Shown one piece after another: positions 1 to 50,031 of a stretch of DNA of 50,031 nucleotides. The stretch comes from Myxococcota bacterium (GTDB lineage: Bacteria; Myxococcota_A; UBA9160; SZUA-336). Each line of letters starts with the position of its first letter. Within the stretch, counting starts at the first letter, position 1. A model generated the notes under the pieces. That model ran no database searches and was not told where the DNA came from. It saw only the letters and a program-made list of their open reading frames with translations. The position numbers and the translations under genes are program-made. Where the stretch lies: positions 1 to 50,031 of the forward strand of contig DATKAO010000093.1 of assembly GCA_035498015.1 (NCBI GenBank), written 5' to 3'.

Positions 1-1
1 G

Positions 2-940
2 GTGATCGCGATCGGCAACCCGTACGGCCTCGAGGGCTCGGTGTCACTGGGCATCGTGTCTGCCAAGGGCCGCGACCTGCGCACCGAGCAGCTGCTCAAC
101 GACTTCATCCAGACCGACGCCATGATCGACCACGGCTCGTCGGGCGGCCCGCTGATCAACTTGAAGGGCGAGGTGATCGGCATCAACTCGCGCGGCCAGG
201 GCCGCGGCATCGGCTTCACCATCCCGATCGACACCGCCAAGCGTGTGGCCGGCGACCTGCTCGACCAGGGCCGGATCGCGCGCGGCTACCTGGGAGTCAC
301 TCTGCAGCCGCTGCCGCGCGACCTCGCCCGATACTGGGGCGAGCCCGGCGTGCACGGCGTGGTGGTGGGCTCGGTGGCGCACGACTCGCCGGCCGAGCAC
401 GCGGGGCTCCAGGTCGGCGACGTGATCACCAAGTTCGACGGCGAGACACTCCACGCCGAGAAGGAAGAGGACCTGGGCCAGTTCCAGCGCCTGGTCGCGC
501 AGCGCAGCGCGGGTCGCGCCGTGAACATCGAAATCGTGCGCGGCGGCGCGAGCAAGACGCTGCACGCCTCGCTCACCACGCAGCCCAAGTTCGTGCCCGA
601 CGAGCAGGAGACCCAGCACGGCTTCACCGTGGAGGAAGTCACCGAGTCGAGCTTCCGCGGCCAGCGTCTGCCGCAGCGCGAGGGCGTGCTCGTGTCGTAC
701 GTGGAGAGCGGATCCGAGGCCGACGAGGCGGGCATGGAGCGCGGCGACCTGATCGTGGAGCTCGAGAAGTCTCGGGTCGCCACGCTCGACGAGTTCCGCA
801 AGGCGCTGGGCGGTCTGCCCAGCGACAAGCCGTTCCTGGTGCGCGCGCTGCGCGGCGACGACACGCGCTTCCTGCTTCTGTCTCCGCGCGCCGTGACTCG
901 CGGCGACAAGTCGGCCGGCACCAGCCCGAGCGCGCGCTAG
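2..940 (+). CDS. HtrA/Deg-family serine protease, C-terminal part (5' end outside the window)
   Basis: This is a periplasmic trypsin-like protease of the S1C (HtrA/DegP) family that degrades misfolded envelope proteins. The window holds 312 residues: the end of the protease domain (IGNPYGL; the serine motif DHGSSGGPL with the catalytic Ser at about residue 47 of the visible part) and two C-terminal PDZ domains at about 95-190 and 205-300. The His and Asp of the triad lie before the window. The serine motif is unusual: the family norm is NPGNSGGPL, so Pro-Gly-Asn is replaced while Ser-Gly-Gly is kept. It is the first of three HtrA genes here, and its stop codon overlaps that of the convergent galactokinase gene. 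Family certain; true start unknown. Confidence 0.93.
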
Positions 941-2061
941 GCGCTTGAGAGCTCGGCCGGCGTGCCGGGCATCGCGCGCCAGTGTCTCGGCGTGCGGCCG
1001 AAGCGCGCGCGGAAGCGCCCGCCCAGCGCCTGCGCGAAGGCGTCCGCGTGCGCCGCGTCGACCCAGTGCAGGGTGCAGCCGCCGAAGCCCGCGCCGGTCA
1101 TGCGCGCGCCGGCACAGCCCAGGAGTGCGCGCGAGTCGGCCACCAGCGCGTCGGCCTCGGGGCAGCTCACCTGGTAGTCGTCGCGCAGGCTTTCGTGCGA
1201 GGCGAACAGGCATTCGCCCGCCGCTGCGAGGTCGCCGCGCGCGACGGCCTCGGCGAACTCCGCGACGCGCCGGTTCTCGCTCACGACGTGGCGCGCGCGG
1301 CGCAGGGCCACCGGGTCGAGCGCGCCGGCCAGCCGGGGCAGCTCGGCGGCTGCCAGCTGCGAGAGCGAGGCCAGCGGCCGGGCCAGCGCCGCCTGAGCGC
1401 CCGCCAGCGCGCGCGCGCACTCGGCGCGGCGCTCGGCATACTTGCCGGCGCGCAGGCTGCGCTCCACGCCCGTGTCGAAGATCAGGATCGCGTGTGAGTC
1501 GGGAAGCTCCACGGCGCGCGTCTCCAGCGTGGCGCAGTCGAGCCAGAGCGCGCTGTCGCGCCGGCCGCACAGCACCGCGTAGTGGTCCATCAGCCCGCAC
1601 GGGACGCCCGCGAACTCGCTCTCGGCGCGCTGGCACAGGCGGGCGAGCTCCGGCCGCTCTTCGGGCGCCACGTGGCGTCCTGCCGCAGCCAGGAGCGCCA
1701 GGGCGCTGGCCGCGAGCAGCGCCGCCGAGCTCGAGAGACCCGCGCCCTGCGGCAAGTCACTCTCCACGTGCAACTCGAATCCACTCTCCGGCAGCCAGCC
1801 GGCAGCCGCGAGCGCACGCGCCATGCCGCGCGGATAGTCGAGCCAGTCACTGGCGGGCGGCGCGTCGAGCTCGGCCGCCGCGTCCGGGCGCTCGCGCGAG
1901 CGCCCGGTCACCCGCCGGTCGTCGCGCAGCGCCACGCGCACGCGCGTGTCCAGGTCGATCGGCGCCGGCAGCACCAGGCCCCCGTTGTAGTCCGTGTGCT
2001 CGCCGATCCAGTTGACCCGCCCGGGGGCGCGCGCCCGCGTCTCGCCGCTCTTTCTCGCCAT
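937..2061 (-). CDS. galK: Galactokinase
   Basis: A GHMP-family kinase of 374 residues that phosphorylates galactose at C1 with ATP in the cytoplasm, the entry step of the Leloir pathway. The galactokinase signature [12 protein letters not shown] lies at residues 14-25, the ATP loop [11 protein letters not shown] at about 104-113, the probable catalytic Asp in GLMDH at 159, and motif 3 (MTGAGFGG) in the C-terminal third. Length matches the family. The ATG at 2061 is chosen because the signature sits at the usual distance from the N-terminus; a longer reading upstream would run through the next gene. No galT or galE is nearby, and the gene sits antiparallel between HtrA genes, so its context does not explain it. 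Confidence 0.93.
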
Positions 2062-2088
2062 TGCCAAATGCCCTAGCGTGCAGCCCCC

Positions 2089-3453
2089 ATGCGCCCGTCC
2101 CTGCTCGTTTTCGCGGCCTGCGCTGCGGCCTTCTGGCCCGCACTTGCCGCCCGCGCCGACCGCGAGTCGCGGCGCACGCCGGTGGTCGCCGCGGTCGAGA
2201 GCGCCACGCCCGCCACCGTGAATATCACCTCCACCCAGGTTGTCGTAGACCAGGCGAATCCGTTCCTGCGCGGCGACCCCATGTTCGACGAGTTCTTCCG
2301 CCGCTTCATGAACCCGCGCGCGAGCACCGCGCAGAGCCTGGGAACGGGCGTGATCATCACCAAGGATGGCTTCGTACTCACCAACGAACACGTGCTCGCA
2401 GGCGCTACACAGATCCGCGTCACGCTGTCCGATGGCCGGCAATTCGACGCGGAGCTGGTGGGCGGAGACCCCGCGTCCGACCTCGCAGTGGTGCGCATCA
2501 AGACACAGGATCCCCTGCCCACGCCGAAGCTCGGCGACTCCGACGACCTCATGATCGGCGAGAGCGTGATCGCGATCGGCAACCCCTTCGGCCTGAACAG
2601 CACCGTCACCACCGGCGTGCTGTCTGCCACCAATCGCTCGATCCGGGGCGACGGCCGCGAGTACCACGGCTTCCTGCAGACCGATGCCAGCATCAACCCC
2701 GGTAACTCGGGTGGTCCGCTGCTCAACATGGACGGCGAAGTGATCGGCATCAACACCGCGATCCTCGGCAACGCGCAGGGCATCGGCTTCGCGATCCCGA
2801 TCAACCGCGCGCGCCGGATCGTGAACGACCTGATCGCCCACGGCGAGGTGCAGGCGACCTGGTTCGGCATCTGGCTGCAGGAGCTGACTCCCGCGCTGCG
2901 CGACGCCATGGGCTCGGACCAGGCCACGGGCGTGCTGGTCTCGAACGTCTTCGAGGGAACCCCCGCGGCGTCGGCCGGGATCCAGCGCGGTGACATCGTG
3001 ACCGACCTCGACCGGTCGCCCGTGCACTCGCGCCGCGAGTTCTACGAGATCTCGCGCAGCATCACGGTCGGCGACCGCGCGCGCGTGTCGCTCGACCGCA
3101 GCGGTCACAAGCTCGCGCTCGAGCTCGAGGCCGCGCCCTTCCCCGAGGCCCGCGCCGACGAGCTCGCGCAGGTGCTGCTCGGGCTCGACCTGGCCGAGCG
3201 CACGCCCGCGCTGGCCAAGCAGTACAAGCTCCAGTCCGACCATGGCCTGGTGGTGCAGCGCGTCGTGCCGCACAGCGCCGCCGAGGAGCGCGGCCTGCGC
3301 CCCGGCGACCTCGTGCTCAAGCTGGGGCAGGATCGCATCGATGACCGGAGCGCCCTGCGCAAGGCGATCCCCAGGATTCTCGGCCAGGACGGGGTCGTGG
3401 TCGTGGTTCAGCGCGGCCGTGGAATCGGCAGCGTGATGCTCGAGCTCTGGTGA
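2089..3453 (+). CDS. HtrA/Deg-family periplasmic serine protease
   Basis: A complete 454-residue S1C protease. A signal peptide (about residues 1-23, ending ALAARA) is followed by the protease domain with catalytic His101 (TNEHV), Asp131 (SDLAV) and Ser207 (NPGNSGGPL), then two PDZ domains (about 255-350 and 360-450). It should act in the periplasm on unfolded proteins. The start ATG lies only 27 bases from the divergent galK start, so the two promoters must overlap or lie inside the coding regions. The next HtrA gene follows after 34 bases on the same strand, so the pair is probably co-transcribed. It is shorter than DegP and closer to DegQ/MucD in layout. Confidence 0.95.
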   Translation: MRPSLLVFAACAAAFWPALAARADRESRRTPVVAAVESATPATVNITSTQVVVDQANPFLRGDPMFDEFFRRFMNPRASTAQSLGTGVIITKDGFVLTNEHVLAGATQIRVTLSDGRQFDAELVGGDPASDLAVVRIKTQDPLPTPKLGDSDDLMIGESVIAIGNPFGLNSTVTTGVLSATNRSIRGDGREYHGFLQTDASINPGNSGGPLLNMDGEVIGINTAILGNAQGIGFAIPINRARRIVNDLIAHGEVQATWFGIWLQELTPALRDAMGSDQATGVLVSNVFEGTPAASAGIQRGDIVTDLDRSPVHSRREFYEISRSITVGDRARVSLDRSGHKLALELEAAPFPEARADELAQVLLGLDLAERTPALAKQYKLQSDHGLVVQRVVPHSAAEERGLRPGDLVLKLGQDRIDDRSALRKAIPRILGQDGVVVVVQRGRGIGSVMLELW

Positions 3454-3487
3454 GCGTCGAATCGGCAGAGCCAAGGAGATAGAAGAC

Positions 3488-4942
3488 ATGTCGAAGGCCT
3501 CTCGTCATCTCGTTTCGCTGTGCAGCGCACTCTTGCTGCTGGCCGGCATCGCCGCGCCGCTGCAGCGCGCGTCCGCCGAGGTCCCGAAGCCGTTCTGGAC
3601 CGAAGGCGAGCCCGGAGATGCGTCCGGCCGGCCCGACTCGTTCGCCGACCTGGCCGAGAAAGTGTCTCCCGCGGTCGTGAACATCAAAGTCGAGCGCAAG
3701 CAGAGCATGAAGGGCGGCCCCGAGGAGCTGTTCGAGGAGTTCTTCGGCCAGCAGCGCAAGCCCGGCGAGAAGCCGCACACGCCGCACCAGTTCCGCGTGC
3801 CCTCGACCGGGTCGGGCTTCGTCGTGTCTTCGGACGGCCTGATCGTGACCAACAATCACGTGGTCGAGAGCGCCGACAAAGTCGTCGCGGTGTTCGAGGA
3901 CGGCACCGAGCGCGACGCGAAGATCATCGGCCGCGACCCCAAGACCGACCTCGCGCTGATCAAGGTCTCGGCCGACAAGCCGCTCGCCACCGTGCCGCTC
4001 GGTGACTCCGAGCACCTGCGCGTGGGCAGCTGGGTCATGGCCATCGGCAACCCGTTCGGCCTCGACCACACGGTGACCGTGGGCATCCTGTCCGCGAAGG
4101 GCCGCTCGAACTTCGGCGGCGAGCAGATCGCCGGCCCCTACGACGACTTCCTGCAGACCGACGCCAGCATCAACCCCGGCAACTCCGGCGGTCCGCTCTG
4201 CGACATGAAGGGCCGCGTGATCGGCATCAATACCGCGATCGCCGCCAACGGCCAGGGCATCGGCTTCGCCATTCCGATCAACATGGCCAAGCAGCTCCTG
4301 CCGCAGCTGCTCGAGCACGGCTCGGTCACCCGCGGCTGGCTCGGCGTGCAGATCCAGCGAGTCACTCCGGCGCTCGCCAAGACCTTCAAGATCTCCGACT
4401 CGCACGGCGCCCTGGTCGGCCAGGTCTTCGACGACAGCCCGGCTTCGAAGGCCAAGCTCGAGCGCGGCGACGTGATCACGAAGTTCGACGGCCGCGACAT
4501 CAAGGACTACGACGACCTGCCGCGCATCGTGGCGAGCACCCCGCCCGGCAGCGCGGTCGACGTGGTGATCCTGCGCGACGGCAAGGAGAAGAAGCTGAAG
4601 GCGACGCTCGAGAAGATGAAGGAAGAGGAGGTGCAGCCCGCCTCCGACGAGCAGACCGACAGTGACTGGGGCTTCGAGGTCTCTCCGATGAGCGACGAGA
4701 TCGCGAGCCAGCTCGGCCTCTCCTCCAACACCAAGGGCGTGGTCGTCGCCTCCGTCGACCCCGAGTCCGCCGCCGCCCGCGCCGGCCTGCGCCGGGGCGA
4801 CGTCATCCTGGAAGCCAACCGGGTCGAGATCGCCAACCCCAAGCAGCTGAAGGACGCCCTGGGCAAGAACAACGACTCCGCAGTCCTCCTGGTCCAGCGC
4901 GGCGATGGAACGCTGTATCTCGCGATCGAGAAAGATTCCTAA
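3488..4942 (+). CDS. Do/DegQ-type periplasmic serine protease
   Basis: A 484-residue HtrA protease with a signal peptide (about 1-30), catalytic His124 (TNNHV), Asp154 (TDLAL) and Ser233 (NPGNSGGPL), and two PDZ domains (about 285-375 and 395-480). A Lys/Glu-rich stretch (about 370-385) links the PDZ domains. The start is supported by a good ribosome site, AAGGAG at 3473-3478, nine bases before the ATG. It is the third HtrA gene of the cluster and follows the second by 34 bases. It has the most canonical sequence of the three and is the likely main DegP/MucD-like protease; the others may be regulatory or have narrower substrates. Confidence 0.96.
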   Translation: MSKASRHLVSLCSALLLLAGIAAPLQRASAEVPKPFWTEGEPGDASGRPDSFADLAEKVSPAVVNIKVERKQSMKGGPEELFEEFFGQQRKPGEKPHTPHQFRVPSTGSGFVVSSDGLIVTNNHVVESADKVVAVFEDGTERDAKIIGRDPKTDLALIKVSADKPLATVPLGDSEHLRVGSWVMAIGNPFGLDHTVTVGILSAKGRSNFGGEQIAGPYDDFLQTDASINPGNSGGPLCDMKGRVIGINTAIAANGQGIGFAIPINMAKQLLPQLLEHGSVTRGWLGVQIQRVTPALAKTFKISDSHGALVGQVFDDSPASKAKLERGDVITKFDGRDIKDYDDLPRIVASTPPGSAVDVVILRDGKEKKLKATLEKMKEEEVQPASDEQTDSDWGFEVSPMSDEIASQLGLSSNTKGVVVASVDPESAAARAGLRRGDVILEANRVEIANPKQLKDALGKNNDSAVLLVQRGDGTLYLAIEKDS

Positions 4943-4966
4943 GAGCATCTCTGCGCGCCGCGCTCC

Positions 4967-5029
4967 GGGCTAAAACCCTCGGTCGCTGCTTCGGGAGTAC
5001 CCTGCAGACGCTCCCTCCGGGTTTTGCCC
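4967..5029. repeat. Interrupted inverted repeat downstream of the HtrA genes
   Basis: GGGC-T-AAAACCC (4967-4978) pairs with GGGTTTT-GCCC (5019-5029), with one bulged T. An inner GGGAG (4993-4997) pairs with CTCCC (5011-5015). The position, 25 bases after the protease stop codon, suits transcript-end processing or a weak terminator, but there is no T-run after the stem. Confidence 0.4.
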
Positions 5030-5253
5030 CGGCCGCGCGCGCGAATGACACCCAGCCGGCACACAAACAAAATAGAGTCCGCGTCGACGACCGATCCGAC
5101 TCCGACTCATCGTCCGCGCAGGCAGATCGATCCGCCGCGAGCCCGATGCGGCGCGAGCCTGCAAAGTGATCGAACGCGGACCGGGAACGCGCGCCGGCCC
5201 AATCGTCGACGCGTTCTCACCTAAAGGGGGAATACGAACCAGCTCGTCCGCGA

Positions 5254-5343
5254 GCGGGGCCGGGCATCTGCCCCGACGAGTGGGTTTCGCAGGAGTCTTC
5301 GACGAGAAGGGACCCGCGAGGAGGGGCTGATGCCTGGCCCCGC
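5254..5343. ncRNA. Candidate structured RNA: 90-base rod-like hairpin
   Basis: The two ends pair over 15 base pairs (5254-5268 with 5329-5343, one of them G-T). After a single T/T mismatch, five more pairs follow (5270-5274 with 5323-5327). A 5x5 internal loop separates this from a 6-pair stem (5280-5285 with 5312-5317) and an apical CTTC/GAAG hairpin (5297-5309). A GCTCG-TCCG-CGAGC mini-hairpin (5242-5255) lies just before it and could compete with the outermost pairs. It does not match SRP RNA, RNase P, tmRNA or a riboswitch I know. The strand is unknown: it could be a small RNA on either strand or a 3' structure of the enoyl-CoA hydratase transcript. Confidence 0.4.
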
Positions 5344-5370
5344 GAAGCGCAACCGCGCGTCTGATCTCGA

Positions 5371-6183
5371 TCAGTCTCCGCTGTACTTCGGTGGCCGCTT
5401 CTCTAGAAACGCCCGAACGCCTTCGCGGAAGTCACCGCTCTGCGAGGCCAGGATCTGGTTCCGGTCCTCCATGGCGATCGCAGCTTCGAGTGTAGGCGCG
5501 TCGATCGACCAGTTGAGACAGTCCTTCGTGAGTCGCACGCCGACCGGGGAGTTGCGCAGGATGTCGGCCGCCATCGCCCGGCCGGCCTTCTCGAGCTCCG
5601 CGTCCGGCACCACGCGCGACACCAGGCCCGTCGCCAGCGCGCGCGGCGCTTCGATGAAGCCGCCCGTCAGCAGCAGCTCCGCCGCCACCGACGAGCCCAC
5701 GATGCGCGGCAGGAAGTACGAAGCGCCGATGTCGCAGGCGCCCAGGCCGATGCGGATGAAGGCCGCGTTCATGCGCGCCGACTCACCCGCGATGCGGATG
5801 TCACTGGCCAGGGCGAGCGCGAAGCCGCCGCCCGAGGCCGGACCGTGCACCAGCGCGATGAACGGCTGCGCGACCCGGCGCATCTTGATCACGAGCTCCG
5901 CGATCCGGTGCTGCCCACGCAGGCTGGCCGAGACACTCGGGCGGAGGGTCGAGCTCGAGCCCGACTGCGCCTTCAGGTCCAGCCCGGCGCAGAAGCCGCG
6001 GCCGGCGCCGCGCAGGATCACCACGCGCGCCTCGGTGTCGTCGTGCAGCCGGTCGAGGAACTGGTGCAGCTCCTCGACGAGCTGCGGGCTCATCGCGTTC
6101 AGCACCTCGGGCCGGTTCAAGGTGCAGAGCACGAGGCCGCCCGCCTCGCGACTCACCAGCAGCGTCCGATACTCGTCGCCCAT
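5371..6183 (-). CDS. Enoyl-CoA hydratase/isomerase family protein (crotonase fold)
   Basis: A 270-residue crotonase-superfamily enzyme, normally acting on acyl-CoA thioesters in the cytoplasm. Oxyanion-hole motifs are visible: GRGFCAGLDL (61-70) and HGPASGGGFALA (113-124). Of the two catalytic glutamates of true enoyl-CoA hydratases, the second is kept (E169 in VAAELLLTGG), but the first position falls in FIRIGLGACD and is not Glu. The reaction may therefore be isomerisation or another crotonase reaction rather than standard hydration. It follows the ADHAP-synthase-like gene with a 9-base gap, so the two form one transcription unit. The exact substrate cannot be read from the sequence. Confidence 0.9.
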   Translation of the reverse strand: MGDEYRTLLVSREAGGLVLCTLNRPEVLNAMSPQLVEELHQFLDRLHDDTEARVVILRGAGRGFCAGLDLKAQSGSSSTLRPSVSASLRGQHRIAELVIKMRRVAQPFIALVHGPASGGGFALALASDIRIAGESARMNAAFIRIGLGACDIGASYFLPRIVGSSVAAELLLTGGFIEAPRALATGLVSRVVPDAELEKAGRAMAADILRNSPVGVRLTKDCLNWSIDAPTLEAAIAMEDRNQILASQSGDFREGVRAFLEKRPPKYSGD

Positions 6184-6192
6184 GATTCCCTC

Positions 6193-7794
6193 CTACGCGC
6201 GGTCGAACAACACCCCGGGGTTGAGCAGCCAGTGCGGGTCGAGCTCGCGCTTGGCGCCGCGCAGCGCGCGCGCGAACAGCTCCGGGCGCTCGCGGTCGTA
6301 GCCGTCGCGGTGGTCGCGGCCGACCGCGTGGTGGTGGGTGATGGTCGCGCCCTCCTCGCCGAGCACGCGGCTGGCGGTGGCCTTCACCTCGGCCCACTGC
6401 TCGAGCTCCGAGCCGCGCGTGGCCGGCGCGAGCAGCGAGAAATAGGGCGCCGGGCCGTCGGGATACACGTGCGTGAAGCGGCAGGTGATCGTGCCGGCGC
6501 CGTACACGCGGCGCAGCGCGCCGCCGACCTCGTCGATCACGCGCGCGTGCAGGCGCTCGAAGCGGTCCCAGGTGACTGCCGTCTCGAAGGTCTCGGCCAG
6601 AATGCCGATCGAGACCAGCGCGTCGCGCAGGTACGGCGCGCCGATGAACGAGCTGCGCCACGCGCCCGCGCTGCCCTCGCGAGTCACTGCGGAGTCGCTG
6701 CGCGTGCGCACGGCGTCCTCGGGCACCACGCCGCCGTGGTCGCGGCACAGCTCGGCCGCACGCCGCATCCAGGGCTCGAGGTCGTGGTCGTGCGACTCGA
6801 AGCCCAGCACCAGGATCGACTCCTTGCCCGAGCCGCCCGCCGAAGTCAGTGCCTCGCCCGGATCGAGCAGCCGGCAGTTCGCGGGCTCGAGCCCCGACTG
6901 CGAGAGCGCGCGCACCGCCGCCACGCCCGCCGCGAAGCTCTCGAAGCGCACGGCCGCGTTCGCGCGCCGCGTCGGCCGGTCCTGCAGGCGCATCCAGGCC
7001 TCGGTGATCACGCCCAGCGTCCCCTCCGAGCCGATGAACAGCCGGTCGGGCGCGGGGCCGGCGCCGGAGCCCGGCAGGCGGCGCGTCTCGAGCACGCCCT
7101 CGGGAGTCACCACGCGCACGGACTCGACGAAGTCGTCGATGTGCGTGTAGCGCGTGGCGAAGTGACCGCCGCTGCGCGTCGCGATCCAGCCGCCCAGCGA
7201 GCTGAACTCGAACGACTGCGGGAAGTGGCGCAAGGTGAGTCCGTGGGGCCGCAGCTGGTCCTCGAGCGCGGGGCCGAGCACGCCGGCCTCGATGCGCGCC
7301 GCGCGCGATGCGCGGTCGATCTCGCGCACCGCGGCCATGCGCGAGAGATCGAGAGTCACCACGCCGCGGTAGTCACCGTCGACCGCGGTCTCCACGCCGC
7401 CCACCACGCTGGAGCCGCCGCCGAAGGGAATCAGCGCCGCGCCGACCCGGCCGCAGTGCTCGAGCACCGCGATCACGTCGGCCTCGTTTCTCGGGAACGC
7501 CACCCAGTCGGGCGGGTGTGCGAAGTCGCGCCGCTGCGCGCGCACCGCATCGCGGTAGCTCCGGCCGTAGGTGTGACGCGCGCGCTCGTGCGGGTCCGCG
7601 CTCGCGATCGGAGCCAGCGCCGCGGGCGCGTGGGTGCGCGGCGCGGGCAGCGCGATCTCCTCGATGCGCGGCAACGGCGCGGGCGCGAGCGGACGCGCGA
7701 AGCGCTCGCCCAGCGACTTCGCCAGACGCTCGCGGGCGGCGTCGTCCGGCCCCGCGCCCTCGTACCCCCAGCCCCAGAAGCTCAGCCGCTTCAC
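6193..7794 (-). CDS. FAD-linked oxidase resembling alkyldihydroxyacetonephosphate synthase
   Basis: A 533-residue protein of the vanillyl-alcohol-oxidase/AGPS flavoprotein family. The FAD-binding loop PFGGGSSVVGG is at 123-133, HFPQSFEFSSLGGW follows in the middle, and the C-terminal histidine triplet (HHH, 487-489), typical of alkyl-DHAP synthase, is present. AGPS swaps an acyl for an alkyl chain on DHAP to start ether-lipid synthesis; bacterial homologues occur in myxobacteria. It starts with GTG at 7794; CATAAT lies six bases upstream, suggesting a leaderless message. It diverges from a PlsC-type acyltransferase gene, which fits a lipid role. A D-lactate/glycolate-oxidase-like activity is the alternative. 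Confidence 0.82.
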   Translation of the reverse strand: MKRLSFWGWGYEGAGPDDAARERLAKSLGERFARPLAPAPLPRIEEIALPAPRTHAPAALAPIASADPHERARHTYGRSYRDAVRAQRRDFAHPPDWVAFPRNEADVIAVLEHCGRVGAALIPFGGGSSVVGGVETAVDGDYRGVVTLDLSRMAAVREIDRASRAARIEAGVLGPALEDQLRPHGLTLRHFPQSFEFSSLGGWIATRSGGHFATRYTHIDDFVESVRVVTPEGVLETRRLPGSGAGPAPDRLFIGSEGTLGVITEAWMRLQDRPTRRANAAVRFESFAAGVAAVRALSQSGLEPANCRLLDPGEALTSAGGSGKESILVLGFESHDHDLEPWMRRAAELCRDHGGVVPEDAVRTRSDSAVTREGSAGAWRSSFIGAPYLRDALVSIGILAETFETAVTWDRFERLHARVIDEVGGALRRVYGAGTITCRFTHVYPDGPAPYFSLLAPATRGSELEQWAEVKATASRVLGEEGATITHHHAVGRDHRDGYDRERPELFARALRGAKRELDPHWLLNPGVLFDRA

Positions 7795-7800
7795 CGGCGC

Positions 7801-7806
7801 ATTATG
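7801..7806 (-). promoter_or_regulatory. -10-like box (CATAAT) six bases before the GTG start at 7794
   Basis: On the - strand CATAAT is followed by six bases and then the GTG start. The spacing would put transcription start at or next to the start codon. No clear -35 box is seen. Confidence 0.35.
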
Positions 7807-7816
7807 GCCGACTCGC

Positions 7817-7822
7817 TAGTCT
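7817..7822 (+). promoter_or_regulatory. -10-like box (TAGTCT) eight bases before the ATG at 7831
   Basis: TAGTCT lies eight bases before the second possible ATG of the acyltransferase gene and favours that start (7831) over the ATG at 7804, which would lie upstream of the box. Confidence 0.25.
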
Positions 7823-7830
7823 CTTCGCCG

Positions 7831-8610
7831 ATGGGGAGACCGGGGCCGATCGAGCGCTTCTTGCGCGGCGTCGGCGCGATCGTGCTCTTGCCGCTCGCGC
7901 TCATGATGTGGAGCGCAGGCGCGTTCTTCCACGCACTCTTCGGTGCGAGCCCGCGCCAGGCGCACCGCTACTACGTGGGCTTCGCGCGCACCTGCGTGAC
8001 CGTGGCCGGCACGCGCATCGAGGTGCGCGGGCGCGAGCACATCCGCCCCGGTCAGGCCTACGTGGTGGTCTCGAATCACGAGAGCAACTGGGACCCGCCG
8101 GTCATCCTGTCCTCGCTGCCCGAGCTCGTGATCCGCTTCGTCTTGAAGCAGCAGCTCTTGTCGGTGCCGGTGTTCGGACCGGCGCTCCGGCGCACCGGAA
8201 ACATCGCGGTCGAGCGCGCACGCTCCGGCAACGACGTGCGCCGGGTGCAGGCCGGCATGTCGGAGCGCCCGGCCGAGGTCTCGATCCTGTTCTTCGCCGA
8301 AGGCAACCGCGCGCGCGACGGCTCCTACCGCGAGTTCAAAATGGGCGCGTTCGCGACCGCGCTCGACTTCAAGCTGCCGATCCTGCCCATCGCGGTCGCG
8401 GGCACCTTCCCGATCTGGCCGCCGGGTCGGGTGTGGCTCGCGCCGGCACCGGTGGTGCTCGAGATCGGCGCGCCGATCCCGGTCGAGGGGCTGAGCGCCG
8501 GCGATCGCACGCGGCTGCGCGACGAGGCGCAGCGCGTGATCGGCGGCCTGCGGGCCTCGGCGCGCGCCCGGCTGCGCGCGCAGGGGGTCGACCCGGGCGG
8601 CGTCGACTGA
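7831..8610 (+). CDS. 1-acyl-sn-glycerol-3-phosphate acyltransferase-like (PlsC family)
   Basis: A 259-residue membrane-associated acyltransferase that should add an acyl chain to lysophosphatidate or a related glycerolipid. One hydrophobic segment (about 14-36) precedes the HX4D catalytic motif (H83-ESNW-D88) and the substrate motif FFAEGNR (EGNR instead of the common EGTR). The start is uncertain: an in-frame ATG at 7804 would add nine residues, but the -10-like box at 7817-7822 and the lack of any ribosome site fit 7831 better. It diverges from the ADHAP-synthase-like gene across a few dozen bases; together they suggest ether- or glycerolipid synthesis. Confidence 0.88.
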   Translation: MGRPGPIERFLRGVGAIVLLPLALMMWSAGAFFHALFGASPRQAHRYYVGFARTCVTVAGTRIEVRGREHIRPGQAYVVVSNHESNWDPPVILSSLPELVIRFVLKQQLLSVPVFGPALRRTGNIAVERARSGNDVRRVQAGMSERPAEVSILFFAEGNRARDGSYREFKMGAFATALDFKLPILPIAVAGTFPIWPPGRVWLAPAPVVLEIGAPIPVEGLSAGDRTRLRDEAQRVIGGLRASARARLRAQGVDPGGVD

Positions 8611-8615
8611 GCGTG

Positions 8616-8621
8616 TAGAAT
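8616..8621 (+). promoter_or_regulatory. -10-like box (TAGAAT) seven bases before the ATG at 8629
   Basis: TGTAGAAT precedes the hydrolase gene, leaving seven bases to the ATG at 8629. Its last two bases are part of an earlier ATG (8620), which would therefore lie inside the promoter. Confidence 0.4.
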
Positions 8622-8628
8622 GCGCGCG

Positions 8629-9489
8629 ATGGAGCCCACGTCGCTGCGCCTGCCGGGGACTCACGGACTCACTCTGCACGCACTGGAGTGGAGCCGCGAG
8701 GGAACGCTGTTGTTGTTCCTGCACGGCTTCTCGAACGACGCGCACGTGTGGGACTGGTGCGCGCCGGTGTTCGCGCCCCACTACCGCGTGCTGGCTCTGG
8801 ACCACCGCGGCCACGGCGACTCCGACCGCGACTCCGAGGGCCGCTACGACCACGAGACCATGGCGCGCGACGTCGCGTCCGCGCTCGAGTCATTGGGCGC
8901 GGCGCGCGCGGTGCTGGTCGGTCACTCGCTGGGCGGGCGGGTCGCGATGCGCTTCGCGGGCCTGTTCCCCGAGAAGCTGGCGGGCCTGGTCATCGTGGAC
9001 TCCGCGCCCGAGCTCGACGCGCGTGGCACCACGCGCATCCGGCTCGACGTGCAGCAGCAGGAGCCGTCGTTCGCGACGCCGAGAGACTACGAGCGCATCC
9101 TGGCGCGCCAGTACCCGGCGACGCGCGCGGACATCCTGGCGAAGCTCGCCACTCACTGGACGCGCGCGCGGCCCGACGGCCGGCTCGAGCTCAAGCTCGA
9201 CCCGGCGTTCATGCGCGCCCGGCGCGGCCAGAACGAAGAGGAGCTCGCGCGCTGGTCGGCCGACGAGGCCAAGCTGCTGTGGAGCGCGCTCGAGAAGCTG
9301 CCCTGCCCCGCGCTCGTGGTGCGCGGCGCCGCGTCGGACGTGCTCTCGGCGGACGTGGCCGACAAGATGGCCGACGAGGTGCTGAAGCAGGGCCGCCTGG
9401 CAGTGATTCCCAAGGCCGGCCACTCCGTCATGCTCGACAACCCGGAGGCCTTCGAGAAGGCCCTGTCGGGCTTCGTGCTGGGAGATTAG
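8629..9489 (+). CDS. Alpha/beta-hydrolase fold protein
   Basis: A 286-residue soluble hydrolase of the epoxide-hydrolase/esterase type. Visible motifs are the oxyanion region LFLHGFSND, the nucleophile elbow VGHSLGG (Ser100), the acid in VVRGAASDVLS and the terminal His in PKAGHSVML. The substrate is unknown. The ATG at 8629 is preferred to that at 8620 because a TAGAAT box overlaps the earlier one, suggesting a leaderless transcript. It lies 18 bases after the acyltransferase gene, so it may also be transcribed from there. The FHA gene follows after 56 bases. Confidence 0.87.
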   Translation: MEPTSLRLPGTHGLTLHALEWSREGTLLLFLHGFSNDAHVWDWCAPVFAPHYRVLALDHRGHGDSDRDSEGRYDHETMARDVASALESLGAARAVLVGHSLGGRVAMRFAGLFPEKLAGLVIVDSAPELDARGTTRIRLDVQQQEPSFATPRDYERILARQYPATRADILAKLATHWTRARPDGRLELKLDPAFMRARRGQNEEELARWSADEAKLLWSALEKLPCPALVVRGAASDVLSADVADKMADEVLKQGRLAVIPKAGHSVMLDNPEAFEKALSGFVLGD

Positions 9490-9514
9490 GGCCTCTCAAG
9501 AGCCTTCCGCCGGA

Positions 9515-9536
9515 CTCCGATGCATCCCCGTCGGAG
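9515..9536 (+). promoter_or_regulatory. Hairpin that can hide the FHA gene's ribosome-binding site
   Basis: CTCCGA (9515-9520) pairs with TCGGAG (9531-9536) around a 10-base loop. The right arm contains most of the GGAGG ribosome site (9533-9537) of the ATG at 9546, so the hairpin could lower translation. Confidence 0.3.
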
Positions 9537-9545
9537 GTCTGCGCC

Positions 9546-9941
9546 ATGAAGGACGGGAAGACGCGCCAGGTCCCGGTCTCGCGCTCGGAGCGACGGGACG
9601 GGTATCTCGCGACGCACGCGGTGTCGCTGGTGTTCGCTTCGGGTCCGCTTGCCGGCAGCGAGGTGACGCTGACCAAGCCGCGCGTCACGATCGGCCGAGG
9701 CAAGGACTCCGAGGTGGTGATCGACGACGCCTCGATCTCGCACCAGCACGCAGCGCTCGAGCTCGGCTCGAACGGCTACCGCGTGCGCGACCTGGGCAGC
9801 ACGAACGGCGTGGTCGTGAACGGCGCGCGCATGGCGCTGGCCGAGCTGAAGCACGGCGACCGCATCGCGCTGGGCCAGATCGAGCTGCGCTACGTGGTCG
9901 AGACGCGCGCGGCGTCGCCCAAGACTCACTCGCTCGACTGA
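9546..9941 (+). CDS. FHA-domain protein
   Basis: A 131-residue cytoplasmic protein that is mostly one forkhead-associated domain, a phosphothreonine-binding module. The conserved strand motifs are visible: TIGRGKDSEVVIDD (about 48-61), SISHQHAAL (about 63-71) and LGSTNGVVVNG (about 81-91). About 25 polar residues precede the domain. Sixteen bases separate it from a Ser/Thr kinase gene, so the two are probably one unit in which the FHA domain reads kinase-dependent phosphorylation. The ATG at 9546 has GGAGG at 9533-9537, partly inside a possible hairpin. Confidence 0.92.
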   Translation: MKDGKTRQVPVSRSERRDGYLATHAVSLVFASGPLAGSEVTLTKPRVTIGRGKDSEVVIDDASISHQHAALELGSNGYRVRDLGSTNGVVVNGARMALAELKHGDRIALGQIELRYVVETRAASPKTHSLD

Positions 9942-9957
9942 CTCGCAGCCGCGCTCC

Positions 9958-11250
9958 ATGTCCGGCACGGGCCCGCGCACCATCGGCAACTTCGCCATCG
10001 AGCGCGAGCTCGGCTCAGGCGGCATGGGCGTGGTGCTGCTGGGCCGGCACCAGTCGCTCGACCGGCCGGCGGTGCTGAAGAGACTCCGCCCGGACCTCTC
10101 CTCGAGCGAGGAGTTGGTCGAGCGCTTCGCGCGCGAGGCGCGCGCTGCGGCCTCGATCCACCACCAGAACGTGGTCGCGGTGTACGACTGGATCGCCTGG
10201 CGTGGCGAGCACTACATCGCGCAGGAATACGTCGACGGCGTGGACCTGCGCGAGGCGCTCACGGGAGCCCAGCGCTTCCCGTGGCGCATCGCGGCGCTGG
10301 TGACGCTCGAGCTGGCGCGCGGGCTCGAGGCGATCCACGCGCGCGGGATGGTGCACCGCGACCTCAAGCCGGCGAACGTGCTCTTGGGCCGCAACGGCGA
10401 CGTGAAGATCGCCGACTTCGGGATCGCGATCGACGCGACCAGCGACGGACTCACCCGTCCCGGCACCACGATCGGCTCGCCGCCCTACATCGCCCCGGAG
10501 CAGCTCTTGGGCGAGCGCGTCGACGCGCGCGGCGACCTGTTCGGCCTGGGCGTGGTGCTGTACGAGCTCTTGTGCGGCGCGCCGCCCTACCGCGAGCCCG
10601 CGCAGGGCGAGACCGACAGCCTGCTGACGCGCATCCAGCGCGAGCGCTACGAGCCGCCGCGCCGCGTGAGTCGGGACGTTCCGCGCTGGCTCGCACGGCT
10701 GGTCAAGTCACTCGTGCGCGCGCGGCCCCGTTCGCGGCCGGCGTCGGCCCAGCGCGTGCGCCGGCTGCTCGAGGCGCGCCTGCGCGCCTTCCCGGCCGAG
10801 GCGCGGCTCGAGGTGGCGAGCTGGCTGTGGGAAGAAGGCGTGTTCAAGCCGCGCGAAGGCGACACCGTGGTGCTCTCGGCCGAGACTCCTCTTCGCCGCC
10901 GGCGCTGGGGCCGTGCGGCTGCTGCGGCGGCCGTGCTGGCGTGCGCGGGCGGACTCGGCCTGGTCGCGCGCCTGCCCGGCCACCCGCTGCAGGACCTGGC
11001 CGCGCGCGCGCGCATGCTCTCCGCGCACCCGACGGACACCGCCCGCGTGGACTTCGCCACCGATCAGCGGCTCCGGGTCGCGATCGACGGCGCGGAGCCG
11101 CTCGCGGTCGAGCCCGGCGAAGCGCGCGAGCTGGCGCCGGGCCGACACCACCTGGTGTTCGAGTGGCCGAGCGGCTCGAGCGCCCACGTCGATCTGGAGC
11201 TCGCCGCGGGCGAGCACCGCTCCGTGCGCCCCGAACGCCCGGCGGACTGA
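9958..11250 (+). CDS. Membrane-anchored Ser/Thr protein kinase (Hanks type)
   Basis: A 430-residue eukaryotic-like kinase. The kinase domain spans about 10-275: glycine loop LGSGGMGVV (18-26), catalytic Lys41, HRDLKPAN with Asp135 (133-140), DFG (153-155) and APE (179-181). A single membrane helix (about 320-337) follows, then an 80-residue outside domain without PASTA repeats. It likely phosphorylates cytoplasmic targets in response to an envelope signal, with the adjacent FHA protein as partner or substrate. The start ATG has no clear ribosome site. Such kinases are abundant in Myxococcota. Confidence 0.95.
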   Translation: MSGTGPRTIGNFAIERELGSGGMGVVLLGRHQSLDRPAVLKRLRPDLSSSEELVERFAREARAAASIHHQNVVAVYDWIAWRGEHYIAQEYVDGVDLREALTGAQRFPWRIAALVTLELARGLEAIHARGMVHRDLKPANVLLGRNGDVKIADFGIAIDATSDGLTRPGTTIGSPPYIAPEQLLGERVDARGDLFGLGVVLYELLCGAPPYREPAQGETDSLLTRIQRERYEPPRRVSRDVPRWLARLVKSLVRARPRSRPASAQRVRRLLEARLRAFPAEARLEVASWLWEEGVFKPREGDTVVLSAETPLRRRRWGRAAAAAAVLACAGGLGLVARLPGHPLQDLAARARMLSAHPTDTARVDFATDQRLRVAIDGAEPLAVEPGEARELAPGRHHLVFEWPSGSSAHVDLELAAGEHRSVRPERPAD

Positions 11251-11252
11251 AG

Positions 11253-13112
11253 TCACTTCTCCTCGAGGTGCAGGAGCAGGATCCGCCGGATCTCCTCGAT
11301 CGTGTCGGGTTGGCCCTGCGCCGAGTGACTCGAGTGCACGATCTTCTCCGACTCGACGCCGTCGATGTGCGCGCTCGCATACTTCACCACGCCGTCGCTG
11401 GCGTCCTCGAGCGGCCCCTCGAGGTCCTCGCGCGCGATGATCGAGTGCGCGTGCACGCCCGGGGCGATCGGCAGCGAAGCCAGCGTCTCGATGAACGGGC
11501 TGCCGGGCCGCATGTTGTCGATGCTGGTGGGCATGGCCTCCATGGACTGCAAGGCGATCTTGCCGGGGTTGAGTGACGCCACGTCGGTGAGCCGCTTGGT
11601 GAGGTCGCTGGGCAGGTCGATGAAGGACTCGACGATGCCGGCCAGGCTGAAGGCGGCGAGATAGCTGCCGCGCTGCGGCGTGCACACGAACACCACCCGG
11701 CGCACGAACGGCTCGGGCGTGAAGATGGTGGAGCTGATCAGCGCCTGGCGGGTGGCGTCGTCGGCGACGAGCTGGTCGGGCGGGACCTTGGCGAGCTGGT
11801 TCCAGAAGCGCAGCCCGCTGTCGACCACGGTGAGCTTCGCGAGCAGGCCACCCTGGCTGTGGCCGACGATCACCATGCGGTGGAGCGCGGCGTCCTTGCC
11901 CTCGGGATCGAACTCGTGCACCGCGCGCTCGAGCGTCTGGCGCATGACTCCGGCCGAGTAACCGATCGGGTTGCCGGTATTGTAGATGTAGAGCCAGATC
12001 TGGTAGTGATTCAGGATCCGGTCGTCGATCTCGAGCTCGTTGATCAGGTCGGCCCAGCGGCCCGGGCTCGAGGCGGTGCCGTGCACGAGCACGATCGGGA
12101 TGTGCCCCGGCCGGTAGGGATCGACCAGCACCAGCCCGTCGCGGTTGCTCTTGTCGTGCCAGGGATTCACCGCCGCCGAGAAGAAGCCCGCGTACTCGAA
12201 GTCCCACCAGCGCGACTCACCGAGCGTGTAGGCCAGCGCCGAGCTGGTCTCGAACTCGAGCGGCCACTCGCGGTGCGCCACGTCGACCTTCAGCCGGTCG
12301 TCGACCGAGTACATCTCGAGCTTGCCGCGCAGCTTCCCGCTGATCAAGCCCGCGCGCGGGGTCTCGATGCGCAGGAAGCCGGTCACCGGCACCTTCAAGT
12401 TCGACGGGATGCGCCGGTGGCCCGCGACGACGCGGTCGGTGTCCGCCTTCCACAAGCCCGCGATCAGCGGCGCGCCGATGCCGGCCCGCCGGTAGCGGTT
12501 GCGCAGGCCCTCGACCTGCAGGTCGGCCGCAGGCACGAAGTGCTCCAGGTGGTAGCCGCCCCAGGACACGGGCGCGGAGTCCGCATCGAGCTCGAGTGAC
12601 CCGAACGGCAGCGCCTGCTTGCCGGCTTCGATCACCCACTCGCCGTGGTCGCCGGTGGCGAGGCCCTCGGCCAGGCCGTGGTTGTACAGGTCACAAGCCA
12701 CGCGCAGCCGCGGGTCACTCGGGTCGAGGGGCAGGTCACCGTCGAGCTCGGAGAACAGGAGCGCGTAGGCGTAGACGGCGGCGGCGAGATAGTAGCTGCG
12801 GTCCTTCGAGCGCTCGGCGTAGGCGTAGGACAGCTCCGAGAGCGCGAACAGCCGGTAGCGGTCACCCGTGCGCTCGAGCCCCCGGTGCAGCAGGCGCAGC
12901 GCCTTCACCGGGTCGTCCTGGAACTCCGCGTACAGGCCCAGGCGCTGCAGGAACTGGACGGACAGCTCGCTCGGGCGGTCCGAGTTCAGGATGTCGGAGG
13001 TGACCTCGCGCTGCACCACTTCGGGGTCGGCGCGGTTCACGCGCACCGGCACCCCGCTGCACGCGGCGAACAGCAGCACGGCGGCCAGCGGAACCCGCCC
13101 GGCGCGAGTCAC
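11253..13112 (-). CDS. Large lipoprotein alpha/beta hydrolase (lipase/esterase-like)
   Basis: A 619-residue protein. The GTG at 13112 overlaps the ArsR-gene stop codon (GTGA), suggesting coupled translation. This start gives a short lipoprotein signal ending FAAC, with Cys18 as the lipidated residue. The N-terminal half (about 30-330) has no domain I can name. The C-terminal half is an alpha/beta hydrolase with VLVHGTASSPGRW (oxyanion side) and the nucleophile elbow VGHSQGG (Ser419). It is probably anchored to the outer membrane and hydrolyses lipid or ester substrates. It ends two bases from the convergent kinase gene. A longer upstream reading exists, but it overlaps the regulator and lacks a signal peptide. 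Confidence 0.85.
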   Translation of the reverse strand: MTRAGRVPLAAVLLFAACSGVPVRVNRADPEVVQREVTSDILNSDRPSELSVQFLQRLGLYAEFQDDPVKALRLLHRGLERTGDRYRLFALSELSYAYAERSKDRSYYLAAAVYAYALLFSELDGDLPLDPSDPRLRVACDLYNHGLAEGLATGDHGEWVIEAGKQALPFGSLELDADSAPVSWGGYHLEHFVPAADLQVEGLRNRYRRAGIGAPLIAGLWKADTDRVVAGHRRIPSNLKVPVTGFLRIETPRAGLISGKLRGKLEMYSVDDRLKVDVAHREWPLEFETSSALAYTLGESRWWDFEYAGFFSAAVNPWHDKSNRDGLVLVDPYRPGHIPIVLVHGTASSPGRWADLINELEIDDRILNHYQIWLYIYNTGNPIGYSAGVMRQTLERAVHEFDPEGKDAALHRMVIVGHSQGGLLAKLTVVDSGLRFWNQLAKVPPDQLVADDATRQALISSTIFTPEPFVRRVVFVCTPQRGSYLAAFSLAGIVESFIDLPSDLTKRLTDVASLNPGKIALQSMEAMPTSIDNMRPGSPFIETLASLPIAPGVHAHSIIAREDLEGPLEDASDGVVKYASAHIDGVESEKIVHSSHSAQGQPDTIEEIRRILLLHLEEK

Positions 13113-13408
13113 GAGTCGAAGCGAGTCAGCCAATCCCCGACCACCCGCTGCAGGAGCGCGTGGTTGACCGCGTAGACCCGCTCGCGGCCGCGGGTCTCGA
13201 CGGTGACCAGCTCGGCCGCCTCGAGCTGCCGGAGGTGGCGGCTCGTGGTCGGCCACGTGCAGTCGAAGCGCCTGGCGATCTCACCCGCGGTCATCGTGCC
13301 GCCGTGCAGGTGCAGAGACAAGAGCACCTGGCGGCGGGAGGGGTGCGCGAGACAAGCGAACACGCGCTCGAGCTCCGCGAGCTCGCGCGCCGCGTCACGC
13401 TTTGCCAA
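13109..13408 (-). CDS. ArsR-family winged-helix repressor
   Basis: A 99-residue DNA-binding repressor. The helix-turn-helix region (about 38-70: MTAGEIARRF..TWPTTSRHLRQLEAAELV) is typical of ArsR/SmtB proteins. The usual cysteine metal-binding motif is absent; the only Cys residues are scattered (C19, C50), so it more likely senses an organic ligand or acts through protein contacts. It overlaps the upstream small gene by 14 bases and the downstream lipase gene by four. A palindrome at 13741-13764, just before the first gene of this operon, is its probable operator, giving autoregulation. Confidence 0.92.
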   Translation of the reverse strand: MAKRDAARELAELERVFACLAHPSRRQVLLSLHLHGGTMTAGEIARRFDCTWPTTSRHLRQLEAAELVTVETRGRERVYAVNHALLQRVVGDWLTRFDS

Positions 13409-13727
13409 GCACTTCCAGCACTTGCACGTGCGGGAACTCCATGTTCGGCCGGCCGTCGCGCGCTTCGGTCAGCTTGTCCATGCGTTCCCAGACCTCCATC
13501 ACGTCGGGGTGCTTGGGCGCCAGGTCCGAAGAATCGGACGCCTTCCACTCGAAGATCTCCACGAACAGCGGCCGGCCGTCCTGCTCGGCGCCGCGGTAGT
13601 GAGTCGGGCGGCGGTCGGTCACCAGGCCGAGCTCGTGGAGCACGGGCCAGTGCCGCTCGAGCAATCGGGTGAAGGCCTGCTCGTTGCCCCGGGCCACGCG
13701 GTAGATGCAGATCACGGTCTCCGCCAC
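13395..13727 (-). CDS. Small protein, probably dimeric alpha/beta-barrel (DABB/EthD-like)
   Basis: A 110-residue cytoplasmic protein beginning with a beta-strand-like segment (VICIYRVARG) followed by amphipathic helices, the pattern of ferredoxin-like dimeric alpha/beta-barrel proteins such as antibiotic-biosynthesis monooxygenases and EthD. The specific function is unknown. It starts with GTG at 13727, supported by AGGAGA eight bases upstream, and is the first gene of the operon with the ArsR repressor (14-base overlap) and lipase. Its promoter region contains the ArsR-type palindrome, so it is probably under that repressor's control. Confidence 0.75.
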   Translation of the reverse strand: MAETVICIYRVARGNEQAFTRLLERHWPVLHELGLVTDRRPTHYRGAEQDGRPLFVEIFEWKASDSSDLAPKHPDVMEVWERMDKLTEARDGRPNMEFPHVQVLEVLGKA

Positions 13728-13740
13728 GGCGCGTTCTCCT

Positions 13741-13764
13741 ATGATTAGCCAATTTGCTAATCAT
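13741..13764 (-). promoter_or_regulatory. ArsR-type operator palindrome
   Basis: ATGATTAGC and GCTAATCAT form a perfect 9-base inverted repeat around CAATTT; only one pair in the 24 bases (13750/13755) fails to match. It is strikingly AT-rich for this genome. It lies 14 bases before the GTG start of the first operon gene and covers the likely -10 region (TAATCA on the - strand). Pairing with an ArsR gene in the same operon makes autorepression the simplest reading. Confidence 0.75.
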
Positions 13765-13790
13765 CCCGCCGCGCCGCGGCGGGCGTCAAG

Positions 13791-14150
13791 TCAGATCCGC
13801 TCGAGCTGCTCGCGTGTGCGCGCTTCGCGCACGTTGCCGGTGTTCAAGGTCGACGCGGGCTCCAGCAAGAGCACCGCGGCCTCGCCGCGCGCCACCGGCT
13901 TGTGCTCGACCCCCCGCGGCACCACGCACAGCTCACCCTCGCGCAGCTCGATCACCCGGTCGCGGAAGTGGAGCGCGAGCACCCCGCGCAGCACGAGAAA
14001 CAGCTCGTCCTCGTGCTCGTGGTGGTGCCAGACGAACTCGCCCTCGAGCTTCACGAGCTTCACGTGCTGGCCGTTCAGCTCGGCGACCACGCGCGGGTTC
14101 CAATGGTCCGAGAACAGCGCGAGCTTCTCGGAGAGATTGATCTTGTTCAT
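13791..14150 (-). CDS. Cupin-domain protein
   Basis: A 119-residue single-domain cupin. The first metal-binding motif is clear (HHHEHEDELFLVLRG, about 42-56), and the second is represented by VVPRGVEHKPVA (about 77-88) with its His. The fold usually binds one Fe, Mn or Zn ion. The role cannot be assigned; such small cupins serve as dioxygenases, isomerases or sensors. The start ATG overlaps the stop codon of the upstream lipoprotein gene (ATGA), so the two are translationally coupled. Confidence 0.9.
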   Translation of the reverse strand: MNKINLSEKLALFSDHWNPRVVAELNGQHVKLVKLEGEFVWHHHEHEDELFLVLRGVLALHFRDRVIELREGELCVVPRGVEHKPVARGEAAVLLLEPASTLNTGNVREARTREQLERI

Positions 14151-14788
14151 GGTGTCTCCGGGCAGTGACCGGGCGTCTGCTGGCCGACGTGGCGCTCGAG
14201 CACCCCGCCCTTCGCGATCAGCTGCGCGCGCAGCTGGCGGATCTCGAGATCGTCGGTGTCGAGCAAGGTCCAGTCACCCAGCGCGCCGAACGCCGCCAGC
14301 GGCGAGAGCACGAGCGGCGCGAGCCCCCACCACAGCCCGGTGTCGTAGGTCAGCTCGATGCGCTCGTCGGGCGCGGCCGCGGGGTGGAACGGGATCGAGA
14401 TACGCTCGTCCATCTTGATCGAGAGCGTGAGCAGGCTGAACCAGAACGGCTCGCTCTGCACGTCGTCGACGCGGGGCAGCGCGACGACCTCGACGTCGAT
14501 CGGACAGCGCATGCGCCGCGCGAAGTCGACTTCGTGGAACAGGTCGATGCGCCGCAGCGTGTAGACCAGCGTCTGCGCCGCGCGGAACTCGGTGAAGGCG
14601 TCGGCCTTGGTCAGCACCGGCTCGACGGCGCCCACCTTCCACAGGGCGACGCGGTCCCCGTGCATGGGCACCGGATCGGCCGTGGGCGGCGCGGCCGGCA
14701 GGCGATTCAGCGTGCAGCCGGCCAGCAGCGCCGCAGCCAGCACGATGCCGGGCAGCGCGGCTATCTCCGAACCTCGATGCCCCGCCAC
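14147..14788 (-). CDS. Hypothetical lipoprotein
   Basis: A 213-residue protein with a lipoprotein signal ending LLAGC (Cys at about 25), followed by a Pro/Ala-rich spacer. I do not recognise the mature domain; it contains FWFSLLTLSIKMDE and a later hydrophobic segment (WWGLAPLVLSPLAAFGAL, about 149-167) that may contact the membrane. It starts 28 bases inside the end of the esterase gene and couples by ATGA to the cupin gene. A later GTG inside the signal peptide is possible but would shorten the positively charged N-region. Confidence 0.75.
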   Translation of the reverse strand: MAGHRGSEIAALPGIVLAAALLAGCTLNRLPAAPPTADPVPMHGDRVALWKVGAVEPVLTKADAFTEFRAAQTLVYTLRRIDLFHEVDFARRMRCPIDVEVVALPRVDDVQSEPFWFSLLTLSIKMDERISIPFHPAAAPDERIELTYDTGLWWGLAPLVLSPLAAFGALGDWTLLDTDDLEIRQLRAQLIAKGGVLERHVGQQTPGHCPETP

Positions 14789-16314
14789 GCGTCGAGCTCC
14801 TCCTGGCGGGGCGCCTGCTCTGCGCGGCAGGGCACGTCGAGGATCATGGTGTCTCGCCGCTCCGCGCCGTACGGACGCCAGGCGGGAATCGCAGCGTGAT
14901 TCGGATCTCCGTTGCGCGCGAACGCGAGCCAGGTCTCACTCACCAGATCGGCGAGCTGCCGCCGGTCGGCGCGCGCGCCGGTGATCGGCGTGCTCTCGGC
15001 GTTGTCGAACACGAACGGGATCTCGAGCGCGTGCGACGACTTGAACAGCCCGCCCATGAAGTCGGACTGCCAGGTGAAGAGATACATGTAGGCCGGCGCG
15101 CCGCCGGCCGCGGCCTTCCGCTCCGCGATGCGGATCGACATGATGCGGGTAGGCTCGGTCGCGATGGCGATGTAGAGGTCCCAGGGCGTGGCCTCGGGCC
15201 GCGTGCGCCGGTAGGTGCCGAGCACGCGCTCGAGCTTGTCGCCCAGCATGGGCTCGAGGCGTTTGTGCAGCTCCTGCTCGGTGAGCCGGCGCCGCTTCGG
15301 ATCGGCGGCGACGAACATGGCCGCCTCGTCGAGGTTGGTGCCGATCATGAGCGGCACGTCGCGGCCCGCCGGCGCGGCCTCGGGCTGGAACGGGTGCGCG
15401 GGAAAGTGACTCCCGTCGACCACCGGCGAGAGCTGGAACATGGCCGGCGAGCCGAGCAGGAACGGCCCGGTGCCGCGCGCAGAGGGCGGCATGCGGCCGA
15501 TCGCGTCGAGCAGGCGCTGCGGCTCGAGCTGCTGCAGCTTGCGCGCGTCGCCCGCCGGAATCTCGAGCGCCGCGAGCAGGCGCTCGCTGAACGCCTGCGC
15601 GGCCGCGCGCTCCACGCCGCGCAGCCCCGGCCCGCTCTGCACGACCGCGCGCTGGAACAGTCCCTTCGCTGCCGGCAGCGCGAGCATGGTGCTGACCTTT
15701 GCGCCCCCGCCCGACTCACCGAACAGAGTGACGTTGCCGGCGTCGCCGCCGAAAGCCGCGGCGTTGTCGCGCACCCATTGCAGCGCCAGCACCACGTCGA
15801 GCAGCCCGGCGACGCCCGAGCCGGAGAATTCCTCGCCGAGCAGGTCGGCCAGGTGCAGATACCCGAAGGCGTTCAGGCGGTGGTTCACGGTGATGACCAC
15901 CGCGTCGCCGCGGCGCGCGAGGTTGGCGCCGTCGTACATGGACTCCGAGCCCGCGCCGGCGCTGAAGCCGCGCCCGTGCAGCCACACCAGGACCGGACGG
16001 CGGCGGCCGTCGGCGATCGCCGGCGTCCACACGTTGAGCACGAGACAGTCCTCGCTCTGCGGCAGATAGCGCACCACGCCGACGACCTTCTCGTCGGACT
16101 GCGCGCGGTCGACCAGTGACCCGAGCTGCGGGCAGATCGGCCCGAAGTCCGTGGCGTCGCGCACGCCCGCCCAGGGCGCGCGCGCCTGCGGCGGCTTGAA
16201 GCGGCGCTCGCCGCCGGTCGGCTCCCCGTAGGGCACGCCCGCGAAGCGGTGGATGCCGCGCTCCGTGGTGCCCCGAAGCCTGCCCGCGCTGGTGTCGACG
16301 ACCGGCTCGCCCAT
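14761..16314 (-). CDS. Type-B carboxylesterase
   Basis: A 517-residue serine esterase of the carboxylesterase/cholinesterase family. Family signatures are visible: the EDCLVLNVWTP motif (88-98), the oxyanion motif WLHGRGF (111-117) and the nucleophile elbow FGESGGGAK with Ser201. The elbow differs from the usual GESAGG. The ATG at 16314 is chosen because GGAGGT lies eight bases upstream; an earlier in-frame ATG would pass through that site. No signal peptide is seen, so it is probably cytoplasmic. The ribosome site sits in the loop of a perfect 7-pair hairpin (16316-16335). Substrates are unknown. Confidence 0.93.
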   Translation of the reverse strand: MGEPVVDTSAGRLRGTTERGIHRFAGVPYGEPTGGERRFKPPQARAPWAGVRDATDFGPICPQLGSLVDRAQSDEKVVGVVRYLPQSEDCLVLNVWTPAIADGRRRPVLVWLHGRGFSAGAGSESMYDGANLARRGDAVVITVNHRLNAFGYLHLADLLGEEFSGSGVAGLLDVVLALQWVRDNAAAFGGDAGNVTLFGESGGGAKVSTMLALPAAKGLFQRAVVQSGPGLRGVERAAAQAFSERLLAALEIPAGDARKLQQLEPQRLLDAIGRMPPSARGTGPFLLGSPAMFQLSPVVDGSHFPAHPFQPEAAPAGRDVPLMIGTNLDEAAMFVAADPKRRRLTEQELHKRLEPMLGDKLERVLGTYRRTRPEATPWDLYIAIATEPTRIMSIRIAERKAAAGGAPAYMYLFTWQSDFMGGLFKSSHALEIPFVFDNAESTPITGARADRRQLADLVSETWLAFARNGDPNHAAIPAWRPYGAERRDTMILDVPCRAEQAPRQEELDAWRGIEVRR

Positions 16315-16315
16315 G

Positions 16316-16335
16316 ACTGCACACCTCCGTGCAGT
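16316..16335 (-). promoter_or_regulatory. Hairpin with the esterase ribosome-binding site in its loop
   Basis: ACTGCAC and GTGCAGT form a perfect 7-base inverted repeat around a 6-base loop, which read on the - strand is GGAGGT. One base separates the stem from the ATG at 16314. The stem could present or block the ribosome site, or be a protein-binding operator. Confidence 0.45.
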
Positions 16336-16413
16336 CCAGGATATCAGGGCCAGCCCCACCGGGCGTGCGCTCCGGTGCTTGCGGCGACGCTCAGGACGGC
16401 CTTCGCTCCGGCC

Positions 16414-16971
16414 CTAAGTCGGGTCGCCGGCGCGCGCCTTCCAAGTGAGTTCCCAGACGCACGAGAGGGCGCCGATCACGCGGCACTTGGTGTGCTTCAC
16501 CTCGACGTCGTCGAACCCCAGCATGCTCATGCGTTCGGCCTGGTAGCCGGTGAACGTGTCGCAGATCTCGCGCGTGGGCAGCGCGAAGTTCAGGACCTCG
16601 ACCACCGCGCGGCCCGCCTCGCGCTCCAGCACCCGCATGTCGCCGCTGTCGTACATGGAGGAGAGCAGCGTGAACGCGGCCTTGCGGTCCGCGGTCTTGC
16701 TGAAGCGGTGGTAGGTGCCCTCCATGTGCGAGCGCGCCGCGTCGCGGCCCATCTTCTCGCACGGATTCACGCGCCCGCCGCCGGCCACCTTCATCATGGT
16801 GCGCAGCAGCTCCGCGTAGTCCTCGAGCGGATACCACGACGCGAGCACGATGCGCTGCGTGAGATAGCTCGCGAGCTTGGGCGGAAGGTACGCCTCGACC
16901 CGGTCGCGCTCGGGCATGGCCAGGAGCGACTTCACCGCCTCGACGACGACCGTTCCCTTCGCGTTCGGCAT
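16414..16971 (-). CDS. Conserved hypothetical protein, possible V4R/HNOB-like sensor fold
   Basis: A 185-residue cytoplasmic protein. Its pattern, ASWYPLEDYAELLRTM near residue 45, YHRFSK, YDSGDMRVLE, and a late HTKCRVIGALSCVWELTW, recalls a family of about 180-residue deltaproteobacterial proteins with a small-molecule-binding (V4R or heme-NO-binding-like) fold; this is from memory and tentative. The two late cysteines and the tryptophans are notable. Its start overlaps the end of the DUF457 gene by 40 bases, so the two are co-transcribed. No function is assigned. Confidence 0.65.
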   Translation of the reverse strand: MPNAKGTVVVEAVKSLLAMPERDRVEAYLPPKLASYLTQRIVLASWYPLEDYAELLRTMMKVAGGGRVNPCEKMGRDAARSHMEGTYHRFSKTADRKAAFTLLSSMYDSGDMRVLEREAGRAVVEVLNFALPTREICDTFTGYQAERMSMLGFDDVEVKHTKCRVIGALSCVWELTWKARAGDPT

Positions 16972-17507
16972 CCCGGGCGATTCGGCCAGCCGTGAGTGGC
17001 CCTTGAGAGGGCCGCGAACGCGGCGGCCGGCAGCCAGACCCAGAGCGCCTCGCTCGCGATCACGGCCGCGCCGCGCGCGCCGAAGAACGCGTGCACGCCC
17101 AGCGGCGACACCGCGATCGGGCGGAACGGGAAGAACAAGCGCGCGGCGCTGAAGGGTGCGAACAGCGCAACGCCGAGTCCACCGTCGGTGGCCATGTCGA
17201 GCAGCCCGTGCGACGCGCTGGCGAGGAACAGATACAGCCACGCGCGGCGCGGCGAGAAGCCCGGCCCGGCGCGCGACAGCGGCAAGAGCGCCGCCGCGAG
17301 CAGCGCCGCAAAGCACAACGAGTGACTCAGGCCCCGGTGACCCAGCAGGTCACCGTAGTCGACCCCCAGCCGGAAGCCGATCACGTCGAGGTCCGGCGCG
17401 GCCGCGGCCAGCGCCCCCAGCAGCCACAGCCGGCGGGGCGCGCCCGGCCGCCAGAAGGCGGGCGCCAGAGCCAGACCCACGGCCGCATGAGTGATCGCCG
17501 ACGGCAT
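16932..17507 (-). CDS. DUF457/YdjM-family inner-membrane metal-dependent hydrolase
   Basis: A 191-residue membrane protein with about four hydrophobic segments. The family's metal-ligand pattern is visible: the opening MPSAITHAAVG, then APDLD, GHRGLSHSL (about 53-61) and ASHGLLDMATD. The family is named as a metal-dependent hydrolase; the substrate is not established. The start is divergent from the dienelactone-hydrolase-like gene with 27 bases between, and the gene runs into the next - strand gene by 40 bases. Confidence 0.85.
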   Translation of the reverse strand: MPSAITHAAVGLALAPAFWRPGAPRRLWLLGALAAAAPDLDVIGFRLGVDYGDLLGHRGLSHSLCFAALLAAALLPLSRAGPGFSPRRAWLYLFLASASHGLLDMATDGGLGVALFAPFSAARLFFPFRPIAVSPLGVHAFFGARGAAVIASEALWVWLPAAAFAALSRATHGWPNRPGCRTRRERSSSRR

Positions 17508-17521
17508 GCTTCGCGGCTGGC

Positions 17522-17527
17522 TATGAT
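17522..17527 (+). promoter_or_regulatory. -10-like box (TATGAT) seven bases before the ATG at 17535
   Basis: TATGAT is followed by seven bases and the ATG at 17535. Two earlier in-frame ATGs (17523, 17526) overlap the box, so a leaderless start at 17535 is favoured. The bases read CATCAT/ATCATA on the other strand, where the divergent gene begins 15 bases away. Confidence 0.4.
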
Positions 17528-17534
17528 GGCACGC

Positions 17535-18332
17535 ATGGAAGCCGAGCCGGACCTCCGGGTGCGAGACGACCTCGCGGACTTCGAGCGCCGCGACGTGACT
17601 CTCGAGGGACAGACCAAGCTGGTGTTCATCGCGGGCAGCGGCCCGGCGGTGATCGTGATGTCGGAGATGCCGGGCATCTACGCCGGAGTGGCGCGCTTCG
17701 CGCGCCGCGTGCGCGACGCGGGCTTCACGGTCTGGATGCCGCAGCTCTTCGGCAAGCCGGGTCACCCTCCGACCCTGGGCTATGCGCTGGGCAGCATGAT
17801 CCGCGGCTGCATCAGCCGCGAGTTCCGCGCCTTCGCGGCCAACGAGTCGAGCCCGGTCACCGCCTGGCTGCGCGCGCTCGCCGCGCACGCGCACCCGCTG
17901 TGCGGCGGCCAGGGCGTGGGCGCGATCGGCATGTGCTTCACCGGAAACTTCGCGCTCTCGATGATGCTCGAGCCCGCGGTGCGCGCGCCCGTGCTGTCCC
18001 AGCCCTCGCTGCCGATGTTCAAGTCGGGCGGGATGCACATCGCCCCCGACGAGCTGGCGCGCGTGAAGGAGAGACTCGAGCGCGACGACCTGACCGTGCG
18101 CGCCTACCGCTTCGAGGGTGACCCGTTCTGCAAGGCGCAGCGCTTCGCGGCATACGAAGCCGCCCTGGGCGCGCGCTTCGAAGGCCGGGTGCTGCCCGAC
18201 TCGGCGGCGCGCAAGGGCACGGGCATGCCGCCGCACAGCGTGGTGACCATGCACCTCGTCGACCGCGAGGGCGAGCCGACGCGCCAGGCGCTCGACGAGA
18301 TCCTGGGGTTCTTCGCAGAGCGCCTGCGCTAG
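17535..18332 (+). CDS. Dienelactone-hydrolase-family protein
   Basis: A 265-residue alpha/beta hydrolase of the dienelactone hydrolase family. The nucleophile elbow is IGMCFTG with Cys134, as in true dienelactone hydrolases, which use Cys rather than Ser. The late His is probably in MPPHSVVTMH (about 236). These enzymes open the lactone ring in chlorocatechol and related aromatic breakdown; the family is broad, so the substrate is unsure. In-frame ATGs at 17523 and 17526 would add 3-4 residues but lie within a -10-like box. It ends four bases from the convergent HEAT-repeat gene. Confidence 0.88.
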   Translation: MEAEPDLRVRDDLADFERRDVTLEGQTKLVFIAGSGPAVIVMSEMPGIYAGVARFARRVRDAGFTVWMPQLFGKPGHPPTLGYALGSMIRGCISREFRAFAANESSPVTAWLRALAAHAHPLCGGQGVGAIGMCFTGNFALSMMLEPAVRAPVLSQPSLPMFKSGGMHIAPDELARVKERLERDDLTVRAYRFEGDPFCKAQRFAAYEAALGARFEGRVLPDSAARKGTGMPPHSVVTMHLVDREGEPTRQALDEILGFFAERLR

Positions 18333-18336
18333 CGGG

Positions 18337-19917
18337 TCACAGCACTCTTCCGATGAACTCCGCGGTGCGGGCCGGAAGTCGGCCCGCGACGGCGCCGAAC
18401 AGCGCGCGGAGCTCCGCGCGCTGCTGCGGCTTGGGCTGCGCGAAGCTGCGGTTGAAGCGGGCGGTCCATTCTCGCAGCGGGGCAGTCACCCGAGGCTGGA
18501 GCTCGGGCTCGAGGTCGCGCAGCTCCTGCAGCAGGAGCTCGACCGCGTCCCACTTGGAGAGCACGAGCGCGAGCGAGACCGAGTCGGCGCGCGCGGGACC
18601 GTCGAGCTCGAGGGCGCGCGTGCGCAGCGCGGCGGCGTCGAGATGGTCGCGCTGCTCGCGCAGCACGCGGCGCGCGACTTCGCGCAGCCCGCGCGAAGGG
18701 TCGCCCAAGGCCGCCAATCCATGAGTCACCGCCACCTCCGGCGCCAAGCGCGCGAGCGCGGAGAGCGCGGCGGCGCGCACCCGCGCTGCGGGGTGGCTTG
18801 CGAGCGCGCTCAGGCTCGGCGAATCACTCGGCGTGCCGTACAGCTTCACGCCGTCGATCGCCGCTGCGAGTCGGCGCGGCTGGCTCTCCGCCAGGTGGGC
18901 CCGGTAGAACGCCGCCAGGTCGGTGCGCACGTGTGCGCGCGCCACGACGCGCACGGGGATCCCGGGATCGAGCAGCGCCGCGCTGAGTCGCGCCTCGCCG
19001 GCCAGGCCCGCCTCCGCCAGGACGCGCAGCGCTTCCGCGCGCACGCGCGGGAATGGCGCATGGTCGGCCCGCTCTTCGAACAGCGATCGGATCTCGGGAC
19101 CGTGCACGCCGCGCTCGAGGGCGCGCAACGCGAAACACTGCAGGGAGGGGTCGGGCTCGGCGAGCGCGGCGCGGAGCGCAGGCGCGTCGAGCGGCAGCTC
19201 GCCCGCGAGCAACCACTCGAAGCCGCGCCGGCGCTCGGGCGGGTCGAAGCTCCCGCACAGCTCCACGAAGTCGCGTCCGCCGTCGGAGCGCAAGAGCTCG
19301 CCCGCCGCGGCGATCACGGCGCGATGGTCGCGCCGGCTGCGCTCGGCGAGCGGGAACAGAAACGGCAGCGCACGGCACGCCTCGCGCCGTCCCGCTGGAG
19401 TCAGGAGCGCGAGCAGCCCGCTGCGCGCGCGCTCGGCCACCGCCTCCACCCAATCGTTCGCTCGGAGAGCGAGATAGCGCAGCGCGCGCGGCTCGCCGAG
19501 GGCGACCAGCTCGCGCACCGCGGCCTCTCGCACGTAGCCGCTCCGGTGCAGCGTGAGGAGCCCGAGCACTCCGGGGGTCTCGCGATGAGTCTCGGCGAGC
19601 CCGACGAGTGACTCCGGAACGATCTCCGGAAGCGACATCCGCAGCTCCGAGGCGATGAACAGGAGCTCGCGCGGAGTCCGTGCAGCCATCAGCGAGTCGA
19701 TGACCCGCGCCGCCTCGTCCGCGATCGCTCCGCGCTCCGACAACAGCAAGAGCATGTTGCAGACGGAGACCCAAGGGGCCGTGCGGGCCAGCTCCTGCAG
19801 CGCCGCGATCCGCTGCCGCTCGCGCCGGCCTCGGAACAGCCGGTCGAGCCACGAGGGCGACCGGTACACGCCGTCCAGGAGCTTCGGGAGTCGCTCGTAG
19901 CGGTGGAGCTCACTCAC
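18337..19917 (-). CDS. HEAT-repeat protein
   Basis: A 526-residue, all-helical protein rich in Leu, Ala and Arg. Repeating units such as SGYVREAAVRELVALGEP and HPAARVRAAALSALARLAP, about 30-35 residues apart, mark HEAT/armadillo-type repeats along most of the length. There is no signal peptide or membrane helix, so it is probably a cytoplasmic protein-interaction scaffold. It starts with GTG at 19917, with a TATCTT box seven bases upstream suggesting a leaderless message. The partner is unknown; the neighbours (esterase, MAPEG) give no clue. Confidence 0.82.
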   Translation of the reverse strand: MSELHRYERLPKLLDGVYRSPSWLDRLFRGRRERQRIAALQELARTAPWVSVCNMLLLLSERGAIADEAARVIDSLMAARTPRELLFIASELRMSLPEIVPESLVGLAETHRETPGVLGLLTLHRSGYVREAAVRELVALGEPRALRYLALRANDWVEAVAERARSGLLALLTPAGRREACRALPFLFPLAERSRRDHRAVIAAAGELLRSDGGRDFVELCGSFDPPERRRGFEWLLAGELPLDAPALRAALAEPDPSLQCFALRALERGVHGPEIRSLFEERADHAPFPRVRAEALRVLAEAGLAGEARLSAALLDPGIPVRVVARAHVRTDLAAFYRAHLAESQPRRLAAAIDGVKLYGTPSDSPSLSALASHPAARVRAAALSALARLAPEVAVTHGLAALGDPSRGLREVARRVLREQRDHLDAAALRTRALELDGPARADSVSLALVLSKWDAVELLLQELRDLEPELQPRVTAPLREWTARFNRSFAQPKPQQRAELRALFGAVAGRLPARTAEFIGRVL

Positions 19918-19924
19918 CGCCCTG

Positions 19925-19930
19925 AAGATA
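19925..19930 (-). promoter_or_regulatory. -10-like box (TATCTT) seven bases before the GTG at 19917
   Basis: On the - strand TATCTT is followed by seven bases and the GTG start of the HEAT-repeat gene. It lies in the short gap after the MAPEG gene. A -35 box at normal spacing is not evident. Confidence 0.3.
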
Positions 19931-19933
19931 GGG

Positions 19934-20368
19934 TCAGGTCAAGCGCAGCGCGATCAGCCGGAAGGCGAACAGTGCCCACATGGCGAACACCAGCACCGTA
20001 CCCGCGGCATAGCTGTAGAAGCGGTGGAGGACCTGGTTGTAGGTGCAGTGGATGTAGCTGTGGAGCGCGCGCAGGGCCACGAACACCCAGGCGCCGACCA
20101 CGAAGAACGGAGTGACCATGTCCGCGGCGGTGAGACACGCGCACAGCACGTAGAACAGCACCGGGACTTCGAACAGGTTCTTGAAGTTGTCGGCTGACTC
20201 GACCTTCTTCAGCACCCCCGGGTTGAGCGCCGAGCTCCGCAGCGACTGCGGGTCGATCCTGAGCTCGCGCATCTCGCCCACGCGGTCCACGTACAGCTTG
20301 ACCCAGACCAAGAGAGTCACGAACACCAGCGCCGCACAGGGCAGCAGGATGTCGACCTTGCCCACCAC
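19934..20368 (-). CDS. MAPEG-family membrane protein
   Basis: A 144-residue integral membrane protein with four predicted helices (about 6-25, 68-85, 87-105, 118-140). The MAPEG family signature is visible as NFKNLFEVPVLFY (61-73) with RALHSYIHCTYNQV following. Eukaryotic relatives are microsomal glutathione transferases and eicosanoid synthases; bacterial members are mostly of unknown substrate. It lies three bases after the HSL-type esterase gene and 16 before the HEAT gene, so all three may share a transcript. Confidence 0.93.
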   Translation of the reverse strand: MVGKVDILLPCAALVFVTLLVWVKLYVDRVGEMRELRIDPQSLRSSALNPGVLKKVESADNFKNLFEVPVLFYVLCACLTAADMVTPFFVVGAWVFVALRALHSYIHCTYNQVLHRFYSYAAGTVLVFAMWALFAFRLIALRLT

Positions 20369-20371
20369 GTC

Positions 20372-21328
20372 TCAGCTCCCGAGCGCCACCGCGACGAACT
20401 GATGGCAGCGCGCGTTCGCGGCGCGGGCGAGGCTGGTCGGGAACAGGTTGAAGCCGTGCACGCCGCCCGGGTAGATCGCGAGCTCGGCGCGCGCCCCGGC
20501 GGCCGCCCAGCGCGACGACATGAAGAGACTGTCGTCGAGCAGCGGGTCGAGCGTGCCCACCGTGAACAGGGCCGGCGGCATGCCGCGCAGGTTCGCGCGC
20601 AGGGGCGACGCATCGCGGGTTCCGCGCAGACTCTTGTCCGGGATGAAGTGATTCGAGAACCACTCGACGATCGGCGTCGAGAGCACGAGGTTGCGCTCGC
20701 CCCAGTTGCGCACGCTGGGCGTGAAGGTCAGGTCGTAGATGCCGTACACCAGGTTCGCGGCGCGGAACGGCGTAGCGCCATGGCGGTCGCGCAGGCGCAG
20801 GAGGGTCATGGCCGAGAGGTGCGCGCCGGCGGACTCACCGCCGATCACCAGCCGCTCACTGCCCAGCTCGCGCGCGCCGCCCTCGATCAGCCACAGCGCC
20901 GCTGCCTCGCAGTCGTCGGGACCCGCGGGATAGGGATGCTCGGGCGCCAGCCGGTAGCCCACGCTCACCACCACCGCACCGGCGGCATTCGCGAGCGCGT
21001 CGAGCATGACGTCCTGTCCGTCGTGCGTGCCGAGCACGTGACCGCCGCCGTGGATGTGGAAGTAGACGCCGCGCAGCGCCCCCTTGGGCCGGATCACGCG
21101 CAGCGGCAGATCGCCCGCCGGCCCGCGAATCACCCGCTCGTGCGCGTGGTCGAGCTTCACGATCGGCCCGAACGTGCCCTGCCCGGCCGCGCGCGCCGCG
21201 CGGATCGCCCGGGGCGTCTGGGTATGGATCGCGGGCACCTGCGCCAGGAGCTTCTCGAGTGTCTCGTTCGCGGCACGGGTCTCGGCGTCGATCGCCTCGG
21301 GCGCGAACAGCTTGGGGTCGAGCGTCAT
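20372..21328 (-). CDS. Hormone-sensitive-lipase-type alpha/beta hydrolase
   Basis: A 318-residue carboxylesterase of the HSL/family IV type. It has the family's HGGGH oxyanion motif (HIHGGGHVLG, about 91-100), the nucleophile elbow GESAGAH (about 162-168), the acid in TLDPLLDD and the terminal His in YPGGVHGF. The ATG at 21328 has GGGAGG seven bases upstream, so this start is well supported. No signal peptide is seen. The gene is followed by MAPEG after three bases. Confidence 0.94.
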   Translation of the reverse strand: MTLDPKLFAPEAIDAETRAANETLEKLLAQVPAIHTQTPRAIRAARAAGQGTFGPIVKLDHAHERVIRGPAGDLPLRVIRPKGALRGVYFHIHGGGHVLGTHDGQDVMLDALANAAGAVVVSVGYRLAPEHPYPAGPDDCEAAALWLIEGGARELGSERLVIGGESAGAHLSAMTLLRLRDRHGATPFRAANLVYGIYDLTFTPSVRNWGERNLVLSTPIVEWFSNHFIPDKSLRGTRDASPLRANLRGMPPALFTVGTLDPLLDDSLFMSSRWAAAGARAELAIYPGGVHGFNLFPTSLARAANARCHQFVAVALGS

Positions 21329-21368
21329 CTGCAGTCCTCCCGCGGCCAGTCTACTCCAAGGTGAAATG

Positions 21369-21374
21369 TAGAAT
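21369..21374 (+). promoter_or_regulatory. -10-like box (TAGAAT) upstream of the PEP-CTERM gene
   Basis: TGTAGAAT occurs in the 106-base spacer between the divergent HSL-esterase and PEP-CTERM genes and matches the boxes before other genes in this window. It would leave a leader of about 55 bases. A second candidate, TGATAA, lies about 13 bases before the GTG. Confidence 0.35.
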
Positions 21375-21434
21375 CGTGTCACGCCGCTGGGTCGGATTCG
21401 CCTTTCGGATGGCGCGTGATAAGCTGCGAGTTGC

Positions 21435-23444
21435 GTGCGCCGTCCCGTGCTCTCGACGCTGATGCTGGTCTTGTCGTACTGCATCCAGGTCCCGGCTCGC
21501 GCCGCATCGGTGACCAGCACCTGGCTCGGCGGCACCGGCGCTTGGACCGACGCGAACTGGAGCAACGGCGTCCCACAGAACGACGCGACTCACTCGTTCG
21601 CGGCGCGAGTCGACGGCGGAAACGCGAGCGACTCGGTGGTCACGCTCGACGCGCCCACCGAGATCGACTCTCTCGAAATCGGCGCTGGAGACTCGCTCGT
21701 CGTGACCGCCAGCGGGCAGCTCACCGTAGTGGGGAACTCGGTCGAAGACGCGGGCGAGATCCTGATCCAGGGCCCGAGCCCCTACCCGGGCGGTATCGCG
21801 TCGAATGCCGGCACGCTGACCTTCTCGGGCGGCGGCACGGTGCGCTTGGACCAGGGCAGCATCGGCTCGCTGGGCGCACCCGGCGTGCCGGGAATCGTGA
21901 ATCTCCACAACCTGTTGCAGGGCTCCGGCCAGATCCTCACCGACGCGTTCGAGAACGAGGGTACGGTGGAGGCGAACGTCACTGGCCAGAGCCTGACCCT
22001 CGCCAACGGGTCGGTGCGCAACGGCGGCGTGCTGCGTGCAGCCGACGGCGCGCTGCTCACCACCTTCGGCGGGGCGGTGATCGACAACACCGGCGGCGCA
22101 ATCGAAGCCACACGGGGGGGATCGGTCACCTTCAACGACACGGTGATCGTGACCGGCGGCAGCTTCTCGGCGACGCAGACCCAGATGCGCACGGCGGGCA
22201 GCTTCGAAGGCGTGCGCTTCAGCGCCGACCCCAACAGCCTGATCACTTTCAGCGGTCCGGGGTCGACGTTCCTCTCGGACTCGTCGCTCGGCGGCCGCTT
22301 CGCCGGCGCCATCTCGGTTGCGGGAACCGTCGTGAATCAGGGCACGTTCGCCGGCGAGGTCGATGCCGATCAGCCTGCGACGCTCGAGAACCACGGACAC
22401 GTCGACTTGACTTACTCCGCCGGAGCCGCCGCACTCACGCTGACCGGCGGTGGTACCGTGACACTCTCGCCGACCGTCATCTCGACCGAGGTCGACCCTC
22501 CGTTCCGGAACGCCGACAACTACGTCGGGGGGTCGGGCCTGATCGTGAGGCTGGAGCAGAACGGCGGCACGATCGAGGCTACGAACGGCACGCTCACCGT
22601 GCAGTCCACCTCCGGCGTGCAGCACAGCGGTCTGTTTGCGGCGACCGGGGGCGGAACGCTGGATGTGCTGGCCAGCGTGACCGGGCCCGGCGCGTGGCGC
22701 GCCGACGGCGGGACGATCCACCTGAGCGGCGACGTCACGACCACGGGCGACGTCGAGGTGCTGCACGGTGGAGCGCTGGTCGTCGACACGAGTCTTTCGG
22801 CGCACGACCTGGTGATCGACGCCGCGAGCTCGATCGACGTCGAAGGCATGCTGCGGGTCGCCGGCAACGTGGACTTCGACGGGCCGGGCGCGGGGCGCTT
22901 CCGCTTCGGCCCCGGAGCCTCGGTGTTCGCGAGTCACGGCGGCGGTGCCGCGCTGGGCGACTGGAGTGACTGGCAGTCGTTCGAAGTGGCGGGCGGCGAT
23001 CTCGGCGCGGGTCCGGCGGGATTCTCGGCGGCGAACGCCTATTTGCCCGACCTCGTGATCGGCCCGGACGGCCGGCTGTTCCTGCGCGACCGGGACGACA
23101 ACGGCAACCGCTCGACAGGCGCGCCCGAAGTGATCTACGTCGACACGCTGGAGTTCTCCGATTCACTCGGCCTGCTCAACCTGAACGGCATCAAGCTGTA
23201 CTACAACCACCTGGTGGGCTCGCTCGGACAGATCATCGACGTGCCGGTGCCGGAGCCCGGTGCAGCAGCGCTGGCCGCCACCGCGCTGGCGCTGCTCTAC
23301 GCGGCGCGGCGCGCGCGCACGATCAGCAGCAGCGGGCGGCCCAGATACTTGTGCGCGGCCGGAACCTCGGACACGAGCCGATCGTCGGCGAGATACTCGG
23401 CGGTCTCGAGCTGCGAGAAGCCGGCGTCCGCGATCCGGTTCTGA
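21435..23444 (+). CDS. Large secreted PEP-CTERM protein with beta-repeat region
   Basis: A 669-residue exported protein. A signal peptide (about 1-24, ending ARAAS) is followed by WLGGTGAWTDANWSNG, a motif common at the start of autotransporter-like and PEP-CTERM proteins, and a long Gly/Thr/Val-rich region typical of a beta-helix (about 30-520). Near the end comes a PEP-CTERM sorting signal: PEP (606-608), a hydrophobic helix and an Arg cluster (625-628). Such proteins are cut by exosortase and released to the surface or matrix. The signal should end the protein, but the frame continues 41 residues into the convergent methyltransferase gene. The GTG start could be replaced by ATG at 21462. 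Confidence 0.85.
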   Translation: MRRPVLSTLMLVLSYCIQVPARAASVTSTWLGGTGAWTDANWSNGVPQNDATHSFAARVDGGNASDSVVTLDAPTEIDSLEIGAGDSLVVTASGQLTVVGNSVEDAGEILIQGPSPYPGGIASNAGTLTFSGGGTVRLDQGSIGSLGAPGVPGIVNLHNLLQGSGQILTDAFENEGTVEANVTGQSLTLANGSVRNGGVLRAADGALLTTFGGAVIDNTGGAIEATRGGSVTFNDTVIVTGGSFSATQTQMRTAGSFEGVRFSADPNSLITFSGPGSTFLSDSSLGGRFAGAISVAGTVVNQGTFAGEVDADQPATLENHGHVDLTYSAGAAALTLTGGGTVTLSPTVISTEVDPPFRNADNYVGGSGLIVRLEQNGGTIEATNGTLTVQSTSGVQHSGLFAATGGGTLDVLASVTGPGAWRADGGTIHLSGDVTTTGDVEVLHGGALVVDTSLSAHDLVIDAASSIDVEGMLRVAGNVDFDGPGAGRFRFGPGASVFASHGGGAALGDWSDWQSFEVAGGDLGAGPAGFSAANAYLPDLVIGPDGRLFLRDRDDNGNRSTGAPEVIYVDTLEFSDSLGLLNLNGIKLYYNHLVGSLGQIIDVPVPEPGAAALAATALALLYAARRARTISSSGRPRYLCAAGTSDTSRSSARYSAVSSCEKPASAIRF

Positions 23445-23971
23445 TAGTCGGCCACGCTCCAGGGCTCGGCGCCGAGCCGATACTCGGTGCCGTCGGCCTC
23501 GAAGTTGGCCTCGATGCCGGCGCGCGCGAGCTCGGGATGGAAGGCCGAGAACACCAGCCGCCCGCCGCGGCGCAGCGCCGCGAACGACTCGCGGAAGAAG
23601 CGGCCGAGGTCAGTCAGGTGCTCGGAGACGAGCGACGACAAGAGCGCGTCGAACACGCCGGCGCGCACGGGGAAGGGCGCGTTCAGGTCGGCCTGTGCCA
23701 GGCCCGCCGCCGGCGCGGAGCGCTGCGCGACCTGCAGCATGCCGCGCGAGAAGTCGAGACCCACGGCGCGGGCGCGCGCCGCGCACAGACTCGCCAGGTG
23801 TGCACCCGTGCCGCAGCCCGCGTCGAGCACCGCCTCGCCCACGCGCGGCTCGAGCGCACGCAAGGTGACTCTGCGGTCGAGGGCGACCAGCGGATTGGGG
23901 GTCGCGTCGTAGGTGCGCGACCAACGGTCGTAGCCTTCGCGCACGCCGGGGCGCTCCACCCGTTTCGACAT
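23297..23971 (-). CDS. SAM-dependent methyltransferase (class I)
   Basis: A 224-residue cytoplasmic methyltransferase of the Methyltransf_11/UbiE-like group. Motif I is clear (VLDAGCGTG, about 48-56), the acidic residue binding the SAM ribose is in AVGLDFS, and motif II/III regions follow (ALLSSLVSEHLTDL, LRRGGRLVFSAFHP). The methyl acceptor is unknown. A TAATCT box six bases before the ATG suggests a leaderless transcript. Its 3' end overlaps the PEP-CTERM reading frame by 148 bases on the opposite strand, which is unusually long. Confidence 0.9.
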   Translation of the reverse strand: MSKRVERPGVREGYDRWSRTYDATPNPLVALDRRVTLRALEPRVGEAVLDAGCGTGAHLASLCAARARAVGLDFSRGMLQVAQRSAPAAGLAQADLNAPFPVRAGVFDALLSSLVSEHLTDLGRFFRESFAALRRGGRLVFSAFHPELARAGIEANFEADGTEYRLGAEPWSVADYQNRIADAGFSQLETAEYLADDRLVSEVPAAHKYLGRPLLLIVRARRAA

Positions 23972-23977
23972 GGCGCA

Positions 23978-23983
23978 AGATTA
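23978..23983 (-). promoter_or_regulatory. -10-like box (TAATCT) six bases before the ATG at 23971
   Basis: On the - strand TAATCT is followed by six bases and the methyltransferase ATG. A standard ribosome site is absent, which fits leaderless translation. Confidence 0.35.
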
Positions 23984-24031
23984 GACGGCCGCCTTGCGGT
24001 CCGCCTGAGGTCGCCTACAAACAGACTCCCG

Positions 24032-25669
24032 ATGCGCCTGCTCGCTGCTGCCGGAGTGGCCGTGTTGTGTCTCGGCGCGGTCACCGCCTTCGCCGGGACG
24101 CGGCCGTCCAACATCGTGCTCATCGTGACCGAAGACCTGAGCCCGCGACTCGGCTCCTACGGGGACACCGTGGCGCGCACCCCGCGCCTCGACCGGCTGG
24201 CGCGCGAGGGCGTGCGCTTCACGAACGCGTTCGCCACCGCGCCGGTGTGCGCGCCGAGCCGCGCAGCGCTGGCCATGGGCGTGTACGCGCAGTCGATCGG
24301 CGCGCAGCACATGCGCACGTCGCGCGGCTGGGAAGTGGCTGGCCAGGGCAAGAGCTTCCGGTATCTCGCCGTTCCGCCGCCCGAGCTGAAGGCCTTCCCC
24401 GAGCTGCTGCGCCGCGCCGGCTGGTTCACGGTCAACCACCGCAAGACCGACTTCCAGATCGGCGACCCGTTCACGATCTGGGACGAGTACGACCCCGACG
24501 AGATGCTGCACTGGCGCGACGCGCCGCCCGGCGTGCCGTTCTTCGCCTGGATCAATCCCGACGTGACGCACGAGAGCGAGATCTGGCCGCCGCGCGACGA
24601 GCAGGAGGCCGCGCGACGCCCGCGAGTCACCGATCCGAACGCGGTCGTCGTCCCACCGTTCCTGCCCGACACACCCGTGACTCGCCTCGACCTCGCGCGG
24701 CACTACGACAACATCGCGCGCCTCGACGCGCAGGTGGGCACGATCCTCGACGCGCTCGCGGCCGACGGCGTGCTCGACCAGACGATCGTGATCTTCACGG
24801 CCGACCACGGCGACGGCCTGCCCCACGCCAAGCGGGACCCCTATGACGCGGGCCTGCACGTGCCGCTGATCGTGCGTTTTCCGGACGGGCGCGGAGCCGG
24901 CACGGTGCGCACGGACCTGGTGAGCTTCATCGACATGGCGCCCACCGTGCTGAGTCTCGCCGGCGTCGGGCTGCCGGACTGGCTGCGCGGCCAGCCATTC
25001 ATCGGCCCCGCGCGCGCGGCGCCGCGCCGCTACGTGTACGCCGCGTCGGACCGCAACGACAAGGTGGCCGGCTACTGGCGCAGCGTGCGCGACGCGCGCT
25101 TCCAGTATCTCGTGAACCGCATGCCCGAGCGCCCGCTGCTCGAGAAGCTGAAGTTCCGCGACCTCATGCCCACCATGCGCGAGCTGTGGCGCCTGCACGA
25201 GGCCCACGCGCTCACGCCGCTCCAGGAGAGTCAGTTCAGCGCGCCCCGCCCGCGCGAGGAGCTGTACGACACGCGAGCCGACCCCGACGAGACCCGCAAC
25301 CTGGCGCACGATCCGAGATACGAAGCCGAGCTGGCGCGGCTGCGCGCGGCCCTGGCCGACTTCTCGGCCGAGACCCCGGACTTCTCGCAGATGTCCGAGA
25401 AGAAGATGGCGCGGAAAATGTGGCCCAAGCTGAAGGAGCCCGTGACTGCGGCCCCGGTCGCCAAGCGCACGCGCTGGGGCGAGGGCGTGGAGATCGCGCT
25501 CGAGTCCGCAAGCCCCGGCGCCTCGATCGGCTGGCGTCTCGCGGGTGACCCGCCGCAGCGCTGGCGGCTCTACGTCGGCCCGATCCACGCCGCGGCGCGC
25601 GACGAGATCCAGGCGAAGGCCGTGCGCTACGGCTGGAAGGAGAGCGCGGTGGTGCGCTCCGGGCCCTGA
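24032..25669 (+). CDS. Exported sulfatase (alkaline-phosphatase superfamily, type I)
   Basis: A 545-residue protein with a signal peptide (about 1-21). The type I sulfatase signature is CAPSR with Cys73, the residue converted to formylglycine by a maturase; metal ligands are in VTEDLS (about 32-37) and TADHGD. Sulfatases remove sulfate esters from sugars or lipids in the periplasm. The C-terminal 60 residues look like a small extra domain (SPGASIGWRL..WRLYVGP) resembling those that close other sulfatases. The maturase is not an obvious neighbour; the nearby radical SAM protein has a B12-type layout instead. It overlaps the convergent cupredoxin gene by 43 bases. Confidence 0.92.
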   Translation: MRLLAAAGVAVLCLGAVTAFAGTRPSNIVLIVTEDLSPRLGSYGDTVARTPRLDRLAREGVRFTNAFATAPVCAPSRAALAMGVYAQSIGAQHMRTSRGWEVAGQGKSFRYLAVPPPELKAFPELLRRAGWFTVNHRKTDFQIGDPFTIWDEYDPDEMLHWRDAPPGVPFFAWINPDVTHESEIWPPRDEQEAARRPRVTDPNAVVVPPFLPDTPVTRLDLARHYDNIARLDAQVGTILDALAADGVLDQTIVIFTADHGDGLPHAKRDPYDAGLHVPLIVRFPDGRGAGTVRTDLVSFIDMAPTVLSLAGVGLPDWLRGQPFIGPARAAPRRYVYAASDRNDKVAGYWRSVRDARFQYLVNRMPERPLLEKLKFRDLMPTMRELWRLHEAHALTPLQESQFSAPRPREELYDTRADPDETRNLAHDPRYEAELARLRAALADFSAETPDFSQMSEKKMARKMWPKLKEPVTAAPVAKRTRWGEGVEIALESASPGASIGWRLAGDPPQRWRLYVGPIHAAARDEIQAKAVRYGWKESAVVRSGP

Positions 25670-26139
25670 GCGTCGGCAAAGCCGGCGCCCACCGAGGCCG
25701 GAAGCACCACGATCTCGCCGTACATCTCGGGCATGTGCGACGGGATGGTGCAGGTGAAACGGAAGATCCCCGCGCGGTCCGCGCGCCAGGTCCCCTGAGT
25801 CACCGACTGACCGGGCAGCGCCAGGCTGAGCCCGGGCAGCACGAAGTTGTGCGCGTCGTCCTCCGGGTTCACGAGCGTGAAGTGCACCGTGTCGCCCTCG
25901 ACCACGGTGAACGAGCTGGGCACGAAGGCGTAGAGCTCCTTGCCTTCGAGCACTCCACCCGGGGAGAAGTCCCGAGCCAGGAACGCGTACGTGGACTCGA
26001 GCTCGTGCGTGAGCAGGGGCACCGCGGTCACGACCAGGTCGCGCTCGCGTGGCTGGTAGCGGATCGACGGCGCGCGCGGCGCGCAGGCCGCGAGCAGCAG
26101 CGCGGCGCACAGCAGGCTTCGGCAGCGGGCGAGCTCCAT
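25627..26139 (-). CDS. Cupredoxin-like lipoprotein
   Basis: A 170-residue protein with a lipoprotein signal (LLLAAC, Cys19) and a single cupredoxin domain. Type-1 copper ligands are visible as H97 (DDAHNF), C130, H135 and M136 or M139 (FTCTIPSHMPEM). It is probably anchored at the membrane and carries electrons or copper. The ATG at 26139 is chosen over one at 26163 because GGAGGAA lies about seven bases upstream of it. It is the last gene of a rSAM-DoxX-cupredoxin run. Confidence 0.86.
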   Translation of the reverse strand: MELARCRSLLCAALLLAACAPRAPSIRYQPRERDLVVTAVPLLTHELESTYAFLARDFSPGGVLEGKELYAFVPSSFTVVEGDTVHFTLVNPEDDAHNFVLPGLSLALPGQSVTQGTWRADRAGIFRFTCTIPSHMPEMYGEIVVLPASVGAGFADAQGPERTTALSFQP

Positions 26140-26191
26140 CTCGATTTCCTCCCCGCCCTCCATGGCGGCTCGCGCCAGAGACTGCGGCCGA

Positions 26192-26587
26192 CTAGCGCCC
26201 GCCGCGCTCCAGGCTGAGCGGTCCGCCGCCGTTCGTGGCGAGGAACAGGAAGACGAAGCAGTACAGCACCGCCAGCTCGCCGTGGTTCTGGATCGGCAGG
26301 AGACCGCCCTTCTGGTGCACGCTGAAGTAGGCGACCGCCATCTCGCCGCAGCAGACGAACGCGGCGATCTGCGTGCGCACGCCCAGCGCGATCAGCGTGC
26401 CGCCGACGATCTCGATGATCCCGGCGATCCAGAACTGCGACCAGATCGGCGCGCTGCCGCCGGCTTCACCGACGCCACCGAACGCGCCGAACACCTTTTG
26501 CGCGCCGTGACACGCGAACAAGAACCCACTCACGATGCGCAACGCGGCATGTCCCGCCCAGCCGATCTTCGAGAGCGCAGACTCCAT
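26192..26587 (-). CDS. DoxX-family membrane protein
   Basis: A 131-residue membrane protein with four predicted helices. The opening ALRIVSGFLFACHGAQKVFG and GIIEIVGGTLIALGVRTQIAAF are typical of the DoxX family, members of which are quinone-linked oxidase subunits or redox-related membrane proteins. A strong GGGGGAGG ribosome site lies about nine bases before the ATG. It sits 26 bases after the radical SAM gene and 52 before the cupredoxin gene, so a redox unit is plausible. Confidence 0.92.
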   Translation of the reverse strand: MESALSKIGWAGHAALRIVSGFLFACHGAQKVFGAFGGVGEAGGSAPIWSQFWIAGIIEIVGGTLIALGVRTQIAAFVCCGEMAVAYFSVHQKGGLLPIQNHGELAVLYCFVFLFLATNGGGPLSLERGGR

Positions 26588-26613
26588 GGCTCGTGACCTC
26601 CCCCCTCTGTGAG

Positions 26614-28176
26614 TTACTCGGTCCAGGCGAAGCGCGTGCCCTCGGGCGTCGGCGTGGCCCGCAGCGCACCCAGCGCCAGCACGCGGTCGATCTCGGAGCT
26701 GGCGAACTCCGGGCGCGTGCCGGTGGCCTCGACCACCGCCGCGCGCAGCTCCGCCACGGGATCGCGCTGGAACGCGGGCAGCCCTTCGATCGTGTCGTTC
26801 AGCAAGAGCTTCCAGAGCAGTGACTGGCGGTGGCGCCGCAGGTACATCTTCAGCTCGTAACCCGCGAGCTCGCCGTTCTTGTACAGGCCGTCCTGGTAGC
26901 GCAGATAGCGCTCCATGGTGCTGTCGTACTCGTCGGCCACCGCCTTCAGCACGCCCGCGGTCGCGCCGCTGGTGCGAGTCACCACGTGATTCGCGTCGTA
27001 CTGCGTCCAGTCGTTGCTCAGGATCTCGAGCCCGTACTCCTCGGCGCGGTCGCGCACCTCGGTGCCCGGGAACGGCGCCAGGATGTGGAAGCCGTACAGC
27101 GAGCCGAACTCCTGGTGGAGCTCGTTGGCGAAGTCGGTGGTCTTGCGCAGCGTCTCCTCGGTCTCGCCGGGCAGCCCGATGATGAACGAGGCCAGCGCCG
27201 TGATGCCCACTTCCTGGGTCATGCGCATGGCCTCCTTCACCTTGTCGAGGTTCGACTTCTTCTTGACCAGGTCGAGGATCTCCTGGCTGCCGCTCTCGAC
27301 GCCGAAGCAGATCGCCTGGCAGCCCGCGCGCTTCATGGTCTCGACGATCTCGGGCGAGATCGTGTCCACGCGCGAGAAGGCGTTCCAGCGGATGCCGGTG
27401 TCGCGCCGGATCAGCTCGCCGCACACCGCGAGGAAGTGTTTGCGGTATAGCGTGAACAGGTCGTCCTCGATCGTGATCTCGGTGAAGCCCAGCTGGGCCA
27501 GCGTCTCGATCTCGTCCACGCAGTGCAGGGGATTGCGGTATCTCACCTGGCGCCCGGTCCAGGCCGGCGCCGAGCAGAAGATGCACGAGTACGGGCAGCC
27601 GCGGGAAGTCACCACGCTGGCATGGCTGTCGAACGCGAGATAGCGCTGCAGCGGCACCAGCTCGCGCGCGGGCACGGGCAGCGTGTCGAGGTCGTCCTCG
27701 AGCGGCCGCGGCGCGTTGCGCACGATCCGGTCACCGTCGCGCAGCGCGAGCCCGCGCACGTCGCGGATGTCCATCCGGCCCTCGAGCGCGCGGCACAGCT
27801 CGCGCATGGTGTGCTCGCCCTCGCCGATCCCGATGTAGTCCAGCGCTGGCAGGTCGCGGAAGCTGCCCTCGATCTCGAACGAGACGTGCGGGCCGCCCAT
27901 CGCGATCGGCACCGCGGAATCGCACTTGCGCACCACTTCGGCGATCGAGGCCGCGATGTGGTGATTCAGCGTGACCGAAGTGATTCCCACCAGCTGCGGC
28001 CGGAAGCGTGACATGCGGCGCTCGATCTTCTCGGGCGTGGTGCGCGACAGCAAGAGGTCGAGAATCTCGACCTCGTGACCTTCCGACTGCAGCGCCGAGG
28101 CCACGTACGGCAGGGTCACCAGGAGCCGCGGAAACTCCTCGAACGGATACGACGGATTGATCAATAGAACGCGCAT
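26614..28176 (-). CDS. B12-binding-domain radical SAM protein
   Basis: A 520-residue class-B-type radical SAM enzyme. An N-terminal cobalamin-binding-like domain (about 1-130: MRVLLINPSYP, MGGPHVSF, IGIGEGE) is followed by the radical SAM core with the iron-sulfur motif CPYSCIFC (C194, C198, C201), then a helical C-terminal region. Such enzymes commonly methylate or rearrange unreactive carbons in lipids, hopanoids, pigments or natural products. GGGAGG five bases upstream supports the ATG at 28176. TAGAAT at 28216-28221 on the - strand is a possible -10 box with a leader of about 30 bases. It heads the DoxX-cupredoxin run. Confidence 0.92.
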   Translation of the reverse strand: MRVLLINPSYPFEEFPRLLVTLPYVASALQSEGHEVEILDLLLSRTTPEKIERRMSRFRPQLVGITSVTLNHHIAASIAEVVRKCDSAVPIAMGGPHVSFEIEGSFRDLPALDYIGIGEGEHTMRELCRALEGRMDIRDVRGLALRDGDRIVRNAPRPLEDDLDTLPVPARELVPLQRYLAFDSHASVVTSRGCPYSCIFCSAPAWTGRQVRYRNPLHCVDEIETLAQLGFTEITIEDDLFTLYRKHFLAVCGELIRRDTGIRWNAFSRVDTISPEIVETMKRAGCQAICFGVESGSQEILDLVKKKSNLDKVKEAMRMTQEVGITALASFIIGLPGETEETLRKTTDFANELHQEFGSLYGFHILAPFPGTEVRDRAEEYGLEILSNDWTQYDANHVVTRTSGATAGVLKAVADEYDSTMERYLRYQDGLYKNGELAGYELKMYLRRHRQSLLWKLLLNDTIEGLPAFQRDPVAELRAAVVEATGTRPEFASSEIDRVLALGALRATPTPEGTRFAWTE

Positions 28177-28379
28177 GCGACCTCCCACCCCGTGGAAGAT
28201 CACGGGCGTGCGCGCATTCTATCCGGAGTCGGGGTGGATCAGCGCGGCAGTGAGCGGCCGCGTTCGGACCGGGGCGTCGGCGCCGCACCCCGGCCACCAA
28301 GACCCTTGACCTGGCAGCTCGCGTCGAAACGGGGTCGCGCTCGCGAGCGCGCCAGCGACCCGACCGAAGCGGCGCGGGG
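28177..28379. other. 203-base spacer between the radical SAM and LysR genes
   Basis: No gene is seen. It holds the radical SAM gene's ribosome site and a possible -10 box (TAGAAT, 28216-28221, - strand). The rest is GC-rich with no repeat or terminator I can support. Confidence 0.5.
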
Positions 28380-29315
28380 CTAGGGTGCGGCGGCGGCAGG
28401 CGCTCGGCGCAGGTCCGGTGTGTGTTTGCGGAGCAGCGCGAGAAACTCGCTCGCTGCGCGGCCGGATGCTGCGCCGCGCCGCCGCACCGCCACCACGGGC
28501 TGCTCGGCGCGCAGACCCGCCACTGCGATCGTGCGCAGCGTCCCGCGGCGCAGCTCGTCGCGGAAGCTGCTCGCGGGCAGGAGCGCGATGCCGAGCCCCG
28601 CCTCCACCAGCCGCTTCTGCGCCGTGAGGCTGTCGACGGGCTGGATCACCGGGCGGAGCACACCTGCCGCGCGCAGCAGGCCGTCGAGCGCGAGCCCGGA
28701 CGACTCCGGATGGCGCGGATCGGGCGGGAACGCGAGCCAGCGTTCGCCGGCAAAGACCGCCAGGCCCTTCACGCGGCGCGCCCGCATGGGGTGATCCGCC
28801 GGCACGACGACGTGCAGCCGCTCGCTGCCCAGCGCCAGCGACTCGAGCGCGCGGTCGGGGTCTGCGAAGTAGCGCAAGCCCAGATCGGCCTCGCCGCGCC
28901 GCACCAGCGCGCTCACCTCGCGGCTCGTCGCCGTGCGGAGCTCGAGCGAGGCGTCGCCGAAGCGGCGCCGGAAGGCGCGCAGCGCGGTCACGACGTGTGA
29001 GTCGGCGAGCGTCCCGACCATCGCCAGGCGCAGTGCGACGGGTGCGCTCTTCGCGCCCGCGGCGCCGCGCACGGCGCGCTCGCCTTCGCGCGCGGCGGCG
29101 AGCGCCGCTTCGGCGAAGGGCAGGAGCGCCCGGCCGGCCGGAGACATTCTCACGCTGCGGCCCACGCGCTCGAACAGCTCGGCGTCCAGAGCCTGCTCGA
29201 GCTGCTGGATGCGCCGGCTGATCGCGGGCTGCGAGCGGTGCAGGCGCCGCGAGGCCCCGGTGAAGCCGCCGCCCGTGGCGATGGACACGAAGGTCTCGAG
29301 CTCGTCCAGGGTCAT
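28380..29315 (-). CDS. LysR-family transcriptional regulator
   Basis: A 311-residue regulator. The N-terminal winged helix (about 1-60: LETFVSIATGGGFTGASRRLHRSQPAISRRIQQLE) is a canonical LysR motif, followed by a coinducer-binding domain (about 92-300). It is divergent from an isocitrate-lyase/PEP-mutase-like gene with 74 bases between starts, the classic arrangement for a LysR protein controlling its neighbour and itself. TAGAAT six bases before the ATG suggests a leaderless transcript. The inducer is unknown. Confidence 0.95.
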   Translation of the reverse strand: MTLDELETFVSIATGGGFTGASRRLHRSQPAISRRIQQLEQALDAELFERVGRSVRMSPAGRALLPFAEAALAAAREGERAVRGAAGAKSAPVALRLAMVGTLADSHVVTALRAFRRRFGDASLELRTATSREVSALVRRGEADLGLRYFADPDRALESLALGSERLHVVVPADHPMRARRVKGLAVFAGERWLAFPPDPRHPESSGLALDGLLRAAGVLRPVIQPVDSLTAQKRLVEAGLGIALLPASSFRDELRRGTLRTIAVAGLRAEQPVVAVRRRGAASGRAASEFLALLRKHTPDLRRAPAAAAP

Positions 29316-29389
29316 TCATGCATTCTACGCATGTTTTCGTTCGAAACTATGCATTGGACGAATCGAGGCCGGGCGCCGATCGTCCGGCC
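29316..29389. promoter_or_regulatory. Divergent LysR / ICL-family promoter region
   Basis: This spacer is AT-rich for the genome. It holds TAGAAT (29322-29327, - strand) for the LysR gene, a TTTCG-TT-CGAAA inverted repeat (29335-29346), and two ATGCAT palindromes 31 bases apart (29318 and 29349). A LysR protein would be expected to bind here. The exact site is inferred. Confidence 0.45.
29322..29327 (-). promoter_or_regulatory. -10-like box (TAGAAT) six bases before the LysR ATG
   Basis: On the - strand TAGAAT is followed by six bases and the ATG at 29315, suggesting that the LysR message is leaderless. Confidence 0.4.
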
Positions 29390-30202
29390 ATGAGCGACCC
29401 CGCGATCTCCCGAGCCACTCGTTTCCAGGCCCTGCACCAACGCCCCGAGCCGCTGCTGCTGCCCAACCCCTGGGATGCGGGCAGCGCGCGGCTGCTCGCC
29501 CAGCTGGGCTTCGAGGCGCTCGCCACCACCAGCCTCGGCGTCGCGAACAGCGCCGGACGCCGCCGCGCCACGGCCGCGCAGATCCTCGAGAACGTGCGCG
29601 AGCTCTCCGCCGCCACCGACTTGCCGCTCAACGCCGACCTCGAGAACGGCTTCGCCGACTCGCCCGTCGACTCGGCGCGCATGATCGCGCAGGCCTGGGA
29701 GGCCGGCGCAGCCGGCGGCTCGATCGAAGACTGCACCGGCAACCCGGCGCAGTGGATCTACGACTTCGGCCTCGCGGTCGAGCGCGTGCACGCCGCGGCC
29801 GAAGCCGCGCGCGCCCTGCCCGGCCCGTTCGTGCTGACCGCGCGCGCCGAGGGGCTCTTGTACGAGGTCGGCGGCCTCGACGAAGTGATCCGCCGCCTGC
29901 AGGCCTTCGAGCGGGCCGGCGCGGACGTGCTCTACGCGCCCGGGCTGCGCACCCTCTCGGAGATGCAGACCGTGGTGAAGTCGCTGACTCGCCCCGTGAA
30001 CGTGGTCATGGGCTTCGCCGACCCGAGCATCACGCTCGACCAGCTGCGCGCGATCGGCGTGCGCCGGGTCAGCATCGGCGGCGGTCTCTCGCGCCTGGCG
30101 CTGGCCGCGTTCCTCGACGGCGCGCGCGAGATGCGCGCTGGCCGCTTCGGCTTCGTGACCCGGATGGCCGCGCTCTCGGACCTGTGGCCGGCCTTCGCCT
30201 GA
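29390..30202 (+). CDS. Isocitrate lyase / PEP phosphonomutase superfamily protein
   Basis: A 270-residue member of the ICL/PEPM superfamily (TIM barrel), which makes or breaks C-C or C-P bonds next to a carboxylate. Metal and substrate regions are visible as LPNPWDAGSARLL, LNADLENGF (metal-binding Asp) and GGSIEDC. The KKCGH/KRCGH catalytic loop of true isocitrate or methylisocitrate lyases is absent, so it is closer to oxaloacetate decarboxylase or carboxy-PEP mutase types. It is divergent from the LysR gene that likely controls it. The ATG at 29390 is chosen; an earlier in-frame ATG at 29318 would overlap the regulatory spacer. Confidence 0.86.
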   Translation: MSDPAISRATRFQALHQRPEPLLLPNPWDAGSARLLAQLGFEALATTSLGVANSAGRRRATAAQILENVRELSAATDLPLNADLENGFADSPVDSARMIAQAWEAGAAGGSIEDCTGNPAQWIYDFGLAVERVHAAAEAARALPGPFVLTARAEGLLYEVGGLDEVIRRLQAFERAGADVLYAPGLRTLSEMQTVVKSLTRPVNVVMGFADPSITLDQLRAIGVRRVSIGGGLSRLALAAFLDGAREMRAGRFGFVTRMAALSDLWPAFA

Positions 30203-30205
30203 GCC

Positions 30206-31198
30206 TCAGCCCGCGAGCGCGGGCAGCTTGTCGCCCTCGAAGAAGCGGCGCGGGTTGTCGACCAGGAGCTTGTCGATGTCCTGCTTCGTGGCGCCGCCCT
30301 CGAGGAGCTTGGGCACGATGCGCTTGGTGAAGTGCGACGGCGTCCAGAGCTTCTCGATCTCTTCCAGCACCTTCGGGTCGATCGGCTCGCCGCGCCAACA
30401 CCACACGGTGTCGTGCGAGACCACGATCCGGTCGCCCGCGCCCTTCTGGATCAGCTTCACCAGCGACTTCACGCGCTCGGCGTCGGGGTGGATGATGTCG
30501 AGCCCGAAGCGGTCGAAGCCCAGATACGAGCCGCCGTGCACGATCTTCATGTGATAGTCGTGGTCGCTCGTGCCGCACGAGTGACCGATGATGATCCGGT
30601 GCGCGGGCACGCCCTGCTCTTTGAGATACTGCTGCTGCTCCGGGCCCATCGTGCCCCGGTCGGTGTGGGTCGTGATCGGCGCGCCCGTCTCCTTCGAGGC
30701 CTTGGCCGCCGCGCGCAGCACGGTCTTCTCGTAGTCGGTGATCACGCCCGCGCTGGTGGCGACCTTGATGATGCCGGCCTTGATGCCCGATTTGCCCACG
30801 CCGTCGGTGAGCTCGGCGATCATCATCTCGGCCATGAAGTTCTCCTGCGGGCCGCCGAAGGCCGCGCGTGACTTCCAGTGCGGCGAGCCGCCTTCGTGCT
30901 CGTGGTAGAGACCGGTCGCGGCCACGATGTTGAACTTCGACTTCTGGGCCACCTCGGCGATGAACTCGATGTCGCGCCCGAGGTCCGCCGGACAGGGATC
31001 GATCATGGTCTTGATCCCCTCGTCCTTCATCTCGGCGACCTTGTCCGCGGCCACCTTGCGCATCTCGCGCTTGGAGCGGCCCGGGCGCGTCCAGTCGGCC
31101 TCCCAGCCCGGGTAGCCGACCATCACGTGCTCGTGCATCAGCGTCTTGCCCAGCTTCTCCGACTTGAGCTTCCCGGTCACCGACTGAATCACCGACAT
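30206..31198 (-). CDS. Phosphotriesterase-family hydrolase (probable lactonase)
   Basis: A 330-residue amidohydrolase-superfamily TIM barrel of the phosphotriesterase/PLL type. The binuclear-metal ligands are all visible: HEH (H22, H24), the bridging Lys (K145 in GIIKVATS), H178 (HTD), H206 (GHSCGTSD) and D263 (SHD). Family members hydrolyse lactones such as quorum-sensing acyl-homoserine lactones, with organophosphatase side activity. The ATG at 31198 has AGGGAG about ten bases upstream. It follows the LLM gene after 22 bases and ends four bases from the convergent ICL-type gene. Confidence 0.92.
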   Translation of the reverse strand: MSVIQSVTGKLKSEKLGKTLMHEHVMVGYPGWEADWTRPGRSKREMRKVAADKVAEMKDEGIKTMIDPCPADLGRDIEFIAEVAQKSKFNIVAATGLYHEHEGGSPHWKSRAAFGGPQENFMAEMMIAELTDGVGKSGIKAGIIKVATSAGVITDYEKTVLRAAAKASKETGAPITTHTDRGTMGPEQQQYLKEQGVPAHRIIIGHSCGTSDHDYHMKIVHGGSYLGFDRFGLDIIHPDAERVKSLVKLIQKGAGDRIVVSHDTVWCWRGEPIDPKVLEEIEKLWTPSHFTKRIVPKLLEGGATKQDIDKLLVDNPRRFFEGDKLPALAG

Positions 31199-31220
31199 CG
31201 CAGTGTCTCCCTGTGCTGAG

Positions 31221-32180
31221 TCACCTCGGGGCCAGGTCGCGCGTCGCTTGGCGTGCGTCGACCCCGAGAGGCAGGATCGCGAGCGCGGGCGTGTCGACGC
31301 CCGCATCGACGTAGCGTTGGATGTGCGCGCGGCACTCTTCGGGCGAGCCGTGCACGATCAGCTCGTCGACGACCTCGTCGGGAATGGCGTTGACCGCAGC
31401 CTTGCGGTCGCCCTTCTTCCACGCGTCCCACATGCCCGCGAGCTTCGGCCCGCGCCCGAGCCACTCGTGGAACGCCGCGTACACCGGCACGTTGAGATAC
31501 GCGGCGATGGCGAACTTGGCCATGCTGCGCACCTGCGCCTTGTTGGGGTTGGGCGCGACGAAGATGCGCGCGACGATCTCCTTGTTCGCGCCCCCCTCGC
31601 GCACGAACGGCGCGACCTTCTTCACGTCGTCGGCGGACAGCCAGTTGATGATCGCGCCGTCGCCGATGCGCCCGGCCAGCCGCAGCATGCCCTGGCGCAG
31701 CGCGGCGACCAGGATCTTGGGCTGCGGGTCGACCTTCACGCCGAGACGGAAGCCGTCGACCTTGAAGCTCTCGAAGTCCTCACTCACTTTCTCGCCGGCC
31801 AGCGCCTTGCGCAGGAACTTCACCGAGTCACGCACGCGCTGGTAGGGCTTGTTGAAGGCGATGCCGTTCCAGCGCTCGACGATCACGTCCGACGACGTGC
31901 CGATGCCCACCACGAAGCGCCCCGGCGCAGCCTGACACAGAGACGCGACGCTCATCGCGAGCAGCCCCGGCCCGCGCGTGAACGCGGGCAGGATCGCCAC
32001 GCCCAGCCGCAGGCTCGGCGCCCAGACGGACGCGAGCGCCAGCGGAGTGAGTCCGTCGTAGCCGCCGGCTTCGGCCGACCACACGTCGGTGTAGCCCAGC
32101 TGCTCGAGCTCCTGGATCCACTCGCGCTGCGCAGCCAGCGGCACACCGTCGAGCGGAATCGTCATGCCGTAGCGATTCAT
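31221..32180 (-). CDS. LLM-class (F420-type) flavin oxidoreductase
   Basis: A 319-residue luciferase-like monooxygenase-fold protein, a TIM barrel that binds F420 or FMN. Characteristic parts are the opening MTIPLDGVPLAAQREWIQELEQLGY (from about 6), VWSAEAGGYDGLTPLA, and FVVGIGTSSDVIVERWNG (about 88-105). The pattern is that of the F420-dependent group common in actinobacteria and some deltaproteobacterial lineages; an FMN enzyme is possible. It sits 22 bases before the phosphotriesterase gene. TGTAGAAT at 32200-32207 (- strand) is a good -10 box with a short leader. Confidence 0.9.
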   Translation of the reverse strand: MNRYGMTIPLDGVPLAAQREWIQELEQLGYTDVWSAEAGGYDGLTPLALASVWAPSLRLGVAILPAFTRGPGLLAMSVASLCQAAPGRFVVGIGTSSDVIVERWNGIAFNKPYQRVRDSVKFLRKALAGEKVSEDFESFKVDGFRLGVKVDPQPKILVAALRQGMLRLAGRIGDGAIINWLSADDVKKVAPFVREGGANKEIVARIFVAPNPNKAQVRSMAKFAIAAYLNVPVYAAFHEWLGRGPKLAGMWDAWKKGDRKAAVNAIPDEVVDELIVHGSPEECRAHIQRYVDAGVDTPALAILPLGVDARQATRDLAPR

Positions 32181-32199
32181 CCGGACTCCCCGCGGGGCC

Positions 32200-32205
32200 A
32201 TTCTA
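32200..32205 (-). promoter_or_regulatory. -10-like box (TAGAAT) for the LLM gene
   Basis: On the - strand TGTAGAAT lies 19 bases before the ATG at 32180. A divergent TAGATT (32252-32257, + strand) sits before the alpha/beta hydrolase gene, so both genes appear to have promoters in this 103-base spacer. Confidence 0.4.
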
Positions 32206-32283
32206 CACGGACGCGCCGCGCGGTCCCGCTCGAACGCCCCGCCGGCGGTGGTAGATTTCCGCTCGAGCGAGGGAGGGGCGGAC

Positions 32284-33177
32284 ATGGCGGTCACGCGCGA
32301 GGTCACGGTCCTGCGGCTCGACGACGGTCGCGAGCTCGCCTATGCGGAGTACGGCGTTCCAACCGGCACGCCGGTGATCGGCTTCCACGGGACTCCCGGC
32401 TCACACCGCCAGAACGAGCCCTTCGAGGCGGCTGCGCAGGCCGAGGGCGTGCGCCTGATCGCACTCGACCGGCCCGGCTACGGGCACTCGACCTACGACC
32501 CGGACCGCCGGCTGGTCGACTGGCCTCGGGACGTGGCTCGACTGGCCGAGCACCTGGGGCTCGCGCGCTTCGGCGTGGTCGGTGTCTCGGGCGGCGGACC
32601 GCACTCGGCGGCCTGTGCCTACGGCCTGGGACCGCAGCTGCTCGGCGCCGCGATCGTGTCGGGCGTTGCGCCGCCCGACCTGCCGGGCCTGCACGAGCAC
32701 ATGATGACCATGAACCGGGTGAGCTTCGCGCTCGCCCGGCAGTCGTCACTGCTCGTGTGGCCGATGATGGCGAGCATGCTCTTCCTCATGCGCACCTTCC
32801 CGGACCGCGCGCTCGACGGCATGCTGCGCAGCCTGCCGGAGGCCGACCGGCGCATCCTGGCGCGCCGGGAGATCGCCGACATGTTCCTCGACGAGGCGCG
32901 CCACGCGCCGACCACCGCCGCGCGCGCCGCCGCGCAGGACTTCGCCCTGTTCGCGAGCCCGTGGGGCTTCCGGCTCGAGGACATTTCAATCCCGGTGCAC
33001 GTTTTCCACGGTGACGCAGACGTGAACGTGCCGGTGTCTCACGGGCGCGGCCAGGCCGATCGCATTCCGAACGCCAAGCTCCACCTGTTCCCCGGCGAGG
33101 GTCACATGCTCTGCTTCGAGCACGCGCGCGAGATACTGGCGGCGGCAGCCGGCCGCGCCGGCGACGGGAGTCGCTGA
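32284..33177 (+). CDS. Alpha/beta-hydrolase fold protein
   Basis: A 297-residue soluble hydrolase. It has the HGTPGSH oxyanion motif, the nucleophile elbow GVSGGGPHS (Ser about 109), the acid in FHGDADVNVP and the terminal His in PGEGHML. The type resembles haloperoxidase-like and proline-iminopeptidase-like hydrolases; the substrate is unknown. GGAGGGG about eight bases before the ATG at 32284 supports this start over one at 32248. It overlaps the CoA-transferase gene by one base (TGATG), so the two are co-translated. Confidence 0.9.
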   Translation: MAVTREVTVLRLDDGRELAYAEYGVPTGTPVIGFHGTPGSHRQNEPFEAAAQAEGVRLIALDRPGYGHSTYDPDRRLVDWPRDVARLAEHLGLARFGVVGVSGGGPHSAACAYGLGPQLLGAAIVSGVAPPDLPGLHEHMMTMNRVSFALARQSSLLVWPMMASMLFLMRTFPDRALDGMLRSLPEADRRILARREIADMFLDEARHAPTTAARAAAQDFALFASPWGFRLEDISIPVHVFHGDADVNVPVSHGRGQADRIPNAKLHLFPGEGHMLCFEHAREILAAAAGRAGDGSR

Positions 33178-34379
33178 TGCTGCAGGGGCTGCGGGTGGTG
33201 GAGCTGGCGGTATGGGTCGCGGGCCCGGGCGCCGGCGGCGTGCTCGCCGACTGGGGCGCCGACGTGGTGAAGATCGAGCCGCCCGAAGGCGACCCCTGCC
33301 GCAGCCTGTTCATGGCGCTGGCCGGCCTGCGCGAGCCGAAGAGCCCGCCGTTCGACCTGGACAACCGCGGCAAGCGCAGCGTGGTGCTCGACACACGCGA
33401 CCCCGAGGCGCGCGCGCTCGCACGGCGGCTCGTGACCGGCGCCGACGTGTTCATCTCGAACCTGCGGCCCGATGCGCTGGCCAAGCTCGGGCTCGACTGG
33501 GAGTCACTCGAGCCGGAGTGCCCGCGCCTGGTGTACGCGAGCATCACCGGCTACGGGCTGCGCGGGCCCGAGCGCGACCGCGCCGCCTACGACGTGGGCG
33601 CCTTCTGGGCTCGCACGGGCGCCGAGCACATCATGTTTCCCACGGGCGTCGAGCCGCACGGGATCCGCGGCGGCTTCGGCGACCACGCCACGGCGCTGTC
33701 ACTCGTGGCCGGAATCATGGCGGCGCTCTACCACCGCGAGCGCACGGGCCGCGGCAAGCGCGTGGCGACCTCGCTCCTGCGCACGGGCCTGTACTGCGTG
33801 GGCTGGGACACCGGCATCCAGCTGCGCTTCGGCACGGTCGCGGCCTCGCTCCCGCGCGGCGAGGCGCTGAACCCCGTGCTGAATCAATACCGGAGTCAGG
33901 ACGGCCGCTGGTTCTGGCTGCTGGGCCTCGAGGCGGAGCGTCACTGGCCCAAGCTCACGCGCGCGATCGAGCAGCCCGAGTGGACCGCCGACCCGCGCTA
34001 CGCCTCGGCGCGCGACCGGCGCAAGAACGCCGCCGAGCTGGTCGGCGCGCTCGACGCGATCTTCGCCTCGCGCACGCTCGCGCAGTGGGGCGCGCGCTTC
34101 GACGAGGTCGACCTGTGGTGGGCGCCGGTACAGACGCAGGCCGAGGTCGTGGCCGACCCGCAGGTGCGCGCGATGAACGGCATCGTGACCGTGCCCGAAG
34201 CCGGCGGCGTGGGTGAGTTCCAAGCGGTGGCGACGCCGCTCGAATTCTCGGACGCGCCCGTGGGGCCGCAGGGGCCGCCGCCGCTCCTGGGTCAGCACAC
34301 CGACATGGTGTTGCGCGAGCTGGGGCTCGGTGCCGACGAGCTCCGCCGGCTGCGCGAGCGGGGCGCGCTCGGGAAGTAG
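33177..34379 (+). CDS. Class III (CaiB/BaiF) CoA transferase
   Basis: A 400-residue family III CoA transferase that moves CoA between carboxylic acids. The catalytic Asp is D169 in GFGDH, and the family opening LRVVELAVWVAGPGAGGVLADWGADVVKIE is clear. It is the second gene of an overlapping hydrolase-transferase-acylase-glycosylase run and probably activates an acid released by the neighbouring hydrolases. The specific acid is not indicated. Length is normal. Confidence 0.95.
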   Translation: MLQGLRVVELAVWVAGPGAGGVLADWGADVVKIEPPEGDPCRSLFMALAGLREPKSPPFDLDNRGKRSVVLDTRDPEARALARRLVTGADVFISNLRPDALAKLGLDWESLEPECPRLVYASITGYGLRGPERDRAAYDVGAFWARTGAEHIMFPTGVEPHGIRGGFGDHATALSLVAGIMAALYHRERTGRGKRVATSLLRTGLYCVGWDTGIQLRFGTVAASLPRGEALNPVLNQYRSQDGRWFWLLGLEAERHWPKLTRAIEQPEWTADPRYASARDRRKNAAELVGALDAIFASRTLAQWGARFDEVDLWWAPVQTQAEVVADPQVRAMNGIVTVPEAGGVGEFQAVATPLEFSDAPVGPQGPPPLLGQHTDMVLRELGLGADELRRLRERGALGK

Positions 34380-34380
34380 C

Positions 34381-36567
34381 TTGCCTGCCGGCGTCGAGAT
34401 CCTGCGCGACGAGTGGGGCGTCGCGCACGTGCGCGGCGAGTCACTCGCCGACGCTTTCTTCGGCCAGGGCTTCGCGTGCGCCGCAGATCGGCTGTGGCAG
34501 ATGGAGCACGACCGCAGGCGCGCCGCGGGGCGCTGGGCCGAGGCCGTGGGGCCGGTCGCGATCGCGCGCGATGCGTTCCTGCGGCGCATGGGGATCGCGC
34601 GCTCGGCCCGGCGCGATCTGGAACAGCTGGCGCCCGATACACGCGAGATGCTCGAGGCCTACGCCGCGGGCGTGAACGCCTGGCTCGCCAGCGGCGCGGC
34701 GCTGCCCGCCGAGTACGCGCTCACGGGGCTCGTCCCCGAGCCGTGGCAGCCGTGGCAGTCACTCGCGGTGTACAAGCTGCGGCACGCCTTCATGGGGCCG
34801 CTCTACCGCAAGCTGTGGCGCGGCGCGGTGCTGCGCAGCCGCGGCAAGGAGCTCCTGGCGGCGATCTTCGGTGCGGGCAGCGCAGGGGCCGTGGCCGAGC
34901 CGCCGGGGGCGGAGCTCGACGCAGGCGCCGGCGCGCTCGCGGCGCTGCCCGAGGGCGACGGCGGCAGCAATCACTGGGCGATCGCCGGCAGCCGTACGGC
35001 GTCCGGCAAGCCGCTGCTCGCCGGTGACCCGCACCGCACGCTCGAGCTGCCCAACGTGTACTGGCAGAACCACCTGACTTGCCGGCGCTTCGACGTGGTG
35101 GGTCTCTCGTTCGCCGGCGTGCCCGCGTTCCCGCACTTCGGTCACAACGCGCGCGTGGCCTGGTCGATCACGCACGGCATGGCCGACGACCAGGACCTGT
35201 ACGTGGAGCGCCGCTCCCGCGGCACGCGCGTGAGTCGCGAGCGGATCGCGGTGCGCGGCGCGCCGGCGCTCGAGGTCGAGCTCGCCGAGACCCCGCGCGG
35301 GCCGCTGGTCCTGGAGCACGCCGCCAGCGGCACGGGCATCGCCTTGCGTTGGACCTCGCTCGCGGAGCCCGACTCGACCTTCGACTGTCTCCTGCCCATG
35401 TTGCAGGCGCGGAGCGCCGCCGAGCTCGAGGCCGCGCAGCGCGCCTGGGTGACTCCCTGCAACAACCTGATCTGCGCCGACGTGGACGGCTCGATCCGCT
35501 TTCGTTTCCGCGGCCGGGTGCCGGTGCGCGCGGCCTCGAACCGCTGGACGCCGGTCGCCGGCGACGACGAGTCACGGGCCTGGCGCGGGCACGTGCCCTT
35601 CGAGGCCATGCCGGCGCTCGCGGACCCGCCCGACGGGATCCTGGTCGCGGCCAACGACCGGCCCGCCGTTCCTGGAGCACCGTATCTGGGCGTCGACTTC
35701 TCGCACCCGGCGCGCGCCCGCCGCATCCGCGCCCGGCTCGAGACGCTGCACGGCGCGACCGTCGACGACATGGCCGCGATCCACGGCGACGACCTCTCGC
35801 TCGTGGCGCCGCTGTTCGTCCACGCGCTCGACGGCACCACCGCCGAGGGCGAGCGCGCGCGCGAGTCACTGGCCGAGCTGCGCGCCTGGGACGGCCGCAT
35901 GGCGCGCGACTCGCGCGGCGCAGCGCTGTACATGGCGTTCCGCGAGCAGCTCACCCTGCTGGCCGGCGAGGCGCTCGGACTCAGTGGCGCCGGCCTGGCT
36001 GCGCTCGGCGACGCTGCGCCCGCGCCGGAGCGGCTGGCGCTGGTGTGGAACGCCCTGCCCGCGCTGCTCGCCGCGCGCTTCGTGCCGCCCGCTCCGGCCG
36101 TGCCGTTCGACTGGAAGTCACTCGCCGGCGACGCCTTCGCGCGCGCGCTCGCCTTCCTGGAGTCACGCCTGGGACCCGAGCCGTCCGAGTGGCGCTGGGG
36201 CCGGGTGCACCGCACGTTCGCCTGGCACCCGCTGGCCGTGGACCTCGAGCCGGCGCGACGCGTGCCCTTGCCGCCGTCGGTGCCGCTGGGCGGCGACGGC
36301 GACACCGTGCTGTGCGGGGCGACCGTGCCGGGCTTCGGCCTGCGCGCCACCACGCTCTCGGTCGCGCGCTACGTGTTCGACCTGGCCGACTGGGAGCGCT
36401 GCGGCTGGGTGGTGCCGCACGGCGTCTCCGGGGATCCGGCGAGCCCGCACTTCGCGGACCAGCTGCTGGCCTGGACCGAGACACGCCTCCTGCCCATGCG
36501 CTACGACTGGCGCGGCATCGAGGCCGCCGCGCGCACGCGCACGCGAGTCGCGCGGCCGGGCGCGTGA
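34381..36567 (+). CDS. Penicillin-acylase-family Ntn hydrolase, apparently without a signal peptide
   Basis: A 728-residue amidase precursor of the penicillin/AHL acylase family. Such enzymes cut themselves before a Ser that becomes the N-terminal nucleophile; here GG-SNHWAIAG puts it at Ser196. The A-chain opening (GVEILRDEWGVAHVRG) begins only three residues after a TTG start, so no export signal is present, though most relatives are periplasmic. Upstream in-frame sequence overlaps the CoA transferase and is not signal-like. The TTG lies one base after the preceding stop. Substrates may be N-acyl amides, including N-acyl-homoserine lactones. Confidence 0.88.
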   Translation: MPAGVEILRDEWGVAHVRGESLADAFFGQGFACAADRLWQMEHDRRRAAGRWAEAVGPVAIARDAFLRRMGIARSARRDLEQLAPDTREMLEAYAAGVNAWLASGAALPAEYALTGLVPEPWQPWQSLAVYKLRHAFMGPLYRKLWRGAVLRSRGKELLAAIFGAGSAGAVAEPPGAELDAGAGALAALPEGDGGSNHWAIAGSRTASGKPLLAGDPHRTLELPNVYWQNHLTCRRFDVVGLSFAGVPAFPHFGHNARVAWSITHGMADDQDLYVERRSRGTRVSRERIAVRGAPALEVELAETPRGPLVLEHAASGTGIALRWTSLAEPDSTFDCLLPMLQARSAAELEAAQRAWVTPCNNLICADVDGSIRFRFRGRVPVRAASNRWTPVAGDDESRAWRGHVPFEAMPALADPPDGILVAANDRPAVPGAPYLGVDFSHPARARRIRARLETLHGATVDDMAAIHGDDLSLVAPLFVHALDGTTAEGERARESLAELRAWDGRMARDSRGAALYMAFREQLTLLAGEALGLSGAGLAALGDAAPAPERLALVWNALPALLAARFVPPAPAVPFDWKSLAGDAFARALAFLESRLGPEPSEWRWGRVHRTFAWHPLAVDLEPARRVPLPPSVPLGGDGDTVLCGATVPGFGLRATTLSVARYVFDLADWERCGWVVPHGVSGDPASPHFADQLLAWTETRLLPMRYDWRGIEAAARTRTRVARPGA

Positions 36568-37217
36568 TGCGCATCGCGCGCGCGTTCTTCGCCCGGCCCG
36601 CGCTGGAAGTCGCCCCCGAGATGCTGGGGCTGCTCCTGGTGCACGAGCTTGCCGATGGCACCCGGCTGGTCGGGCGCATCGTCGAGGTCGAGGCGTATCT
36701 CGGCGACGGCAGCGATCCGGCGTCCCACTCTCACAACGGCCCGACGCCGCGCACGCAGCCCATGTTCGGCCCGCCGGGACACTTCTACGTGTACCGCAGC
36801 ATGGGCATCCACCGCTGCGCGAACGTGGTGTGCGAGCCGGCGGGCCGCAGCTCGGCGGTCCTGCTGCGCGCGGCCGAGCCGCTCGCGGGCGAGGAGCGCA
36901 TGCGCGCGCTGCGCGGCGGCCGCGGCGGGCGGGAGCTGGCGAGCGGGCCGGGGCGCCTCGCCGAGGCGTTCGCGATCGAGCTCGCGCACAGCGGCGCCGA
37001 AGCGCTGCGCGGGCCCCTGCGCCTGGAGCGCCCGGCGCGCGCGGCGGCGACGCCGCTCGCGGTCGAGATCGTGGTCGGGCCGCGCATCGGCCTCACGAAG
37101 GCGGCCGAGCTCCCGTACCGGTTCTTCGTGCGCGGGAGTCCGCACGTGACGCGCGCGGCGCAGAACGCGCACGCGCGGCCCTGGCGGCGCGCAGCTCGCG
37201 CTGGCGGGGGCCACTGA
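36567..37217 (+). CDS. 3-methyladenine DNA glycosylase (AAG/MPG type)
   Basis: A 216-residue alkyladenine glycosylase that removes alkylated purines to start base-excision repair. The family core is plain: VGRIVEVEAYLG with the catalytic Glu42, then DPASHSHNGPTPRTQPMFGPPGHFYVYRSMG broken by no gaps, and HRCANVV. The ATG overlaps the acylase stop by one base, so it is translated together with an unrelated catabolic gene. The C-terminal tail is rich in Ala and Arg. Confidence 0.95.
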   Translation: MRIARAFFARPALEVAPEMLGLLLVHELADGTRLVGRIVEVEAYLGDGSDPASHSHNGPTPRTQPMFGPPGHFYVYRSMGIHRCANVVCEPAGRSSAVLLRAAEPLAGEERMRALRGGRGGRELASGPGRLAEAFAIELAHSGAEALRGPLRLERPARAAATPLAVEIVVGPRIGLTKAAELPYRFFVRGSPHVTRAAQNAHARPWRRAARAGGGH

Positions 37218-37225
37218 CTGACGCG

Positions 37226-37231
37226 TATCCT
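37226..37231 (+). promoter_or_regulatory. -10-like box (TATCCT) eight bases before the GTG at 37240
   Basis: TATCCT lies eight bases before the GTG start of hemE, after the glycosylase stop. No ribosome site is seen between them, which fits a leaderless message. Confidence 0.3.
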
Positions 37232-37239
37232 GCGGCGCC

Positions 37240-38286
37240 GTGGCGGAGGCAGGAGCGAAGATCGCGCTCGAGCCGCGCGAGCGCTTCACGCGCGCGCTGC
37301 GCGGCGAGCCCGTGGACCGGCCGCCGGTCTGGCTCATGCGCCAGGCCGGCCGCTACCTGCCCGAGTACCGCGAGATCCGCGCGCGCTCGAGCTTCCTCGC
37401 CACGTGTGACTCGCCGGAGCTCGCCGCCGAGATCTCGCTGCAGCCGCACCGCCGCTTCGGCATGGACGGCGTCGTGGTGTTCTCCGACATCCTGCTGCCG
37501 CTGCGCGCGGGCGACCTCCAGCTCGAGTTCTCGCCCGGCCCCACGGTCGCGAACCCGCTGCGCAGTCTCTCCGACCTGTCGCGGCTCGACGGCGACGTGG
37601 CCGCGTCGATCGCGCCCACCTGCGAGGCGCTGCGCCGGCTGCGGCGCGAGCTTGGCTCGCGCGCCGCGCTGATCGGCTTCGCGGGGGCGCCCTGGACCCT
37701 GGCCGCGTACGCGACCGAGTCGAAGCTCTCGCGCGACGTCGAGGTGCTGTCGGCCCTGGCCTGGCGCGAGCCCGACACCGCGCTGCGCCTGCTCGAACGC
37801 ATGGCCGAGATCTGCGCCGAGACACTCCGCCTGCAGATCGAGGCCGGCGCCGACTGCGTGCAGATCTTCGACACCTGGGCCGGCGTGCTCGACCGGCCGC
37901 GCTTCGAGAAGTTCGCCGGCCGCGCGCTGCGCGACGTGCTCGCGCGCCTGGGCAAGAGCCGCCCGCCGGTGATCGTGTTCGCGCGCGGGGCGGCGCACCT
38001 GCTCGACGAGCTGGTGGAGCTGGGCGCCGACGCCGTGTCACTCGACTGGCGCGTCGACCTGGCCGAGGCCGCGGCGCGCGTGGGCCAGCGCGTGTCACTC
38101 CAGGGCAATCTCGACCCCACCGCGCTGCTCGCGCCCCTGCCCGCGATCGCGCGCGCCGTGCGCGAGCTGGTGCGCGCCGGCCGCAAGGCGCGCGGACACG
38201 TGCTCAACCTGGGTCACGGCGTGCTGCCCTCGACGCCGGTCGAGGCGGTCGCCACGTTCGTGCGCACGGCGCAGGAAAGTGCCTAG
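37240..38286 (+). CDS. hemE: Uroporphyrinogen decarboxylase
   Basis: A 348-residue cytoplasmic enzyme that decarboxylates the four acetate side chains of uroporphyrinogen III to give coproporphyrinogen III in haem synthesis. Both family signatures are present: PPVWLMRQAGRYLPEYR (28-44) and GFAGAPWTLAAY (about 146-157), with the substrate Asp in FSDILLPL. It starts with GTG. Its end overlaps the protoporphyrinogen oxidase gene by eight bases, forming a two-gene haem unit. Confidence 0.97.
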   Translation: MAEAGAKIALEPRERFTRALRGEPVDRPPVWLMRQAGRYLPEYREIRARSSFLATCDSPELAAEISLQPHRRFGMDGVVVFSDILLPLRAGDLQLEFSPGPTVANPLRSLSDLSRLDGDVAASIAPTCEALRRLRRELGSRAALIGFAGAPWTLAAYATESKLSRDVEVLSALAWREPDTALRLLERMAEICAETLRLQIEAGADCVQIFDTWAGVLDRPRFEKFAGRALRDVLARLGKSRPPVIVFARGAAHLLDELVELGADAVSLDWRVDLAEAAARVGQRVSLQGNLDPTALLAPLPAIARAVRELVRAGRKARGHVLNLGHGVLPSTPVEAVATFVRTAQESA

Positions 38287-39580
38287 CGCCGTCATCGTCG
38301 GGGCCGGCATCGCCGGGCTCGCGTGCGCCAGGGGCTATCTGGGCACGGGCTTCGACGACTTCGTCGTGCTCGAGGCCGCGGAGCGCGCGGGCGGGCCCGC
38401 CGAGACGGTCCGCATCGGCGACTATCTCGTCGAGCGCGGGCCGCTCACGGTGCGGGCGAACGTCCCGCTGCTCGGCTTGATCCGCGACGCCGAGCTCACT
38501 CCGCTCGCGGCTCGCCGCGCCGCCCCGAGCTTCGTGTCGGACGGCCGGATCGTCACGCTTCCCCCGAGCCTCTGCGAGCTGCTCTCGGGGGCCGTGCTGC
38601 CGCTGGGCGCCCTGGCGTCCGCGCTGGCCGAGCCGTTGCGGCCCGTGCGGCCCGGGCCGCGCAGCGTGCGGCAGTGGCTCGAAGAGAGACTCGGCGCAGG
38701 AGCGGCCGAGAGACTCGCCGACCTCTTGACGCTGGGCGTCTACGGCACGACAGCCGACCAGGTCGGCTTCGAGTCGGCCTTTCCGCAGCTCGCCGAGTCA
38801 CTCGCGCGGGCCGGCGGCCGCATCGCGGGGCTCGCGCTGCGGCGGCTGTTCGCGCGCGGCGCGCCGCGCGGGGCCATCGTCTCGACCCAGGTCGGCCTGG
38901 GCGGACTGTGCGACCGGCTCGCGGCGGGGCTCGGTCCACGCCTGCGCACGCGGCGGCGAGTCACTCGCGCGCGGCGCGCGGGGCAGGAGTTCGAGCTCGA
39001 GATCGCCGGCCCGCAGCCCGAGACGCTGCGCTGCAGGCGGCTCGTGCTCGCGCTCCCGCCCGCCGCCGCCGCGCGGGTGCTCGAGGACGCGCGCGCCGTC
39101 GAGCTGCTGAACGGGTATCGCTCGCTGCCGCAGGTGCTGGCCAGCTTCGCGCTGGAAGAGCCGGCCTGTGCCGAGCGCTGGACCGGGCTCGGCTTCCTGG
39201 CTCCGCCGCGCGAGAGACTTCCGCTCATCGGCTGTCTCTTCGCGTCGAACCTCTTCCCGGGCCGTGCCCCGTCCGGCGCGCTCCTCCTGTCGGTGTTCGT
39301 GGCGCCGTCCCTCCACGCCGCCGGCGACGCCGAGCTCGAGCGCGAGCTCGCGCCGGTGCTGAAGCGACTGCTGGGCGCGGCGCGCGAGCCGGCGCTGCTC
39401 GACGTGTCGCGCCACCCCGAAGGCATTCCGCTCTACGACGTCGACCATGCGGCGCGCACGCGCGCGCTGCGGGCCGCGCTTCGTGAGTCGCGCGGACCGG
39501 GGCTCTGCGGCGCGGGCTACGACGGCGTGGCGTTCGCGGCGGCAGCCGCCGCGGGCGCCGCCCTGGCAGCGGGCGGCTAG
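38279..39580 (+). CDS. hemG: Protoporphyrinogen oxidase (HemY/PPOX type)
   Basis: A 433-residue FAD-dependent oxidase that converts protoporphyrinogen IX to protoporphyrin IX. The FAD-binding opening VIVGAGIAGLACA is at 5-17, and the middle (LLTLGVYGTTADQVGFESAFPQL) and end (GLCGAGYDGVAFAAAAAAGAALA) match the PPOX pattern. It starts with GTG, eight bases inside the end of hemE, which strongly supports the haem role over a general amine oxidase. It ends at a CTAG shared with the convergent fusion gene. The name hemG is used for this FAD type in current nomenclature; hemY is the older name. Confidence 0.93.
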   Translation: MPSAVIVGAGIAGLACARGYLGTGFDDFVVLEAAERAGGPAETVRIGDYLVERGPLTVRANVPLLGLIRDAELTPLAARRAAPSFVSDGRIVTLPPSLCELLSGAVLPLGALASALAEPLRPVRPGPRSVRQWLEERLGAGAAERLADLLTLGVYGTTADQVGFESAFPQLAESLARAGGRIAGLALRRLFARGAPRGAIVSTQVGLGGLCDRLAAGLGPRLRTRRRVTRARRAGQEFELEIAGPQPETLRCRRLVLALPPAAAARVLEDARAVELLNGYRSLPQVLASFALEEPACAERWTGLGFLAPPRERLPLIGCLFASNLFPGRAPSGALLLSVFVAPSLHAAGDAELERELAPVLKRLLGAAREPALLDVSRHPEGIPLYDVDHAARTRALRAALRESRGPGLCGAGYDGVAFAAAAAAGAALAAGG

Positions 39581-41586
39581 GCGCGCTCGAGCTCGAGCGC
39601 GCGCAGCTCGAGCTCCGCCAGCGCCGTGGCGTCGGCCGGCCCGAACACGCGCCCCTGGAGCAGTGACTGCAGCGCGGGCCGCGTGGCCGGGTCCTCGAGC
39701 AGGCTCAGGAACACCGGCGGCTTGCGGTAGAACAGAAGGATCAGGTCGCGCCACACCTCGCCGCCGCGGCGCACGGTCTCGTCGTATTCGGCGAAGCGCT
39801 CGAGCGCGTGGCCGGGATCGCGCAGCGCGTCGCGGATGGCCTGCGCCGCGAAGCGGGCCGACTCGGCGGCGACCGAGACACCCGACGAGAACACGGGATC
39901 GACGAACTGCGCCGCGTCGCCGAGCGCGATCCAGCCCCGCCCCGCGAGCCGCTCGCCGAAGTAGCTCTGCGAGCCCTCGACCGAGAGCGCCGAGAGCGCC
40001 TGCGCCTTGCCCAGCCGCGAGGCGAGCAGCGGGTGACTCGCGATCATGCGCCCGAAGAAGGCCTCGCCGTTCTCGTCGCGCGCCAGGCCCGCCTGGCCTT
40101 CGCACACGATGCCGACCGAAGTCACTTCGGCGCTGATCGGGATCTGCCAGGCCCAGGCGCGCGGCAGGTCGAACACGTGAATGTGGATCCAGTCCGCGCT
40201 GTCGTCGGGGCCGCGCTCCACGCCGCGGAACCAGCCGTGCACGGCGATCTGGTTGAGCCGCGGGTCGTTGCGGCGCGTGCGCAGCTGGCGGCCGAGCAGC
40301 GTGGCGCGGCCGCTGGCGTCGGCCACGATGCGCGCGCGGAGTGACTCGCCGCCCGCCACCGTCACGCGCGGCAGGTCGCCCGCGAGGTCGATCGCCTCGG
40401 CCCCGGTGCCCTGGCGGATGCGCGCGCCGCGCGCCGCGGCGTGCGCCAGCAAGAGCTCGTCGAAGCGGCTGCGGTCCACGTGGTAGGTGTGGTCCTGCGC
40501 GATGCCCAGGTCGGGCATGGCGCGGAACTCGAGCGCCAGCTCGCGCCGGCCGCCGTCGAGCGTGAACAGCGCGCCCCGCTTGCGCACGAAGTCGCCGTGC
40601 TCGAGCTGCTGCAGGAAGCCGATCTCGTCGAACACGCGCGTGGTCGAGCACACCAATGACTCGCCGACGTGCGGGCGCGGGTGCACGGCGCGGTCGAGCA
40701 CCACGTGGTCGATGCCCTCGCCCGCGAGATAGGAGGCGAGGATCGACCCCGCGGGCCCGCCGCCCACCACCACCACGTCGGCGTCGGGCGCGGGCGCCGG
40801 CGAAGCCGCCCGTGCCGGCAGCGCGCTGCCCGTCTCTTCCGAGACACCCAGGCCGCGGAACAGCGCGGCGCGCGCCGCGAGAGACACCGGGTCGGCCAAC
40901 GGGCGCGGGCGGCCGAGCGGAATCGCCACGATCTCTTGCACGCGCGCGGGCCGGGGGCTCAGCACCAGCACCCGGTCGGCGAGCTGCAGCGCCTCGTCGA
41001 TGTCGTGCGTGACGAGCAAGATGGTCTTGCGCTCGGCCCGCCAGATACCCAGCAGGTCGGCGCGCATCTGCAGCCGGGTCAGATAGTCGAGCGAGGCGAA
41101 GGGCTCGTCGAGATACAGCACGTCGGGGTTCGCGGCGAGCGCGCGCGCGATCTCGACCCGCTGCCGCATGCCGCCGGACAGCTGCCGCGGGTAGGCGCGC
41201 TCGAAGCCGGCCAACCCCACGCGCTCGACCCAGTGCGCCACGGTGCGCGCGCGCGCGGCGCGTTCGAGGTGCGACAGGCCGAAGCCGACGTTCTCGGCGA
41301 CCGTGCGCCAGGGGAAGACGGCGCTCTCCTGGAACACGAAGACCCGCCGCCGGTCGGGACCACGGACCGGCTCGCCCTGCACGCGCACCCCGCCGGCGCT
41401 CGGGCGCAGGAAGCCGCCGATCACGTTCAAGAGCGTCGACTTGCCGCAGCCGGATGGGCCCACGATGCACACCAGCTCGCCCGTGGCGACCGAGAAGTCG
41501 ATGCCGTCGAGCACGCGGATCGGCGCGCCGCCGGCGCTCGACGGATAGTCGACGCGCAGCCCGCGGACCTCGATCGCCTCAGTCAC
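39577..41586 (-). CDS. Fusion of an ABC-transporter ATPase with a flavin-dependent halogenase-like monooxygenase
   Basis: One 669-residue frame with two full domains. Residues 1-250 form an ABC ATPase of the nitrate/taurine/sulfonate importer type (NrtD/TauB/SsuB): Walker A GPSGCGKST (43-51), Q-loop, signature LSGGM (136-140), Walker B LYLDEP (157-162), H-loop H194. An Ala/Pro-rich linker (about 251-268) leads to an FAD enzyme: GGGPAG (275-280), HVGES (306-310), the KRGALF motif (K336), the halogenase motif WAWQIP (478-483, WxWxIP) and GDAAQFVDPVFSSGV (556-570). The second half resembles flavin halogenases; a related non-halogenating oxidoreductase is possible. It overlaps the permease gene by eight bases, so the ATPase probably serves that transporter. 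I know of no described fusion like this. Confidence 0.88.
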   Translation of the reverse strand: MTEAIEVRGLRVDYPSSAGGAPIRVLDGIDFSVATGELVCIVGPSGCGKSTLLNVIGGFLRPSAGGVRVQGEPVRGPDRRRVFVFQESAVFPWRTVAENVGFGLSHLERAARARTVAHWVERVGLAGFERAYPRQLSGGMRQRVEIARALAANPDVLYLDEPFASLDYLTRLQMRADLLGIWRAERKTILLVTHDIDEALQLADRVLVLSPRPARVQEIVAIPLGRPRPLADPVSLAARAALFRGLGVSEETGSALPARAASPAPAPDADVVVVGGGPAGSILASYLAGEGIDHVVLDRAVHPRPHVGESLVCSTTRVFDEIGFLQQLEHGDFVRKRGALFTLDGGRRELALEFRAMPDLGIAQDHTYHVDRSRFDELLLAHAAARGARIRQGTGAEAIDLAGDLPRVTVAGGESLRARIVADASGRATLLGRQLRTRRNDPRLNQIAVHGWFRGVERGPDDSADWIHIHVFDLPRAWAWQIPISAEVTSVGIVCEGQAGLARDENGEAFFGRMIASHPLLASRLGKAQALSALSVEGSQSYFGERLAGRGWIALGDAAQFVDPVFSSGVSVAAESARFAAQAIRDALRDPGHALERFAEYDETVRRGGEVWRDLILLFYRKPPVFLSLLEDPATRPALQSLLQGRVFGPADATALAELELRALELERA

Positions 41587-42391
41587 TCGTCTGCCCCGCC
41601 GCGGGGTCGCCGAAGCGCCAGCGCACCGACTCGAATCCTTCCAGCCTGCGCATCGCGCCGTCGAGCAGGAGCCCGATCACGCCGATGATGATCATGCCCG
41701 CGATCACCAGGTCGTAGCGGTTGCCCGCGTTGCGCGAGTCGATGATCAGATACCCCAGACCCGAACGCAGCGCGATCATCTCGGCCGCCACGACCACGAG
41801 CCAGGCCACGCCCAGCGCGATGCGCATGCCGACCAGGATCTGCGGCAGCGCGGCGGGAAACACCACGTGGCGCAGGAGCGCCCAGCGACTCACTCCGAAG
41901 TTCTCGGCCGCGCGCAGGTAGCGCGGCTCGATCGTGTGCACGCCCGAGGTGGTCTGAACGATCATCGGGAACACCGACGAGATGAAGATCAGGTAGATCG
42001 GCGAGGCGTTGCCCACGCCGAACCACAGGATCGCGATCGGGATCCAGGCGATCGGCGAGATCGGGCGCAGCACCTGGAACAGCGGGTTGAGCGTCGTGTA
42101 GGCCGCGCGCACACGGCCCATCCACAGCCCGAGCGGCACCGCGAACGCGAGCGCCAGCGAGAAGCCCACGGTGACTCGCAGGAGCGACGCCGCGATGTGC
42201 CGCCACAGCGTGCCGTTCGCGGCCAGCTCGACCGTGCCCGCGGCGACCTGCCCGGGCGTCGGGAAGATCGCGCTGTGCGTGGCCGCGACCAGCGCCCACC
42301 AGGCGGCCACCAGGGCGGCGGCGGCGGTCAGCGCCGGAAGAGCTTGCTTCCACCTGCCCATAGCGCTCTCGACCACCCCCTGAATCGCCAT
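41579..42391 (-). CDS. ABC-transporter permease (NitT/TauT type)
   Basis: A 270-residue inner-membrane permease with about six helices. The EAA loop that contacts the ATPase is visible (NFGVSRWALLRHVVFPAALPQ followed by ILVGMRIALGVAW, about 166-200). The family imports nitrate, taurine, sulfonates, thiamine precursors or similar anions. It lies between the cupredoxin-like gene (64-base overlap) and the ATPase-halogenase fusion (8-base overlap). An ATG ten codons later (42361) is an alternative start and would shorten the overlap. Confidence 0.93.
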   Translation of the reverse strand: MAIQGVVESAMGRWKQALPALTAAAALVAAWWALVAATHSAIFPTPGQVAAGTVELAANGTLWRHIAASLLRVTVGFSLALAFAVPLGLWMGRVRAAYTTLNPLFQVLRPISPIAWIPIAILWFGVGNASPIYLIFISSVFPMIVQTTSGVHTIEPRYLRAAENFGVSRWALLRHVVFPAALPQILVGMRIALGVAWLVVVAAEMIALRSGLGYLIIDSRNAGNRYDLVIAGMIIIGVIGLLLDGAMRRLEGFESVRWRFGDPAAGQTSD

Positions 42392-42780
42392 GCTACCCGG
42401 GCCCAGGGCGTTTCGGGCGTCGGCTGGACGACGACCGTGAGCTGCCCCGACAGATGCGCGGTGCAGGCGAAGGGATAGCTCGACGCGAGCGCGAACGGGA
42501 GTCGGAAGCTCTGGCCGGGCATCAACAGAGTCGGGCCGAAGGTCTGCGGCACGTCGTCCAGGTTTCGCAGCACCAACACGTCCTGGAGCCCGAGCGTGAG
42601 GTAGAGCGTGTCGGGCAGGATCTCGACCGGGTCACCGGCCATGCGCCGCGCCCAGGTGCCCTTCGGGATCTCGAACACCTGCTCGCGCGAGCCGACGCGC
42701 ACGGGAGTCAGTGCCACGGCGCCCAGGCCGGCCAGCGCGCCGACCGCGAGCGCCGCCGCGATGCGCGCGCGCCGGGTCAC
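42328..42780 (-). CDS. Membrane-anchored cupredoxin-like protein
   Basis: A 150-residue protein with an N-terminal hydrophobic anchor or signal (about 5-25) and a cupredoxin-like domain. FACTAHLSGQ keeps a Cys and His (C106, H109) that could bind copper, while the upstream ligand His expected before GPTLLMPG is missing (VPQTFGP). It may bind copper in a non-standard way or not at all. It starts with GTG overlapping the SCO1 stop (GTGA) and runs 64 bases into the permease gene, so it belongs firmly in this operon. The context with SCO1 supports a copper role. Confidence 0.78.
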   Translation of the reverse strand: MTRRARIAAALAVGALAGLGAVALTPVRVGSREQVFEIPKGTWARRMAGDPVEILPDTLYLTLGLQDVLVLRNLDDVPQTFGPTLLMPGQSFRLPFALASSYPFACTAHLSGQLTVVVQPTPETPWARVAWRFRGWSRALWAGGSKLFRR

Positions 42781-43376
42781 GGGCCGAGCAGGATCGCGAC
42801 GTCGTGCGCGTAGTCCTCGGCGGAGTGACCGTAGGGCATGAGCGCGCGCAGGCTGCCGCTCCGGTCGATCAGATAGGTGAACGACGAGTGCGAGTAGCCG
42901 TAGCTCTGGCCCGAGCCGCGTCTCTCGGCGCTGACTCCGTAGTCCTTGCGCACCGCGGCCAGCCGCTCCTCGCTGCCCGTTCCGCCCAGGAAGGTCGCGT
43001 CGAAGCCCGCGAGATACTGCTTCATGCGCGCGGGGTCGTCGCGCGCGGGGTCCACGGTCACGTACACGACCTGCACCTGTGCCGCGCGCGCGCCCAGCTT
43101 CTTGCGCGCCTCGGCCAGGGTCGCGAGCGTGGTCGGACACACTTCCGGGCACGAGGTGAAGCCGAAGGCGAGCAGCACGACCTTGCCCGCGAAGCGACTC
43201 AGCCGCAGCTCGGCGCCGTTCGAGCCCGACAGCGCGAAGTCGGGTGCGGGGCGCGGCGGATCGAAGGACCCCGCGCGCAGCTCGGCTGTGTCCGCCGCGG
43301 CCGTGACGGCCGCGAGCGCGAGCGCCCAGGCGCAGGCGCTAGAGCGGAATCGCCGCCGGCTGCGCGTTGCGGGCAA
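42777..43376 (-). CDS. SCO1/SenC-family copper chaperone
   Basis: A 199-residue exported thioredoxin-fold protein. A signal or anchor segment (about 10-28) precedes the domain, with the copper-binding CPEVC motif (C76, C80) and the third ligand H164 (YSHSSF). SCO proteins load copper into the CuA site of cytochrome oxidase or act as thiol reductases. No cytochrome oxidase gene is in view; instead it sits between an ABC binding protein (38-base overlap) and a cupredoxin-like gene. This odd setting suggests copper delivery to that protein. Confidence 0.94.
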   Translation of the reverse strand: MPATRSRRRFRSSACAWALALAAVTAAADTAELRAGSFDPPRPAPDFALSGSNGAELRLSRFAGKVVLLAFGFTSCPEVCPTTLATLAEARKKLGARAAQVQVVYVTVDPARDDPARMKQYLAGFDATFLGGTGSEERLAAVRKDYGVSAERRGSGQSYGYSHSSFTYLIDRSGSLRALMPYGHSAEDYAHDVAILLGP

Positions 43377-44352
43377 AGCTCTCGTCCATGTATTTGTCGT
43401 ACGGGATCTCGTGCTGGATCGTGCCGGCCTGCAGCGAGAGCCGCATCAGGTCCTCGAACTCGCTGCGGATCATGCGCAGGTCGCCGTAAGTCACGCGGTC
43501 GCTCGGGTTCTCCATCACGTACTTCAGGATCTTCGGATCCTGGTTGAAGTAGTCCTGGCCGGCCGCGATCGCCACCGCCTTGTCGCGGTTCCCGGGCGCG
43601 GCATCGAGCCACATGCCCGCGCCCAGCACCTGGTTCACGAGGTCCTGCACGAGCGGCGCCTCGTCGCGGATCAGCTCCTCGCGCACGGTGAGCACGCAGC
43701 AGATGTACTTGGGCCACTCGTCGCGCGTCATGCGCAGCGGCCGGGCCCAGCCCGCGCTCTGCGCGGCGGCGCCGAACGGCTCACCGGTGCAATAGGCATC
43801 GACCGCATTGGCGTAGAGCGCGGCCGGCATGTCGGGCGGCGGCATCTCGACGATCTCGATCTCGCCGACCGACATGTTCTCGCGCGCGAGCATCTTGCGC
43901 AGGAACAGGAAGTCCACGGCGAAGCGGCTGGGAATGGCGATGCGCTTGCCCGTGAGCTGCTTGAACTGCTGCACCGGTGACTCGCTGCGCACCATGATCA
44001 CGGCGCCAGAACGGTGCCCGAGCGAGACGATCTTCACCGGGATGCTGCGGTCGGCCAGATCCATGACCAGGGGCGCGAGCATGTAGGCGGCCGAGATCCG
44101 GCCGGCCATGAGTGACTCCTTGATCTCGGGCCAGCCGCCGTATTTGCTGTACTCGAAGCGGCGACCGCCCGGACCGGAGCTCGCGGCTCTCGCGGCGCAC
44201 GCGACCGGCAGCGTGAGGTTGCAGGTCACCGGCAGGCCGCCGACGACCAGCGTGTTTGCGTCCGTCCCGCCCCGGGAGCAGGAGAGACTCGCCAGGGGCG
44301 ACGCCGCAGCGAGCGCGAGCGCGCCCTTCACGAAATCTCTGCGGGTCAGCAT
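43339..44352 (-). CDS. Tat-exported ABC substrate-binding protein (NrtA/TauA-like)
   Basis: A 337-residue periplasmic binding protein. The N-terminus has a Tat signal (LTRRDFVKG, Arg4-Arg5) with a hydrophobic stretch to about 25, which implies export after folding, as for cofactor-bearing proteins. The body resembles the nitrate/bicarbonate/taurine binding family (GGLPVTCNLTLPVACAA, EYSKYGGWPEIKESLMAGRISAAYMLAPL). It is the first gene of the operon and supplies the permease and ATPase. The ATG at 44352 is chosen because it puts the twin Arg at the usual position; an upstream ATG would add 13 residues. The ligand is unknown. Confidence 0.9.
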   Translation of the reverse strand: MLTRRDFVKGALALAAASPLASLSCSRGGTDANTLVVGGLPVTCNLTLPVACAARAASSGPGGRRFEYSKYGGWPEIKESLMAGRISAAYMLAPLVMDLADRSIPVKIVSLGHRSGAVIMVRSESPVQQFKQLTGKRIAIPSRFAVDFLFLRKMLARENMSVGEIEIVEMPPPDMPAALYANAVDAYCTGEPFGAAAQSAGWARPLRMTRDEWPKYICCVLTVREELIRDEAPLVQDLVNQVLGAGMWLDAAPGNRDKAVAIAAGQDYFNQDPKILKYVMENPSDRVTYGDLRMIRSEFEDLMRLSLQAGTIQHEIPYDKYMDESFARNAQPAAIPL

Positions 44353-44489
44353 CCGGGGCGGATTCTGCCGGTGCTGCGCGGGAGTGCGCAACCGAGACGC
44401 AACTCCGGGTAAACCGGCCCCGGGCCTGGGGAGTCCAAACGGACGTGGAAATTGCGGTCGCGCGCGCGAAGGCGGACGTTCCCTCTCTC
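44353..44489. promoter_or_regulatory. Divergent spacer between the ABC/halogenase operon and the ECF sigma operon
   Basis: This 137-base region carries the promoter-like site P1 for the sigma gene (44408-44440). CCGG-GTAAA-CCGG (44405-44417) is also an inverted repeat covering the -35 part. I see no clear promoter for the leftward operon; it may use an element I cannot recognise. Confidence 0.5.
44408..44440 (+). promoter_or_regulatory. Probable ECF-sigma promoter P1 before the sigma gene
   Basis: GGTAAACCG (44408-44416), 16 bases, GTCCAAAC (44433-44440). The same two elements at identical spacing recur before the Spy-like gene (P2). Transcription would begin near 44447, which rules out the GTG at 44445 as the sigma start and supports the ATG at 44490. 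Confidence 0.65.
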
Positions 44490-45029
44490 ATGGATGCGGA
44501 GGAGTTCGCGCGCTTCGCGGAGGCGCGGCGCGGGCGCGCGCTGCGGCTCGCGTTCCGCCTGCTCGGCGGCGACCAGGCCACGGCCGAGGACGTGGTGCAG
44601 AACGCCTTCTTCCGGGCCTATCGCGGGCTCGGCGCCTTCCGCGGCGAGGCCAGCCTCGACACCTGGTTCTACCGGATCCTGGTGCGCGAGGTGCAGCGCC
44701 AGCGGCGCTGGCAGGGCGTGCGCCGGCTGTTCTGGGCCGACCCCGAGGCCGCGCCCCCGGCGGTCGACCCGAGCCCGCGCCGCGACCCGGGCCTGCGGCG
44801 GCGCATCGCGGCGGCACTCGAGCGCCTGTCCGCCGGCCAGCGGGAGGCGTTCGTGCTGGTGCACCTGGAGGAGCTCACGGTGGCCGAGGCGGCCGAAGTG
44901 CTGGGCAAGGCGGTCGGGACGGTCAAGAGTCACCTGCACCGCGCGCTGGGCGCTCTGCGCGAGGACCTCTCGGACCTGCGCGGACCTACACCAAACGGTG
45001 ACACGGCGAAAGAGGAATACGAGTCATGA
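44490..45029 (+). CDS. ECF-type RNA polymerase sigma factor
   Basis: A 179-residue extracytoplasmic-function sigma factor. Region 2 (about 15-75: ALRLAFRLLGGDQATAEDVVQNAFFRAYR, DTWFYRILVREVQRQRR) and region 4 (about 112-165: ERLSAGQREAFVLVHLEELTVAEAAEVLG, TVKSHLHRALGALRE) are both clear. An in-frame GTG at 44445 would add 15 residues, but it lies at the predicted transcription start of P1. Its stop overlaps the next start (ATGA), tying it to the probable anti-sigma factor. Matching promoter-like sites before it and before the Spy-like gene imply that it drives its own operon. Confidence 0.93.
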   Translation: MDAEEFARFAEARRGRALRLAFRLLGGDQATAEDVVQNAFFRAYRGLGAFRGEASLDTWFYRILVREVQRQRRWQGVRRLFWADPEAAPPAVDPSPRRDPGLRRRIAAALERLSAGQREAFVLVHLEELTVAEAAEVLGKAVGTVKSHLHRALGALREDLSDLRGPTPNGDTAKEEYES

Positions 45030-45385
45030 GCGAAGATCGCCGCTGGATCGAGACACTTCGCGAGCAGTTCCAGCCCGAGCCCGTGCCCGAGGCGCGGGCC
45101 GCCGAGCAGCGCCGCGCGCTGCGCCAGGGCCTGACCCGGCCGGCGCGCGGGCCGCGCATCGCCTGGCCCGCGCTCGCGGCGGCCATGGCGGCGGCGGCGC
45201 TGTATCTCGCCCTGCCGCGCGCGACCCCGACGACGCCAGGCGACGCCGGCGCCAGCCTCGCCGAGAGCGACGCGCTGGTCGACCCCGACGCCTACGCCAG
45301 CGAGCTCGCGGGCGACCCCGGCTATCTGCCGGCGGACTACCAGGGTCTCGCGCTTCTCCTCGACGACGACGCTGCCGATCGGTAA
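45026..45385 (+). CDS. Small single-pass membrane protein, probable anti-sigma factor
   Basis: A 119-residue protein: about 45 charged cytoplasmic residues, one membrane helix (about 47-64), then an acidic outside tail. This layout matches short anti-sigma factors such as CnrY or RseA types; there is no zinc-binding HxxxCxxC motif. It is translated directly after the ECF sigma factor through an ATGA overlap. The assignment rests on position and topology, not on sequence similarity that I recognise. Its end overlaps the -35-like part of P2. Confidence 0.7.
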   Translation: MSEDRRWIETLREQFQPEPVPEARAAEQRRALRQGLTRPARGPRIAWPALAAAMAAAALYLALPRATPTTPGDAGASLAESDALVDPDAYASELAGDPGYLPADYQGLALLLDDDAADR

Positions 45386-45413
45386 ACCGCGGACAGGCGC
45401 GGCGGGTCGAAAC
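45381..45413 (+). promoter_or_regulatory. Probable ECF-sigma promoter P2 before the Spy-like and efflux genes
   Basis: GGTAAACCG (45381-45389), 16 bases, GTCGAAAC (45406-45413): the same pair and spacing as P1. Transcription would begin near 45420, just before AAGGAGG (45423-45429) and the ATG at 45438, giving a leader of about 18 bases. Confidence 0.65.
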
Positions 45414-45437
45414 AGTCAGGACAAGGAGGTCCTCTCC

Positions 45438-45980
45438 ATGCGACCGTTCAAGAGTCTCTCCCTCGCCGCGCTTTTGTGCGCGCTGTTCGTGTCACCGGTT
45501 CGTGCAGACCCCAACGCCCCGACGGGCGGACCCGGCGGTCCCGGCGGACCGGGGATGGAAGGGCGGCTCGAGAAGCAGCTCGGCAAGCTCGGCCTCTCCG
45601 ACTCACAGAACCAGAAGGTGCAGGCGATCCTCACTGCCGCCAAGCCGCAGCGCGACGCGATGCGCGGCCAGATGCGCCAGGCGTTCCAGGACATGCGCAG
45701 CTTGCTCGACCAGGACGCTCCGGACCAGAACGCGGTCATGGCGCAGGCCGACCGCATCGGTCAGCTCCAGACCCAGGCCCACAAGGACATGCTGACCACG
45801 CTTCTCGCAGTGCGCGCCGAGCTCTCCCCCGCTCAGCGCGCACAGCTCCGTGAGTCGATGCACGAGCACATGCAGGGCCGCTGGCACCGCTGGCACCACG
45901 GTTACAACCGCGGTGGTCAGGGAGCTCCGCCCAGCGGCGGCGCGCCCGCCCCAACCCCAGAGACGTCTCCGGAGGACTGA
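45438..45980 (+). CDS. Spy/CpxP-like periplasmic protein with His-rich tail
   Basis: A 180-residue exported, helical protein. The signal peptide ends near VRADP (about 24); a Gly/Pro-rich stretch follows, then two LTxxQ-like helices (GLSDSQNQKV at about 52 and ELSPAQRAQL at about 128), the mark of the Spy/CpxP/CnrX fold. The C-terminal part has a His cluster (HEHMQGRWHRWHH, about 142-154), a likely metal site. It may sense metal or misfolded protein and control the anti-sigma factor, as CnrX does. AAGGAGG nine bases upstream is a strong ribosome site. Confidence 0.85.
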   Translation: MRPFKSLSLAALLCALFVSPVRADPNAPTGGPGGPGGPGMEGRLEKQLGKLGLSDSQNQKVQAILTAAKPQRDAMRGQMRQAFQDMRSLLDQDAPDQNAVMAQADRIGQLQTQAHKDMLTTLLAVRAELSPAQRAQLRESMHEHMQGRWHRWHHGYNRGGQGAPPSGGAPAPTPETSPED

Positions 45981-45983
45981 TCT

Positions 45984-47396
45984 CTGAGACGTCACTCCCT
46001 CGCGTATCTGCTCACGGCCGGCCTCACCGCTTGCGCGGTGGGGCCGGACTACGTGCGCCCCGAGTCCGCCGCACCGGATGCGTGGCGCACGCCGCTGGCC
46101 GGCGGCCTCGCGGCGCTGCCGCCCGACCAGGCGGCGCTCGCGCGTTTCTGGACGACGCTCGGCGATCCGATGCTCGACCAGCTCGTCGAGCAGGCGCTCG
46201 TCCACAACTACGACGTCGCGCAGGCCGAGGCCCGGCTGCGCCAGACACGCGCGCTACGCGACTTCGCGATCGGCGCATTCTTCCCGCACATCACCGGTAA
46301 CGCCGGCGGCCAGCACAGCCAGGCCACCGGACGCCAGACGAGCAACAGCATCTCCGTGACCAACTACTTCGCCACCCTCGACGCCAGCTGGGAGATCGAC
46401 GTCTTCGGCCGGCTGCGCCGCGGGCTCGAGGCCGCCAACGCCGACCGCGACGCCGCCGTGGAGAACCTGCGCGACGTGCAGGTCTCCCTGGTCGCCGAGC
46501 TCGCGCTCACCTACGTCGACGCGCGCGCGCTGCAGGAGCGGCTGCGCATTGCCGAGGCCACGCGCGCCTCGCAGTCCGAGACGTTCGACCTCACCGACTG
46601 GCGCGCGCAGGCGGGACTCACCACCGAGCTCGACGTGGAGCGCGCGCGCTCGGCGCTCGCGACCACGGAAGCCGTGATCCCCACGCTCGAGACCGCGCTC
46701 GCCGCCGACATGAACGGCATCGCCATCCTGGTCGGCGCGCCGCCCGGTGACCTCACCGCGCTGCTCGCGCCGCCCGAGCCCATTCCCGTGACTCCCCTCG
46801 AGGTCGCCGTCGGTGTCCCCGCGGAAACGCTCGCGCAGCGTCCCGACGTACGCCGCGCCGAGCGCGACCTCGCGGCGGAGACCGCTCGGGTAGGCGTCGT
46901 CACCGCCGACGCCTACCCGAGCCTGAATGCCCTGGGCTCGATCGGGCTCGAAGCATTGTCCCCGCCCGGCCTGCTCGAGGCCGGCGCCAAGACGGCGACG
47001 CTCGCGGTGAGCGCGTCGCAGACCCTCTTCAAGGGCGGGCAGGTGATCGCCACGATCCAAGCGCAGGAGGCCGTGCGCGACGAGGTCCTGGCCTCGTACC
47101 AGGCCACCGTGCTTTCCGCCCTGAACGAGGTGGAGAATGCGCTGGTGGCCTACGCGCAGGAGCAGGACCGCCGCAAGGCGCTGGCCGAGGGCACGGCCGC
47201 GGCCGAACGGGCGCTCGTGCTGGCGCAGGACCAGTACGGCTCGGGGCTGATCGACTTCCAGGTCGTGCTCGACGCGCAGCGCTCGCTGTTCCTGCTGCAG
47301 GACCAGCTCGCCGCGAGCGAGGGTCAGGTCACGTCGAACCTGGTGCGCCTGTTCAAAGCGCTGGGGGGCGGATGGACACCGGGAACGACTTCGTGA
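45984..47396 (+). CDS. Outer-membrane efflux lipoprotein (NodT/TolC family), apparent CTG start
   Basis: A 470-residue outer-membrane channel of the NodT group, which joins an inner-membrane pump to the outside. Two outer-membrane-efflux domains occupy most of the length. A shorter reading from GTG at 46038 begins at VGPDYVRP and loses the export signal. In-frame codons upstream, starting at CTG 45984, encode a good lipoprotein signal (RRHSLAYLLTAGLTAC, then AVGPDY). GGAGGA at 45971-45976 lies seven bases before that CTG, and no ATG, GTG or TTG is available in between. CTG initiation is therefore the best reading. It overlaps the membrane-fusion gene by 25 bases. Confidence 0.88.
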   Translation: MRRHSLAYLLTAGLTACAVGPDYVRPESAAPDAWRTPLAGGLAALPPDQAALARFWTTLGDPMLDQLVEQALVHNYDVAQAEARLRQTRALRDFAIGAFFPHITGNAGGQHSQATGRQTSNSISVTNYFATLDASWEIDVFGRLRRGLEAANADRDAAVENLRDVQVSLVAELALTYVDARALQERLRIAEATRASQSETFDLTDWRAQAGLTTELDVERARSALATTEAVIPTLETALAADMNGIAILVGAPPGDLTALLAPPEPIPVTPLEVAVGVPAETLAQRPDVRRAERDLAAETARVGVVTADAYPSLNALGSIGLEALSPPGLLEAGAKTATLAVSASQTLFKGGQVIATIQAQEAVRDEVLASYQATVLSALNEVENALVAYAQEQDRRKALAEGTAAAERALVLAQDQYGSGLIDFQVVLDAQRSLFLLQDQLAASEGQVTSNLVRLFKALGGGWTPGTTS

Positions 47397-48673
47397 ACGA
47401 GCTCCGGGAGACCCCGGCGAGCTCGGAGATCGAGCGCACGCTCGGCCTGCGCGAGTCACTCGCCGCGCGCATGAAGAATCGCTGGCTCGGCTACGGCGGG
47501 CTGGCGGCGCTCGTCCTCCTGGCGCTGCTCGTGCTCGCGCTGCGCGGCGGCAACGACGGCGTGCGCTTCACGACCCAGCCCGCGCGGCGCGGCGAGCTCA
47601 CGGTGACCGTGACCGCGACCGGCACGCTGCAGCCGACCAACCAGGTCGACGTGAGCAGCGTGATTTCGGGCATCGTCCTGTCCGTGTCGGCCGACTTCAA
47701 CGACACGGTGAAGGTCGGACAGGAGCTCGCGCGGCTCGAGACCACCAAGCTCGAAGCGCAGGTGCAGCTGTCGCGCGCGGCAATCGATTCCGCCGAGGCG
47801 CTGGTCAAGCAGTCCCAGGCGAACCTCGCCCAGGCCGAGAGTCAGATCGCGCGCCTGGAGCACGTGCGCGAGCTCTCGGGCGGCAAGGTGCCGTCGCAGG
47901 CCGACCTCGACACCGCCAAGGCGGCGCTGCTGTCCGCGCGCGCCAGCGTGTCGAGCAACCAGGCGGCAGTCACGCAGGCCAAGGCGACGCTCGCCAGTCA
48001 GCTCTTCGACCTGTCGAAGGCGACGATCGTCTCGCCCATCAACGGCCTGGTCCTGGTGCGCTCGGTCGAGCCGGGCCAGACGGTGGCGGCCTCCCTGCAG
48101 GCGCCCGTGCTCTTCACGCTGGCCGAGGACCTGACGCGCATGGAGCTGCACGTGAGCGTCGACGAGGCCGACGTCGGCCAAGTGAGCGAGGGCCAGGCGG
48201 CGACCTTCACCGTCGACGCGTGGCCCGACAGACACTTCAACGCCAAGGTCCAGCAGGTGCGATACGGCGCCCAGACGATCGAGGGCGTGGTGACTTACGA
48301 GACGGTGCTCGAGGTCGACAACGGCGAGAAGCTCCTGCGCCCGGGCATGACCGCGACCGCCGAGATCACCGTGAACCACCTGGCCGACGCGCTGCTCGTG
48401 CCCAACGCCGCCCTGCGCTTCCAGCCGCCCGCGCGCGAGGCCGGGGCGCAGGGAGGGCTGTTGAGCGCGCTCCTGCCCATGCGCCGCTTCGGCGGCCGCC
48501 CGAGCGAGCCGCTGAACCCCAAGCAAGCGCGCGTGTACGTGCTCGAGAACGGCCATCCCAAGGCGGTGCCGATCTCGCCCGGACCCAGCGACGGCACCTG
48601 GACCCAGGTGAAGAGCGGCGAGATCCAGCCCGAGACCGAGCTGGTCACCGACTCGGTCGCGGTGCACAAGTGA
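47372..48673 (+). CDS. Membrane-fusion (MacA/HlyD-type) efflux adaptor
   Basis: A 433-residue periplasmic adaptor anchored by one N-terminal helix (about 37-57). The biotinyl-lipoyl-like halves flank a coiled-coil hairpin (about 130-210, QVQLSRAAIDSAEALVKQSQANL and following), then a beta-barrel and membrane-proximal domain. It links the outer-membrane channel upstream to the ABC pump downstream. About 35 cytoplasmic residues precede the helix, longer than in MacA. An in-frame ATG at 47471 would drop them. The 25-base overlap with the channel gene supports the longer start. Confidence 0.93.
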   Translation: MDTGNDFVNELRETPASSEIERTLGLRESLAARMKNRWLGYGGLAALVLLALLVLALRGGNDGVRFTTQPARRGELTVTVTATGTLQPTNQVDVSSVISGIVLSVSADFNDTVKVGQELARLETTKLEAQVQLSRAAIDSAEALVKQSQANLAQAESQIARLEHVRELSGGKVPSQADLDTAKAALLSARASVSSNQAAVTQAKATLASQLFDLSKATIVSPINGLVLVRSVEPGQTVAASLQAPVLFTLAEDLTRMELHVSVDEADVGQVSEGQAATFTVDAWPDRHFNAKVQQVRYGAQTIEGVVTYETVLEVDNGEKLLRPGMTATAEITVNHLADALLVPNAALRFQPPAREAGAQGGLLSALLPMRRFGGRPSEPLNPKQARVYVLENGHPKAVPISPGPSDGTWTQVKSGEIQPETELVTDSVAVHK

Positions 48674-48680
48674 CTCCGCC

Positions 48681-49382
48681 GTGAACGAGCATCCCCCCGT
48701 CATCGAGCTGCGGCAAGTCAGCAAGATCTACGGCACCGGGCAGGCCGCGGTGGCCGCGCTGCGCGGCATCGATCTGTCGATCGAGCGCGGTGACTTCGTG
48801 GCGGTCATGGGGCCCAGCGGCTCGGGCAAGTCGACCTGCATGAACATCCTGGGCTGTCTCGATTCGCCGACCTCGGGCTCGTACCGGTTCGACGGCGTCG
48901 AGGTCGGGCGGCTCTCGCGCGACCAGCGCGCGCGGCTGCGCCGCAACTATCTCGGCTTCGTGTTCCAGGGCTTCCACCTGCTGGGCCGCAGCACCGCGCT
49001 CGAGAACGTGGAGCTGCCGCTGGTCTACCGCGGGCTCTCCGCCCAGGAGCGTCACCGGCGCGCCGGCGCGGCGCTCGAGCGCGTGGGTCTCACGGGCTGG
49101 GCGAGTCACCGGCCCAACGAGCTGTCCGGCGGCCAGCAGCAGCGCGTGGCGATCGCGCGCGCGATCGTGACCCATCCCGAGGTGCTGCTGGCCGACGAGC
49201 CGACGGGCAACCTCGACCAGAGCCGCGGGCGCGAGATCATGGAGCTGCTCACCGAGCTCAACCGCACGCAGGGGCTCACGATCGTGATCGTGACCCACGA
49301 CGAGCACCTGTCGCGCTGGAGCAACCGCGCCATCCGCTTCCTCGACGGCAGGATCGTCAAGGAAGGCGAGGAGGCCGCCTGA
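48681..49382 (+). CDS. ABC-transporter ATPase (MacB/LolD type)
   Basis: A 233-residue ATPase. Walker A GPSGSGKST (about 44-52), the Q-loop region FVFQGFHLL, signature LSGGQQQRV (about 148-156), Walker B VLLADEPTGNLD and H-loop VTHDEH are all visible. The LADEPTGNLD form is typical of MacB/LolD/FtsE-type ATPases, which drive mechanotransmission transporters rather than classic import. It starts with GTG eight bases after the adaptor gene and overlaps the permease start by one base. Confidence 0.95.
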   Translation: MNEHPPVIELRQVSKIYGTGQAAVAALRGIDLSIERGDFVAVMGPSGSGKSTCMNILGCLDSPTSGSYRFDGVEVGRLSRDQRARLRRNYLGFVFQGFHLLGRSTALENVELPLVYRGLSAQERHRRAGAALERVGLTGWASHRPNELSGGQQQRVAIARAIVTHPEVLLADEPTGNLDQSRGREIMELLTELNRTQGLTIVIVTHDEHLSRWSNRAIRFLDGRIVKEGEEAA

Positions 49383-50031
49383 TGCTGTGGTCGATGGTGC
49401 GGCTGGCGCTGCTCGCCATACGCAGAAATGTGTTGCGCTCGTCGCTCACGGTGCTGGGCATCGTGATCGGCGTGGCCGCGGTGATCACCATGACCACGAT
49501 CGGCGCGGGCGCCACGGCCAAGGTCACCGCCGACATCGCCAGCCTGGGCACCAACATGCTCATGGTGCGCCCGGGCCAGGGCTACGGGCCGGGCGGCGCC
49601 CGCGCCGACGCCCCGCCCTTCAAGATCGAGGACGCCGACGCGATCCAGCGCGAGATCTACGGCGTGGCTGCGGTCGCGCCCACCGCCCAGAAGCAGGTGC
49701 AGGCGATCTCGTCGGCCAAGAACTGGTCGACCACGGCGACGGGCGGGACCGCGTCGTTCCTGATCGTGCGCAACTGGGACCTGGCGGGCGGCCGCGCCTT
49801 CACGGAGGGCGAAGAGCGCGCCGGCAAGGCGCTGTGCATCCTGGGCGAGACGGTGCGCCGCGAGCTGTTCGGCGCGGCCGATCCCGTGGGCCAGCGCATC
49901 CGGCTGGGCAAGCTCACCTGTCAGATCATCGGCCTGCTCGCTCCCAAGGGTGAGTCGAGCTTCGGCCAGGACCAGGACGACGTGGTGCTCGTGCCGCTGC
50001 GCTGGCTGCAGCGCACGCTGGTCGGCAACAC
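49382..50031 (+). CDS. MacB/FtsX-type ABC permease, N-terminal part (runs off the window)
   Basis: The first 216 codons of a permease open to the window end. An N-terminal helix (about 20-42, LTVLGIVIGVAAVITMTTIGAGA) is followed by a large periplasmic domain, as in MacB permeases (MacB_PCD). The initiator ATG overlaps the ATPase stop (TGATG). Together with the upstream channel, adaptor and ATPase it completes a tripartite MacAB-TolC-like pump, which in other bacteria exports antibiotics, peptides, siderophores or lipoprotein-like molecules. The remaining helices lie outside the window. Confidence 0.93.
   Translation, partial: MLWSMVRLALLAIRRNVLRSSLTVLGIVIGVAAVITMTTIGAGATAKVTADIASLGTNMLMVRPGQGYGPGGARADAPPFKIEDADAIQREIYGVAAVAPTAQKQVQAISSAKNWSTTATGGTASFLIVRNWDLAGGRAFTEGEERAGKALCILGETVRRELFGAADPVGQRIRLGKLTCQIIGLLAPKGESSFGQDQDDVVLVPLRWLQRTLVGN

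Follow-up and report, generated by a model that had tools for sequence, protein, structure and literature searches.

A putative autoregulated ECF sigma factor circuit with two promoter-like sites, a small anti-sigma candidate and a Spy-like periplasmic protein in a Myxococcota bacterium

The locus carries two promoter-like sites of the same two-block form, one ahead of an ECF sigma gene and one ahead of a Spy-like gene and efflux genes. The question is whether both are promoters of the adjacent sigma factor, and what would set such a circuit in motion. Autoregulated ECF systems and CnrX-type partners are already known. The window is the whole stretch of DNA analysed, 50,031 nt in length. Its features at and near the two sites are listed in Table 1. 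A two-promoter circuit, with the adjacent ECF sigma factor acting at both sites, is judged highly likely from the sequence comparisons given below. The sensing step is much less certain.

Table 1. Positions of the two sites and of the neighbouring genes in the window.
Feature	Position	Strand	Remarks
TAT-type NMT1/SsuA-like substrate-binding protein gene and SCO1/SenC gene	43339-44391 and 42777-43376	-	Divergent, adjoining site 1
Site 1, -35 element GGTAAACCG	44408..44416	+	5' of the sigma gene; matrix score 26.1 of 27.1 (matrix built without the window's family)
Site 1, -10 element GTCCAAAC	44433..44440	+	
ECF sigma gene	44445..45029	+	Start GTG 44445 or ATG 44490; stop TGA 45027-45029; Pfam
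Small single-TM putative anti-sigma, 119 aa	45026..45385	+	ATG overlaps sigma stop (ATGA); stop TAA 45383-45385
Site 2, -35 element GGTAAACCG	45381..45389	+	Matrix score 24.5 of 27.1
Site 2, -10 element GTCGAAAC	45406..45413	+	
Spy/CpxP/CnrX-fold periplasmic protein	45438..45980	+	Signal peptide; PF13801 E 9e-19, PF07813 E 5e-9
NodT/TolC-type outer-membrane efflux lipoprotein	45984..47396	+	TIGR01845 E 4.5e-102
MacA-like periplasmic adaptor	47372..48673	+	TIGR01730, PRK11578 MacA
MacB/LolD-type ABC ATPase	48681..49382	+	
MacB-type permease	49382..50031	+	PF12704; cut by window end

Both sites of the preliminary description (44408-44440 and 45381-45413, equally spaced) are present, with 16 nt between the blocks of each. 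Their spacers are unlike and no longer repeat surrounds them, in agreement with its view that the pair is no simple duplication. No third copy of GGTAAACCG-N16-GTCnAAAC was found in the window at up to 3 mismatches (0.05 in shuffles). In the whole genome (4.52 Mb draft, 257 contigs) the pattern GGTAAACC-N17-GTCnAAAC has two matches only at one mismatch or fewer; with the reversed control pattern no match was obtained. Equally good matches in large numbers, scattered at random over the genome, had been named as the outcome that would speak against the reading; they were looked for and are absent. At 2 mismatches one extra match appears (C232:6187), at the 3' end of an SDR-type reductase reading frame and with GCC in place of GTC; it looks like a chance match. 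Chance or duplication as the origin of the two sites was rejected from motif scans of window and genome and from comparison of the flanks. A wider regulon in the same genome was rejected as well, the sole further place (at 2 mismatches) lying within a reading frame and having a broken -10 element. Ordinary sigma-70 promoters were not found in a scan of the region. Site 1 sits in a divergent intergenic region, its neighbours on the minus strand. Site 2 and the 3' end of the anti-sigma gene overlap: the TAA stop is inside the -35 element, as part of GGTAAACC. A stop codon within the -35 element occurs also in L072 and L077 (offset -4).

Of 91 genomes searched in the class, 33 have a sigma ortholog, and more orthologs come from other genomes of the phylum and from contigs named Deltaproteobacteria and Myxococcales. 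A plasmid collection searched with the sigma protein gave no matches. Other families of the class and phylum also have the motif 5' of their sigma orthologs, the proteins being 51-65% identical. Within 200 nt before 34 out-of-family sigma genes, the best match departs from the window consensus at a mean of 3.9 of 15 positions; for dinucleotide shuffles the mean is 6.2. A matrix made from 18 out-of-family sigma-upstream sites of class and phylum, [CGT]GTAA[AC]CCG-N16-GTC[CGT]AA, scores highest on the window at the two sites (Table 1); the next best place reaches 14.2. A strict pattern applied class-wide matches at 36 places in 91 genomes, about 19 of them adjoining a sigma ortholog, against 7 places for the reversed pattern. 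G010 (97% complete), the one further genome available for the genus, has neither a close sigma ortholog nor the sites.

Three layouts recur among the related loci: a single site, before sigma; two sites, one before sigma and one following the anti-sigma gene (the layout of the window); and a site ahead of an upstream Spy-like gene, to which some loci add one before sigma. Spy-first operons with the site before the first Spy gene are those of L060, L061, L066, L067, L071, L075, L085, L086 and L087. A site after the anti-sigma gene is present in 8 of 16 loci with an anti-sigma-to-Spy gap of at least 45 nt and in 0 of 18 with a shorter gap (Fisher p = 0.0007), a test that uses automatically chosen Spy starts (those of L072, L088 and L090 look wrong) and loci that share descent, so that the counts are not independent events. 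Second sites of variant form add L069, L070, L079 and L089. No site above threshold was detected within the 2.8 kb examined of L073, and none near the sigma or anti-sigma gene of L080. The conserved module consists of the ECF sigma factor, the small single-TM anti-sigma candidate (34 of 40 loci in an automatic search) and the Spy-like protein (40 of 40 loci). In some loci Spy-like genes flank the sigma gene on either side, and some Spy-like genes are preceded by a promoter of their own.

The autoregulated reading of the preliminary description thus finds support in phylogenetic footprinting: the motif stands before sigma orthologs and before Spy-like genes that are not simply read through. A conserved two-block promoter-like site ahead of its own gene is what marks the sigma factor as putatively autoregulated. 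A competing explanation, that the sites bind another regulator or are chance matches rather than ECF promoters, is very improbable. The promoter reading of the two sites rests on sequence and short repeats are possible in GC-rich genomes, but the two-block form, near-fixed spacing, GTC -10 core, genome-wide uniqueness, conservation before sigma orthologs and absence where sigma is absent all argue for ECF promoters. A GTC -10 core is typical of these. Dozens of related genomes have the same sites in equivalent positions, so the sigma factor very probably activates its own gene as well as the Spy/pump output, with initiation by the adjacent sigma expected at both sites. Positive autoregulation would work through site 1, which would serve the sigma gene together with the anti-sigma gene. 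Site 2 would serve the Spy-like protein and, following it in the same orientation, the outer-membrane factor, adaptor and MacB-type exporter.

The sigma protein has the domains Sigma70_r2 (residues 12-73) and Sigma70_r4_2 (104-156), with no other kind of domain above the Pfam cut-off. Site 1 had been thought to settle its start at ATG 44490. It does not: an in-frame GTG (44445) lies 5 nt past the site. In nearly all orthologs, in-frame starts exist further upstream than the equivalent of Met 44490, usually by 10-20 residues. GTG 44445 appears the better start candidate, because the N-termini of the orthologs fit it better. Transcription would start about 5-8 nt 3' of the -10 element of site 1. 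In several orthologs the first in-frame sigma start is just 3-9 nt after the site; start candidates 3-9 nt past the -10 element were noted in L060, L062, L070, L081, L092 and L095-L097, and at 44445 in the window. This spacing suggests sigma messages that are leaderless or have a very short leader in these loci and in the window.

The 119 aa protein has a TM segment at about residues 47-62, preceded by a cytosolic part of about 46 aa. Its conserved C-terminal tail is YLPADYQGLALLL. The family consensus of the tail is LP[DE]DYxAIASLFLDG, at or near the C-terminus in most members; P102 and Y105 are invariant (A1, 29 members). The distant loci L010-L012 have a similar protein with the tail GEEYDGIADIYFDD. 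The predicted structure (pTM 0.33, low) has cytosolic helices at 2-14 and 22-37, a membrane helix and a C-terminal helix over the tail. No Pfam family matched the protein, and no solved structure matched it credibly by sequence. NCBIfam matches are weak: CU044_5270 in 12 members, an anti-sigma model in 3. Position, overlap with the sigma gene, topology and these weak matches point to an anti-sigma factor. The class I anti-sigma domain has a cytosolic average of 101 aa, and lengths below 50 aa are excluded from it (PMC7406223). The part before the TM helix here is shorter than that limit.

The Spy-like gene has the Shine-Dalgarno sequence AAGGAGGT about 8 nt upstream. The modelled protein (mean pLDDT 82) has its best fold matches in CpxP, Spy, ZraP and CnrX (Foldseek E 0.006-0.2, probability 1.0). 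PF13801 (Metal_resist) matches 31 of 31 aligned members and PF07813 (LTXXQ) 26 of 31. Both the profile and the hairpin helical fold are those of the Spy/CpxP/ZraP/CnrX family. The efflux lipoprotein probably starts at CTG 45984, coupled to the Spy stop and with GGAGG ahead, since no ATG, GTG or TTG precedes the lipobox. Spy-like gene and pump would share one transcript. MacA and MacB models fit the adaptor and the ABC subunits, a likeness to MacAB-TolC; unlike it, ATPase and permease are on separate genes here, and the set is in the regulon of only two genomes seen. A related efflux set was found in 1 of 20 extended ortholog loci, which with the window gives 2 of 21 genomes examined. That locus is in G022 (L066/L127), where a divergent set of adaptor, ATPase and permease has its own site at 730(-). 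The Spy-like protein is therefore taken as the constant output and the pump as an occasional addition, the former being present in 40 of 40 loci and the efflux set in 1 of 20.

The known system nearest in layout is CnrYXH (Cupriavidus metallidurans pMOL28), with NccYXH. It likewise comprises an ECF sigma factor, a short single-TM anti-sigma factor and a periplasmic protein of Spy/CnrX fold. CnrH-dependent promoters precede cnrYXH and cnrCBA, so that the regulators and the efflux genes have one each (PMC9045368). The gene order differs, being cnrY-X-H there and sigma-anti-Spy here, and the window motif is not apparent before cnrY or cnrC. Window and cnr sigma factors share 31% identity over 151 aa. 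The Spy-like protein resembles CnrX in fold (TM ~0.7-0.79 by target length, though Foldseek E > 0.05) and in profile alignment (hhalign E 7.8e-5, probability 62%).

This likeness raises the possibility of metal sensing of the CnrYXH type, in which the Spy-like protein would act as a metal sensor on the anti-sigma factor and the pump would export metal. The shared two-promoter layout (PMC9045368), the Metal_resist matches of all 31 aligned members, CnrX among the fold matches, and a minimal anti-sigma candidate that has two predicted cytosolic helices and is like class II CnrY in topology are consistent with it. In class II (CnrY-like) anti-sigma factors two helices wrap around sigma-2 and sigma-4. 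The Spy-like protein of the window also has a His-rich C-terminal tail, but this tail is not conserved. The metal ligands of CnrX are H42, H46, E63, H119 and M123. In the profile alignment H119 and M123 fall opposite T121 and V125, positions that do not hold metal ligands in the family; the alignment begins at CnrX residue 47, with H42 and H46 outside it. No conserved His, Cys or Met is present in the Spy domain alignment. Between the anti-sigma family and CnrY similarity is not detectable (BLASTP gave no alignment, hhalign a probability of 0.1%), and the pump belongs to the MacB type instead of RND and is absent from most relatives. With no conserved metal ligands seen in the Spy domain, and no kinship with CnrY detected, a CnrX-like metal sensor is the less likely; metal sensing as a whole is considered unlikely.

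A different division of labour is offered by proteolysis: the Spy-like protein would be no more than an output chaperone, and a periplasmic site-1 protease would read the anti-sigma tail, on the pattern of RseA/DegS. Co-transcription of sigma and anti-sigma from a two-block sigma-dependent promoter, predicted here, is as in systems of the RpoE-RseA type. Other -35/-10 elements, the short cytosolic anti-sigma part and the Spy-like partner set the window apart from these, as does the lack of an RseA-type family match for the anti-sigma candidate. In most members the conserved element lies at the very C-terminus or near it, which fits a terminal recognition tag, and Spy-like genes sometimes have their own promoters, with copies flanking the sigma gene. 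Against it, the constant linkage to a Spy-like gene (all 40 loci) suggests more than an ordinary target, and no protease gene was noticed in the module. Signalling by proteolysis is a reasonable possibility, short of probable.

CpxP and Spy, from the CpxP-CpxA and Spy envelope stress systems of Escherichia coli, share with the Spy-like protein the periplasmic fold (best matches), the LTPEQR motif and a plausible chaperone and feedback role. Their genes are under two-component systems, whereas here an ECF sigma factor would be in control. For the circuit as proposed, the membrane anti-sigma factor would at rest hold the sigma factor through its ~46 N-terminal cytosolic residues. Envelope stress would most likely be sensed in the periplasm, by the C-terminal tail of the anti-sigma factor together with the Spy-like partner. 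The sigma factor, once released, would amplify itself and make the Spy-like protein and the pump. What the signal is and what the tail does are inferred; reading of the tail may fall to the Spy-like partner (CpxP-like titration) or to a protease. An undescribed envelope-stress module, in which a Spy-like chaperone binds the anti-sigma tail and unfolded periplasmic proteins titrate the chaperone so that sigma is freed, is put forward tentatively, as a possibility that is less likely than not. Such a chaperone-titration module would be the sigma-factor counterpart of CpxP/CpxA.

Neither the motif nor the ECF-Spy-MacB combination was found in the open literature searched, which left out the main (2021) ECF classification. 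The design of the circuit is ordinary and its set of partners apparently undescribed. The results provide a sharp and transferable promoter consensus, BGTAAMCC-N17-GTC, for an ECF system in about one-third of 91 class genomes, and a small regulon that lends itself to tests in another host. They also define a conserved anti-sigma family that Pfam does not cover; its C-terminal tail points to a possible way of reading the signal. The circuit would moreover connect a chaperone of the Spy type with an ECF switch in which no metal site is evident.

Strict motif matches occur also in G009 (C4:92248, C24:6430 and C63:31415), a member of the family without a close sigma ortholog; they may belong to a divergent paralog. 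A divergent motif copy (score 22.0) is located upstream of the sigma site at L078 1280 and L009 4777 (minus strand), and the gene that it faces may belong to the regulon. A Cys-containing C-terminal extension, like the Cys_rich_FGFR (PF00839) repeat, occurs in downstream Spy-like proteins of L066 (2443-3072), L069, L070, L076, L077, L079, L081, L083, L084 and L091; 2 of 31 aligned members pass the Pfam search.
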